Below, piece after piece: positions 1-49,694 of a stretch of 49,694 bases of DNA (its first letter is position 1; every line of letters starts with the position of its first letter). Source of the DNA: Thermodesulfobacteriota bacterium. GTDB lineage: Bacteria; Desulfobacterota; Thermodesulfobacteria; Thermodesulfobacteriales; Thermodesulfobacteriaceae. Location of the stretch: assembly GCA_030578315.1 (NCBI GenBank), contig JAUQQL010000006.1:1-49694 (forward strand), in the 5' to 3' direction. A program made the position numbers and the translations under genes. A model generated the notes under the pieces. It was given only the letters and a program-made list of their open reading frames with translations, did no database searches and was not told the DNA's origin.

Positions 1-22
1 ATACATAATTTGAGGTAAGCTT

Positions 23-562
23 ATGAAAACAGTTATTATAAGAGCTGAAAGATGTATAGGTTGTAATCAATGTGTATTCAATTGTGCCTTTGTTCATACT
101 ACTTTAGTTCCTTTTAAGCCTAGAATTAATATTATTTTTTCTGAAGAAGAGAAGAACTTCCCTAATAAGTGTAGACACTGTAATCCTGCTCCTTGTCAAA
201 AAGCTTGTCCTACTGAGGCTATTTATAGAGAGGGTAAATTTAATATAGTATTAATAGAAGCTGAGAAGTGTATTAACTGTGGTTCATGCGCTTTAGTTTG
301 TCCTTTTAGTGTAATAAGATTTGCTAAGATTTCTGAAACACAAGAAGTAGCTTTTAAATGTGATCAGTGTGTTTTTAGACTGGAAAAGGGTGAAATTCCA
401 GCTTGTGTAGAGGCTTGTAAAACTGGAGCACTTATATTTGAGGAACTTAATTTTTATTTAAAAGAAAGAGCCAAAGAAAAAGTAAGTCGCAAAAAAGTAT
501 CCTCTTGGGGGCTTCTTAGAAATTATTATCAACAACTTAAAGAAATAAATCAAAGGGGGTAA
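23..562 (+). CDS. cooF: CooF-like four-cluster ferredoxin, CO dehydrogenase electron acceptor
   Basis: Polyferredoxin of 179 residues that takes electrons from the CO dehydrogenase encoded immediately downstream and passes them on to a hydrogenase or another acceptor. Sixteen cysteines form four [4Fe-4S] sites: C11/14/17/21, C50/53/58/62, C83/86/89/93 and C113/116/128/132, which is the layout of CooF and HycB/DmsB-type subunits. There is no signal peptide or membrane segment, so it is cytoplasmic. The start is supported by GAGGT about 7 bases upstream. The stop lies 3 bases before the cooS ATG, so the two are cotranscribed and probably translationally coupled. The promoter and any CooA-type operator would lie outside the window. 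Family assignment is firm; the partner is inferred from position. Confidence 0.93.
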   Translation: MKTVIIRAERCIGCNQCVFNCAFVHTTLVPFKPRINIIFSEEEKNFPNKCRHCNPAPCQKACPTEAIYREGKFNIVLIEAEKCINCGSCALVCPFSVIRFAKISETQEVAFKCDQCVFRLEKGEIPACVEACKTGALIFEELNFYLKERAKEKVSRKKVSSWGLLRNYYQQLKEINQRG

Positions 563-565
563 AAA

Positions 566-2437
566 ATGAAAGATCATAAAAAACTTACTATATGGAGTGA
601 AGCGCAAGCTTTAATTAAAAAAGCTAAGGAAGAGGGCATTGAAACCCTTTGGGATAGAAAAAGAGCTCAGGAACCTCACTGTGGTTACTGTGAACTTGGA
701 CTTTCTTGTAGAAACTGTGCTATGGGACCTTGTAGAATTGACCCTTTTGGTGAAGGTCCTCAGAAGGGAGTTTGTGGAGCTAATGCAGATATAATTGTGG
801 CAAGAAATCTTTTAAGAATGATTGCTGCAGGAGCAGCCTCTCATTCAGACCATGGAAGAGATCTGGTAGAAGTTCTTTATAAAGTAGGGGAAGGAGAAGT
901 TTCGGGTTACAAAATATCAGATTTTGAAAAACTTAAAAGGATTGCTCAAGAATTTGGCCTTTCAATTGAAGGAAAAAACCAACAGGAGATAGCTAAGGAG
1001 TTAGCTTTAGAACTTATGGAAGAATACGGAACAAAAAAACATCGTCTTACTTTTATTAGTAGAGTTCCCCAAGTACGAATTGAGCTTTGGGAAAAGTTAA
1101 AAGTTGTTCCTCGGGGTATTGACCGAGAAGTTACAGAAGCTATGCATAGAACTCATATGGGGGTAGACAATGATTATATTTCTCTCCTTTTACATGGAGT
1201 TAGAACCAGTCTTTCAGATGGCTATGGAGGTTCAATGATTGCTACAGAAGTTTCAGATATTCTTTTTGGGACTCCTGAACCTAGAATTTCTAGTCTTAAT
1301 TTCGGAGTTTTAAAAGAAGACCATGTTAATATTTTAATTCACGGACATAATCCTGTAGTTTCAGAAATGATTTATCTTGCAGTAACTGACTCTGAACTTA
1401 ATGAGTTAGCTCAGTCTTTGGAAGCTAAAGGTATTAATCTTGCTGGTCTCTGTTGTACAGGAAATGAACTTTTAATGAGAAAGGGCATCCCTATGGCAGG
1501 TAATCACTTACTAACCGAGTTAGTAATAGTTACAGGAGTAGTAGATGCTATAGTGGTTGACTACCAATGTGTTATGCCTTCTTTAGCTGAAGTAGCTAAA
1601 TGCTATCATACACTCGTGTTTTCAACTTCTGAAAAAGCAAGATTTCCAGGAATGGAACATGTGGAATTTACTCCTGAGAATGCCAAAGAAAAGGCTTATG
1701 AATTAGTTAGAAAAGCAGTAAAAAATTTTAAAAACAGAATACCGTCTAAAATTTTTCTTCCTTCTAAAGAAATGAAAAGTATGACGGGTTTTTCTGTAGA
1801 GGCTATTTTAAGAACTTTAGGTGGAAGCTTAGAGCCTTTAATTAATGCTATAAAAACAGGTAAAATTAAAGGAGCAGTTGGAATAGTAGGTTGTAACAAT
1901 CCCAAAATAAAACAGGACTATGGACATGTAGAATTAGCTAAAAAGCTTATAGCTAACGATATTTTGGTTTTAACTACAGGTTGTGCTAATGTTGCTATTG
2001 GAAAAGCTGGACTTCAAGTTCCTGAAGGTAAAGAGTTTGCAGGTCCTGGACTTAAAGAAGTTTGTTCAGCTTTAGGTATTCCTCCTTCTTTACATGTAGG
2101 TTCTTGTGTAGACAATTCAAGAATTTTAGTTATAGCTTGTGCTTTAGCAAAAGCCTTAGGAGTTGATATTAAGGATTTACCGTTAGCTGGTGCAGCTCCT
2201 GAATGGTATTCGGAAAAAGCTGTAGCTATAGCTTTTTATGTTATGGCAAGTGGAATTTTCACAGTATTAGGAGTTATGCCCCCTGTTTTGGGAAGTAAAA
2301 ATATTGTTGAGCTTGCTACTTCAGGTTTAGAAAACATCTTCGGAGCTAGATTTGCTGTGGAACCAGACCCTTTAAAAGCTGCAGACTTGATTATAGAACA
2401 TATAAATCAAAAAAGAAAAGCCTTAGGATTGGAATGA
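566..2437 (+). CDS. cooS: anaerobic carbon-monoxide dehydrogenase catalytic subunit (Ni-Fe-S)
   Basis: Catalyses CO + H2O = CO2 + 2 electrons + 2 protons at a Ni-4Fe-4S C-cluster; 623 residues, the normal size for a monofunctional CooS. Visible C-cluster ligands, in order: His in ILIHGHNP, Cys in GLCCTGNE, Cys in VDYQCVMP, Cys in VGCNNPK, Cys in TTGCANVA and Cys in HVGSCVDN. The catalytic-region Lys in IGKAGL is present. B-cluster cysteines are C48/C51/C56/C70. The surface D-cluster motif is C39-x2-C42 rather than the usual Cys-x7-Cys (see findings). The start is set by GGGGGT overlapping the cooF stop. No acetyl-CoA synthase genes are nearby, so this looks like a respiratory or hydrogenogenic CODH, not the bifunctional CODH/ACS enzyme. 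No cooC maturase gene is in view. Confidence 0.97.
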   Translation: MKDHKKLTIWSEAQALIKKAKEEGIETLWDRKRAQEPHCGYCELGLSCRNCAMGPCRIDPFGEGPQKGVCGANADIIVARNLLRMIAAGAASHSDHGRDLVEVLYKVGEGEVSGYKISDFEKLKRIAQEFGLSIEGKNQQEIAKELALELMEEYGTKKHRLTFISRVPQVRIELWEKLKVVPRGIDREVTEAMHRTHMGVDNDYISLLLHGVRTSLSDGYGGSMIATEVSDILFGTPEPRISSLNFGVLKEDHVNILIHGHNPVVSEMIYLAVTDSELNELAQSLEAKGINLAGLCCTGNELLMRKGIPMAGNHLLTELVIVTGVVDAIVVDYQCVMPSLAEVAKCYHTLVFSTSEKARFPGMEHVEFTPENAKEKAYELVRKAVKNFKNRIPSKIFLPSKEMKSMTGFSVEAILRTLGGSLEPLINAIKTGKIKGAVGIVGCNNPKIKQDYGHVELAKKLIANDILVLTTGCANVAIGKAGLQVPEGKEFAGPGLKEVCSALGIPPSLHVGSCVDNSRILVIACALAKALGVDIKDLPLAGAAPEWYSEKAVAIAFYVMASGIFTVLGVMPPVLGSKNIVELATSGLENIFGARFAVEPDPLKAADLIIEHINQKRKALGLE

Positions 2438-2460
2438 TTTAAAAGTCTTTTTTAAATTTT

Positions 2461-2474
2461 TTGATATAGGTCAA
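2461..2474. promoter_or_regulatory. candidate FNR/CRP-family operator (HcpR-like?)
   Basis: TTGATATAGGTCAA is an imperfect palindrome: TTGAT-N4-GTCAA matches the FNR-type TTGAT-N4-ATCAA pattern at nine of ten arm positions. It lies about 65 bases upstream of the zinc-ribbon/ferredoxin pair, a pair often linked with FNR-like nitrosative/redox regulators (HcpR) in sulfate reducers. The site is seen directly; the regulator is inferred and is not encoded in this window. Confidence 0.42.
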
Positions 2475-2488
2475 GGTTTTAATTTTAT

Positions 2489-2517
2489 AAAGTTTTATAT
2501 TTTAAAATATAAACTTT
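2489..2517. promoter_or_regulatory. long AT-only inverted repeat between cooS and the zinc-ribbon gene
   Basis: AAAGTTTTATATTTT is followed directly by its near-exact reverse complement AAAATATAAACTTT, with one extra T in the left arm. In RNA it would form a 13-14 bp AU hairpin. It could serve as the cooS terminator stem, as a cruciform/operator, or both. There is no T-tract immediately after it on the plus strand, so an ordinary intrinsic terminator is not obvious. Confidence 0.45.
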
Positions 2518-2539
2518 AAAAAGGTAGGTTATAAAAACT

Positions 2540-3073
2540 ATGAAATGTCCTGGTCAGGATACTAGATACTGGAAAGAAGATGCTATTTTTGAAATGAACT
2601 GTCCTTATTGTGGAGCAGTTATAGAATTTTTTAAAGACGATACTATAAGAAGGTGCAAGTCTTGTGGTAAAAATGTACCTAATCCAAGAATGGACTTTGG
2701 ATGTGCAGCTTATTGTAAATATGCGGATATTTGTTTAGGAGAATTACCTTTAGAACTTGTTAAACAAAGAGCTGAGCTTTTAAGAGATAGAGTAGCACTT
2801 GCCTTAGAGAGAGAATTAAAAGACAAAGAAAAACTTTCTATGATTAAAAAGGCTTCTTGTCTTGTAGAAAAATTTTTTAAAGAAAAAGAAGAATCTCCCG
2901 GGTTTCCTCTTTTATTAACTTATTTTTATTATCTAAATGAAGAAGAAAGAGAACATATTTGGAAAGTCTCTAATTTTCCTGAAACACTTTTTTACGAAAT
3001 AAGAGAAAGTCTAGAAAAACTTCCACCTAATTTAACTCCAGAAGAATTAGCTAAACAATTAATATTCTCTTAA
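2540..3073 (+). CDS. zinc-ribbon protein of the CPGQDTRYW family
   Basis: 177-residue cytoplasmic protein whose first 70 residues carry three Cys groups: the family signature CPGQDTRYW at the N-terminus, a zinc ribbon C21-x2-C24...C39-x2-C42 and C55-x3-C59-x5-C65. The remaining residues are predicted helical and lack motifs I recognise. Close relatives in sulfate reducers are often annotated as phosphohydrolases because some carry an HD domain; no HD motif is visible here, so no enzymatic function is assigned. It is followed after 22 bases by a ferredoxin, a recurrent pairing, and preceded by an FNR/CRP-type site. The start ATG has GGTAGG about 10 bases upstream. Role unknown; possibly redox sensing or iron-sulfur related. 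Confidence 0.8.
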   Translation: MKCPGQDTRYWKEDAIFEMNCPYCGAVIEFFKDDTIRRCKSCGKNVPNPRMDFGCAAYCKYADICLGELPLELVKQRAELLRDRVALALERELKDKEKLSMIKKASCLVEKFFKEKEESPGFPLLLTYFYYLNEEEREHIWKVSNFPETLFYEIRESLEKLPPNLTPEELAKQLIFS

Positions 3074-3095
3074 AATAAATTTTATAGGAGACAAC

Positions 3096-3713
3096 ATGGC
3101 AAAAGTAAAGCGAAACATAATTGAAATTGATGAAGAGTTTTGTAATGGATGTGGTAAATGTGTGCTTTTCTGCCAAGAAGGAGCTTTAACCATAGTAGAT
3201 GGAAAAGCTAAGCTCGTTTCTGAAGCCCTTTGTGATGGATTAGGTGCCTGTGTAGGGGAGTGTCCTACAAGAGCTCTTAGGGTTGTAGAAAAAGAAGCTG
3301 AGAAATTCATTTTTCCTCATAATTCTAAAGAAGAAAAAAGATCTCTTAATTGGCCTGTTAAGATTAAACTAATTCCTGTTGATGCTCCATTTTTAATGAA
3401 GTCTAGACTTTTAATTTGTGCTGATTGCTGTCCAGTAGTCTTTTTAGAAATTCATAATACAATTTTTAAAGAAAGAAAAGTTCTTATAGGGTGTCCTAAA
3501 ATAGAAAGTAAAGAGTTTTATCAAAGAAAATTAGCAGAAATTTTAAAGAAAAATTTTATAAATTCTTTAGAAGTGGCTATAATGGAAGTTCCTTGCTGTA
3601 AAGGATTGTTATTTGCTGTTAAGGATGCTTTAAAGGAGACAGGATTAAACTTGCAACTAAAAGCGTACATTATTGAAATAAATGGAAAAATAGTTAAAGA
3701 AGAGTATTTTTAA
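3096..3713 (+). CDS. ferredoxin-domain protein (2x[4Fe-4S]) with Cys-rich C-terminal region
   Basis: 205 residues. Residues ~8-70 hold two 4Fe-4S motifs: CNGCGKCVLFC, and CDGLGACVGECP, which is the expanded form CDGxGxC. The following region contains the family signature LNWPVKIKLIPVDAPF, then CADCC, a GCPK segment and a C-terminal EVPCCKGL, so further metal or cluster binding is likely. This protein family commonly sits beside the zinc-ribbon gene found just upstream (22 bp gap), and the two probably act together in electron transfer. No signal peptide. SD TAGGAG precedes the ATG. The gene ends 4 bases before the convergent LysM/NlpC gene with no room for a terminator hairpin. Confidence 0.85.
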   Translation: MAKVKRNIIEIDEEFCNGCGKCVLFCQEGALTIVDGKAKLVSEALCDGLGACVGECPTRALRVVEKEAEKFIFPHNSKEEKRSLNWPVKIKLIPVDAPFLMKSRLLICADCCPVVFLEIHNTIFKERKVLIGCPKIESKEFYQRKLAEILKKNFINSLEVAIMEVPCCKGLLFAVKDALKETGLNLQLKAYIIEINGKIVKEEYF

Positions 3714-3717
3714 AATT

Positions 3718-4968
3718 TCATTGAATATTAAGTATTCTTTTAGCACCTGCATAACGCACACGATAATATTCTTCTTCTAAAGAATCTATAGCCAAACCTT
3801 TTTTCCGGGAAGATACATGGATAAACTTGTTATCTCCTAAATAAATACCTACATGAGAGATAGTATTTCCACGAGTTTTAAAAAAGACCAAATCTCCAGG
3901 AAGAAGTTCGTGTTTTTCTACATTTCTTCCTATTTTAAATTGTTCTACAGAACTACGAGGAAGTTTTATGCCAAATTCTTCATAAACTAGCTTTACAAAC
4001 ATGGAACAGTCTAAATAACCATTTCCATTTCCTCCCAATTTATACCTAACATTCTGATACTCTTCAGCTATTTTAAGAAATTTTTCCTTCAAGTATATTT
4101 TTTCTCTCTCTTCTTTCATTTTTTTAAATTTTTGACTTAAACTTTCTTCTTCCTCTTGATAATATGCTACAGGATTTTCCAAAATGAAAGGTTGGTCAAG
4201 ACTTTTTAAAACAGGAACTTTTAAAATTTGCCCTACAACTATAACATTTTCCTGAAGATTATTAAATTTTTTAATTTCCTCTATAGGTATTCCATATTTT
4301 AAAGAAATCCTGTAAAGTGTTTCCCCTTCTTGAACATAGTGCAATATAAAGTCATTATGTTGAGTAATCTCTTGAAAGGCAGGAATTTTTAAAAGTTGGC
4401 CCACTTTCAAAAAATTATGATCTAGTTGATTTATATTTTTTAACTCTTCTACTGTAATTCCATATCGTTTGGCTATACTAAAAAGAGTATCTCCTTTTTT
4501 TACTGTATAATAAGTAAATTTTTCTTCTTCATAATCTGTAAGATGGGGATCTAATTTTTTTAAGCTTGCAATTTCTTTTTCTTCTTTATTTTCTCTGTAA
4601 TCCATTTTAGAAATATTTTTAGATATTAAAAGTTTTTGCCCAGGTTTAAGAGCGTAAGTTTTTAGATTATTCATAGCTTTTAATTCATCTACAGTAATAC
4701 CATGTTTTTTAGCTATACTAAAAAGAGTATCTCCTTTTTTTACAAAATAATAAGCGAAATTTTTTGAAGGAGATTCATTTTTAACTTTGTATTTTTTCTT
4801 TTTATGCTTGGAGGAACTATTAGAAGTAATATTTATTTTAATGGTTGAACTTTTAAGTTTTTTTGTTTTGGAAGTTCTTTCAGGAATATGTTTACTTAAT
4901 CCTTCTTTAGTTCCAAAAAAAAGAAAAAAAAAACTTAAAAATATATAAATATAACTTAAAATTTTCAT
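3718..4968 (-). CDS. secreted LysM x3 - NlpC/P60 peptidoglycan endopeptidase
   Basis: 416 residues. An N-terminal hydrophobic segment (residues ~4-20) gives export, followed by a Lys/Ser-rich linker. Three LysM peptidoglycan-binding domains follow at about 73-116, 153-196 and 209-252, each with a GDTL or GETL turn; the first two are nearly identical and look recently duplicated. A charged linker leads to a C-terminal NlpC/P60 domain (~298-416) with catalytic Cys in YLDCSMFVK, His in ISHVGIYLG and a third polar residue (His) in FIHVSS. It probably cleaves stem peptides in the periplasm during growth or division (LytE / Spr-like). Monocistronic, with a near-consensus promoter at 5014-5041. Confidence 0.9.
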   Translation of the reverse strand: MKILSYIYIFLSFFFLFFGTKEGLSKHIPERTSKTKKLKSSTIKINITSNSSSKHKKKKYKVKNESPSKNFAYYFVKKGDTLFSIAKKHGITVDELKAMNNLKTYALKPGQKLLISKNISKMDYRENKEEKEIASLKKLDPHLTDYEEEKFTYYTVKKGDTLFSIAKRYGITVEELKNINQLDHNFLKVGQLLKIPAFQEITQHNDFILHYVQEGETLYRISLKYGIPIEEIKKFNNLQENVIVVGQILKVPVLKSLDQPFILENPVAYYQEEEESLSQKFKKMKEEREKIYLKEKFLKIAEEYQNVRYKLGGNGNGYLDCSMFVKLVYEEFGIKLPRSSVEQFKIGRNVEKHELLPGDLVFFKTRGNTISHVGIYLGDNKFIHVSSRKKGLAIDSLEEEYYRVRYAGAKRILNIQ

Positions 4969-5013
4969 TGTAAAATGATAATAAAAAGTAAAAATAATTA
5001 ATTTTTTTATTAT

Positions 5014-5041
5014 TGTATACCTAAAATTTTCAAAAAGTCAA
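5014..5041 (-). promoter_or_regulatory. sigma70-type promoter of the LysM/NlpC gene
   Basis: Read on the minus strand: -35 TTGACT (5041-5036), 16-bp AT-rich spacer, -10 TATACA (5019-5014). The expected transcription start is near 5007, about 40 bases upstream of the ATG at 4968. It is the closest match to consensus that I see in this window. Confidence 0.55.
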
Positions 5042-5089
5042 GCACATGTGAATCTGAATTAAGTATTTATGCCGAAATATAAAAAGTTT

Positions 5090-5484
5090 TTTAAGATAAA
5101 ACCTTCAGAGAAAGAGCTTACCGAAAGAGGGTTTATGAGGAGGAGATTTTTTAACGAAATCCACTTGGTTTAGATGGAAAGGGAAAGATAGATTTTTATG
5201 AAAAGTAGAAGTTTTTGCATAAGTTTCGTTGGTTTTTAGAAAAACAAAGAAAGACTTAACTTTACTTAAAAAACTTGAAATTCTCAAGGATGCTTCAAAG
5301 TTTTCAATTATAGAAAGTCTTATTTAAGAGTTGGCAAAGGTAGAGAAGATTTAACAGAAATCTTAAAGAAGGGTTTATAGATTATAGGGAAGATGAGCTA
5401 AAAGAGGACATAGAGGGATTTAACCGAGGACTTATGGAGTATTTGATTTGGTATAATCCAGAGAGAATTCATTCAAAAGTTTGA
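5090..5484 (+). mobile_element. decayed IS transposase (integrase-core type), C-terminal remnant
   Basis: Non-coding stretch that translates piecewise into a DDE-integrase-like transposase. The clearest piece, 5350-5484, reads FNRNLKEGFIDY... then ...FNRGLMEYLIWYNPERIH and a TGA stop, which is the typical C-terminal region of IS481/IS3-type integrases (FNRT.KEEFIDY ... YN.ERPH). Just upstream the reading KVE-(frameshift)-RFNR shows a one-base shift near 5345. Basic RKRAYRKRVYEEE-like text near 5112 suggests the original N-terminal helix-turn-helix region. Multiple stops and shifts make it non-functional, and about two thirds of a full transposase is missing or unreadable. Terminal inverted repeats were not identified. 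Confidence 0.6.
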
Positions 5485-5509
5485 CAAATTTAAGTTTCAG
5501 TGTTAAGTT
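5481..5509 (+). promoter_or_regulatory. candidate panD-rimO promoter at the end of the IS remnant
   Basis: Perfect -35 TTGACA (5481-5486), 17-bp spacer, weak -10 TAAGTT (5504-5509). The -35 overlaps the stop codon of the transposase remnant, so the old IS end may supply transcription to panD, which starts at 5583. Only the -35 is strong. Confidence 0.35.
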
Positions 5510-5582
5510 TGTTTTTAATCAAAAAATTTAAAATCTTTTATATCTTTTTTAAGTTTTTGTATTTTTGTAATGTAAAACAATA

Positions 5583-5951
5583 ATGTTTTTAAAGGTTTTA
5601 AAAAGTAAGATTCATTTTGCTAAAGTAACAGATAAAAATCTTTATTATGAAGGTAGTTTAACTCTTGATAGAGAACTTATGCGAAAAGCTGAACTTAAAC
5701 CTTTTGAAGCAGTTTGGATTTATAATCTTAATAATGGCAACCGCTTTGAAACTTATCTTATAGAAGGAGAAAAGGGAGAAGTGATTTTAAATGGAGCTGC
5801 AGCTAGACTCGGAGAGGTAGGGGATAAAATTATTATAGTGTCTTATGCTTGGGTTTCAGAGGAAGAATTACAAAACTTTAAGGCTAAGATTTTGTTTTTA
5901 GACGAAGATAATCGTATTAAAGAACTTCATGAAAAAGCTTTATCCGGTTAG
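5583..5951 (+). CDS. panD: aspartate 1-decarboxylase proenzyme
   Basis: Pyruvoyl-dependent enzyme making beta-alanine from L-aspartate for pantothenate and CoA synthesis. 122 residues, normal for PanD. The self-cleavage site Gly24-Ser25 is visible in YYEGS; Ser25 becomes the pyruvoyl group of the alpha chain. The conserved NGAAARL stretch lies in the substrate-binding region. The ATG has no clear Shine-Dalgarno in the AT-rich leader. The 3' end overlaps rimO by 23 bp, so the pair is probably translated by coupling. Other pantothenate genes are not in the window. Confidence 0.96.
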   Translation: MFLKVLKSKIHFAKVTDKNLYYEGSLTLDRELMRKAELKPFEAVWIYNLNNGNRFETYLIEGEKGEVILNGAAARLGEVGDKIIIVSYAWVSEEELQNFKAKILFLDEDNRIKELHEKALSG

Positions 5952-7215
5952 TTTAGGATGCCCTAAAAATAAAGCAGATTTTGAGAAACTTTTGGCTTTA
6001 CTTTTAAGAAGAAATTTTCAGATAACCTTAGACCCAGAATCTGCAGATTTTTTGTGGATAAATACTTGCGCTTTTATAAAGCCAGCGGTTCAGGAATCAA
6101 TAAAAGTTATTTTGGAGTTAGGAAGTCTTAAAAAACCCTTTCAAAAACTTGTAGTTTCTGGATGTTTACCAGCTCGGTATAAACAAACTGAGTTAAAAAA
6201 ACTTTTTCCTGAAGTGGATAAATTTTACGGTATCGAGCCTTACAGGTATTTTACTGAAAAAGAACCTACAGAAAGAATTCTTTCTGAAACACCCTTTTAT
6301 GCCTACCTAAAAATTACAGAAGGTTGTAGTCATGCTTGTACTTACTGTATCATACCTAAAATAAGAGGACCTTTTAAAAGTAAGCCTTTGGAACTTCTCC
6401 TTGAAGAAGCAAAAAACTTAGTAAAAATGGGGATAAAAGAACTTATTCTAGTTGGTCAAGACACAACTGTTTATGGAAAAGATCTTGGTATAAAAAACGG
6501 CTTAGAAGTTCTTTTAGAAAAACTTTCGTTTTTAGAAATTCCCAGAATAAGAGTTTTATACTTAAATCCAGCAACTTTAAATTCATCTAAAATTAGAAGT
6601 ATTCTTGAAAATCCTAAAGTTTTACCTTATTTTGACCTTCCCATTCAACATGCTCATCCTGAAATTTTAAAAAAAATGAGGCGTCCTTACGGGCCAGATA
6701 AAATTTGGGAACTTGTTGAAGAAATTCGCAGTTTAACTCCCTTTTCGGCTATCAGAACTACAATTATGGTAGGTTTTCCTGGAGAAACTGAAAAGGAGTT
6801 TGTTTATCTTCTTGAGTTTTTAAAATTAGTTAAATTTGACTACTTAGGAGTGTTTATTTTTTATCCTGAAGAAGGGACCCCGGCTGAAAAATTTGATTTT
6901 CAAATTCCTTATAAAGAAAAGTTAAGAAGAAAAAAAGAAGTTTTAAAACTGCAGAGAGAAATTTCTAAAGAGAGACTTTCTCAAAGGATAGGAACGACAG
7001 AGGAAATTTTACTTCTTGGAGAAAAATCAACTCGAAGTTTATATGGAATTTCTAAAATCCAAGCTCCTGAAATTGACGGCTTAACTTATGTAGTTTTAAA
7101 TAAAAACTTTAATAAAAATCTACCTCTTCCTGGAGAAATTGTTAAAGCAAAAATTAAAAAAGCAAGTTTTTATGACCTTTGGGCAGAGCTTTTTATAACT
7201 GAGAATCAAGTTTAA
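5929..7215 (+). CDS. rimO: ribosomal protein S12 (Asp) methylthiotransferase
   Basis: Radical SAM methylthiotransferase that adds a methylthio group to the conserved aspartate of ribosomal protein S12. 428 residues. Domains: N-terminal UPF0004/MTTase domain with three cluster cysteines (SLGCPKNK, NTCAF, SGCLPARY); radical SAM core with Cys-x3-Cys-x2-Cys in GCSHACTYCIIP; C-terminal TRAM domain from about residue 365. SLGCPKNKAD, rather than the MiaB pattern, points to RimO. The chosen ATG lies inside panD (23-bp overlap) and gives the family-typical N-terminus directly before the first cluster motif. It ends 6 bases from the convergent alcohol dehydrogenase gene. Confidence 0.95.
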   Translation: MKKLYPVSLGCPKNKADFEKLLALLLRRNFQITLDPESADFLWINTCAFIKPAVQESIKVILELGSLKKPFQKLVVSGCLPARYKQTELKKLFPEVDKFYGIEPYRYFTEKEPTERILSETPFYAYLKITEGCSHACTYCIIPKIRGPFKSKPLELLLEEAKNLVKMGIKELILVGQDTTVYGKDLGIKNGLEVLLEKLSFLEIPRIRVLYLNPATLNSSKIRSILENPKVLPYFDLPIQHAHPEILKKMRRPYGPDKIWELVEEIRSLTPFSAIRTTIMVGFPGETEKEFVYLLEFLKLVKFDYLGVFIFYPEEGTPAEKFDFQIPYKEKLRRKKEVLKLQREISKERLSQRIGTTEEILLLGEKSTRSLYGISKIQAPEIDGLTYVVLNKNFNKNLPLPGEIVKAKIKKASFYDLWAELFITENQV

Positions 7216-7221
7216 ATAACA

Positions 7222-8376
7222 TTAAACCTCTTCGTATGCTATTTCCAAAACTTCTTTTATATTTTCTTGTGTAATTTCTTTATGAACTCCGTAAAGTTTA
7301 TAAATGAAATAAGCTTGTTGAGCTAAAAAATTTAGATCTTCAGGTTTTATGGATAATTCTTTTAAGGATAAAAGGAGACCAAGTTCTTTTAACCAACTTA
7401 TAAAACGCTCAATACCTCTTTTGGGGTCTTTGGTTTTAAAAACTCTTTCAAAAAATCTTTTTACCATCGAAGTGTTAGAATATTTTTTTAGCCAGGCTCT
7501 AGTTAAGATAGCCAGTCCTAAACCATGAGGAATTCCAAAAACTCCGCTTAAGGTATGTTCTATGGCATGAATTTTGAATTTACAAACTCCTACTCCTGCT
7601 CTTAAAAGACCACATAGAGCCAAACTTGATGCCCACATTAGGTTAGCTCTAGCTGAATAATTTTCTGGCTCTTTTACTGCTACTTTAGACCATTTTATAA
7701 TGTTTTTCATAAGCGCAACCATAAAATCCTCGGTCAAATTTTCTTCTTTATTTTCTCTGTGAAGGAAGGTTTCCAGAACATGAGAGAAAGCATCAAAACT
7801 TGCATAAGCTGTATAGTCTGAAGGTAAACTAAAAGTTAAAGTAGGGTCTAAAAAGCTTATCCGTGGATATAAAACACTTCCTCTTAAACTTAATTTAAGT
7901 TTTTTTTCGTAATTAGTAATTACACAAACTTCATTAAGTTCGGAGCCCGTTCCTGAAACTGTAGGAACCGCAATTAAGGGTAAAGCTCTTTCGGGAACCA
8001 GTCTTTTTTCAAAAAGTTTCCAAAAATCTTCTTTATAAAACACTCCACAAGCTATAGCTTTTCCAGCATCTATAACACTTCCCCCTCCTACAGCCAGAAT
8101 TACTTCTACTTGTTCCTTTTGAACTAAATTTACTCCCTCCAAAACCTGGCTTAAAGTAGGACTAGGTTTGATTCCTCCTAATTCAACCAATTTAGTGTCT
8201 TTTTCGTTTTTAAAAAGGTCTAAAATTTTCTGATAAAGACCTGTTTGTTTTATGGAATTTCTTCCATAAATAAACAAAATCTTTTTTCCATATCTTAAAG
8301 TTTCTTCAGGTAGTTTGGCTAAAATATTTTTTCCAAAAATGATCTTTGTAGGAATTTGCCAAATAAAATTTTTCAT
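7222..8376 (-). CDS. iron-containing (group III) alcohol dehydrogenase
   Basis: 384-residue Fe-ADH-family NAD(P)H-dependent oxidoreductase, close to the BdhA/YqhD/lactaldehyde-type branch judging by its N-terminus (NFIWQIPTKIIFGKN). Visible motifs: nucleotide loop GGGSVIDAGKA, the segment AVPTVSGTGSE, and metal-binding histidines in FDAFSHVLETFL and GIPHGLGLAIL. Substrate cannot be read from sequence; butanol- or aldehyde-type activities are common for this branch. It is single, with a ~105-bp divergent intergenic space shared with the small cytochrome gene. Confidence 0.92.
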   Translation of the reverse strand: MKNFIWQIPTKIIFGKNILAKLPEETLRYGKKILFIYGRNSIKQTGLYQKILDLFKNEKDTKLVELGGIKPSPTLSQVLEGVNLVQKEQVEVILAVGGGSVIDAGKAIACGVFYKEDFWKLFEKRLVPERALPLIAVPTVSGTGSELNEVCVITNYEKKLKLSLRGSVLYPRISFLDPTLTFSLPSDYTAYASFDAFSHVLETFLHRENKEENLTEDFMVALMKNIIKWSKVAVKEPENYSARANLMWASSLALCGLLRAGVGVCKFKIHAIEHTLSGVFGIPHGLGLAILTRAWLKKYSNTSMVKRFFERVFKTKDPKRGIERFISWLKELGLLLSLKELSIKPEDLNFLAQQAYFIYKLYGVHKEITQENIKEVLEIAYEEV

Positions 8377-8481
8377 AACTTAATCTTGTTTTTTTAAGAT
8401 GACTTTTTATAATTTCATAAAGTTTAACTTTGATTTATAAATTTTGTAGACTTTCAAAAATAAAATAGAAAAGGTGTAACT

Positions 8482-8766
8482 GTGAATTTTAAGTTTTGGA
8501 GTTTTCCTATTTTTACTATCTTGCTTTTAGGAGGTATAATTTGGGTAGCTCTTAATGACTTAAACTTTTATGCAGACGCTAACTTTAAGTGTTTAAAATG
8601 TCATAAAGGTTTTCAAAGTTTAGAAAATATTGTTAAAGAAAAGGGTATTACTAAAGATGAGGAATTGAGAAATTTAATAAGAAAGGGACCCAAAGCAGGT
8701 CTTCATACTACCTCTTCCGAAGAGGATTTGGAAAAGGCTATTAAGTACTTGCAATTAAAAAAATAA
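8482..8766 (+). CDS. small membrane-anchored monohaem cytochrome c-like protein
   Basis: 94 residues starting at GTG, with AAGGTG about 6 bases upstream. One N-terminal transmembrane helix (residues ~8-24), then a periplasmic part with a single haem attachment motif CLKCH at about 38-42. No Met follows the motif; the only other His is in AGLHTT near residue 74, so a bis-His haem is possible. The C-terminal half is helical and charged. It resembles small anchored cytochromes of anaerobic respiratory chains, but I do not recognise a specific family. It sits 8 bp upstream of rnr. Confidence 0.75.
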   Translation: MNFKFWSFPIFTILLLGGIIWVALNDLNFYADANFKCLKCHKGFQSLENIVKEKGITKDEELRNLIRKGPKAGLHTTSSEEDLEKAIKYLQLKK

Positions 8767-8774
8767 AATTTTAG

Positions 8775-10898
8775 ATGTTATTAAATAGTGAAAATCTAGA
8801 CGAAACTCATTTAAAAGAACATATTTTTTCTCTTTTTAAAAAATTTAAAAAACCTCTTTTACTTAAAGAAATTTATCATCTTTTGAATGTTCCTTCTTTT
8901 GCTAGACCTTTGATTAGAAAACTGATTTATCAGCTCGTAGAAGAACAAAAGTTAGTAAGTTTAAAAAAAAGAAAATTTTTTCTTCCTAAAGAGGAGGAAG
9001 TTTACAAAGGCAGACTTAGGGTACATCCAGGGAAATTCGGTTTTGTTGAAACTGAAGAAGGTAAAACCATATTCATACCTTCTAGAAAAATGAAAAAAGC
9101 TATAGACGGCGATATAGTTTTGGTAAAAATTTATAAAACCACTTCCAAAGGTCCAGAAGGAACTATTATTAAAGTATTGAAACGAAAACGTAGAAATATT
9201 GTAGGATATTTAGTTAAAAGAAAAAAGTTTCATTTTGTTGAACCTGATGACCCTAAGTTTCCTTTTGAAATTTATATTCCTAAAAAAAGAAAACACAAAG
9301 CTAAAATTGGAAACTTAGTAGTGGCGAAAATTGTTGAACCAAATTCAGAGTTTGGGCTTCCGATAGGAGAAATAATAAAAGACTTAGGAGATCCTAATTT
9401 TCTTGAACCCCACTGTTGGGCTGTTATTTATAAAATGGAATTACCTCACGAGTTTGGTCAAAAGGTTGAAAAAGAGTTAGCTTATTTACCTGATAAAGTT
9501 TTGAGCAAGGATAGAAAAGGAAGAAAGGACTTAACTCAAATTCCTTTCATTACCATAGACGGAGAAAATGCTCGAGACTTCGACGATGCTATATGTGTCA
9601 GAAAAAATAGTAAAGGATTTAAACTCTGGGTAGCTATTGCTGATGTTTCTTACTATGTGACTAAAAATTCTAATTTGGACAGAGAAGCTTACTTAAGAGG
9701 AACAAGTGTTTATTTTCCTAACATGGTTATTCCAATGTTTCCTGAAAAACTTTCTAACCATCTTTGCAGTTTAAATCCTTTGGTTGAAAGATTGGCCATG
9801 GTAGTAGAGATGGATTTTAATAATTCTGGAGAACTAGTGGATCGTAAGTTTTACGAAGCAGTTATAAAGTCTAATGCACGTCTTACTTACACTGAAGTAA
9901 AAAGAATGTTTGTGGACAAAGACAAAGAAATTCTTGAAAAATATAGATTTTTAATTCCTATGTTAGAAGAAGCTTTGGAACTTGCCAATCTTTTAAGAGC
10001 AAAACGTTTAAACAGAGGAAGTCTAGATTTTGACCTTCCTGAAGCTGAAGTTATTGTTAGCAAAGGAGAAATAGAAAGCATTATAAAAAGAGAAAGAAAC
10101 ATAGCTCATATGCTTATTGAAGATTTTATGATTGCAGCTAACGAAGCTGTAGCTGAGTACTTGACTGAAAGAGGCTATCCCTTTCTTTACAGAGTTCATG
10201 AAGAGCCTGATTTCAATAAATTAAAAGAACTACTGGAAATATTATCAAGTTTAGGCATGGAAATGGAGTTACCTCAAGAAGTTTCTCCGCAGGTGTATCA
10301 GGAGATGATTTTTAAGTTTAAAGATACTCCTTCAGCTTATCTTTTTAACACCCTTCTTTTAAGATCTTTAAAACAGGCTAAATACTCCCCCCACAATGTA
10401 GGTCACTTTGGACTTGCTTCTACTTGCTATTGTCACTTTACATCTCCTATTAGGAGATATCCAGATCTGATAGTTCATCGAGTTCTTAAAAGTGCTTTAA
10501 AAAATAAAAAATTTCCTTACACAGAAGAAGAACTAGAAATTATGGGTAAGTATCTTTCCGAAAGGGAAAGACAAGCTGAAGAAGCAGAAAGAGAAATTTT
10601 GAAAAGATTTCAAGCTCTTTTTATGAGAGATAAAGTAGGGCAAGTATTTTCTGGGATCATTACAGGTATTACAGCTTTTGGATTCTTTGTAGATCTTGAA
10701 GAGTATCTAGTAAGTGGAATAGTAAAATTGGCAGACCTTTTAGACGACTACTATGTATTAGATAAACAAGGTATTAGGTTGATTGGAAAAAAAACTGGAA
10801 AAATTTTCCAAATTGGTCAAAAAGTAAAAGTAAAAGTAAAAGAAATAGATTTGAAATATGCTTATGTAAATTTTATTCTTATGGATGTTAAAAACTAA
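8775..10898 (+). CDS. rnr: ribonuclease R (3'-5' exoribonuclease)
   Basis: Processive exoribonuclease degrading structured RNA, used in rRNA/mRNA quality control and often with tmRNA-SmpB. 707 residues, in the usual range. Domains: N-terminal winged-helix and cold-shock domains (~1-230), RNB catalytic domain (~250-585) with the metal-binding motif DGENARDFDDAI and the later HFTSPIRRYPDL segment, and a C-terminal S1 domain (~635-705). The ATG is 8 bp after the cytochrome stop; no strong Shine-Dalgarno is evident. It ends with a 1-bp gap before the convergent nikR stop. Confidence 0.96.
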   Translation: MLLNSENLDETHLKEHIFSLFKKFKKPLLLKEIYHLLNVPSFARPLIRKLIYQLVEEQKLVSLKKRKFFLPKEEEVYKGRLRVHPGKFGFVETEEGKTIFIPSRKMKKAIDGDIVLVKIYKTTSKGPEGTIIKVLKRKRRNIVGYLVKRKKFHFVEPDDPKFPFEIYIPKKRKHKAKIGNLVVAKIVEPNSEFGLPIGEIIKDLGDPNFLEPHCWAVIYKMELPHEFGQKVEKELAYLPDKVLSKDRKGRKDLTQIPFITIDGENARDFDDAICVRKNSKGFKLWVAIADVSYYVTKNSNLDREAYLRGTSVYFPNMVIPMFPEKLSNHLCSLNPLVERLAMVVEMDFNNSGELVDRKFYEAVIKSNARLTYTEVKRMFVDKDKEILEKYRFLIPMLEEALELANLLRAKRLNRGSLDFDLPEAEVIVSKGEIESIIKRERNIAHMLIEDFMIAANEAVAEYLTERGYPFLYRVHEEPDFNKLKELLEILSSLGMEMELPQEVSPQVYQEMIFKFKDTPSAYLFNTLLLRSLKQAKYSPHNVGHFGLASTCYCHFTSPIRRYPDLIVHRVLKSALKNKKFPYTEEELEIMGKYLSERERQAEEAEREILKRFQALFMRDKVGQVFSGIITGITAFGFFVDLEEYLVSGIVKLADLLDDYYVLDKQGIRLIGKKTGKIFQIGQKVKVKVKEIDLKYAYVNFILMDVKN

Positions 10899-10899
10899 T

Positions 10900-11322
10900 T
10901 TAGGTAGGAATGCTTTTTCCAAGAGTTGTTAGGGCTAAGTTAACATGTAAAACCCCTTTCAAAGCTTGGATTTTGTCTGCAAGTTCTTTAATCTCGTTAG
11001 CCTTTCCTCTTACTAAAACCACTTCTAAACATCTCTCATGATCTACATGAAGATGTTGAGCGGTTATTATTTTATCGTAATGGTCATGTTGAAGCTCTAT
11101 TAATCGGTCTGTAAGTTCCCTTTTGTGATGGTCGTATAAATAAGTAATAACCCCTACTACTTCTTCTTTAGATTCCTTCCACTCTTCTTCTACTAACTTT
11201 TGTCTTATCAAATCCCTTATAGCTTCGGAACGGTTTGCATAGTGTTTTTTGTCTATATAATCGTCAAAAGCTTTAAGAAGTTCTTTAGGAATAGATACTC
11301 CAAAACGAGCTAATTCATCCAT
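10900..11322 (-). CDS. nikR: nickel-responsive transcriptional regulator NikR
   Basis: 140-residue ribbon-helix-helix repressor with C-terminal ACT-like nickel-binding domain. Residues 1-45 form the RHH DNA-binding part (ELARFGVSIPKELL...NRSEAIRDLIR). High-affinity Ni ligands are visible with family spacing: His79, His90, His92 and Cys98. It controls nickel uptake and Ni-enzyme genes in other bacteria. Here the obvious nickel enzyme is CooS about 8.5 kb away. No nickel transporter is in the window, so the regulon is unknown. A 13-bp palindrome 40-52 bp upstream may be its own operator. Confidence 0.95.
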   Translation of the reverse strand: MDELARFGVSIPKELLKAFDDYIDKKHYANRSEAIRDLIRQKLVEEEWKESKEEVVGVITYLYDHHKRELTDRLIELQHDHYDKIITAQHLHVDHERCLEVVLVRGKANEIKELADKIQALKGVLHVNLALTTLGKSIPT

Positions 11323-11361
11323 AATAAATGCTCCTTTTTAAAATTTTTTTCAGTTTAATAA

Positions 11362-11374
11362 TAACAAGTTGTTA
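11362..11374. promoter_or_regulatory. 13-bp palindrome upstream of nikR, possible autoregulatory site
   Basis: TAACAA-G-TTGTTA is a perfect odd-centred palindrome 40 bases before the nikR start codon, in a 85-bp space between nikR and the porin gene. It is shorter than the classical two-half-site NikR operator, so binding by NikR is only a suggestion. Confidence 0.35.
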
Positions 11375-11407
11375 AAATTTGTAAAGAGGTATTTCTTTTA
11401 ATTATTT

Positions 11408-13108
11408 TTAAAACATAACTTCTAAAGATCCGTATAAATTCCACATAGTCTCTAAAGGAACATACATGGTCATAGCTTTCATCAAGAGATTAGGATCTCC
11501 ACTTCTAACCCACCTTTTAAGGTCGCTAATTTTTTTGGGAGTTTCAAGCCAGTTAGCACTTCCATAGTATTCAAACCAGTAATACTGAAAACCCAATCTC
11601 CAAAGAACTCTAGCATTTTTTATGTATTTCTTTTCAACAGACATATCCTGTTGCCAGTAAATTTCAGTTACATGTCCTCTGGTAGAAAGTTTATTTAAGT
11701 AAGGGTCTTCTGTTCCTACATGAAAGGGTATCCACCATTTAGAGCCGTAATTATATTCTAGACCGATTTTAGCTCCAGAAATAAGACTTAGAGGGATTCT
11801 TATTCCAGCATAGAATGCCCATCCAACTCTGGTGTCCATACTTTTTTTAATTTCCCTAGGATCTATAGACATCCCTGTAAGTAAAGAATAATAAAGTTTT
11901 AAATTATATGGAACTTTATCAATAAAAACAGGTAGTTCTATCTTTCCTATACCTTTGGGGTCAGCAGCACTTATACCTAAAGAAAGAAAATAATCTAAAT
12001 CTTCAAAACTTAATAACTTGGTACTGCTTTGAGACCATACTAAACCTGCTTCGTAAATATCTCCTAAATTGTATTTAGTAGGAAGATAAGTTAACATGTA
12101 GCTTCCAAAGGTGGGATTAAAAAAGTAAAGTTCTCCTGAAGGAAAGTCCATTACCTCATTTGCTTTAAAAATTTGGAATCCGAGATATTTATTATTATCC
12201 TCGTAAATATCCCAGACGAATCCATAAAAATCTATATCGTCCTTGGCTCGATCAATAGGAGTTTTAAATCCACTTTCAAAACCTCTACCGTAACAAAATT
12301 TAATTCTTCCCCGTCCATAATCGTATCCTAAAGTTCCTCCATCAAATGGTACATCTATATTAATTCCAAGAGGAGAACCATCTTTTTCTTTTCTACCTTC
12401 GCGAAACTGTTGAGGAACTCCGTGAGTAGTTGGTCTTCTACCAAGAGAAAGCCAAATTGGAAGACCTCCAATGTTAGTCCAGTTAAAGTAAGCTCTATCT
12501 ACATAAAGAACAGAATCTGAAGGTCTAACTCCGTAAGTAAAGTTATTTTTCATAGGAAAAAAAATGCCCGGTGAAACGAAATCGTCTCCCATACCCCACA
12601 TTTTGTAATAGGCTAATCTCACTTTTATATTGATATTTTCCGTAGGAGTAATCATTATATTTACTCTCATACGATTTGTCCATAAAGAATCATTTTCCTC
12701 GGTATGTGAACGGGTCTTGGCTACATAGGGAGAAACATTTAAAAAATTACCAAACATATCTGTTAATTGTCCTCCATACATTTGAGCTATGTTAGGAAGT
12801 ATACCAATCATAAAGGCATTGCTTTTTACCTTAGCTCTGGTTGAGTCTAACCTTGTTTTTATGTCTCCTGAAATTTTAAACTTTTCTATGTTTTCTTTAA
12901 GATTTTCTACCCGACCTTTAACCTCAAGAACTTCTTCTTTTTGAAACTTTTGGTTAGATTTTAGTTCCTTTAATTCTGCTTTCAAGTTTTCTAATTCTTT
13001 AGTTAAAATTTCTATTTTTTTTAAAAGTTCTTCTTCGCTCACAGCTAAACTCTGAGAAGAAATAAGACTTGATACAGCCAAAGTTATCAAAAATGCTCTA
13101 ACCCTCAT
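11408..13108 (-). CDS. outer-membrane porin-like protein with N-terminal coiled coil (DUF3373-like)
   Basis: 566 residues. A signal peptide (~1-22, ending near SLAVS) is followed by a strongly heptad-patterned coiled coil (~24-75, ELLKKIEILTKELENLKAEL...), then a long region of alternating aromatic/hydrophobic beta-strands ending in LEVMF, a C-terminal aromatic typical of BamA-targeted outer-membrane barrels. The overall plan matches the DUF3373 putative porins of anaerobic Desulfobacterota-type bacteria. The coiled coil would span the periplasm, perhaps trimerising or tethering the barrel to the wall. SD AGGAGG precedes the ATG. It lies downstream of trpD in the recA-eno-trpD strand but probably has its own promoter. 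Substrate unknown. Confidence 0.78.
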   Translation of the reverse strand: MRVRAFLITLAVSSLISSQSLAVSEEELLKKIEILTKELENLKAELKELKSNQKFQKEEVLEVKGRVENLKENIEKFKISGDIKTRLDSTRAKVKSNAFMIGILPNIAQMYGGQLTDMFGNFLNVSPYVAKTRSHTEENDSLWTNRMRVNIMITPTENINIKVRLAYYKMWGMGDDFVSPGIFFPMKNNFTYGVRPSDSVLYVDRAYFNWTNIGGLPIWLSLGRRPTTHGVPQQFREGRKEKDGSPLGINIDVPFDGGTLGYDYGRGRIKFCYGRGFESGFKTPIDRAKDDIDFYGFVWDIYEDNNKYLGFQIFKANEVMDFPSGELYFFNPTFGSYMLTYLPTKYNLGDIYEAGLVWSQSSTKLLSFEDLDYFLSLGISAADPKGIGKIELPVFIDKVPYNLKLYYSLLTGMSIDPREIKKSMDTRVGWAFYAGIRIPLSLISGAKIGLEYNYGSKWWIPFHVGTEDPYLNKLSTRGHVTEIYWQQDMSVEKKYIKNARVLWRLGFQYYWFEYYGSANWLETPKKISDLKRWVRSGDPNLLMKAMTMYVPLETMWNLYGSLEVMF

Positions 13109-13152
13109 TTTGTACCTCCTACAATTTTTGATTTATTTTAAAAATCAGATAT

Positions 13153-14190
13153 TTAATGAGTCAAAGTTTTATAATAACTTTTAATTTCTAAATACTTTTG
13201 CCAGGCCTTTCCAGAAGCAATAAGTTGTTTAGCTTTTTTAATGCCTCCTTTAAAGTCTATAGCTTTTTCACACAAATATAAAGCTCCTCCTAAGTTCATG
13301 AGAAGCATATCCATTATAGGACCCGTAAGTTCTCCCTTTAAAAGAGCTTCTAAAGTTTTTACATTTTCTTCCGGGGTTCCTCCTTGAAGCTTCTCAGGTT
13401 CTTCGCATAATTCAAAGCCAAAGTCTTCAGGGTCTATATAGTAAGTAGTGATCTTGCCCTCCCTTAATTCGGTAACTTTAGTTGAACCTGTAACTGTAAT
13501 TTCGTCGTAACCTTCTTCGCCGAAAACTACTAAGGCTCTTTTGATAGCTAAATCGTCAAGTACATAAGCTATCTTTTCTGTAAGGAGAAAGTCATAAACT
13601 CCCAGAAGTTGATATTTAGGTTTTGCAGGATTTAAAAGAGGTCCAAGAGTGTTAAAAATAGTTCTTCCTATTTTTTTTCTAATATGAGCCACTTTTTTAA
13701 AAGCTGGATGATAAAGTGGAGCAAAGAGAAAAACAAATTTAACTTCTTTTAAAGCTTTAGCTAAAACCTCGGGGGCTAAATCCAGAGAAATTCCTAAAGA
13801 TTCTATTAAATCTGCACTTCCACATCTACTTGAAATAGCTCTATTTCCATGTTTGACTACATAAATGTCTTCTTCCGAAGCTAAGGCTATAGCAACTGCG
13901 GTTGAAAAGTTAAAGGTGTGTTTTTGATCTCCTCCTGTACCACAGGTATCTACAACAATAGCTGAATCTGGAAGCTCGTAAGGAAAGGGTACCATAACTT
14001 CTCTATAAGCTAAAACTGCACCTACTATTTCCTGCCAACTTTCTCCTTTTTCTCTTAAGGCTATCAAAAATCTTTCTAACTCCTCTTCATCGCATTCTTC
14101 TGTAGCTATTTTTTTAAAAACTTCATAGGCCTCATCTTTGCTCAGATGTTTCTTTTCTTTTACCTTAACATAAGCTGTTTTTAAGTCCAT
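13153..14190 (-). CDS. trpD: anthranilate phosphoribosyltransferase
   Basis: Transfers the phosphoribosyl group of PRPP to anthranilate (tryptophan synthesis, step 2). 345 residues, standard length. The N-terminal helical domain is followed by the glycine-rich PRPP loop GTGGDQKHTFNFSTA, the anthranilate-side segment VKHGNRAISS with Arg, and the hinge region. It is an isolated trp gene; no other trp genes are nearby. The upstream pmbA stop is 7 bp away, so it is part of the recA-to-trpD transcription unit. A TrpD-like paralogue of unknown substrate is a minor alternative, but motifs look canonical. Confidence 0.93.
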   Translation of the reverse strand: MDLKTAYVKVKEKKHLSKDEAYEVFKKIATEECDEEELERFLIALREKGESWQEIVGAVLAYREVMVPFPYELPDSAIVVDTCGTGGDQKHTFNFSTAVAIALASEEDIYVVKHGNRAISSRCGSADLIESLGISLDLAPEVLAKALKEVKFVFLFAPLYHPAFKKVAHIRKKIGRTIFNTLGPLLNPAKPKYQLLGVYDFLLTEKIAYVLDDLAIKRALVVFGEEGYDEITVTGSTKVTELREGKITTYYIDPEDFGFELCEEPEKLQGGTPEENVKTLEALLKGELTGPIMDMLLMNLGGALYLCEKAIDFKGGIKKAKQLIASGKAWQKYLEIKSYYKTLTH

Positions 14191-14197
14191 AATAGTT

Positions 14198-15541
14198 CTA
14201 ACCTCCTAAGTCTAACTTTTCTATCAATAAGGTTGGTGAACCTATGTTTCCGTAAAATTTTAAATCACTTCCTACTTCTATTACTTTTAAAAACAATTCA
14301 AAAAGATTGCTTGATAAGGCTAGCTCGCAAAAATATTCTCTAGGTTCGCCTTCTTTATAATAAATTCCTGAAACTCCAATAGAAAAATCTCCTGAAATAG
14401 GGTTTATAGTATGAGTTCCCAAGGTTTCTAGTACTTCAAAAATTTCCCTTTCTCTTTTTAAAAGATCTTCTGGCTTTAAATTACCGCTTTTTAAATAAAA
14501 ATTGGTAGGAGATATTTTGGGCAAACTTCCTAAAGAGTCTCTTCTTGCATTTCCCGTAACTACCATGTTCAATCCCTTTTCTTTAGCCTTTTCCTTCCAA
14601 TAAGTATTAAAGAGAAACTGTTTAACTATTCCGTTTTCTACTAATACTTTTTTATTTTGTGGAGCCCCCTCGTCATCAAAAGGTCTACTTTCAACTAAAG
14701 AAAAGGTTAATCCATCATCATAAAGTGTAATATTTTCAGAAAAAGTCTTTTTTCCTAATTTGTCTTTAAGAAACGACCTTCCTTTTAAAACTTCGTCTCC
14801 CAAGAAAGAAAAACTCAAAACTTCTAAAAAGTTTACCACTACAAATGGTGGAAGAAGAACCGGAACTTTTAAACTTTTGCCCTTTTTGGTTTTACTTAAA
14901 GCTAAAGCCTTTTTACAAGCAAGGTCGGTTCTGTCAAAAATTTCTAACTTATTTAAATCTGTAGCTAAATTCCACTCAAAGCTGCTGGCACTTTTTTCTT
15001 TACTTTCTGCTACAACTGAAATACTGAAGTAGTAAAATGGACCTTCCCAAGTAAGTTCGCTGTCTTTAGTAATAAAAATATACTTAGCCCAGGTTTCTTC
15101 AAAACTACATTTTTCTACTCGTGAAATAGAGGGATGAAAGTTTAAAACTCTTCTTTCAACTTCTTCAAGTAAACTTATACTTTCAGAAAGAGCTAATTTT
15201 TTACAAGAAACGACTTCTACTTTGGGGTAGCTCCAATTTTTTTCAGGAACCTTACTTGAGACTCCATATAAAGAAAGTTCTTTAGCTTTTTGATAAGCAT
15301 TTTTAATAGCCTCGATTTCTGAAGATGTAGTAAAAGCAAAACCGCATCTACCCTTATGATCAATATATCTAACAGCTAAACCAAATTCTTTAAAATTTTC
15401 CTTTTTAAAAAGTTTGTGATCTCTTTTTTCTACACTGTATCCCTCTTCGATCTCTATCCAAAATTCCAAGTAATTTCTTTCAGATTCAACAAGAGTTTTT
15501 AAAAAATTTAAAATCTTTTCCTCAAAAAGTATTTCAGACAT
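14198..15541 (-). CDS. pmbA: TldD/PmbA family protein, TldE (PmbA)-type
   Basis: 447 residues, the size of PmbA/TldE, the inactive-looking partner of the TldD metalloprotease that matures peptides and degrades unfolded peptides. The TldD metal motif HExxxH is absent, whereas PmbA-type segments such as PFDDEGAPQNKKVLVENG and VTGNARRDS are present. A tldD gene is not in this window. It overlaps nothing; the stop of eno is directly adjacent (15542), so expression is coupled to eno. Confidence is high for the family and moderate for TldE versus other paralogues. Confidence 0.85.
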   Translation of the reverse strand: MSEILFEEKILNFLKTLVESERNYLEFWIEIEEGYSVEKRDHKLFKKENFKEFGLAVRYIDHKGRCGFAFTTSSEIEAIKNAYQKAKELSLYGVSSKVPEKNWSYPKVEVVSCKKLALSESISLLEEVERRVLNFHPSISRVEKCSFEETWAKYIFITKDSELTWEGPFYYFSISVVAESKEKSASSFEWNLATDLNKLEIFDRTDLACKKALALSKTKKGKSLKVPVLLPPFVVVNFLEVLSFSFLGDEVLKGRSFLKDKLGKKTFSENITLYDDGLTFSLVESRPFDDEGAPQNKKVLVENGIVKQFLFNTYWKEKAKEKGLNMVVTGNARRDSLGSLPKISPTNFYLKSGNLKPEDLLKREREIFEVLETLGTHTINPISGDFSIGVSGIYYKEGEPREYFCELALSSNLFELFLKVIEVGSDLKFYGNIGSPTLLIEKLDLGG

Positions 15542-16822
15542 TTAAAGATTTTTCAAAATAGTTTTTCCTGCAAAAATAGCACTAGCTCCAAGAATTTCTT
15601 CTATTCTTAAAAGTTGATTAAATTTAGAAGTTCTTTCACTTCTAGCAGGTGCCCCAGTTTTAATTTGACCTGCATTCATAGCTACACAAAAATCTGAAAT
15701 AAAGGTATCTTCTGTTTCTCCGGAACGATGTGAAATCATGCAACTCCATCCATACTGATATGCAAGTTCTACAGCAGAAATGGTTTCCGTTAGCGTTCCG
15801 ATTTGATTAAGTTTTATAAGTACAGCATTAGCCATCTTTTCTTCACAACCTTTTTTAATTCTTTTTGGATTAGTTACGAATATGTCATCTCCCACAATTT
15901 GAATTTTGTTACCCAACTTTTGAGTAATCATCTTAAATCCTTCTTCATCTTCTTCAGAAAAGGGATCTTCTATAGAAACAATAGGATAATTTTGAATAAG
16001 TTTTTCGTAATATTCACACAATTTTTCGGTAGTGAGACTTTGGTTTAAACCTTTTAGTTTATAAATTTTGTCTTCCCAAAGTTCAGAGGCTGCTACATCA
16101 ATAGCAAGGGCTATGTCTTCCAAAGGTTTATATCCTGTTTTTTCAATAGCTTTAAGTAAAAACTCTAAAACTTCTTCAGGAGACCTAATTTGTGGAGCAA
16201 ATCCTCCTTCGTCTCCAATTCCTACATTATAACCTTTTTCTTTTAATAAAGTTTTTAAAGTTTGATAAGTTTCTACTCCCATTCGCAAAGCCTCCTTAAA
16301 AGAGGAGGCTCCCCAGGGGACAATCATAAATTCCTGAAAATCTAATGGATTATCTGCATGCACCCCGCCGTTAATTACATTCATAAAAGGTACAGGTAAA
16401 ACCCTGGCTCTTAGTCCACCTAGGTACATAAAAAGAGGAATTCCTAATTCTTCTGCTGTAGCTCTAGCACAGGCTAAGGAAACTCCTAAAATAGCATTAG
16501 CTCCGAGTTTAGACTTATTTTCAGTTCCGTCTAGTTCACATAGCAATTGGTCAATTTCTGACTGACGAGAAGACTCTAGCCCTTCAAGTTGAGGGGCTAT
16601 AATTTCGTTTACATTAAAAACTGCTTTTTGAACACCTTTTCCTAAGTATCTTTTAGGGTCTTTATCTCTTATCTCTAAAGCTTCATGTTTACCTGTGGAG
16701 GCACCAGAGGGTATGGCAGCTCTTCCCCAAAAACCACTTTCTAATAAAACTTCCACCTCTATAGTTGGATTTCCACGAGAATCTAAAATTTCCCTAGCTT
16801 TGATTTGAGCAATTTTTCCCAT
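15542..16822 (-). CDS. eno: enolase
   Basis: Converts 2-phosphoglycerate to phosphoenolpyruvate; also a degradosome partner in some bacteria. 426 residues, the normal length. Signatures: [43 protein letters not shown], the Mg ligands Asp in [10 protein letters not shown], Glu/Asp in [10 protein letters not shown] and VGDDIFVTN, and [12 protein letters not shown]. The ATG has AGGAGGT at an ideal distance; this start lies inside the upstream kinase gene, overlapping it by 29 bp. The histidine normally seen in GGxHAxN is present as GGVHADN. Confidence 0.97.
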
Positions 16823-17825
16823 TTATTTTACCTCCTTTGAAAACTTTATTTTCTTTTAAAAAATTTTGAATTTCTTCGAGGTATATAGGTTTAGTTCCAA
16901 TTTTACCTACTACAATTCCTGCAGCAATATTAGCCAAAGTTACTACATCTTTTAAAGGAAGCCCAGCTGCATAAAAAGCTCCCAAAGAAGCTATTACTGT
17001 GTCTCCTGCTCCAGAAACATCATAAACTTCTTTAGCTTGAGTAGGTTGAAAAAATGCTCCTTCTTGAGGACAAAATAAAAAGATTCCGTCTTTTCCTAAA
17101 GTGACTACCATAAATTCTAAATGATATTTTTCTACAAGGCTTTTACAGCTTTTTTCTAAATTTTCAGCAGGTAAACCTTCTCTAAGAGCTGTTTCTTGAA
17201 ATTCTTTTAAATTAGGGGTTATACAAGTAGCTAAAGCATATTTCTGCCAGCTTACACTTTTTGGGTCAACTAAAACAAATTTACCCAGCTTTCTAGCTTC
17301 TTGCAAAAGAGTACTACAAAAATCCTCAGATAAAAATAAACCTTTAGCATAGTCTGAAAATATAACTCCATCTACTTTCTGTAGGAGTTTTTCATAAATT
17401 TTCTTAAGCTTAAACCGAAGGTGGAAATCAATAGGTTTTCTTTCTTCCAGGTCAATTCTTAAAAGTTGTTGAGATTGAGCAATGATTCTGGTTTTTAAGG
17501 TAGTAGGTCTAGTTTCATCTTCCAAAATACCTTCAATACCAATTTGAGCTTCCTCAGCAATTTTTTTAAAAATCTTTCCTGCTTCATCTTTTCCAATTAT
17601 TCCTAAAAGTTCAACCTGAACTTTAAGTCCTCTTAAGTTACAAGCTACATTAGCAGCCCCTCCCAAACTATAATAGGTTCCTTTTAATTCAAAAACTGGA
17701 ACCGGAGCTTCAGGAGAGATACGGTTTACTTCACCAGTGAAGTATCTATCTAAAATACAATCTCCTATTACTAAAATTTTCTTTTTACTGAGGGTCTTTT
17801 TTAATTTTGAAAAGTCCAAATTCAA
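16794..17825 (-). CDS. rfaE1: PfkB-family sugar kinase, HldE-N/RfaE1 type (heptose-7-phosphate kinase)
   Basis: 343 residues: only the kinase domain of HldE, with no nucleotidyltransferase domain. The N-terminus ([27 protein letters not shown]) and the C-terminal anion-hole motif [13 protein letters not shown] are diagnostic of the RfaE ribokinase subgroup, which phosphorylates D-beta-D-heptose-7-phosphate to the 1,7-bisphosphate for LPS inner core synthesis. This fits a Gram-negative envelope. The separate adenylyltransferase (RfaE2) must be elsewhere. It overlaps eno by 29 bp at its 3' end and follows recA by 23 bp. ADP-glucose-type or other sugar specificity cannot be excluded. Confidence 0.87.
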
Positions 17826-17848
17826 TTAATTCCTCACTAACTAAAGTT

Positions 17849-18925
17849 TTAGTTTTTTTTTAAACTCTTAACTTCCGAAATCTCCTCTTCGGGTTTTATT
17901 ACTTCTTCAACTTTGGGCTCTAAAATAGGTAGTCCTGCTATTTCCCGAATCTTTCTTTCAATTTCTAAAACCAGTTCTTTTCTTTCTTTAAGAAATCTGC
18001 GCACATTTTCCTTGCCCTGCCCAAGCTTTTCTCCTTTATAAGAATACCAAGAACCACTTTTTTCAATAATTCCCATCTCCGAACCTAAATCAATTATCTC
18101 AGCTTCTTTGGAAATTCCCTCTCCGAAGTAAATATCAAACTCTACTTCTTTAAATGGAGGAGCTAACTTATTTTTTACTACTTTCACTCTTACTCTATTG
18201 CCCAAAGTTTCAGAACCCTCTTTAATAGGAGCAACTTTTCTTATATCAAGCCTTAAAGATGCGTAAAACTTTAAAGCCATACCCCCTGGAGTAGTTTCAG
18301 GAGGACCTCCAAAAGAGGTAAAACCAATTTTCATTCGAGTTTGATTTATAAAAATTACTGCAGTATTACTTTTAGAAATTGCAGCTGTGAGTTTTCTCAT
18401 GGCTTTAGACATGAGACGAGCTTGAAGCCCTACCTGCTGATCTTCCATCTCTCCTTCAATTTCAGCTTTAGGAACTAAAGCTGCTACTGAATCAACCACT
18501 ATTACATCTACCCCTCCACTGCGCGCCAAAACTTCTGCAATTTCTAAAGCCTGTTCTCCAGTATCAGGTTGAGAAATCAACAAGTCTTCTATTTTTACTC
18601 CAAGTTTTTTAGCATAATTTACATCTAAAGCGTGCTCAGCATCAATAAAAGTAGCTATCCCTTTAAGTTTTTGAGCTTCGGCTATCACATGAAGAGCAAG
18701 TGTAGTTTTACCTGAGGCTTCAGGCCCGAAAATTTCAGTAATTCTTCCTCTGGGAATACCTCCAATTCCTGTAGCTATGTCTAAACTTAACGAACCACTT
18801 GGAATAACACTAATTTCTATCTTTTTATCACTTTCTCCTAACTTCATTATAGTCCCTTTTCCGAATTGCTTTTCTATTTGAGAAATAGCAACTTCTATGG
18901 CTTTTTTCTTATCAAAACCTTCCAT
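17849..18925 (-). CDS. recA: recombinase RecA
   Basis: ATP-dependent strand-exchange protein and SOS coprotease; 358 residues. Walker [11 protein letters not shown]1/L2 regions including [16 protein letters not shown], and a charged, Glu/Lys-rich C-terminal tail (~325-358). The ATG has GGGAGG upstream. It heads the minus-strand run recA-rfaE1-eno-pmbA-trpD. A perfect -35 element TTGACT is present on the minus strand at 18986-18981, but the -10 at 17-bp spacing (AATGCT) is poor, so I do not list a promoter. No SOS box is evident in the leader. Confidence 0.98.
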
Positions 18926-19017
18926 AAAATAATCCCTCCCATTTTTTTTCTTTTTTAAGCATTAAAAAACTTTTTTAAAAAGTCAAGGGTTTGTTGAGGG
19001 TGTTTTAAAATTCAAAT

Positions 19018-19503
19018 GTTCAAGCTAAAATATCAACAAAAAGCTGTTAGTAAAGAGGGGCAGAGAGATAAGGAGAACCACTTTAACGCTCAGGACCATT
19101 TGTAGAGAAGTTTCAGTCTACTTTGGGAACGAAGTTCAATAAAGGTTGGGAAAAAAGACGAGGAAGACCTAAGGAATTTTGCGATGGCTTTATCATATCG
19201 CTCTTTCTCTGGCAGGTACTCAAAGGACTTTCATATAGAGAAGTCTTAGCTTAAGCAAAAAGAGAGTTCGGAATAAGTCCTTCCTTGTCAGTATATCATT
19301 ATCGTTTAAAAAAACTGATCCCACTTTACTTCAGAGACTTACAAGAGAAATTGCAAGGAAAATTTTTCGGAGGAAGAGAGGAAAGATTAAACTCATTTTT
19401 GATGGAACTGGGTTTAGTTTCAATGAGGTGTATCCATTAAGATTTTACAGGGGAAAAGAGGTAAGAAGAGTGAAATCTCAGGTAAGGCTTGTGACGGTGA
19501 TAG
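19018..19503 (+). mobile_element. decayed DDE transposase remnant truncating cheB
   Basis: No open frame, but piecewise translation is clearly a transposase. From 19151 it reads RRGRPKEF, LWQVLKGLSYREVLA, a TAA stop, then AKREFGISPSL and YHYRLKKLIPLY. After a one-base frame change near 19360 it reads IFDGTGFSFNEVYPLRFYRG and VKSQVRLVTVIG, the first catalytic-Asp block (DGTGF) of IS4/IS5-like elements. The text then stops and the CheB linker begins, so the element's 3' half and the 5' third of cheB are both missing. It is a different family from the remnant at 5.1-5.5 kb. No intact inverted repeats or target duplication were found. Confidence 0.7.
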
Positions 19504-19510
19504 GGGGTAT

Positions 19511-20283
19511 TTGAAGACGAGAAAGTATATAACAAAGCCCGGAGGTACTATATCACTAAATATTGATAAAATAAGGGACGAACTAATTTTGAAAGTTAAA
19601 GCCGCATTAAAATCTCGTCTAAGAGTAGAACAATTTATAAAAAAAACTCGTGCAGAAAGAAAAAAAATAATCAAACCTAAGGCAGAACCCCTTCCTGTTC
19701 AAAATGAAGGAATAGTTCTTATAGGGGCATCTATTGGAGGACCAAGAACCCTTGAGGAGATTTTACCTGAGCTACCTGAGGATTTTCTTCTTCCCGTTGT
19801 AGTTGCTCAACACATGCCAGCAACATTCACAAAATCCTTTGCTGAAAGACTAAATGCGATCTGTAAGCTTAATGTTATAGAGGTTAATAGACCTTTACCA
19901 CTTGAAAGAGGAAACATCTATATAGGTAAAGGAGAAACAGATGTAGTGATTGCAAGAAGAGTTGGCAAACTTATGGTTCAACCAAAACCTGAAAATCCGA
20001 AGTTTCTATGGCATCCATCAGTAGAAGTTCTTGGAAGAAGTGCCCTTGAAAACATAGATCCGAAAAGAATTATTGCAGTAATGCTTACAGGAATGGAATA
20101 TGATGGCTCAGATGCTTTTGCTGAGATAAAAAAAGAGGTGGAAAAACAATTGCTAAATCTGAGGAGACTGCTGTTGTTTTTGGAATGCCAAGGGAACTGA
20201 TTGAAAGGGATGGTGCCACAGTAATACTTCCTGCTCAGAAGATAGCTAGACAAATTATAGAATGGGCAAAGAATTTCAATTGA
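19511..20283 (+). pseudogene. cheB: cheB remnant (chemotaxis methylesterase), truncated and frameshifted
   Basis: Begins in the CheB interdomain linker (YITKPGGTISLNI...KIRDELI) with the receiver domain absent, replaced by IS debris. The methylesterase domain follows with Ser in GASIGGPRTL, His in VAQHMPATFTKSF and Asp in LTGMEYDGSDA. At the seven-A run 20128-20134 one A has been lost: the open frame ends at 20200, but restoring the frame gives RGGKTIAKSEETAVVFGMP and a normal CheB C-terminus ending at 20283. Loss of the receiver domain would remove CheA control even if the frame were restored. First gene of a decayed chemotaxis operon; the next start follows by 9 bp. Confidence 0.88.
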
Positions 20284-20292
20284 GGTGAAAAT

Positions 20293-20936
20293 ATGCCAAT
20301 AAAAAAGAAAGATGAAAAAGAAGAAATCCTAGATCTGAAAATAGAAAGGCGTAGATGGGAGAGAAACTTTGAGAATTTAAAAAACAACTCTCAAGCGAGG
20401 TAGCCACTGAGCGAAGATGGGCTGCCCGAGACCTTGCTCAGTATAGGGAGGCATCAAAAATTTTACTTGAAAGATTGGAAAAGGAAAAGGATATATCTGT
20501 AAGAGAAGCAATCTTAAGCTCTCTTTTAGCCATTAAAGATGATATAGCAGTGAAAGGACTTATTGAACTTTTAAAAAGTGAAGATGCCCATTTAAGAAAT
20601 CAGGTTATAGAAACTCTAAAGGAGATGCCTGAAGAGGTGTCTCCCTATATTGAAAGACTTCTTAATTCAGAAGAACCTGACCTTAGAATATTTGCCATAA
20701 ACATAATGGAATCACTAAGACATCCGAAGGTTCTTAAATGGCTTAAACAGGTAATAGAGAATGATGAAAATGTAAATGTTTGCTCCACAGCCCTTGACTT
20801 AATTTCAGAGGTTGGAACTGAGGAGTTTATACCATCAATTGAGAGAGTAAAAGAAAGATTTAAAGATGAACCTTACATTCAGTTTGTAGCAGATCTTGCG
20901 TTGAGGAGAATAAATGAAGGAAAAATATCTACATAG
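20293..20936 (+). pseudogene. HEAT-repeat protein of the chemotaxis operon, frameshifted
   Basis: Starts at ATG 20293 behind AGGTGAAA and reads a charged N-terminus (KKKDEKEEILDLKIERRRW). The frame is lost at the six-A run 20379-20384 (one A missing), producing a stop at 20401. In the corrected frame it continues SSEVATERRWAARDLAQYRE and then four or so HEAT-like helical repeats (residues ~60-210; e.g. AVKGLIELLKSEDAHLRNQV). HEAT repeats mediate protein-protein contact; a HEAT gene between cheB and cheR suggests an accessory scaffold for the array or an adaptor, but no function is known. Overlaps the cheR start by 23 bp. Confidence 0.75.
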
Positions 20937-21780
20937 TGATATAACAATTACAGATGAAGAATTTGAAAAATTCAGAGAGTATTTTTATCGCAAGACAGGA
21001 ATAATGTTTGATGAAAGCAAAAGATACTTTGTTGATCGTAGACTCATAGAGAGAATCAAGGCAACAGGACATAGTTGTTTTAAAAACTATTTTATATTTT
21101 TGAGATTTGAGGCAACAGGAAAGGAACTTCAGAATCTAATAAATGCTTTAACTATAAATGAGACTTACTTTTTCAGAGAAGAATACCAATTTCAGTGTAT
21201 GGTAAAGAGGATGTTACCTGAAATTGTCTCTCGTAAAAATAAGAGAGACTTAATAAGAATATGGTCAATTCCTTCATCAACTGGAGAAGAGCTATACTCA
21301 ATAGCAATTTATTTGCTTGAATACTGGGATGAGATTGATAAATGGGATGTGGAGATAATATCCTCTGATATTGATACAAATTCTCTTGAGATAGCTAAAA
21401 AAGGCATATATTCTGAACTCTCCTTAAAACATTTACCCAATGAAGTAATAAAAAAATACTTTAAACCACTCGAGAACGGATACTTCAAAATTTCTGACGA
21501 ATTAATTTCCTCAATAGAATTTACAAGAGTTAATATTATTGATAGATTTGAAACCAAAAGATACCGTGGATTTGATATTGTTTTCTGCAGAAACCTGCTT
21601 ATCTATTTTGACGATGCCTCCCGTAAAGTGGCTGCTGAAAATCTTTATGATGCAATGAATCCTGGTGCATTCGTCTGTCTTGGTCATTCTGAATCAATGA
21701 GCAGAATTTCACCTATTTTTCAGATAAGAAAGTTTCCTGAAGCAATTGTTTATCAAAAACCTCTTGAGGAGAGAAGATGA
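20914..21780 (+). CDS. cheR: chemotaxis protein methyltransferase CheR
   Basis: SAM-dependent methylation of glutamates on chemoreceptors. 288 residues, full length and uninterrupted: the only intact gene in this operon. N-terminal helical domain (~10-80), linker NALTINETYFFRE, SAM-binding segment IWSIPSSTGEELYSIA (usually SAPCSTGEEPYS, so Cys and Pro are substituted), the DIDTNSLEIAKKG loop, and FDIVFCRNLLIYF. Start overlaps the HEAT gene by 23 bp; the stop overlaps the cheY start (ATGA). With cheB, cheA, cheY and the receptor broken, it has no obvious partner in this window. Confidence 0.92.
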   Translation: MKEKYLHSDITITDEEFEKFREYFYRKTGIMFDESKRYFVDRRLIERIKATGHSCFKNYFIFLRFEATGKELQNLINALTINETYFFREEYQFQCMVKRMLPEIVSRKNKRDLIRIWSIPSSTGEELYSIAIYLLEYWDEIDKWDVEIISSDIDTNSLEIAKKGIYSELSLKHLPNEVIKKYFKPLENGYFKISDELISSIEFTRVNIIDRFETKRYRGFDIVFCRNLLIYFDDASRKVAAENLYDAMNPGAFVCLGHSESMSRISPIFQIRKFPEAIVYQKPLEERR

Positions 21781-22148
21781 GAAAAGTTCTTGTTGTAGAT
21801 TGATGCATCAACAGTAAGAATGTATTACAAAAAATTTTAGAAGAAGCAGGCTTTCAGGTAGATGAGGCTGTAAACGGTTTAGAAGCTTTGGAAAAATCTC
21901 TTATTAATAATTATGACCTCTACATTGTTGATATCAATATGCCTAAACTTGATGGGTATAGCTTTGTTAGAAAACTAAGAAGTTCTAAAAATACAAAACA
22001 ATCTCCAGTTATTATGATAACTACAGAGGCAGAGGAAAAGGACAGGGAATTAGCCTATCAGGCAAGTGCAAATTTTTATTTAGTAAAGCCAGTAAAGCCT
22101 GATGAACTTGTAAAGTATGCGAAAATTTTTACAGGAGTTTCGTTATGA
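21777..22148 (+). pseudogene. cheY: cheY-like receiver protein with two compensating indels
   Basis: Starts MRKVLVVD at 21777, then TGA at 21801. Reading with one base removed at 21801 gives DASTVRMYYKK, the expected DD-phosphorylation pocket and alpha-1. A missing A in the six-A run near 21827-21832 restores the original frame, which continues ILEEAGFQVDEAVNG, the phospho-acceptor Asp in LYIVDINMPKLDGY, Thr in MITTEAE and Lys in LVKPVKP to 22148. So two opposite indels about 30 bases apart leave the gene in overall frame but with an internal stop. Overlaps cheR and cheA by 4 bp each. Confidence 0.82.
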
Positions 22149-24743
22149 AAAATCCTTTACTTGAACAGTTTATTGTTGAAAGCAGAGACTACATACAGAA
22201 AATAGGGGAGATTTTAATCAAGCTTGAAGAAAAAGGAGAATCTATTACACTGCTTAATGAACTTTTCAGACTTGTTCATACTTTAAAAGGTAATTCAGGG
22301 CTTTTTGATTTTCCAATGATGACAAAACTACTGCATGCCTCCGAAGACTTAATGAATCTTTTAAGAGAGGGCAAATTAAAATATAGTTCGGAAATTGCAG
22401 ACCTTTTTCTTGAAAGCATGGACATTGTATCACAAATGATTGATGAAGTTGAGATCTATGGAGAACCTCAGTTAAGCACAAATGAAATGGCAAAAGAAAA
22501 AACACTACTCATAAGAGAGATTCTTTCAGAGAAGAAAACAACTGAACAGACCAGAGAGGAAAATCAAATATCGGAAAGTTTTGACTACTCAGTAATTCCT
22601 GAAGAGATTAGAATTAAAATGCTAAGAGAGATTTTTGAGGGAAAGTCTGTTACATTAATCAATTACTGCCCTGAGAAAGAGTGTTTTTACAAAGGTGAAG
22701 ATCCCCTTTTATTGGTAAAAAGTACACCAGAAATAATATGGGGAAAGGCTTATTTACGAGAAAAAGTGGAAGACATTGAGGCTTTTGATATTTATAGTTG
22801 TATTATGAATTTTCTAATTATTTCAACTAAAATACCCTGAGACTTTAAAAGAACACTTTCAGTATGTTCTTGACCAGATAAAGATATATAAGCCAGAAAT
22901 TTCTGACTTGCTTATTCCAGAGGGTGACAAAAATGGCAGCCCCGTCTATGAAGATTTTGTTGAGAACTTTAGAGCCATGCTTAAAGAGAGGAATTACACT
23001 CTTCTTAAAAATTCCATTAATGCAATAATGGAGCTTACTGCCCTAAATCTCTTTGTGGCATCATGCTTAAGATGGATTGACCTTTTGATTGAATACATAC
23101 CAAAGTCAATTCCATTCATTGAGGGACTTTTAAAAAGCATTGAAACTCTTGAAAAGCCTAAGTTTGTTGAGTCTGATAAGCAAGTTGCTACTGAAAAAGC
23201 TGAAATAAAGGAAGAAGCACTTAAGGAACAGAGAGAAATACCTATAGAAATACTTCTTATAGAGCAAAGAAAACTACTTGAAAGACTATTTACATTAGAG
23301 GATGAAATAAGGGAGGGAGTATTTTCCTCAATAGTCCAATCGATTGAAAATGCTCTAAACTTTTCAGGCATAACTCAGCTAATTGAGAGGTTTAGAAAAA
23401 TTAGAGAGAACTCAAACCTGGAAAATTATCAGGAAATTCTTTTATTTTTGAATGAATTAATCCAGGCAGAATCAATAGCTTCCAAACTTGTTGAAGTTCC
23501 AGAGAAACCTAAGTTAAAGTCAATTCAAAAAGAAGAAAAATCTGTTTTAAAACCAGAGGAAACAGTTACAGCCAGAGTTTTAAAAGTTAATGAAGAGAAG
23601 ATTAACAGGCTTATGAATTTAATTGGTGAACTTGTGGTAGCCAAAAACAGTTTATTATATCTCTCAAAAAAGATTGATAGAGATTATGAAATCCCTGAGT
23701 TAAGCAAAGAAATTAAGTCTCAATATAGTGTTGTAAACAGAATTGCAGAGGAGATGCAGGATGCAATTATGCAGGTAAGAATGATTCCTGTGGGAACAGT
23801 TTTTCAAAGATTTCCTCGCCTTGTAAGAGATATATCCAAAAAACTCGGGAAACAAGTAAGACTGGTAATTGAAGGTGAAGATACAGAAGCAGACAAAAAT
23901 GTTATTGAAGCATTGAACGAGCCTCTTATACATCTTGTAAGAAACAGTCTTGACCATGGAGTGGAAAGTCCAGAGGAGAGAATTAATAAGGGGAAACCTG
24001 AAGTAGCCACCATTACTCTTAAAGCAAAGCGTGAAGCTGATAGAATTATAATCCAGGTAGAAGACGATGGTAGAGGCATAGATCCTCAACTCATAAAGAT
24101 GAAAGCATATGAAAAGGGATTAATCTCTGAGGAGATTTTAGATAAACTAACCGACGAAGAAGCTTTAAATCTAATATTTTTACCAGGCTTTTCAACAAAA
24201 GAGGAAGCTTCAGACCTTTCAGGAAGGGGAGTGGGAATGGATGTGGTAAGAACAATGGTTGAAAGATTTAACGGAACTGTCTCTATTTCATCAGAAAAAA
24301 ATAAGGGAACAACTGTAACACTGTCCCTTCCTCTTTCAATGGCTGTATCCCACGTTATGCTTATTGAGACAGCAAGTAGAAAATACGGAATCCCAATGGA
24401 TGCAGTTGTTGAAACAGTCAGGATAAAAAAAGAGAATATTCATGTTTTTAAAGGCAGGAAAACAGCATCACTTAGAGGTAAAGTTTTGCCAATCTTCTTT
24501 TTAAATGAACTGCTTGAACTCAATAAAGCCCCTCTTACCAATGAAGATGGAGAGTATGCTCTACTTGTTCTTAACATAAGAGGTGAAATTGCTGGTGTTG
24601 TTGTTGATAGGTTTCTTGGAACTGCTGATATAATCCTTAAACCCTTTACAGGATTTCTCTCAAATCTAAAAGTATTCTCGGGCACAGCCATTATGGGAGA
24701 TGGCTCGGTGCTTTTAATAATAAATCCAAAGGAGTTGATATAA
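22145..24743 (+). pseudogene. cheA: chemotaxis histidine kinase CheA, single frameshift
   Basis: Two open pieces (22145-22840 and a frame open to 24743) join into one CheA of about 865 residues if one A is removed from the run at 22829-22832 (...IISTK | YPETLKEHFQYV...). Domains in order: Hpt P1 with phospho-His in LVHTLKGNSGLFDF; a poorly conserved P2/linker; dimerisation P3 (~KVNEEKINRLMNLIGELV); HATPase P4 with N-box LVRNSLDHGVE, G1 VEDDGRGID and G2 GRGVGMDVV; CheW-like P5 at the C-terminus. All catalytic elements are retained, so loss is recent or the piece is rescued by slippage. Without rescue, the kinase and the phospho-donor domain are on separate chains. Confidence 0.88.
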
Positions 24744-24968
24744 TGGCGGTTGAGTATTTGGATAATAAGGCAATTTTTAGAGAAACAGTGACAATTGAAG
24801 AGGCTGAAGAACTTTTTAACTGACTTTTAAGTTAAGGGTGAAGCAGAAATTGATATGACCGAGTGTAGCCACATTCATACAGCAGTTCTTCGGATAATCC
24901 TTTTGCTTAAACCTAAACTGAATTTGCCTGATGATAGTGACTTAAAAAGATGGATTAAAGGAGGATAA
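24743..24968 (+). pseudogene. small STAS-like chemotaxis-operon protein, disrupted
   Basis: ATG overlaps the cheA stop by one base. Reads MAVEYLDNKAIFRETVTIEE...EELFN, then TGA at 24821 where Trp (TGG) is expected, then an extra T near 24833. The corrected frame continues LLSKGEAEIDMTECSHIH and TAVLRIILLLKPKLN and ends with RWIKGG at 24968, overlapping the next Shine-Dalgarno. About 75 residues originally. The pattern beta-alpha with DMTECSHIHTAVLR resembles a STAS/anti-sigma-antagonist-like fold, but the identification is weak. Confidence 0.6.
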
Positions 24969-24972
24969 TAAA

Positions 24973-25342
24973 ATGCCAAAAACAGTTCTTATAGTAGATG
25001 ATTCAGCCACAATGCTTCTTAGTCTTAAAACAAACCTTGAAATACATGGATTTAAAGTTGAGCAGGCATCAAATGGAAAGCAGGCTCTTGATAAGGTGAA
25101 GTCTGGATTAAAGCCAGATTTAATAATAACAGATATTAACATGCCTGAGATGGATGGACTTGAGTTCATAAAAAATGTAAGACCAATACTCAAGTTTACT
25201 CCTATACTTATACTAACTACTGAAAGTGAGCAAAGTAAGCGGGAGCAGGCAAAAAAAACTTGGTGCTACAGGCTGGCTTGTAAAACCTGTATCAGGACAG
25301 GACTTAATAAACGTGATAAAAAAGGTTCTACCAGGAGTGTAA
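24973..25342 (+). pseudogene. cheY: second cheY-like response regulator, frameshifted near its C-terminus
   Basis: Receiver domain: acidic pocket VDDSATM, phospho-acceptor Asp in LIITDINMPEMDG, Thr in LILTTESEQ. At the eight-A run 25251-25258 one A too many shifts the frame; with seven As it would read REQAKKLGATGWLVKPVSGQ (containing the conserved Lys-Pro) and stop at 25342. In the actual frame the protein runs on to 25365 with a nonsense tail and loses the conserved Lys. SD GGAGGATAAT precedes the ATG. It lies directly upstream of the receptor gene. Confidence 0.85.
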
Positions 25343-25357
25343 GGGAGAGAAAATATA

Positions 25358-26600
25358 ATGACTGAAAAAAGAACGGCTGATTACATTAAATTGTGGGCTA
25401 TATTAATAACGATTGCTTTATTTTTTACATTTTTTGACATCTTTATTTTCTCAAAAGTTAGCTTTCTTCATGAAAGCCTGAAACTTGCTATATTAATATT
25501 TATCTCTGTGGTAACAAGTTCAGCGATTTGTATATTCTTAGCCCGCAAGGGCAAACACACCTTCATGAAAAAAAACTGACATTGAGGAGTTATCCAGAAA
25601 AAATCTAAAAGAAGCCCATAAATTTTGTTCAGAACAAAGAAAACTTTTTAATGATATCTTTGACCTTTTTTCAAAAAATCTTGAGGATACTGTAAAAAAG
25701 ACAGAAGAAAGCATTACAGAATTTATAAAACTCCTTGACTCTCTCTATCAGAAGACAAAGGAGCAGACAGAACTAATAAAATCTTCCATCGGTTCTGGAG
25801 AGGATTTGTTAACAGTGGTGGATAGACAGATAGATCACAACAGGGAAATGTTGGAGTCTTTGGATAATATGATAAATCTTCAAAATAAAAGCATAAAGGA
25901 AAATCTGGACAGAATTTATAGCCTTCAGACAAAGGTGAATGACATAGTAGCTTTAATGGATAGCATAAAAGAGATTTCGGAGCAGATAAATATACTTGCG
26001 ATTAATGCAGCCATTGAGTCCGCAAGAGTTGGAGAAAAAGGCGCAGGATTTGCTGTAATAGCCGATGAAATAAGGAAACTTTCAAATAAGACTGAAAAAA
26101 TATCAAGTGAGATTAAAGAGAGAATCTCATCTCTTGACAGCACAATGACCGAGCAATATGAGTTTTTTAAGAAGAAACTTGAAGGACCAGTGCAGTTAGA
26201 TATGATGAAAAATGCTAAAGAAGCAACAGAAAAAATAGAAAATGACTTCAACAACGTTGGAAGTTTATTAAATAGACTCATCAAAGACATTGATAAACAA
26301 AATGAGTTAATTTTCAATATAGTTACAGATTTACTTGGAAAGGTCCAGTTTCAGGATGTGGTGAGACAAAAACTTGAAAAAATATGCGAACAGATGAGAG
26401 AACTTTCAGACTATAACCATAAACTTTTGAACTGGGTTGAAAATCCTAAGGAAGAAGCCAAACCACCTGAGATAAAAACTCTGCTTGATAAGTTTTATCA
26501 AAGTTATGTAATGCAGTGTCAGAGAGAGATTCATGAGGAAGTATTTAATTACACTTTTAAGGTAAGTGGTAAAAAAGAACCAAAAATTGAGCTTTTTTAA
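25358..26600 (+). pseudogene. methyl-accepting chemotaxis protein-like receptor, frameshifted
   Basis: The first frame encodes two transmembrane helices (residues ~10-32 and ~42-62) separated by only a few residues, so there is no periplasmic sensor domain. The frame breaks at the eight-A run 25568-25575. The continuing frame reads DIEELSRKN... and a long coiled coil to 26600, with the receptor hairpin tip at [33 protein letters not shown], which binds CheA/CheW. The corrected protein would be about 413 residues. Its signalling core is intact but detached from the membrane anchor. Last recognisable gene of the decayed operon. Confidence 0.85.
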
Positions 26601-26704
26601 ATGAAAATCATTCCAGTCACAAACAGAAAAAAAGTTTTTTTGTTATTGAAGTTTTAAAGATCTATGGTAGTTTTGAGAAACTGAAAAGATTGGGAAGTTG
26701 GTAA
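26601..26704 (+). other. right-hand junction of the chemotaxis island, gene debris
   Basis: Immediately after the receptor stop an ATG opens MKIIPVTNRKK, which looks like the start of a GNAT-type or other acyltransferase gene, but it stops after 18 codons. From about 26642 another frame reads VIEVLKIYGSFEKLKRLGSW and a TAA, which looks like the tail of a different gene. The two abut in a poly-A/T tract near 26630, consistent with a deletion or recombination joint between the foreign segment and the resident asd region. Identities are tentative. Confidence 0.35.
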
Positions 26705-26720
26705 AAAGAAGGAGGAGATA

Positions 26721-27743
26721 ATGAAAGAATATAATGTAGCGGTAGTTGGAGCAACTGGTGCTGTGGGAAGAATGATGCTTACTGTTTTAGAAGAAAGGAA
26801 TTTTCCTGTAAAAAATTTGAGGCTTTTTGCTTCACCTAAGTCTAAAGGAACGAGGCTTACTTTTAAAGGAGAAGAGGTGGAGGTAGAAGTTTTAGAAGAA
26901 ACAAAGAATTTTCAAGGCATAGAAATTGCTTTATTTTCTGCTGGAGCTCAAAGAAGTTTAGATTATGCCCCACTTTTTGCTAGAGACGGGGCTGTAGTTA
27001 TTGATAATTCAAGTGCGTGGAGGATGGATCCCGAAGTTCCCTTAGTGGTTCCAGAGGTTAACCCGCATGCTATAGCTCAGTATAAAAACAAAGGAATAAT
27101 TGCTAATCCTAACTGTTCTACTATACAGCTTGTTGTAGTTTTAAAACCTTTGCATGATTTTGCTAAAATTAAGAGGATAGTAGTAACTACCTTTCAGTCA
27201 GTTTCAGGAGCAGGCCAAAAGGCTATAAATGAACTAGAAGCACAGGTGAAAGCTTGGTGCAATGGAGAACCTATTCCTCCTTCTAAGCATCTTCCTCAAA
27301 TTATTGCTTTTAACTGTATTCCTCAAATAGATGTCTTTTTGTCTAACAGATATACTAAAGAGGAAATGAAGATGATAGAGGAGACTAGAAAGATTATGGA
27401 GATTCCTGAACTGAGAATAACTGCTACCACTGTTAGAGTTCCGGTTTTTTATGGGCATGCTGAATCGGTTAACATAGAGACAGAAAAAAAGATTACAGTA
27501 GAGAAGGCTATGGAACTTTTAAGTAAAGCTTCGGGAGTAGTAGTTCTTGATAATCCCGAAAAAAAACTTTATCCTCTTCAAATTGAAGTTGCAGGGAGAG
27601 ATGAAGTTTTTGTAGGGAGGATAAGAGAAGATTTTTCAGTAGAAAACGGACTTAACCTTTGGATTGTGGCAGATAACTTAAGAAAGGGAGCAGCAACTAA
27701 TGCTGTTCAGATTGCAGAATTTCTGATTGAAAAATACCTCTGA
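26721..27743 (+). CDS. asd: aspartate-semialdehyde dehydrogenase
   Basis: NADPH-dependent reduction of aspartyl phosphate to the semialdehyde for Lys, Met, Thr and diaminopimelate. 340 residues. N-terminal Rossmann motif VVGATGAVGRMM, catalytic Cys in NPNCSTIQLVV, the QSVSGAG segment, and His in VPVFYGHAES. SD AAGGAGGAG is ideal. First intact gene right of the chemotaxis island. Its stop overlaps the next start (TGATG), so it is coupled to the radical SAM gene. Confidence 0.97.
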   Translation: MKEYNVAVVGATGAVGRMMLTVLEERNFPVKNLRLFASPKSKGTRLTFKGEEVEVEVLEETKNFQGIEIALFSAGAQRSLDYAPLFARDGAVVIDNSSAWRMDPEVPLVVPEVNPHAIAQYKNKGIIANPNCSTIQLVVVLKPLHDFAKIKRIVVTTFQSVSGAGQKAINELEAQVKAWCNGEPIPPSKHLPQIIAFNCIPQIDVFLSNRYTKEEMKMIEETRKIMEIPELRITATTVRVPVFYGHAESVNIETEKKITVEKAMELLSKASGVVVLDNPEKKLYPLQIEVAGRDEVFVGRIREDFSVENGLNLWIVADNLRKGAATNAVQIAEFLIEKYL

Positions 27744-28849
27744 TGGAAATTTTTGTAGAAGAGTCTGCTCTTTCGCACTCACTTACTCAAGAAGTATTGA
27801 AAAAAGAGTATCCTGTAAAGATAATTTCTTCTTATAAAGATTTTGAGTGGGAATGGGTTCCATTTTCAGAACTTATAACTCTTGGTAAGAGAAGGTTATT
27901 TTTAGTAAATTACAAAGGTCGCTTTTTTAGAGCCTGTCCCGGTACCAAAAACTATATTTGTTGTGGATATCATATTTTTCATTTTGGAGAAGGTTGTCCT
28001 TTGGACTGTAGTTATTGCATTTTACAAAGTTATTTTAATCGTCCAGGACTTAAAGTATGGGCTAACCTAATAGAAGATGGTTTTCAAGAAATGGAAAAAA
28101 TTTTAAAAGATGCCCAAAGGAAAAAAAGAATTTTAAGAATTGGGACAGGAGAATTTGCAGATAGCTTAGCTTTGGAACCTATTGTAGAGATAGCTGAAAA
28201 GCTTATTTATTTCTGGGAAGAAAAAAAACCTTTTGCAGTTTTAGAATTTAAAACTAAAGTTTCTATTTCTCAAGAATTTTGGAACAAGTTTAAAGGAAAT
28301 CCAAAGGTGATTTTTGCCTGGTCTGTTAATACGGAAAAAATAATAAAGGAAGAGGAAAGAAATACTGCTTCTTTGGAGGCTCGTTTAGAAAGTGCTAAAA
28401 ACGCGGTAAAAAGTGGATTTACTTGTGCTTTTCACTTTGACCCTATAGTTTTCTATGAAGGGGCTGAAAAGGAGTACCCTCAAGTTTTAGAAAAAATCTT
28501 AAACAATTTTCCTTTAGAAAAAATTGCTTGGATAAGCTTAGGAACTTTTAGATATTCTAAAGACCTTAAGAAAATAGTTGAAAAGAGATTCCCTCACAGT
28601 AAAATTTTTTCTGAAGAATTTATTGAAGGAGTTGACGGAAAAAAACGTTACTTCATAGAAATAAGAAAAAAACTTTATCAAAGTTTTAAAAAATTGATGA
28701 AAGAAGTTCAGAATCAAGTAGTATTTTATTTTTGTATGGAAAATGAAAGGCTTTGGGAAGAAGTTTTAGAAGAGAAATACTTTTCTTCAGAAAAATTGGC
28801 TAAAAGGCTTGATGAAGTAGCCTTTAAACTTTGCAGAAGTGCCGAATAA
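27743..28849 (+). CDS. SPL-like radical SAM protein (spore photoproduct lyase family)
   Basis: 368 residues. The radical SAM cluster motif Cys-x3-Cys-x2-Cys lies in GEGCPLDCSYCILQ near residue 92-99, preceded by the family signature CPGTKNYICCGYHIF. A TIM-barrel core follows (EFADSLALE, VIFAWSVNTE, HFDPIVFYEG). This is the SplB/SPL-like group found in many non-sporulating anaerobes; the classical enzyme repairs spore photoproduct thymine dimers in DNA. No sporulation is expected here, so it may repair other thymine lesions or do different chemistry. Its ATG overlaps the asd stop by 1 bp, and its stop overlaps the cytochrome start by 11 bp. Confidence 0.85.
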   Translation: MEIFVEESALSHSLTQEVLKKEYPVKIISSYKDFEWEWVPFSELITLGKRRLFLVNYKGRFFRACPGTKNYICCGYHIFHFGEGCPLDCSYCILQSYFNRPGLKVWANLIEDGFQEMEKILKDAQRKKRILRIGTGEFADSLALEPIVEIAEKLIYFWEEKKPFAVLEFKTKVSISQEFWNKFKGNPKVIFAWSVNTEKIIKEEERNTASLEARLESAKNAVKSGFTCAFHFDPIVFYEGAEKEYPQVLEKILNNFPLEKIAWISLGTFRYSKDLKKIVEKRFPHSKIFSEEFIEGVDGKKRYFIEIRKKLYQSFKKLMKEVQNQVVFYFCMENERLWEEVLEEKYFSSEKLAKRLDEVAFKLCRSAE

Positions 28850-29999
28850 ATTTATAGCCTTTATTTTTATTACACTTTTTATCTATTTTTGGTTTAAAAT
28901 TCCTGAATTTAAATATAAAGATTTTACTTGCAAAGATTGTCATAAAGAGGTTACTCTAGATAAAAATCATGAAAGCATAGACTGTACATCTTGTCATACG
29001 AAAGAAAATTATTCTTTTCAAGTATGGGAGAAAACTTGTGGTAATTGTCACAAAGAATTAGTTGAGAGTTTTAAAAAAACTTCTCATTTTGGTTATAAAG
29101 AGATAGTTTTTAATGTCTTTAAAAGCATTTTAAAAGTGAAAATTTTACCCTTTGAAGTAGAAGATTTTTTGAAAAGAAGGTGTTTTTTATGTCACTTAGA
29201 TTATGAAGGAGAAGATTATTCTAATACAAGAAGAGGAAAAGGTTGCGGTGCTTGTCACCTGCAATATGAAAAAGGGAAAATAAAAACACATCAAATTAAG
29301 GTACCCACGGACCAAAATTGTTTAGCCTGTCACTATAGTACTTATATAGGATGGGACTATTACGGATTTGTTCCACAAAGTTGGTACATAGACTATAGAA
29401 GTCCTTTTATAAAGGGAAAAGATCCGGAAAGACCATGGGGAATTGAAGCTAACTTAATTAAGCCTTCCATACATAAAGAAAAAGGACTAACTTGTATTTT
29501 TTGTCATAGTAAAGAGGAACTTATGTTAAATAAGAGAAAACCTTCCTGTAGAGAATGTCACAGAGAGTTAAAAAAAAGTTTTTACCATTTTCCAGAAACT
29601 CTTCAAAGAATAAGGTGTGAAGTTTGTCATACTAATTTTTTAAATCAAGACGGACTATGGGAGTGTCGTTTGGAATTAGAACCAGATATGGAATTTTGGA
29701 TAGACTTAAGAGTTCAAGAATCTTCAGAAATTGAAAAAATTTTCCAAAACTATTTGGCAGGTAAACCTTATAGATTTGGAATGAAAGATAAAGTAAGTGG
29801 AGAAGAAAAGGCTGGAATATGGCTTTGTGCTTTACATAACAGAACTTTTGAAAAAATTAATTTAGGAAAAGACAAGCTAAATAGAATTTGTATTTTGAGA
29901 AAATTCCGAGTTAAAATTTTAGGAGCTCAAAAAGTCTGGGATTTAAAATTTGAGAAATGTGTAGTTCCTCATTCAAATAATAGAGGAAGTTTGTATTGA
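28839..29999 (+). CDS. membrane-anchored nine-haem cytochrome c
   Basis: 386 residues starting at a GTG inside the SPL gene (11-bp overlap). One N-terminal hydrophobic helix (~5-18) as anchor or uncleaved signal. Nine CxxCH haem motifs occur in residues ~30-265: CKDCH, CTSCH, CGNCH, CFLCH, CGACH, CLACH, CIFCH, CRECH, CEVCH. About 120 C-terminal residues carry no haem motif and contain Trp- and Arg-rich text with two more His, possibly a docking or catalytic domain. It belongs to the broad NapC/NrfB/nine-haem group by architecture, but I do not recognise a defined family. It probably carries electrons in the periplasm. Translational coupling to a DNA-repair-type gene is odd. Confidence 0.85.
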   Translation: MPNKFIAFIFITLFIYFWFKIPEFKYKDFTCKDCHKEVTLDKNHESIDCTSCHTKENYSFQVWEKTCGNCHKELVESFKKTSHFGYKEIVFNVFKSILKVKILPFEVEDFLKRRCFLCHLDYEGEDYSNTRRGKGCGACHLQYEKGKIKTHQIKVPTDQNCLACHYSTYIGWDYYGFVPQSWYIDYRSPFIKGKDPERPWGIEANLIKPSIHKEKGLTCIFCHSKEELMLNKRKPSCRECHRELKKSFYHFPETLQRIRCEVCHTNFLNQDGLWECRLELEPDMEFWIDLRVQESSEIEKIFQNYLAGKPYRFGMKDKVSGEEKAGIWLCALHNRTFEKINLGKDKLNRICILRKFRVKILGAQKVWDLKFEKCVVPHSNNRGSLY

Positions 30000-30131
30000 A
30001 AAAGAATTTTAATTTTTGTGACAAAATTGTAAAAATTTAACAACTATTTGGTGGTAAAGAGATTAATTAGACTTTCAGGATGTAATTAATAAAAAGGGAT
30101 ATTAAAAAGGAATAAAATTTGCTTTGATAAA

Positions 30132-30548
30132 ATGAGAATGAAGTTTTTTAGGTTAATTATTTTTGTGATTATTTTTCAGTTGTTTCTGAAAGATTTAGGT
30201 TCTTCGGAAGAAGAAAAACTTAAAGGAGGAATTATAAGTTACTACTGTACTTCTGTTAATTCTCAAAGTTTAAATTGTCAAGAATGGAAACTTGTTCGTC
30301 AACAAAAATTTGAAGTGGAAGAAAAAATTTTCAGGAAGATGAAAGAAAGGCGTTTAAAAGTTAAAAGTATTTCTACTTATTGTCTTAACTTAAATCCCCA
30401 AGAGGTGGAGTGTCAAATTTGGAAGTCTTTGAGGCAGAAACATTTGGAACTGAAAGGTAGTTTATTAAATGAAATTAAAAAATTTTGTCAACAAAATCTT
30501 CAGCATCCATTTTGTAAATCTGCTAAAAGATTAGTTCCTAAAGATTAA
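30132..30548 (+). CDS. secreted protein with a duplicated Cys/Trp/Arg-Gln motif, unknown function
   Basis: 138 residues. A hydrophobic N-terminus (~4-22) is a signal peptide or anchor. The mature part contains two copies of a ~45-residue unit: copy 1 at ~35-75 with ISYYC..NSQSLNCQEWKLVRQ, copy 2 at ~80-122 with ISTYC..NPQEVECQIWKSLRQ, each followed by a charged helix. Each unit has one Cys pair with eight- or nine-residue spacing. Two more Cys (CQQ, FCK) are at the C-terminus, giving a likely disulfide set. No known family recognised. It stands alone between the cytochrome and relA/spoT; the ATG at 30132 lacks a clear Shine-Dalgarno. Confidence 0.7.
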   Translation: MRMKFFRLIIFVIIFQLFLKDLGSSEEEKLKGGIISYYCTSVNSQSLNCQEWKLVRQQKFEVEEKIFRKMKERRLKVKSISTYCLNLNPQEVECQIWKSLRQKHLELKGSLLNEIKKFCQQNLQHPFCKSAKRLVPKD

Positions 30549-30609
30549 AAATTTTACAATTTTTCTTTATCTTGTAGTTTTGTTAAAAAAACTTAAAATT
30601 ATAATTAAG

Positions 30610-32802
30610 ATGGTAACTTTAAGTAAAATTTTAGATCAAATTCAAAGTTACTTACCAGGGTGTAATACTTGGTTAGTAGAAAAAGCTTACGAAAAGGCGG
30701 CGCGTTTACATCAGGGGCAAGTTAGAAAGTCAGGAGAGCCTTATTTTTCTCATCCTTTAGAAGTAGCTTATATCTTAGCTCAGATGAAACTTGATTTACC
30801 AACCATTGCTGCAGGCCTTCTTCACGATGCTGTGGAAGATACTCAAATTACTTTAGAAGAAATTAGAAAAGAATTTGGAGAAGAAGTAGTTTTTATTGTA
30901 GACGGAGTTACTAAGTTAAAAAGTCTTCCTAGCTCTCTTGATAAAATTACTGAACAGGCAGAAAACTTGAGAAAGATTATTTTGGCTATGTCTAAAGATT
31001 TGAGAGTTATTCTTGTAAAGTTGGCAGACAGGCTTCATAATATGAGAACCTTAGAATATCAGCCAGAGCATAAAAGAATTAAGATTGCTAAAGAGACTTT
31101 AGAAATTTATGCTCCTATAGCCAGCAGACTAGGAATAGACTGGATCAAAACTGAACTTGAGGATTTAGCTTTCAAGCATCTTTATCCTTACGAATATACC
31201 AGACTTAAAGAGGAAGTTGAGAAAAGAGTGGAAACAGCTAAGGAATATGTTGGAAAAGTTAAAAGTGAATTAGAAGAAATTTTAAAAAAAAATCAAGTTG
31301 AAGGAAGGGTTTTAGGTAGAGTAAAACATCTTTACAGTGTATATAAAAAACTTCTTAAGTACAATCTTACTATAGATGATTTAGATCAGATTTATGACCT
31401 AATTGGGTTTAGGGTTATTGTAAATACTGTAGAGGAGTGTTATAAAACTCTTGGCATAATTCATGCTACCTGGCCTCCTATTCCTGGGAGATTTAAAGAT
31501 TACATAAGTCTTCCAAAGCCTAATATGTACCAAAGTTTACACACTACAGTTTTGGGACCAGAAGGAAAAAAAGTAGAAATTCAAATTCGTACTGAATATA
31601 TGGATAAAATAGCTAATGAGGGAATTGCAGCTCACTTTCTTTACAAAGAAGGAGCAATTTTTAATCATTCTCATTACAAACACTTGGAATGGTTGAATAA
31701 ACTTATAGAATTACAAAAAGAGTTGAAACATCCCCGTGAATTTTTGGAATCTCTTAAATTAGACTTATTTCCAGATGAAATCTATGTGTTTACTCCCAGA
31801 GGAGATGTAATAGTTTTACCTCAAGGAGCAACCCCTCTAGATTTTGCTTATGCTATTCACACAGAAATAGGTAATAAGTGTGTAAGAGCTTTTGTAAATG
31901 AAAGACTGGTTCCTTTGGACTATAAGTTAGAAACTGGAGATGTAGTAAAAATAGAAACTTCCCCTTATCAGAAACCAAGTAGGGACTGGTTAAAAATTGT
32001 TAAAACCAGCAGGGCAAGAAGTAAAATTAAACAGTGGTTTAAACAGGAAGAAAAGGAAAAACTTATAAACTTAGGAAAAGAAATTTTGAATAAAGAGCTT
32101 AAAAAATACAATCTATCTCTTAATGTTTTTAACAAAATTTCTCAATTTTCTGAATTTTTAAGTAAATTTAAAGCTAAGAGTTTAGAGGAACTTTTTTATT
32201 TTTTAGGAAGTGCAACTATTTCTGTAAAACAGATTTTAAAAGTGCTTTCAGAAGAATTAAAGGAATTTACTTACGAAGAAGAATTTTTGTCAGAAGTAGA
32301 GAAAGAAAGATCGGAAAAGTTACTTTCTAAAGCAGTTAAACCTGTTAAAATGGAAACTCCTTCAGAAGTTTTAAGTGTGGATGGTACCAAAGATATACTA
32401 TTTCATTTAGCTCAGTGCTGTAATCCCATACCGGGAGATGAAGTACTTGGCTATATTACTCGCGGAAAAGGTATTTCGGTTCACAGAATAGGGTGTCCTA
32501 ATTTAAAAGACCTAGACCCTGAAAGGTTTATAGAAGTAAAATGGGAAAAACCGGACGGAAAAAATTATGTAGCTCATCTATATATTATTTCTATAGATAG
32601 AAAAGGACTTTTGGCCAATGTTTCTTCAATAATTTCCGCAGCCGAAAGTAATATTTTAAGAGCAGAAGTTAAAACCACTCCCGATAAAAAAGCTTATTTT
32701 GAAATTTACATAGAAGTTACTGATAAAAAACACCTAGAAATTATCATGTCCAATCTTTTAAAAGTAGAAGGAATTCTTAAAGTGGAAAGAAAATTCTTTT
32801 AA
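30610..32802 (+). CDS. rel: bifunctional (p)ppGpp synthetase/hydrolase RelA/SpoT (Rel)
   Basis: Makes and degrades the stringent-response alarmone. About 730 residues from the ATG at 30610; an in-frame TTG at 30580 would add 10 residues, but neither has a good Shine-Dalgarno and the ATG gives the family-like N-terminus. Domains: HD hydrolase with HDAVEDT, synthetase with GRFKDYISLPKPNMYQSLHT, TGS domain (~385-445, VFTPRGDVIVLPQGATPLDFAY), a helical/Zn-type region with AQCCNPIPGDEV, and C-terminal ACT domain. Both active sites look intact. It overlaps the convergent rpmB stop through the shared palindrome TTAA. Confidence 0.96.
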   Translation: MVTLSKILDQIQSYLPGCNTWLVEKAYEKAARLHQGQVRKSGEPYFSHPLEVAYILAQMKLDLPTIAAGLLHDAVEDTQITLEEIRKEFGEEVVFIVDGVTKLKSLPSSLDKITEQAENLRKIILAMSKDLRVILVKLADRLHNMRTLEYQPEHKRIKIAKETLEIYAPIASRLGIDWIKTELEDLAFKHLYPYEYTRLKEEVEKRVETAKEYVGKVKSELEEILKKNQVEGRVLGRVKHLYSVYKKLLKYNLTIDDLDQIYDLIGFRVIVNTVEECYKTLGIIHATWPPIPGRFKDYISLPKPNMYQSLHTTVLGPEGKKVEIQIRTEYMDKIANEGIAAHFLYKEGAIFNHSHYKHLEWLNKLIELQKELKHPREFLESLKLDLFPDEIYVFTPRGDVIVLPQGATPLDFAYAIHTEIGNKCVRAFVNERLVPLDYKLETGDVVKIETSPYQKPSRDWLKIVKTSRARSKIKQWFKQEEKEKLINLGKEILNKELKKYNLSLNVFNKISQFSEFLSKFKAKSLEELFYFLGSATISVKQILKVLSEELKEFTYEEEFLSEVEKERSEKLLSKAVKPVKMETPSEVLSVDGTKDILFHLAQCCNPIPGDEVLGYITRGKGISVHRIGCPNLKDLDPERFIEVKWEKPDGKNYVAHLYIISIDRKGLLANVSSIISAAESNILRAEVKTTPDKKAYFEIYIEVTDKKHLEIIMSNLLKVEGILKVERKFF

Positions 32803-32996
32803 CTTACAGCCTTTTGAATTTTTCCTGCTTTTATACAAGAGGTGCAAACTTTCATAGTTTTAACTTTTCTATTACCTAATTTCACTTTTATTTTCTGAAT
32901 GTTTGGATACCACCATCTACTTGCTCTTTTACCAGAGTGGCTTACTTGATTTCCGCAATGTGGTCTTTTTCCACATATTTCACAAATTTTAGACAT
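32799..32996 (-). CDS. rpmB: 50S ribosomal protein L28
   Basis: 65 residues. The zinc-ribbon form: Cys pairs CEIC near the N-terminus and CTSC near the C-terminus are both present, as expected for the C+ type. Family signature KRPHCGNQVSHSGKRASRWWYPN. The ATG is preceded by AAGGAGGC. It is transcribed alone, convergent with rel (4-bp overlap of stop codons). Confidence 0.95.
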   Translation of the reverse strand: MSKICEICGKRPHCGNQVSHSGKRASRWWYPNIQKIKVKLGNRKVKTMKVCTSCIKAGKIQKAVS

Positions 32997-33060
32997 TTAA
33001 TTGCCTCCTTTTAAAAATTTTGTTTTTTTAAAATATAATTAATTTCTTTTAAAGTTACAA

Positions 33061-33080
33061 GGGAGGTAAAAAACATGTAA
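33061..33080 (+). promoter_or_regulatory. orphan Shine-Dalgarno with ATG-TAA start-stop element
   Basis: GGGAGG (33061-33066) is followed at perfect spacing by ATG (33075) and immediately TAA (33078), i.e. a one-codon ORF. It lies 150 bp upstream of sufC in a 228-bp intergenic region with no other reading frame. Start-stop elements can hold ribosomes and regulate or stabilise the downstream message; alternatively it is the residue of a lost gene. Confidence 0.4.
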
Positions 33081-33102
33081 TTTAAATGTGTGAACAAATA
33101 TT

Positions 33103-33152
33103 AACAGCTTGAATAGCGCTGTTCTAGAGAGAGTAAACTTGTAAAAAACAAG
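33103..33152 (+). promoter_or_regulatory. two short hairpins in the sufC upstream region
   Basis: AACAGC...GCTGTT (33103-33108/33118-33123, 9-nt loop) and CTTGT...ACAAG (33138-33142/33148-33152, 5-nt loop) follow the start-stop element in order. Both stems are perfect but short. They could be an mRNA leader structure for the Fe-S operon; no known riboswitch or Rrf2/IscR-type site is recognised. Confidence 0.35.
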
Positions 33153-33225
33153 AAATAATTGAAAAAAAACCTTTTTTGATTAAATTAATTAAAAAGTAAA
33201 AAAAATTAAAAAAGAGGTATAGATT

Positions 33226-33972
33226 ATGAAAAGTTTGCTGGAAGTAAAAGATTTGTGGGTAGAGATTGAAGGAAGAAAAGTTTTAAAGGGCGTGAGTTTT
33301 AAAATACCTGTAGGACACACTCACATTATTTTTGGTAGAAATGGGTCTGGGAAAACTTCTCTTTTAATGAGTATTATGGGTTTCCCTGCTTATAAAGTTA
33401 TTCGCGGAAAAATATTTTTTAAAGGTGAGGATATAACAGAGCTTCCTCCTTATGAGAGAGCTAAAAGAGGAATTGGCATTATGTTTCAGAGACCTCCTAC
33501 TATAAAAGGGGTAAAACTTAGAGAAATTTTAAAACTCTGCAGTAAAGAAGATGAAGTACAAATTGAGGAACTAGCACGAAGTTTTGCTTTTGAAAAGTTT
33601 TTAGACAGAGAAATTAATAAAGGATTTTCTGGAGGAGAAATTAAAAAGAGTGAACTTCTTCAACTAATGGTTCAAAATCCAGATCTGGTGTTACTTGATG
33701 AACCTGAATCTGGAGTAGATTTAGAAAGTATTCATTTAATTGGACAAATGATAAAAAAATTATTACAGAAAGAAACTCACAGACCTAGAACTAAAAGCGG
33801 GCTTATTATTACTCATACGGGTTTTATTCTTCAGTATGTTACAGCGGACCTAGGTTATGTGATTATGGACGGAGAAATATACTGCGAAGGGAATCCTTTA
33901 GAAATTTTTGAAGCTATACAGAAGTACGGTTACGAAGGTTGTAAAAACTGTTTAAAAAGATGCGCAATTTAA
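33226..33972 (+). CDS. sufC: SufC-type ABC ATPase of a minimal SUF (SMS) iron-sulfur assembly system
   Basis: 248 residues. Walker A FGRNGSGKTS, Q-loop MFQRPPTIKGV, ABC signature FSGGEIKKSE (SGGE, as in SufC), Walker B LVLLDEPESGVD and switch His in IITHTG. It hydrolyses ATP to remodel the SufB scaffold that builds [4Fe-4S] clusters. C-terminal residues GCKNCLKRC hold three closely spaced cysteines, absent from standard SufC and possibly metal- or cluster-binding. It is followed 19 bp later by a single SufB-like gene, with no sufS/sufD/sufU. SD AAGAGGT. This is the archaeal/anaerobe SUF-like minimal layout. Confidence 0.92.
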   Translation: MKSLLEVKDLWVEIEGRKVLKGVSFKIPVGHTHIIFGRNGSGKTSLLMSIMGFPAYKVIRGKIFFKGEDITELPPYERAKRGIGIMFQRPPTIKGVKLREILKLCSKEDEVQIEELARSFAFEKFLDREINKGFSGGEIKKSELLQLMVQNPDLVLLDEPESGVDLESIHLIGQMIKKLLQKETHRPRTKSGLIITHTGFILQYVTADLGYVIMDGEIYCEGNPLEIFEAIQKYGYEGCKNCLKRCAI

Positions 33973-33991
33973 ATCGGGAGGTTATTTAGAG

Positions 33992-35146
33992 ATGAATACC
34001 TTAGATGTTAAAGAATTTAAATCGGCTAAAGAAACTAAAGTTCCTGAAAGTTTGGCGGAACTTTCTCACGAAGAAAAAGAAAGATTAAAATTTTTAGGAG
34101 TTGATGAATCTTTTAAAAAAGAAGGGGAGTATATTCAGATTGATGCTAAACCATTTATTTGTAAAAAGACCGAAGCTGAAGGGTTAGAAATACTTCCTAT
34201 TACTGAAGCATTGAAAAAATACGACTGGATCGAAGATTATTTTTGGAAACTGGTAAATCCTGAGAAAGACGAATTTACTAAAGCTGTAGCTGAAGATTTA
34301 GATGATGGTTATTTTATAAGAGTTTTACCTGGTTACAAGTTAATTTATCCTGTACAAACTTGTCTTTACATAAGAACAGATAAGGTTGTTCAGAAGGTTC
34401 ATAATATTGTGATTGTGGAGGAAGGAGCAGAGCTAAACCTTATTACTTCTTGTTCAGTTCATCCTCATCTTTCTTCGGCTTTTCACATAGGTGTTTCAGA
34501 ATTTTATGTGAAAAAAGGTGGAACTTTAACCTTTAGTATGCTTCATGTTTGGGATGAGAAAATTTATGTTAGACCGAGAACGGGGATTTTAGTAGAAGAA
34601 GGAGGAACTTATATTTCTACCTATGTTAGTCTTTTTCCAGTAAAAAGTATTCAAACTGCTCCGGTGTGTAGGTTAGTTGGGCCTAAGGCTAAAGCTTCTT
34701 TTATTTCTATTATAGCTAATCATCCAAATTCTTATGTAGATATAGGAGGAGAAGTTTATTTAGAGGCAGAAGAAACGGCTACGGAAATTACTTCTCGTGT
34801 AGTGGTTTATGGAGGAGAAAATGTTTCCAGAGGAAAAATTATAGCTAAAGCTTCTAAGGTTAGGGGACATTTAGAATGTCAAGGACTTATGTTGAGTGAT
34901 AATGGAATAATGAGGGCTATTCCGGAATTAGACAGTTATTTTTATGATGTAGAGCTGACTCATGAGGCGGCGGTGGGGAAAATTGCTAAAGAGGAGGTAG
35001 AATATTTGATGTCTCGTGGATTAACAGAAGAGGAAGCTACCTCTCTTATTGTAAAAGGATTTCTTAAAGTAAAAATAGAAGGGATTCCTCCTGAACTTAA
35101 AAAACAGATTGATAAAACTCTGGAATTGGCTAAATTAGGATTTTAA
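33992..35146 (+). CDS. sufB: SufB/SufD-like scaffold of the minimal SUF system
   Basis: 384 residues, a beta-helix scaffold shorter than classical SufB (~480). N-terminal helical part to ~110, then the SufBD core (LNLITSCSVHPHLSSAFHIG, RTGILVEEGGTYIST) and the C-terminal segment RAIPELDSYFYDVELTHEAAVGKIAKEE, whose Glu/His (LTHEAAVGKI) are the conserved cluster-site residues of the family. With SufC it would form a SufB2C2 complex. A cysteine desulfurase is not encoded beside it, consistent with sulfide-using minimal systems proposed for anaerobes. SD GGGAGG. Stop overlaps the hisC start by 1 bp. Confidence 0.92.
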   Translation: MNTLDVKEFKSAKETKVPESLAELSHEEKERLKFLGVDESFKKEGEYIQIDAKPFICKKTEAEGLEILPITEALKKYDWIEDYFWKLVNPEKDEFTKAVAEDLDDGYFIRVLPGYKLIYPVQTCLYIRTDKVVQKVHNIVIVEEGAELNLITSCSVHPHLSSAFHIGVSEFYVKKGGTLTFSMLHVWDEKIYVRPRTGILVEEGGTYISTYVSLFPVKSIQTAPVCRLVGPKAKASFISIIANHPNSYVDIGGEVYLEAEETATEITSRVVVYGGENVSRGKIIAKASKVRGHLECQGLMLSDNGIMRAIPELDSYFYDVELTHEAAVGKIAKEEVEYLMSRGLTEEEATSLIVKGFLKVKIEGIPPELKKQIDKTLELAKLGF

Positions 35147-36249
35147 TGCAAATTAAATCCTATCTTTTAAATCTTAAACCTTATCCTCCAGGTAAAACCA
35201 TTGAAGAAATTCGTAAGGATCTAAAAATTAGTGGGAAAATATACAAATTTAATTCTAACGAAAATCCCTTAGGTCCCTCATCTAAGGTAATAGAAGTTCT
35301 TCAAAAAGCACTTCTAGAAGTCCACCGTTATCCTGAGGCTAGTTATTTTGAACTTAAAAAAGTACTTGCTGAAAAATGGAAAGTAAGTCCTTCTCAAATT
35401 GTTTTAGGAAATGGGTCTAATGAAATTATAGAATTTTTGTTTAAAACTTTATTAAAAGAAGGAGAAGAAATTATAGTTAGTGAACCTAGTTTTTTGATGT
35501 ACGAAAAGATGGCAGAAATTTATGGTGTAAAAGTAAAAAAAATTCCCCTAAAAGAAGATTTTACTCATAATTTTTCTGCTATTCTTGGGGAAGTTTCCCG
35601 AAAAACTAAAATTATTTTTATAGACCATCCTCACAATCCTACGGGAAGTACTCTTAAAAGAGAAGCCTGGGAAATATTTTTAAATTCCTTAAATTCTATA
35701 AATCCTAAAATTTTGGTAGTAGTAGATGAAGCTTATGCTGAGTTTATAGAAGATTTAGAGATTCCCCAAGGAATAGAATTTTTAAAAGCAGGCTATCTAA
35801 TTTTCATTTTAAGGACCTTTTCTAAAGCTTATGGGCTTGCAGGTTTAAGGTTAGGATATGGAATAACAGGGGAAGAACTTGCTAAGGTTATGGATAAAGT
35901 AAGACAGCCTTTTAATGTTAATCTCCTAGCTGTAAAAGCGGGTTTGGCAGTTTTGAAAGATGAGGAATATCTTGCAAAAACTATTCAAGTGATAAAAGAA
36001 GGAAGAAAGTATTTAAAAAAAGAGCTTGAAAAGTTAGGATTTAAAGTTTTTCCTTCTCAAGCTAATTTTATTATGGTTGATTTTGGAGAAAAAGCGGAAA
36101 AGATATATCGAAAGTTAATGCAAAAAGGGATTTTATTGCGGTCATTAAAAGCTTACGGTTTTTATAATTTCTTAAGAATTTCTATAGGACTTCCTGAAGA
36201 AAATAAAATTTTAATCCAAAGTCTAAAAGAAGTTTTAAATGAAGTATGA
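35146..36249 (+). CDS. hisC: histidinol-phosphate aminotransferase
   Basis: PLP enzyme of histidine synthesis (imidazole acetol phosphate to histidinol phosphate). 367 residues. N-terminal NENPLGPSSKV, HRYPEAS, the DHPHNPTGS loop, DEAYAEF, and the PLP-lysine in TFSKAYGLAGLRLGYG. No Shine-Dalgarno of its own: the ATG overlaps the sufB stop (TAATG), so it depends on coupling. Other his genes are not present. Aromatic or other aminotransferase activity of the HisC family is possible, but the histidinol-type motifs fit well. Confidence 0.93.
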   Translation: MQIKSYLLNLKPYPPGKTIEEIRKDLKISGKIYKFNSNENPLGPSSKVIEVLQKALLEVHRYPEASYFELKKVLAEKWKVSPSQIVLGNGSNEIIEFLFKTLLKEGEEIIVSEPSFLMYEKMAEIYGVKVKKIPLKEDFTHNFSAILGEVSRKTKIIFIDHPHNPTGSTLKREAWEIFLNSLNSINPKILVVVDEAYAEFIEDLEIPQGIEFLKAGYLIFILRTFSKAYGLAGLRLGYGITGEELAKVMDKVRQPFNVNLLAVKAGLAVLKDEEYLAKTIQVIKEGRKYLKKELEKLGFKVFPSQANFIMVDFGEKAEKIYRKLMQKGILLRSLKAYGFYNFLRISIGLPEENKILIQSLKEVLNEV

Positions 36250-37109
36250 ATTTAAAACCTTCGGTATATCAAGCTATTCTTGACTCGCTTCCTACCCAAA
36301 TTTCTATTATTGACGAAAAGGGGAATATTTTAGCTACTAATCAATCTTGGCAAAAACAGGCTATAAAGGGAAAGATTATGGGAAGACCAGATTGTATAGG
36401 ATATAACTATTTAGAAATTTGTGAAAAAACAGAAGGTCCTGAAAGAGAAACTGCTCAAAAAATTACTCAAGGGATTAGAAAAGTTATAAAAGCTGAACTT
36501 TCTTCTTACAAAGATGTATATTCTTTTATAGATGCCAATGGAAAAGAAAGATGGTTTCTCATTACAGTAGCTCCTATTCAAGGAGTTAAGCCTAAGATTT
36601 TCGTTATAGCTCATGAAGAAATTACTTCTATAAAAGTTCTGGAAAAACAACTAGAAGAAAAAAAGGAAAAAATAGAGGAGCAAAAAAAAGAAATAGAAGA
36701 AATGCAAAACACTCTTGCTGAAATATTAAAGTCTAAGGAAAAAGAAAAAAAAGAAATTCTTTATTCCATAAAATCCTATCTAGAAAATGTTATAGAACCT
36801 TTAGTAAATTTATTGGAAAAAAAGCCTTGTGAAGAGGACTTTACAAAAATTCTTGAAATTTTTAAAGAAAAATTAAAAGAACTAAACAAAATAGCTTCTG
36901 GGGAATTTAAGAATCCTTTTATGAATTTAAATTTAAAAGAAGCTCAAGTAGCTCTTTTAGTTAAAGAAGGGTATTCTTCTAAGGATATTGCAAAAATTTT
37001 AAATCTAAGTAAGCCTGCAGTTGACTTTTATAGAAAAAGAATAAGAAAAAAAATAGGTTTGAAAGGCTCTAAAGAAACTTTAGAAGAATATCTTAAAAAA
37101 AGTTTTTGA
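36246..37109 (+). CDS. PAS-coiled coil-LuxR-type HTH transcriptional regulator
   Basis: 287 residues. PAS domain (~5-125; LPTQISIIDEKGNILATNQSW and a PAC-like IDANGKERWFLITVAPIQG), a strongly charged coiled coil (~128-175), a linker (~180-225), and a GerE/LuxR helix-turn-helix at the C-terminus (~225-280; LNLKEAQVALLVKEGYSSKDIAKILNLS...VDFYRKRIRKKIG). No receiver domain, so sensing is via the PAS ligand or redox state. Its ATG overlaps the hisC stop (ATGA), placing it in the suf-his operon, an unusual position for a regulator. Targets unknown; the operon itself is a candidate. Confidence 0.85.
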   Translation: MNLKPSVYQAILDSLPTQISIIDEKGNILATNQSWQKQAIKGKIMGRPDCIGYNYLEICEKTEGPERETAQKITQGIRKVIKAELSSYKDVYSFIDANGKERWFLITVAPIQGVKPKIFVIAHEEITSIKVLEKQLEEKKEKIEEQKKEIEEMQNTLAEILKSKEKEKKEILYSIKSYLENVIEPLVNLLEKKPCEEDFTKILEIFKEKLKELNKIASGEFKNPFMNLNLKEAQVALLVKEGYSSKDIAKILNLSKPAVDFYRKRIRKKIGLKGSKETLEEYLKKSF

Positions 37110-37160
37110 CAATTAAAAACTTTTAGGTATATTTTAAAAAATTTTTAGAAAACCTAAGAA

Positions 37161-38978
37161 ATGTTTGATTTTCTTAGAAAAGGTTCAACTTCTATTTTGG
37201 CTAAAGTTTTTTTAGCTATTATTGTAATAGTTTTTATTTTTTGGGGTATAGGAAATTTTACTTTTGGAAGAAAAGACTGGCTTGCCAAGGTTGATGGAAT
37301 CGTGATTTCTCCTAAGGAATTTCAGGAATATTATCAATTTCAGCTTTTTCAACTCAAACAAACTTTTGGGGAGCTTTCCCCTGAGGAACTTAAAAAACTT
37401 AAAATTAAAGAACAGATTTTAGAAAACCTTATAAAAATGAAACTTTTAGAAAGAGAAGCTGAAAAATTAGACATAAAAGTAACTCCTCAAGAAGTAAGTT
37501 TAGCTATTTTTCAAATTCCTCTTTTCAGAGAAGGTAATCAATTTAATCCTGATAAGTATCACTTGGTGTTAAAAAGTTTAGGTATTTCTCCTTCTTTTTT
37601 TGAAAAGGTAATAAAAATTGATTTGTTGGAGAAAAAACTTTCTTTACTTTTAACTTTACCTCTTTTGGTTTCTTCTAAAGAGATACAAGATTTTTTAGAT
37701 TTTTATTATCAAACTTTGGTTTTAGAGGAAATAAGTTTACCTTTAAAAAGTTGTAAAAACAAGATTCAATATTCGGAAAAGGAGTTGGAAAATTATTTTT
37801 TAACTAACAGAAGCTTATATATAGAAGGAGAAAAAGTTAAACTTGCTTTATATTTTTTGCCTTTTCAGGGTGAGGTTAAGTTAACCCCTGAAGAAATAAA
37901 GAAATACTATCAAGAGAATTTAGAAAGATTTAAACAGCCTTTTAGAGTAAAATTGAGAAGAATAGCTATTTTTGGTGAGGGTCAAAATTCTTTAACTCAG
38001 GCTCAAAAAACAAAAGAGCAAATTAAAAGGATAAAAGATTTTGAAAAGTTTGGAATAAAAAAAGGAGAGTGGTTTGAAGAACAAGCTTTACCTCAAGAAA
38101 TTAGAGAGCTTTTAAAAAAAACTCAGGCAGGAGAAATCATTGGTCCTATTAAAATAGGAACTAACTACTTTATTTTAGGAGTGGAAGAAGTTAAACCTGA
38201 GAGAGTTTTAAGTTTAAAGGAAGTAGAATCAGAAATAAAAAAAGAACTTCTTTCTGAAAAGATTAAAAATTTTACAAAAGCTAAAGCTAATGCTATATAC
38301 CAAGAGATAATAAAGGAAAATGGACTGAGAAACTGGGCTAAAAAACATCAAATTCAACTTACAGAAACAAATTTTCTTGATAAAGAAGAAGTTAAAAAAC
38401 TTGTAGGATTTACAGAGGTGGTTTCTAAGATTTTGCAAACCAATAAGGGAAGCTTTTTAGCTCCTTTGGAAACTTCTAAAGGGATAGTTTTTGTTGAGGT
38501 AATAGATAAAAAACCTCCTAAAAATCTTTCTTTTGAAGAGGCTAAGGAAAAGGTAAAGGAAGATTACCTTAATATTAAGGGTAAAGAATTGTGTGAAAGT
38601 AAGATTAAAAATCTTAGCTCTAATCAAAATCTTATCCTCAATTTGGAGGAGCTAAAAAAAGAGGGTTTCCAGATTAAGCCTTACAGAATTTTAAGAAAGG
38701 AAATAAGCAAAGTCTTTTCCCCAGCAGTTTTTAAAGAAATTTCTGCTCTCGGAATCAAGGGAATTACTAAAAATTATTTTTGGGAAGGTGAAGAAGTAAA
38801 GATTTTTTTATTAAAAGAAGTTTATCCTCCAGAAAAGAAAACTTATTCTTCTGAAGAACAGGAATTTACTAGTTCGCAACTTTTGGAAGAAAAACGGAAG
38901 CTTTTTTTGTATCACTGGTATCAAGAACTTAGAAAAAAAGCTCAGGTTAAAGTTTCTCCAGAATTTGAGAAATTATAA
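37161..38978 (+). CDS. ppiD: PpiD/SurA-type membrane-anchored peptidyl-prolyl isomerase chaperone
   Basis: 605 residues. N-terminal MFDFLRKGSTSILAKVFLAI with one transmembrane helix (~14-32), then the SurA_N-type chaperone domain (~35-190; VDGIVISPKEFQEYYQF), a parvulin rotamase domain (~255-350; RIAIFGEGQNSL...GPIKIGTNYFILGVEEV), and a second degenerate PPIase-like/chaperone region to the end. It folds periplasmic or outer-membrane proteins such as the porins encoded here. It lies 51 bp after the PAS/LuxR gene and 37 bp before carB. Family clear; PpiD name assigned from anchoring and length. Confidence 0.88.
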   Translation: MFDFLRKGSTSILAKVFLAIIVIVFIFWGIGNFTFGRKDWLAKVDGIVISPKEFQEYYQFQLFQLKQTFGELSPEELKKLKIKEQILENLIKMKLLEREAEKLDIKVTPQEVSLAIFQIPLFREGNQFNPDKYHLVLKSLGISPSFFEKVIKIDLLEKKLSLLLTLPLLVSSKEIQDFLDFYYQTLVLEEISLPLKSCKNKIQYSEKELENYFLTNRSLYIEGEKVKLALYFLPFQGEVKLTPEEIKKYYQENLERFKQPFRVKLRRIAIFGEGQNSLTQAQKTKEQIKRIKDFEKFGIKKGEWFEEQALPQEIRELLKKTQAGEIIGPIKIGTNYFILGVEEVKPERVLSLKEVESEIKKELLSEKIKNFTKAKANAIYQEIIKENGLRNWAKKHQIQLTETNFLDKEEVKKLVGFTEVVSKILQTNKGSFLAPLETSKGIVFVEVIDKKPPKNLSFEEAKEKVKEDYLNIKGKELCESKIKNLSSNQNLILNLEELKKEGFQIKPYRILRKEISKVFSPAVFKEISALGIKGITKNYFWEGEEVKIFLLKEVYPPEKKTYSSEEQEFTSSQLLEEKRKLFLYHWYQELRKKAQVKVSPEFEKL

Positions 38979-39015
38979 AATGAAAACTTTGATTTTTTAT
39001 TAACAAGGGGGTAGT

Positions 39016-42000
39016 ATGCCTAAGCGCACTGATATAAAAAAGATTTTAATTATAGGTTCTGGTCCTATAGTGATTGGACAAGCTTGTGAATTTGATTATT
39101 CAGGAAGCCAAGCTTGTAAGGCTTTAAAAGAAGAAGGTTATAAAGTAATTCTGGTTAATTCTAATCCTGCAACTATTATGACCGACCCTGAAATGGCAGA
39201 TATAACTTACATAGAACCTTTAGTTCCTGAGGTGTTAGAATATATTATTAAAGAAGAAAGACCAGACGCTCTTTTGCCTACACTTGGAGGTCAAACAGGT
39301 CTTAATCTTGCTTTTGCTTTAGCTAAGAAAGGAATTTTGGAAAAATACGGAGTAGAACTTATAGGAGCAAAAGAATCTGCTATAGAAAAGGCTGAAAGTA
39401 GAGAAAAGTTTAAAGAGGCTATGGCTAAAATTGGTTTAAAAGTTCCTAAAAGTGTAATTGTTCATTCTCTTACTGAGGCTGAAAAAGCAGTAAAAGAAAT
39501 TGGTTTTCCGGTAATAGTAAGGCCAAGTTTTACTTTAGGAGGAACTGGTGGGGGAGTAGCTTTTAATATTGAAGAACTTAGAGAAATTGTAAGTGCAGGG
39601 CTTGAAGCTTCTTTAATTCATCAAGTAATGCTTGAAGAATCAGTTTTAGGATGGAAAGAGTTTGAGCTTGAAGTTATGAGAGACTTTAAAGACAATGTAG
39701 TAATTATTTGTTCTATAGAAAATTTTGACCCTATGGGGGTACATACAGGAGATTCTATAACAGTAGCACCTGCTCAAACTTTAACAGACAAAGAATATCA
39801 AAAAATGAGAACCGCTGCTCAAGCTATTATAAGAGAAATAGGAGTAGATACAGGAGGTTCTAACATTCAATTTGCTATAAATCCTAAAACCGGAGAAATG
39901 GTAGTTATTGAGATGAATCCTCGCGTTTCAAGATCTTCAGCCTTAGCCAGCAAAGCAACTGGCTATCCTATAGCCAAAATTGCAGCTAAATTAGCCGTAG
40001 GTTATACTTTAGATGAACTTCCTAATGACATTACTAAGGAAACTAAAGCAGCTTTTGAACCAACTATTGACTATGTGGTAGTAAAAATTCCCCGTTTTAC
40101 TTTTGAAAAGTTTCCAGAGTGTAAAGACGAGATTACTACTTCTATGAGATCTGTAGGAGAAACTATGGCTATAGGAAGAACCTTTAAAGAAGCTTTGCAA
40201 AAAGCTATTTACGGTTTGGAAATAGGAAGGTACGGCTTTGGAGCCGATGGAAAAAGTCCCTCAGACCAGGGTATAGTATTATCTAAAGAACTTATAAGAG
40301 AAAAACTACTAAGACCTAACAGTCAAAGACTTTTTTACATAAGAGAAGCTTTTAAGGCTAATTTTAGTATAGAAGAGATTTATCAATTAACTTTTATAGA
40401 CCCCTGGTTTTTGTATCATCTTAAAGAAATTTTTGAAAAAAGTGAGGAAGTAAAAGGTAAAAAGTTAGAAGAACTTTCAGCAGAAGAGTTATTAGAATTA
40501 AAACAGATGGGGTTTTCAGACTTCCAAATAGGATTTTTAACTGGAAGAAAAGAAGAAGAAGTAAGGGAATATAGAAAACGGCTCAAGGTAAAGCCAGTTT
40601 TTAAGCTTATTGATACTTGTGCTGCTGAGTTTGAGGCTTATACACCTTATTTTTATTCTACTTATGAAGTAGAAAACGAGTCTCGTGCAAAAACAGGTAA
40701 AAAGAAAGTATTGATAATAGGAGGGGGGCCTAATAGAATTGGACAAGGTATTGAGTTTGATTACTGTTGTGTTCATGCCTCTTTAGCTTTAAAAGAGAGG
40801 GGAATTGAAGCTATTATGGTGAATTCTAATCCTGAAACCGTTTCCACTGATTATGATGTTTCTACTCGTCTTTACTTTGAACCCCTAACTTTGGAACATA
40901 TTTTAAATATTTATGAAGAGGAAGAACCTGAAGGAGTAATTGTTCAGTTTGGAGGTCAAACTCCTCTTAATTTAGCTATGCCTCTTTTTAGGCAAGGAGT
41001 AAAGATATTAGGAACTTCTCCTTTAAATATTGACCGTGCAGAAGACCGAGAAAAGTTTGCTGAGCTTCTTGATAAATTAGGTTTAAAAAAACCTCCTGCA
41101 GGAGCAGCATACAGTTTAGAAGAAGCTTTAAGAGTTGCTCAAAAAATTGGTTATCCTCTTTTAGTCCGCCCTTCTTATGTTCTAGGAGGAAGGGCTATGA
41201 GAATTATTTATCATGAAAGAGAACTCAAAGAGTTTATAGAAACTGCTGTAAAAATAAATCCGGAGTATCCAGTTTTAATTGATAAATTTTTAGAAGATGC
41301 TATGGAAATAGATGTAGATGCTATTAGTGATGGAGAAACTGTGATAGTTGCAGGTATTATGGAACATATTGAAGAAGCAGGTATTCATTCCGGAGACTCG
41401 GCTTGTTTTTTACCTCCAGTTCACATTCCAGATAGGCTAATTAAAGAAATAAAAGAAGCAACTATTGCTCTTGCTAAAGAATTAGAAGTTTTGGGACTTA
41501 TAAATATTCAATTTGCCATAAAAGATAATGAATTGTATATTTTAGAAGTTAATCCTCGGGCCTCAAGAACTGTTCCTTTTGTTTCTAAAGCCATAGGAGT
41601 TCCTTTAGCTAAATTAGCCACCTTTATAATGCTTGGAGACTCTTTAAAAAAGTTAGGATTTACTAAAGAGATAATCCCTCCTTATTATTCAGTAAAAGAA
41701 GTAGTTTTTCCCTTTAAAAGATTTCCTGGAGCTGATGTAATTCTTGGTCCAGAAATGAAGTCTACCGGTGAAGTTATGGGAATTGACTGGGACCCTGCTT
41801 TAGCTTACGCAAAAGCACAACTTGCAGTTGGAATGAGACTTCCGCTTTCTGGAACAGTATTTATTTCTCTTAAAGACGAAGATAAACCTCATGGAATAGA
41901 AATAGCTAAAAAATTAAAAGAAATGGGCTTTAATCTCGTTGGTACTCAAGGAACAAGCGAATTTTTATCTTCTTACGGTATAACAGTTAAAGTAGTTCCC

Positions 42001-42273
42001 AAAATTTCAGATGGCTACAGGCCTAATGTGCTTGACCTTTTAAAAAACAGAGAAATTCATCTGGTAATAAATACCGCTAAAGGGAAAGTAAGTAAACTAG
42101 ATGCTTATCTGATAAGAAGATATGCTATGGAACTAGATATTCCCTATACTACCACTCTTGCTGGTGCAAAAGCTGTGGTGGAAAGCATTTTTAAACTAAA
42201 AGAAAAAAAATTTACTTTTTCTTCTTTACAGAAATATTATTCTTATTTGGATTACAGTTTTTATCAAAGTTGA
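39016..42273 (+). CDS. carB: carbamoyl-phosphate synthase large chain
   Basis: 1085 residues, the full ATP-grasp-duplicated large subunit making carbamoyl phosphate for arginine and pyrimidines. N-terminal [22 protein letters not shown]; first carbamoyl-phosphate half with [21 protein letters not shown]; second half (from ~550) with [44 protein letters not shown]-terminal MGS-like allosteric domain (~940-1060). The SD AAGGGGG is good. carA is not adjacent. Ends 15 bp before the convergent ddl. Confidence 0.97.
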
Positions 42274-42288
42274 CACAATTTTAATTTA

Positions 42289-43221
42289 TTACCTAGAAGA
42301 TAGAGCTAAGTCTATTAACTTTTGAATAAGAGCTTCAAATGAGTATCCAGCTACTTTAGCTGCTAAAGGTAAAAGACTGGTTTCAGTCATACCAGGAATA
42401 GTATTAGTTTCAAGAACATAAATTTCATTTTTTACAAGAATCATATCGGTACGACTGTAGTGTCTGAGTTTTAAAGCTTTATGAGCTCTGAGTCCATAAT
42501 TTTGAGCTTTTTCAGTTAGAAAGGGAGGAAGTTCAGCAGGACATATTTCTTTAGCCAATCCAGGAGTATACTTAGTTTTGTAATCAAAAAATTCTGCACC
42601 TTCGGGAATAATTTCTACTACAGGAAGGGGTTTATCATCCAAAATACCTACTGTTATTTCTCTTCCTTTCAAATACTTTTCTACTAAAAATTCTTTATCT
42701 AGTTCCCAAACTTTTTCTAAGGCTTCTTTTAGTTTTTTTTCCTCCTTGACTATACTTAGTCCTATACTTGAACCTTGAGTTGCTGGTTTCACTACCACGG
42801 GATATTCTAGTTTTTTAGCAAATTCTTTTATCTCTTCAAAAGGAGTTTTTTTTTCAAAAAGCTTTCCTTCTGGAACAGGCAGTCCTGCCAATTTGTAAAG
42901 CTCTTTTGAAATACCTTTGTGCATTGCTAAAGCACTTCCTAATACTCCTGCTCCTTGATAGGGAAGTCCTAAAGAATCAAGAAAACCTTGTAAGGTTCCG
43001 TCTTCCCCTCCAGGACCGTGCACTACAAGAAAAGCACAATCAAATTCTTTAGCCTTTTTAGCAACCTCAACTAAATCTTTGGCAGGATCTAAAACCACTA
43101 CTTTATGCCCTAATCTTTCTAAAGCCTCTTTGACTGCTTTAGCTCCTTTTAAAGATACTTCTCTTTCAGAAGAAGTACCACCTGCCAGAAGAACTATTTT
43201 CAAAGAACTTTTTGAACACAT
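42289..43221 (-). CDS. ddl: D-alanine--D-alanine ligase
   Basis: ATP-grasp enzyme making the D-Ala-D-Ala dipeptide of peptidoglycan. 310 residues. LAGGTSSEREVSLKGA, HGPGGEDGTLQGFLD, the ATP-grasp VVKPATQGSSIG and LETNTIPGMTETSLLP are all present. The ATG at 43221 is chosen because GGAGGT is 6 bases upstream; a later in-frame TTG at 43203 would match the family N-terminus (KIVLLAGG) more closely but has no Shine-Dalgarno. The start lies inside the 3' end of the HD gene (56-bp overlap). Confidence 0.95.
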   Translation of the reverse strand: MCSKSSLKIVLLAGGTSSEREVSLKGAKAVKEALERLGHKVVVLDPAKDLVEVAKKAKEFDCAFLVVHGPGGEDGTLQGFLDSLGLPYQGAGVLGSALAMHKGISKELYKLAGLPVPEGKLFEKKTPFEEIKEFAKKLEYPVVVKPATQGSSIGLSIVKEEKKLKEALEKVWELDKEFLVEKYLKGREITVGILDDKPLPVVEIIPEGAEFFDYKTKYTPGLAKEICPAELPPFLTEKAQNYGLRAHKALKLRHYSRTDMILVKNEIYVLETNTIPGMTETSLLPLAAKVAGYSFEALIQKLIDLALSSR

Positions 43222-43777
43222 CTTTAACCTCCTTTATTTTTCTTAATTCTAAAATTTTTTCAGGCCCGAAAGAAAGTTTTCTAAAAACCCTTCTTTCAAT
43301 AAGCTTAGTAAGTTCCTCCAAATAATGCATTCTAATCCAAGCCTTTAAATTTCTCTGACCATATCTGATTTTTAAGTCATGAAATCTTTCTTTTAAAGAA
43401 ACTATCTCTTCATGTTTAACTCTTTTGTCAGCATAGTATACAATTTCTTCTTCCGTTATAGAGGCATTAGGATGAGAAGGTTTGTAATAAATATGATGCA
43501 GCACTATGTTTCCTATTTTTTCGTACCCCAAGTTCTTCAAAAAATAATAACCTTCTAAAGCGTGATTTCCTCCATAAATAAGAGTGTGATATTTTTTTAC
43601 ATCATGAAGAAGTGCTCCTGCTATAAGAAGAGGAAGGTCAAGTTCAACCCCTTTTTCTTTTAAAGAATATCCTAAAAAAAGAGAAATTAAAGCTACCTTC
43701 TCAGAATGAAGCACTATGTGATAAGGAACTTGTTCTTTTTCCAAAATAAAATAAATCTTTTCTAAAGTTAGTATCAT
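43166..43777 (-). CDS. HD-domain metal-dependent phosphohydrolase family protein
   Basis: 203 residues. HD signature: His in HSEKVALISLFLGYSL, the His-Asp pair in LIAGALLHDVKKYHTL, then HHIYYKPSH and Asp in EEIVYYADKRVKHEE. It is the single-domain HDIG type, usually a nucleotide or cyclic-di-nucleotide phosphohydrolase; substrate unknown. It follows cdsA by 3 bp and overlaps ddl by 56 bp, so it is part of the extended rpsB-cdsA operon and may have a role in cell-wall or nucleotide control. Product name left general. Confidence 0.8.
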   Translation of the reverse strand: MILTLEKIYFILEKEQVPYHIVLHSEKVALISLFLGYSLKEKGVELDLPLLIAGALLHDVKKYHTLIYGGNHALEGYYFLKNLGYEKIGNIVLHHIYYKPSHPNASITEEEIVYYADKRVKHEEIVSLKERFHDLKIRYGQRNLKAWIRMHYLEELTKLIERRVFRKLSFGPEKILELRKIKEVKDVFKKFFENSSSGRWYFF

Positions 43778-43780
43778 TGT

Positions 43781-44575
43781 TTAATTAAAATTTTTTAATA
43801 TTAAAATTAATAGAAGGTAATAAGAAGGGGACGAAAAAAGAACCCCATCTATTCGGTCAAGTAATCCTCCGTGTCCTGGAATTATTTTTCCTGAATCTTT
43901 TTTTCCTGCCACTCTTTTTAAAGCAGATTCAAAGAGGTCTCCCATAGAGCCTGTTAAGGATAAAATAAAAGCTGTTAAAAAAGTTATATAAGGAGAGGCA
44001 AAAAGCTTAAACCAGATATTTAAAAGAAAAGCTACAATTAAAGCAAAAATAAGGCCTCCTAGAAAACCTTCTAATGTTTTTTTAGGAGAAATAGAAGAAA
44101 AAAAAGGGTTTCTTCCAAATTTTTTTCCAACCAAATAAGCTCCGGTGTCGTTTCCAAAAACTACAGTAAAAAAGTATATTAAATAATGTCTTCCAAAAGA
44201 TTGTAATAATTCCCATATGGAAAAAAAGCCTAAAAAAAGAAAAAATAAACCAACTATTGAAGAAAAAAAGAAAGACCAAAAAAAGTTTTTTTCAAACTGA
44301 AAAAGAAAAAAAAGGAAAGAAAAAAAGAAAAAAAAATAAAAAATTGAAAGTAAACTAGGAGAAAAAAGGAAAGCAAAAAGCAAGCCAGAAATTAACAAAC
44401 TATTTCCTAAAAGACAAAGTGAAATAGGATAGTTATACAAATTACTCCACTCATAGAAACATACAAACGCAGTTAATAAAATTAAAAATCCTAAAATATA
44501 AAGAGGAGCTTTTAGTAAAGTTATTATTAAAAGAGGATAAAGAAAAATAGCAGAAGCTACTCTTTTAAAATTCAT
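43781..44575 (-). CDS. cdsA: phosphatidate cytidylyltransferase
   Basis: CDP-diacylglycerol synthase of phospholipid synthesis in the inner membrane. About 264 residues from ATG 44575; an in-frame TTG at 44587 would add 4. Multiple hydrophobic helices span residues ~10-200; C-terminal family motif Ser..Lys-Arg..Lys-Asp...Pro-Gly-His-Gly-Gly, seen as ESALKRVAGKKDSGK and IIPGHGGLLDRIDG. The start overlaps the uppS end by 11 bp. Extremely Phe-rich, reflecting AT bias. Confidence 0.95.
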   Translation of the reverse strand: MNFKRVASAIFLYPLLIITLLKAPLYILGFLILLTAFVCFYEWSNLYNYPISLCLLGNSLLISGLLFAFLFSPSLLSIFYFFFFFSFLFFLFQFEKNFFWSFFFSSIVGLFFLFLGFFSIWELLQSFGRHYLIYFFTVVFGNDTGAYLVGKKFGRNPFFSSISPKKTLEGFLGGLIFALIVAFLLNIWFKLFASPYITFLTAFILSLTGSMGDLFESALKRVAGKKDSGKIIPGHGGLLDRIDGVLFSSPSYYLLLILILKNFN

Positions 44576-45287
44576 AAACTTTACCAAATTTTCTTATTCT
44601 TTTCTGATAAGAGAGCAAGGCTTTTAAATATTCTTCTTCGGTAAACTCTGGCCAGCAAACTTCCGTAAAGTAAAATTCAGTATAAGCAGATTGGAAAATT
44701 AAAAAATTTGAAATTCTCATTTCTCCACTTGTCCGAATAAGAAGATCAGGGTCTGGAAGGTTTTTAGTGTATAAAAATTTCCTAAAGATCTCTTCATTAA
44801 TTTCAAAAGGTTCTATTTCATTTTTTTTAACTTTTTCAGCTATTTGTTTTGTTGCTTTTAAAATTTCAGCTCGTCCTCCGTAACTTAAAGCCATGCAAAG
44901 AATTAACCGGTTGTATTTTTCTGTAGCTTTTTCTACAAATTCAAGTTTTTCTTGGATATCTTTAGGAAAATCCTCTTTATCTCCTATTACTCTGAAATTA
45001 ATTTCTTTTTCTTTTAAGTTTTTTAACTCACTATCTAAGTAGTTTTTCAAAAGTTCAAAAAGTGCTGTAACTTCTTCCTTAGGTCGTTCCCAATTTTCTT
45101 TAGAAAAGGCAAAAAGAGTTAAAACTGGTATACCAAGTTCCCAAGTCTTATTAATAATTTTTTTAGCTACTTCTACTCCTCTTTGGTGCCCAAATATACG
45201 AGGTAACCCCTGTTTTTTTGCCCACCTACCATTGCCATCCATAATAATTGCTACATGCTTAGGAAGTTTAAAGGGATCTAAAATCAT
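44565..45287 (-). CDS. uppS: undecaprenyl diphosphate synthase (isoprenyl transferase)
   Basis: Cis-prenyltransferase making the C55 lipid carrier for peptidoglycan and other envelope polymers. 240 residues. IMDGNGRWAKKQGLPRIFGH with the catalytic Asp/Arg, FAFSKENWERPKEEV, and DLLIRTSGEMRISNFLIFQ. Position between frr and cdsA is the canonical order. Start ATG 45287; no strong Shine-Dalgarno, 15 bp after frr. Confidence 0.96.
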   Translation of the reverse strand: MILDPFKLPKHVAIIMDGNGRWAKKQGLPRIFGHQRGVEVAKKIINKTWELGIPVLTLFAFSKENWERPKEEVTALFELLKNYLDSELKNLKEKEINFRVIGDKEDFPKDIQEKLEFVEKATEKYNRLILCMALSYGGRAEILKATKQIAEKVKKNEIEPFEINEEIFRKFLYTKNLPDPDLLIRTSGEMRISNFLIFQSAYTEFYFTEVCWPEFTEEEYLKALLSYQKRIRKFGKVYEF

Positions 45288-45302
45288 GATGTTAAAATTT
45301 TG

Positions 45303-45869
45303 TTAAAAAGTAAGTATTTCTTTTTCTTTTTCTTCTAAAATTTTATCTATTTTTTTTATATACTCATCGGTTAATTTCTGAATTTTTTTTTCTATATGAA
45401 TATAATCATCTTCAGATATTTCTCCCTTTTTTTTAGCTGCTTTAAGTTTTTCCAAAAGATCTCTTCTAATATTTCTTATAGCTACTCGGCTTTCTTCAGA
45501 CATTTTTCCAACGATTTTAACTAATTCTTTTCTTCTTTCTTCAGTAAGAGGAGGAACTACAAGTTTTATAGTTTTCCCATCACTAGTTGGAGTTAAACCT
45601 AAATCAGACTTTAAAATAGCTTTTTCAATTTCTTTTAATAAACTTGCTTCCCACGGTTGAATAACTATAATTTTTCCTTCTATTACATTTACCGTAGCAA
45701 GTTGTGGAATACTTAACTTAGTTCCATAATAATCTATTTTAATGCTTTCTAAAAGACTTATAGAAGCCCTTGAGGTTCTTATACGTGAAAATTCTTCTTT
45801 TAAATTATTAAGAGTCTTTTCCATCCTTTTTTTTCCATCTTCTAAAAGTTGGTCCACTTTTTCCTTCAC
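45303..45869 (-). CDS. frr: ribosome recycling factor
   Basis: Splits the post-termination ribosome with EF-G. 188 residues. EFSRIRTSRASISLLESIKIDYYG and the C-terminal three-helix bundle are typical. The listed start is GTG 45869, which sits almost against its GGGGG; an in-frame GTG at 45857 would place that SD at about 11 bases and give a 184-residue product. Both options are shown by sequence alone. It follows pyrH by 27 bp. Confidence 0.95.
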   Translation of the reverse strand: MKEKVDQLLEDGKKRMEKTLNNLKEEFSRIRTSRASISLLESIKIDYYGTKLSIPQLATVNVIEGKIIVIQPWEASLLKEIEKAILKSDLGLTPTSDGKTIKLVVPPLTEERRKELVKIVGKMSEESRVAIRNIRRDLLEKLKAAKKKGEISEDDYIHIEKKIQKLTDEYIKKIDKILEEKEKEILTF

Positions 45870-45896
45870 CCCCTTTACAACTTTTCTAAAGAATTT

Positions 45897-46610
45897 TTAA
45901 TTTTTTACTAAAGTTCCTACTTTTTCTCCCAAAACAGCTTTTTTGATGTTGCCAAAATGAAGAAGATTAAAAACTAAAATTGGCAAGTTATGAGTTTTAG
46001 CTAAAGAAAAAGCAGTTGCATCCATTACTTTTAGATCTTTTTGCAAAACTTCAGAAAAAGTGATTTCGTCGTATTTTTTAGCTGTAACATCTTTTAAAGG
46101 ATCTTTATCATATACTCCTTCAACCTTTGTTGCTTTAAAAAGAATTTCAGCTTTTATTTCTAGAGCTCTAAGAGTAGCAGCTGTATCAGTAGTGAAAAAA
46201 GGATTACCAGTTCCGCAGGCTAAAATAACTATTCGTCCCTTTTCTAGGTGTCTTATAGCCTTTTCTCTTATATAAGGTTCAGCAACTTTAATAACTTCCA
46301 AAGCAGAAAGTACTCTGCAAGGTACTCCTTGCATTTCTAAAGCATCTTGTAAAGCTAAGGCATTTATTAAAGTTGCCAGCATTCCCATATAATCTGCTCT
46401 TGCTCTATCAATACCTAGTTGTTCTCCTACAACTCCTCTAAATATATTCCCTCCGCCCATCACTACCGCAAGTTCCACACCTAAATTGTGAACCTCCTTA
46501 AGTTCACAGGCAACTTGATTAATAATTTGTGGATCAATTCCAAATGGTTTTTCCCCTAAAAGTGCTTCTCCTGAAACTTTTAAAAGAATTCGCTTATACT
46601 TAAGTTTTAT
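45897..46610 (-). CDS. pyrH: UMP kinase, apparently initiated at ATA
   Basis: Phosphorylates UMP to UDP. About 237 residues if translation starts at ATA 46610, giving [19 protein letters not shown], exactly where other PyrH proteins start ([17 protein letters not shown]). Between the in-frame stop at 46622-46620 (the tsf stop) and the first conventional codon (GTG 46478) there is no ATG, GTG or TTG; starting at 46478 would delete 44 residues including the nucleotide-binding KVSGEAL. GGAG lies 14 bases before the ATA. Other motifs: [34 protein letters not shown]. The start is 9 bp from tsf, in the standard rpsB-tsf-pyrH-frr order. Confidence 0.9.
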
Positions 46611-46619
46611 CCCAAGTTT

Positions 46620-47216
46620 TTATTCTCCTATCTGAAATCTGCAAAATCTTTTAATCACAATTTTTTCTCCAGTTTTAGCAATAAGTTCATTTAAAAGGTC
46701 TTGAATTGTAATTTCTGGATTTTTAATAAAAGCCTGTTCTAATAGTACATTTTCTTTGTAAAATTTTTCCAATTTACCCTCTATAATTTTAGAAATTACA
46801 TGCTCGGGTTTTCCAGCTTCTTTAAGTTGTTCCTCATAAATTTTTTTTTCTCTTTCCAAAATTTCTGAAGGAACTTCTTCTCTTTTTATACAAATAGGAT
46901 TAGTAGCCGCAATTTGCATAGCAAGATTATAAGCAAATTCTTGAAAATCAGGGGTTCTAGCTACGAAATCTGTTTCACAATTGACTTCTACCAAAACTCC
47001 TATTTTTTTATTAGCATGAATATAAGCAGAAATAACTCCTTCTTTAGCTTCTTTGGCAGCTCTTTTGGTAGCAATAGCTAACCCTTTTTTTCTTAAAATA
47101 TCTATAGCTTTTTCTATATCTCCTTCTGCTTCCTCTAAAGCCTTTTTACAATCACTAAAACCAGCAGCAGTTCTAGCCCTCAATTCTTTTATAAGATCTA
47201 AATCTACCTTTGTCAT
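46620..47216 (-). CDS. tsf: elongation factor Ts
   Basis: Nucleotide exchange factor for EF-Tu. 198 residues, a short form like that of Thermus rather than the ~280-residue E. coli form. N-terminal UBA-like domain (LIKELRARTAAGFSDCKKALEE) and core (VLVEVNCETDFVARTPDFQEF). Start ATG 47216 has AGGGGG upstream. Lies 36 bp after rpsB and directly before pyrH, whose own start is non-standard. Confidence 0.96.
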   Translation of the reverse strand: MTKVDLDLIKELRARTAAGFSDCKKALEEAEGDIEKAIDILRKKGLAIATKRAAKEAKEGVISAYIHANKKIGVLVEVNCETDFVARTPDFQEFAYNLAMQIAATNPICIKREEVPSEILEREKKIYEEQLKEAGKPEHVISKIIEGKLEKFYKENVLLEQAFIKNPEITIQDLLNELIAKTGEKIVIKRFCRFQIGE

Positions 47217-47252
47217 CTCTTCCCCCTGTGTCTAACCAATTTTTTTTAACTT

Positions 47253-48098
47253 TTATTCTCTTTCTAAAAGCCTAGAAGCTTCAGTTTCAATTTTTTCTTC
47301 TCTTTCTTCTTCAGCTAAAATTTCTTGTAAAATAGATTCTACACTTTCTTCAGGTTTACCAATTTCTTCTTCCACAAGAAGCTCTTTATCAGTTTGAGCA
47401 GCAACTTTTTCTTTATAGATCTCCATTCCTTCTAAACAAGCATCAGCAATCTTACTAGTAATCAGTTTTATAGCTCTTATTGCATCGTCGTTACCAGGAA
47501 TTATGTAATCAATTAAATCCGGGTCACAGTTAGTATCTACTATAGCCACTATAGGAATACCAAGTTTTCTTGCTTCCTTTACAGCAATCTCTTCGTACAC
47601 AGGGTCAACTATGTAAAGGGCTTGAGGAAGACTCTCCATATGCTTAATCCCTCCCAAGTTTTTTTCTAACTTTATTTTCAGCCGTTCAAGTCTTAGTCTT
47701 TCCTTTTTTGGAAATCTTTCTATAGTTCCATCTTCAAACCAACTCTCAATTTTTTTAAGTTTTTCTATACCTTGTTTGATAGTTCTAAAATTAGTTAAGG
47801 TACCTCCTAACCAACGATAATTAACATAATACATTCCACACCTTTCTGCTTCTTCTTTAATAGTTTCTTGAGCTTGTTTTTTAGTTCCTACAAATAGAAC
47901 TTTTCCTCCATTAGCAGTTAAGTTAACTATAAACTCATAAGCAATTTCAAAATACTTAAGGGTTTGTTGGAGATCAATAATGTGAATTCCATTTCTTTCA
48001 CCAAAAATAAAAGGTTTCATTTTAGGATTCCATCTTCGTGTTTGATGCCCAAAGTGAACTCCAGATTCCAAAAGTTGTTTCATAGTAATGTGAGACAT
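47253..48098 (-). CDS. rpsB: 30S ribosomal protein S2
   Basis: 281 residues. [56 protein letters not shown] and [19 protein letters not shown] are diagnostic. A Glu-rich C-terminal tail (~225-281, with [18 protein letters not shown]) extends past the usual ~225-260 residue form. SD AGGAGGT is ideal. First gene of the rpsB-tsf-pyrH-frr-uppS-cdsA-HD-ddl operon, with a structured leader and a possible promoter upstream. Confidence 0.97.
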
Positions 48099-48131
48099 AA
48101 GAAAGTTACCTCCTTTTGAGTTTTTTTTCTT

Positions 48132-48206
48132 CCATCTAAGGCGGACTTAAACCTCAAGACCTTTTCTTTTAAAATAAGAAAAGGCACCCATTTTTTTCCT
48201 TAGATG
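48132..48206 (-). promoter_or_regulatory. structured rpsB leader: nested stems with tRNA-like dimensions
   Basis: On the minus strand, 5' arm CATCTAAGG (48206-48198) pairs perfectly with CCTTAGATG (48141-48133), 9 bp, enclosing CCTTTTCTT (48184-48176) and AAGAAAAGG (48168-48160), another perfect 9 bp around a 7-nt loop ATTTTAA. A third short T-arm-like hairpin around GG-TTTAAGT-CC lies between the inner helix and the 3' arm. Total 75 nt, ending 33 bases before the ATG of rpsB. A tRNA overlay would place the loop exactly as an anticodon loop, U33-UUU-A37, but the D-stem is unpaired and there is no CCA, so a functional tRNA is unlikely. A leader that binds S2 for autoregulation is the simplest reading. 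Confidence 0.6.
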
Positions 48207-48225
48207 TGTTTTTTTTGTTTTCTAA

Positions 48226-48253
48226 AACTTAAACTACTTTTTATTTTTTTCAA
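48226..48253 (-). promoter_or_regulatory. candidate promoter of the rpsB operon
   Basis: Minus strand: -35 TTGAAA (48253-48248), 16-bp spacer, -10 TAAGTT (48231-48226). Predicted start near 48219, just before the structured leader begins at 48206, which is what a leader-regulated gene would need. The elements are only moderate matches. Confidence 0.35.
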
Positions 48254-48520
48254 GAATGTATTGACTTCGGATAATTTTAAAATAGTTGCAGTTTTTCTCA
48301 TTTTACAAGCTATAATTTTGTTGCGAACAATATGTAAGCTTAAAAGTTCTTTCCTTTACTTCTTTAGCATGCTGTTTCTGTGGAAACTAGCTTTTGTAGT
48401 AATAAGTTTTAAAATTAAATTGGAAATTTTTAATTCTTTTTAAAAACTTATAAAAAATTTATTGCTTATTTTTAATTTTGTATTATCTTTAAGTTCTAGT
48501 TTTTAATAATTATATTCAAA
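48254..48520. other. AT-rich intergenic region, nothing supported
   Basis: The space between the rpsB promoter area and the porin gene holds only very AT-rich sequence. An open frame of 79 codons on the plus strand (48204-48443) is hydrophobic but lacks a Shine-Dalgarno, overlaps the rpsB leader and promoter, and shows no family resemblance. I see no RNA gene, repeat or clear promoter for the downstream porin here. Confidence 0.5.
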
Positions 48521-48533
48521 AAGGAGGGTAATT

Positions 48534-49694
48534 ATGAAAAAATTAACATTTATTTTTATTTTGTTACTTTTGCTTTTTTTTCTTGGAAAGTTTGAAAGCT
48601 GGGCACTGGAAGTAAACGAAAAAATTTCTTTAGAAGGAGGTTTTACTGGGGTTTATCAATGGTTAAATCATTCTACAGGAAATTTTAAAAATAAAAACAG
48701 AGGTTCGGGAATGATAGACTTGGGGATAGCTTTGAAACTTAATGATAGAGATGAGTTTTATGTCTTGGGAAGTTTTGGAAGCGGAAACGGTTTAAAAAAT
48801 GTTTCTCCTTTTTTACTATCTCCTAATGCAGATGATTTAGAAGATGATGTTAGAAATATAAATGGTCATAGAAAACAAGATAATATCTTGGAACTTTGGT
48901 ATGCTCATACTTTCAAGTTTAATAATGACACTTTTTTAAAAATTACTGCAGGTATTATTGATGCCACGGTTTATATAGATGATAATCGTTTTGCTAATAA
49001 TGAAATAACTCAATTTATGAATGAGGTATTCGTAAACACTCCTCTTTCTACTCCTCCAAGTTACGATTTAGGAGTGGTTGCTGAATTGGTAAAAAAAGCT
49101 TTGAGTATAAAAGTTTTAAGTATGAGCACTAAAAATCCCGATTTGCAAACAAGAGGAAAAGAGGGCGTGTTTTATAAGTATCATGCTTTGCAATTAGGAT
49201 ACAGATTAGAAAGTAAGCTTGGAGAGGGTAACTATAGAATTTACGGTTTTTTAACTAGTAAAGACTTTCCTAAATGGGATAATGAGAGGAAAAAAGAAAG
49301 TCTTAAAGGGATAGGAATATCTTTAGACCAAGATTTAGGAATTTTTAAAAATCCTTTAGATAAAGAACCTTGGGGAATTTTTATTAGAATTGGCTGGCAA
49401 GAAGATAAAGCTATAGGTGCAAGTTATAAAAATTTAGTTTCTGGAGGACTTAGAATTCCTTTCTGCTTCTGGGGAAAAAGTGGTAACGAATTAGGCTTTG
49501 GATATGCTTACTTAGAGGGAGCTAACAAGGGAGAAATTCTACATACCCACTCTGCAGAATTTTATTTAAAATTTAAATTATTTGAATACGAAAAAAAGTT
49601 AAACTCTGATTTAACCTTAGATTTTCAATACCTTAAAGACCGTATCAAAGGTGTAGAGACAAAACCAAGTTTTTCAAATGAAGGATTTATATTT
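48534..49694 (+). CDS. OprB-like carbohydrate porin family protein, 3' end cut by window
   Basis: At least 387 residues, continuing beyond the window in the open frame. Signal peptide: MKKLTFIFILLLLLFFLG and a cleavage region near SWALEV. The mature part shows the OprB/porin pattern: GGFTGVYQWL, an N-terminal strand region with GSGNGLKNVSPFLLS, DDVRNINGHRKQDNILELWYAHTF, and the segment GIIDATVYIDDNRFANNEITQFM typical of outer-membrane carbohydrate-selective porins. It would form a barrel letting small solutes into the periplasm. SD AAGGAGGG precedes the ATG at 48534. Substrate is not predictable; other porins of this superfamily conduct non-sugar solutes. Confidence 0.85.
   Translation, partial: MKKLTFIFILLLLLFFLGKFESWALEVNEKISLEGGFTGVYQWLNHSTGNFKNKNRGSGMIDLGIALKLNDRDEFYVLGSFGSGNGLKNVSPFLLSPNADDLEDDVRNINGHRKQDNILELWYAHTFKFNNDTFLKITAGIIDATVYIDDNRFANNEITQFMNEVFVNTPLSTPPSYDLGVVAELVKKALSIKVLSMSTKNPDLQTRGKEGVFYKYHALQLGYRLESKLGEGNYRIYGFLTSKDFPKWDNERKKESLKGIGISLDQDLGIFKNPLDKEPWGIFIRIGWQEDKAIGASYKNLVSGGLRIPFCFWGKSGNELGFGYAYLEGANKGEILHTHSAEFYLKFKLFEYEKKLNSDLTLDFQYLKDRIKGVETKPSFSNEGFIF

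Follow-up and report, generated by a model that had tools for sequence, protein, structure and literature searches.

Start codon of pyrH

How is an essential UMP kinase translated when the N-terminus of its reading frame offers no ATG, GTG or TTG? The question arises for pyrH on the minus strand of the window, the whole stretch of 49,694 nucleotides that was analysed here (genome G000). The upstream cistron tsf (EF-Ts; 46620–47216) terminates with the TAA at 46622–46620, and the pyrH frame is open from this stop to its own TAA at 45899–45897. Behind the tsf stop, the minus strand reads AAACTTGGG, then the ATA at 46610–46608, and then AAA CTT AAG TAT AAG CGA ATT CTT TTA AAA GTT TCA GGA GAA GCA. 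Read from the ATA, the gene has 237 codons and a stop (45897–46610), and its product covers positions 1–233 of the 233 positions of the UMP kinase profile TIGR02075 with 323.4 bits (cut-off, 243.9); among solved structures, its best relatives are uridylate kinases (lowest E-value, 9.6e-81). The first in-frame canonical codon is the GTG at 46478–46476, 44 codons past the ATA. The protein read from this GTG loses profile positions 1–41, including the KVSGEAL loop, and still scores 271.1 bits, above the cut-off; gene finders limited to ATG, GTG and TTG would cut the essential enzyme behind this loop. No second pyrH was found in the G000 genome; the only further match there lies in a 413-codon frame and extends over about 76 residues at 32% identity. 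The missing canonical start, as proposed in a reading made from the sequence alone, is confirmed as a real observation, with a near-cognate ATA, a very rare kind of start codon, standing at the N-terminus in its place.

A Shine–Dalgarno (SD)-like AGGAG is located inside the tsf end (46629–46625), and the spacing of 14 from GGAG to ATA and the distance of 9 from the tsf stop to ATA given by the sequence-only reading are both right. A TTG that had gone without mention there (46615–46613) lies at a normal SD distance, 9 nt behind the AGGAG, in another frame than pyrH. This TTG opens a two-codon frame, TTG GGA TAA (46615–46607), whose stop overlaps the ATA as ATAA, and the same nine bases are present in G003, a species of the same genus.

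A start seven codons further in, at an ATT in G000 (46589) and an ATC in G003, is very improbable. An AUY codon does occupy that place in both species, but the codon itself differs between them, an SD-like run of purines is not seen ahead of it by eye, and such a start would drop KLKYKR, a segment with counterparts in both the family profile and the best solved relatives.

Conservation of the ATA in a sister species

G003 is the nearest relative available, separately assembled, with a PyrH 87% identical to that of G000. Its locus reads tsf TAA AAATCTTGGG ATA AAA GTT AAG TAT; the ATA is common to both species and the spacer is one base longer. In addition, CTTGGGATAAAA is identical in both (12/12), against a background in which four-fold sites in five genes agree at 190/338 and the rpsB–tsf and pyrH–frr spacers agree at 22/40 and 13/27 columns, respectively. 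Conservation is also good at the tsf end immediately upstream, so this identity is only weak evidence of selection on the spacer itself. In a tree of tsf and pyrH from 18 genomes (14 of the genus and four of the related group g6), G000 and G003 are joined as sisters with support of 100/99; a midpoint-rooted drawing, in which the root is not established, places the pair nearer to g6 than to the other 12 genus members (96/95).

An ATG in close relatives would have pointed to a sequencing error, and the independent assembly of G003 carries the same ATA. Since both this ATA and CTTGGGATAAAA recur in a separately assembled sister, a sequencing error is very unlikely, and one shared by both genomes would not be credible. 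Errors of assembly or sequencing, or decay of pyrH, might be suspected from the 5.17% contamination of the G000 bin, its foreign 16S and the disrupted chemotaxis genes of the window; with the ATA context repeated in G003 and a pyrH that is present once, at full length and without other defects, we regard this explanation as highly unlikely.

Read-through of the tsf UAA to give a Tsf–PyrH fusion could be imagined in G000, where tsf and pyrH share a frame, and its probability is close to nil. As a mechanism shared by the two species it is refuted, because the additional spacer base of G003 places the two genes in different frames.

Rarity of the missing start among pyrH loci

Among 60 genomes searched (G000 included), pyrH was found in 57, with no match in G042 and weak matches only in G015 and G049. 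Together with 80 loci from the genome_contigs set, these 57 gave 137 pyrH loci, at least three contigs being present in both sets. Each locus was inspected for a canonical triplet in the 25 codons that precede the RILLKxSGEAL region, a mechanical criterion that does not imply use of the triplet. The motif and an upstream stop were present at 122 loci, 120 of which have a canonical triplet (the nearest being ATG in 77, GTG in 27 and TTG in 16); the two without one are G000 and G003. At L207, an ATG is present without an upstream stop, and the motif was missed at 14 loci, 13 of which have a canonical triplet, the remaining one (L059) being broken at the match start and unreadable. Overall, a canonical candidate exists at 134 of 137 loci, is missing at two (G000 and G003), and one locus is unreadable.

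Start slot of the genus

The pyrH starts of relatives were read by motif, which missed 4 of 30 loci. Elsewhere in the genus (12 members), pyrH starts with GTG (11) or TTG (1) and never with ATG, so that the 14 genus starts (L003–L022) comprise 11 GTG, one TTG and two ATA. These counts point to a lasting preference in the genus for weak pyrH starts right behind tsf. In the 12, the start is located 6–10 nt past the SD (AGGxG) and 1–5 nt past the tsf stop, one codon upstream of the ATA column in 11 and two codons upstream in one. In five g6 genomes (G018, G022, G024, G026 and G029), a TTG lies close behind the tsf stop, three codons upstream of the ATA column.

Alignment of related pyrH starts, which had been suggested as a check, shows the ATA conserved in one other species, G003, and GTG or TTG in the remaining 12 members. 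The claim that the ATA coincides exactly with the initiator Met of homologues fails for the genus, whose other 12 members start upstream; two genomes of the same family, G016 and G023, do have a GTG in the ATA column. The ATA lies 14 nt (G000) or 15 nt (G003) from the SD and 9 or 10 nt past the tsf stop, whereas the out-of-frame TTG lies 9 or 10 nt past the SD and 4 or 5 nt past the tsf stop. In a mechanical table of SD spacings from 15 stretches of G000 and G003, 102 of 144 fall at 5–10 nt and 9 of 144 at 14–15 nt.

Proposed initiation at AUA and its main rival

Initiation at AUA is the best-supported reading of these comparisons. No canonical start is available in frame, nothing at the extreme N-terminus other than the ATA resembles a start codon, and the sister keeps this ATA. 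Initiation there is favoured because a full UMP kinase is read from the ATA of a single-copy gene and the same ATA recurs in G003, because weak pyrH starts are customary in the genus, and because near-cognate starts seem to occur elsewhere in the family (the alanine racemase discussed below). Against it count the SD spacing, which lies outside the range of the relatives and in the tail of the mechanical table, the occupation of the ancestral slot by TTG rather than ATA, and the presence of the ATA in two genomes only. On balance, PyrH chains probably start with fMet at the AUA at 46610, where the unfavourable SD spacing would be offset by translational coupling with tsf and perhaps with the UUG mini-ORF as well.

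In the simplest history for this proposal, an indel on the stem of G000 and G003, just behind an old TTG start, would have put that start out of frame, and the displaced TTG would now open the two-codon ORF UUG GGA UAA. Ribosomes ending tsf 9 nt upstream would be delivered to the AUA, ribosomes ending the mini-ORF, whose UAA overlaps the AUA, would perhaps also feed it, and initiation would take place despite the long SD spacing. The likely result would be a low yet sufficient level of UMP kinase next to abundant EF-Ts. Reinitiation after tsf, which the sequence-only reading had brought up, is still plausible, and the ATAA overlap gives it a sharper form; taken as a whole, that earlier interpretation is partly supported. 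Furthermore, an AUA common to two species, with the ancestral slot visible beside it, would provide a clean case for asking whether coupling can replace SD spacing.

The chief rival to the AUA start is a start at the UUG (46615), after which GGA is read and the ribosome slips one base back (GGA to GGG) at the UAA, producing M-G-I-K-L-K-Y. The position of this UUG relative to the SD and the tsf stop is within the range of the starts of the 12 relatives, both species share TTGGGATAA, the slip pairs GGG and GGA, and a stop codon in the A site favours slips. However, a lone P-site slip is usually inefficient in the absence of a slippery heptamer or a stimulator; no X XXY YYZ heptamer of a programmed −1 frameshift was found here, just a single-tRNA GGGA slip site. 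A tRNA-Gly with anticodon UCC is not among the 44 tRNAs read from the G000 bin, which is contaminated and incomplete for tRNAs, and an out-of-frame TTG at that place could be due to chance.

A predicted hairpin, ACUUGGG-AUAAAA-CUUAAGU (46617–46598), carries the AUA in its loop and is judged not functional. At 37 °C its z-score is −3.01 in a 40-nt stretch that was chosen after the fold had been seen, −1.48 in 61 nt and −1.81 in 100 nt. The G003 hairpin has a shorter stem and is weaker, and the hairpins of both species are open at 70 °C; the likely genus presumably grows near 65–80 °C. A functional start codon displayed in a hairpin loop was rejected on the same grounds of opening and weakness, which also weigh against the slip. 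Altogether, a slip after a UUG start is unlikely. The wider alternative, in which pyrH is translated via the out-of-frame UUG-GGA-UAA ORF, either by such a −1 slip or by reinitiation one base back at the overlapping AUA, is a possibility that we hold only tentatively. If true, this route would naturally rescue an essential gene whose start codon had fallen out of frame, in a family with initiation relaxed enough for AUU starts in alanine racemase.

Initiation machinery

In Escherichia coli, infC starts at AUU, and self-control by IF3 is the known reason for the near-cognate start of infC. By analogy with infC, the sequence-only reading had considered an IF3-dependent control of pyrH. In all 14 genus genomes, by contrast, the conserved start position of infC carries an ATG. 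Inspection of IF3 by eye reveals no obvious change, and the 16S rRNA of G003 matches those of its congeners at the three places examined, namely what we take to be the 790 loop, what we take to be the 1338 region, and the anti-SD. These three indirect observations lend no support to IF3-dependent control of pyrH, which is not favoured. The sole 16S of G000 (L229; G000:C28:42872-44417) is about 77% identical to those of the genus over 1,217–1,220 bases, and its contig is probably a contaminant of the bin; no CCTCC tail is seen in the bases examined of this 16S.

The 45 tRNA places found were covered by stretches in which ARAGORN read 44 tRNAs; anticodon CAU occurs in three of these and UAU in none. 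One CAU tRNA (C60) is initiator-like by eye: its acceptor stem ends in an unpaired C-A, and its anticodon stem contains three G-C pairs. An altered initiator tRNA was rejected on these readings, an argument that the contamination of the bin makes weak.

Comparison with known near-cognate starts

Overlapping stop and start codons couple translation in junctions of the AUGA type. The pyrH junction resembles them in that a stop and a start overlap, here UAA and AUA as AUAA; unlike them, its start is AUA and its upstream ORF consists of two codons.

Natural AUA starts exist in Staphylococcus aureus in infC, ccpN and citZ, that of ccpN being conserved (PMC13009471), and pyrH is like these genes in having AUA as a natural start codon. 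The non-canonical sites tested there gave about 10% of the AUG output in poor medium, and ccpN gave up to 30% in rich medium (PMC13009471), a precedent in favour of the AUA start of pyrH. The S. aureus AUA and AUU sites all possess extended, strong and well-spaced SDs (PMC13009471), a feature that accompanies these cases without strictly defining them, whereas the AGGAG of pyrH is 14–15 nt away; this difference counts against the AUA start. Also unlike the S. aureus AUA genes, pyrH closely follows tsf and has an out-of-frame UUG in the normal slot.

The infC of E. coli and Listeria resembles pyrH as an essential gene with a near-cognate start. In Listeria, infC has an ATT start and rnhC an ATC start, rsbW reporters rank ATG > ATA > ATT, and less than 0.3% of core open reading frames have rare or flexible starts (PMC13068326). 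A frame-shifted lambda cI is expressed from a non-canonical start (PMC6397469); as proposed for pyrH, an indel behind the start displaced the old start and an unusual codon was put forward as its substitute. The cI case is a spontaneous laboratory mutation with a codon such as ACA (PMC6397469), whereas the change proposed for pyrH is natural, concerns an essential gene and is common to two species. No report of an AUA start of pyrH was found in the literature covered, which included a minority of subscription papers.

Relaxed initiation in the family

Alanine racemase (alr) is matched in 28 of 30 family genomes, of which 21 are readable with the motif (L293–L313; for example L303, G000:C52 near 28677–29762) and seven are not. 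In 19 of the 21, no ATG, GTG or TTG lies within 20 codons before the conserved start tryptophan (WYKKLEI type), including 13/13 of the genus and 6/7 of g6; in G008 and G012 a TTG lies 22 codons upstream, and G018 and G014 have an ATG start. One or two codons before the tryptophan, an ATT is found in 18 genomes and an ATA in one, roughly 5–10 nt behind a purine-rich SD by eye. Such an arrangement possibly reflects a family-wide AUU start of this essential enzyme; no report of an alanine racemase with AUU or another non-canonical start codon was found in a literature search that covered a minority of subscription papers. The alr case is more widespread than that of pyrH, and the alr match of G010 contains one TAA.

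Across genomes, 122 of 254 G000 frames had a homologue, and only pyrH and alr were left after short leaders and overlaps had been removed by eye, the alr loci of G000 and G003 having been deliberately added to the set. The AUA of pyrH and the AUU of alr suggest that near-cognate starts of essential enzymes may be under-annotated in the family.

Stop-to-stop frames of at least 120 aa were also scanned and flagged when the first canonical triplet lay at least 35 codons in. This gave eight flagged frames in G000 (203 frames in 250 kb), six in G003 (262 in 317 kb), three in G013 (175 in 200 kb) and two in G005 (179 in 200 kb), by eye mostly upstream extensions, antisense frames or broken genes; one hit of G013 is the alanine racemase.

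Two further G000 frames are candidates for a missing canonical start. A DegT-type aminotransferase (L240:2119-3300; G000:C24) has no canonical start near its conserved IPFVDLK and has an ATT eight bases past AAAGGAG. Among its orthologues, the G003 copy is cut at a contig end, four are unreadable, and an ATG lies near the start in six of the seven other readable ones, G007 being the exception. The minus-strand frame L236:1933-2607 (G000:C21) has a signal-peptide-like start, 67 codons free of a canonical start and a possible ATA start six bases past GGAGG, and no homologue was matched in the 13 other genus genomes.

Part of the excess of flagged frames in G000 over G013 and G005 comes from disrupted chemotaxis genes in the window. 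These belong to a plus-strand cluster at 19087–26600, in which several frames are broken (CheB-, CheY-, CheA- and receptor-like, named by eye) and a CheR-like frame (20914–21780) looks intact by eye. A possible transposase remnant is situated beside the cluster at 19.1–19.5 kb, and the cluster looks like a decaying che operon.
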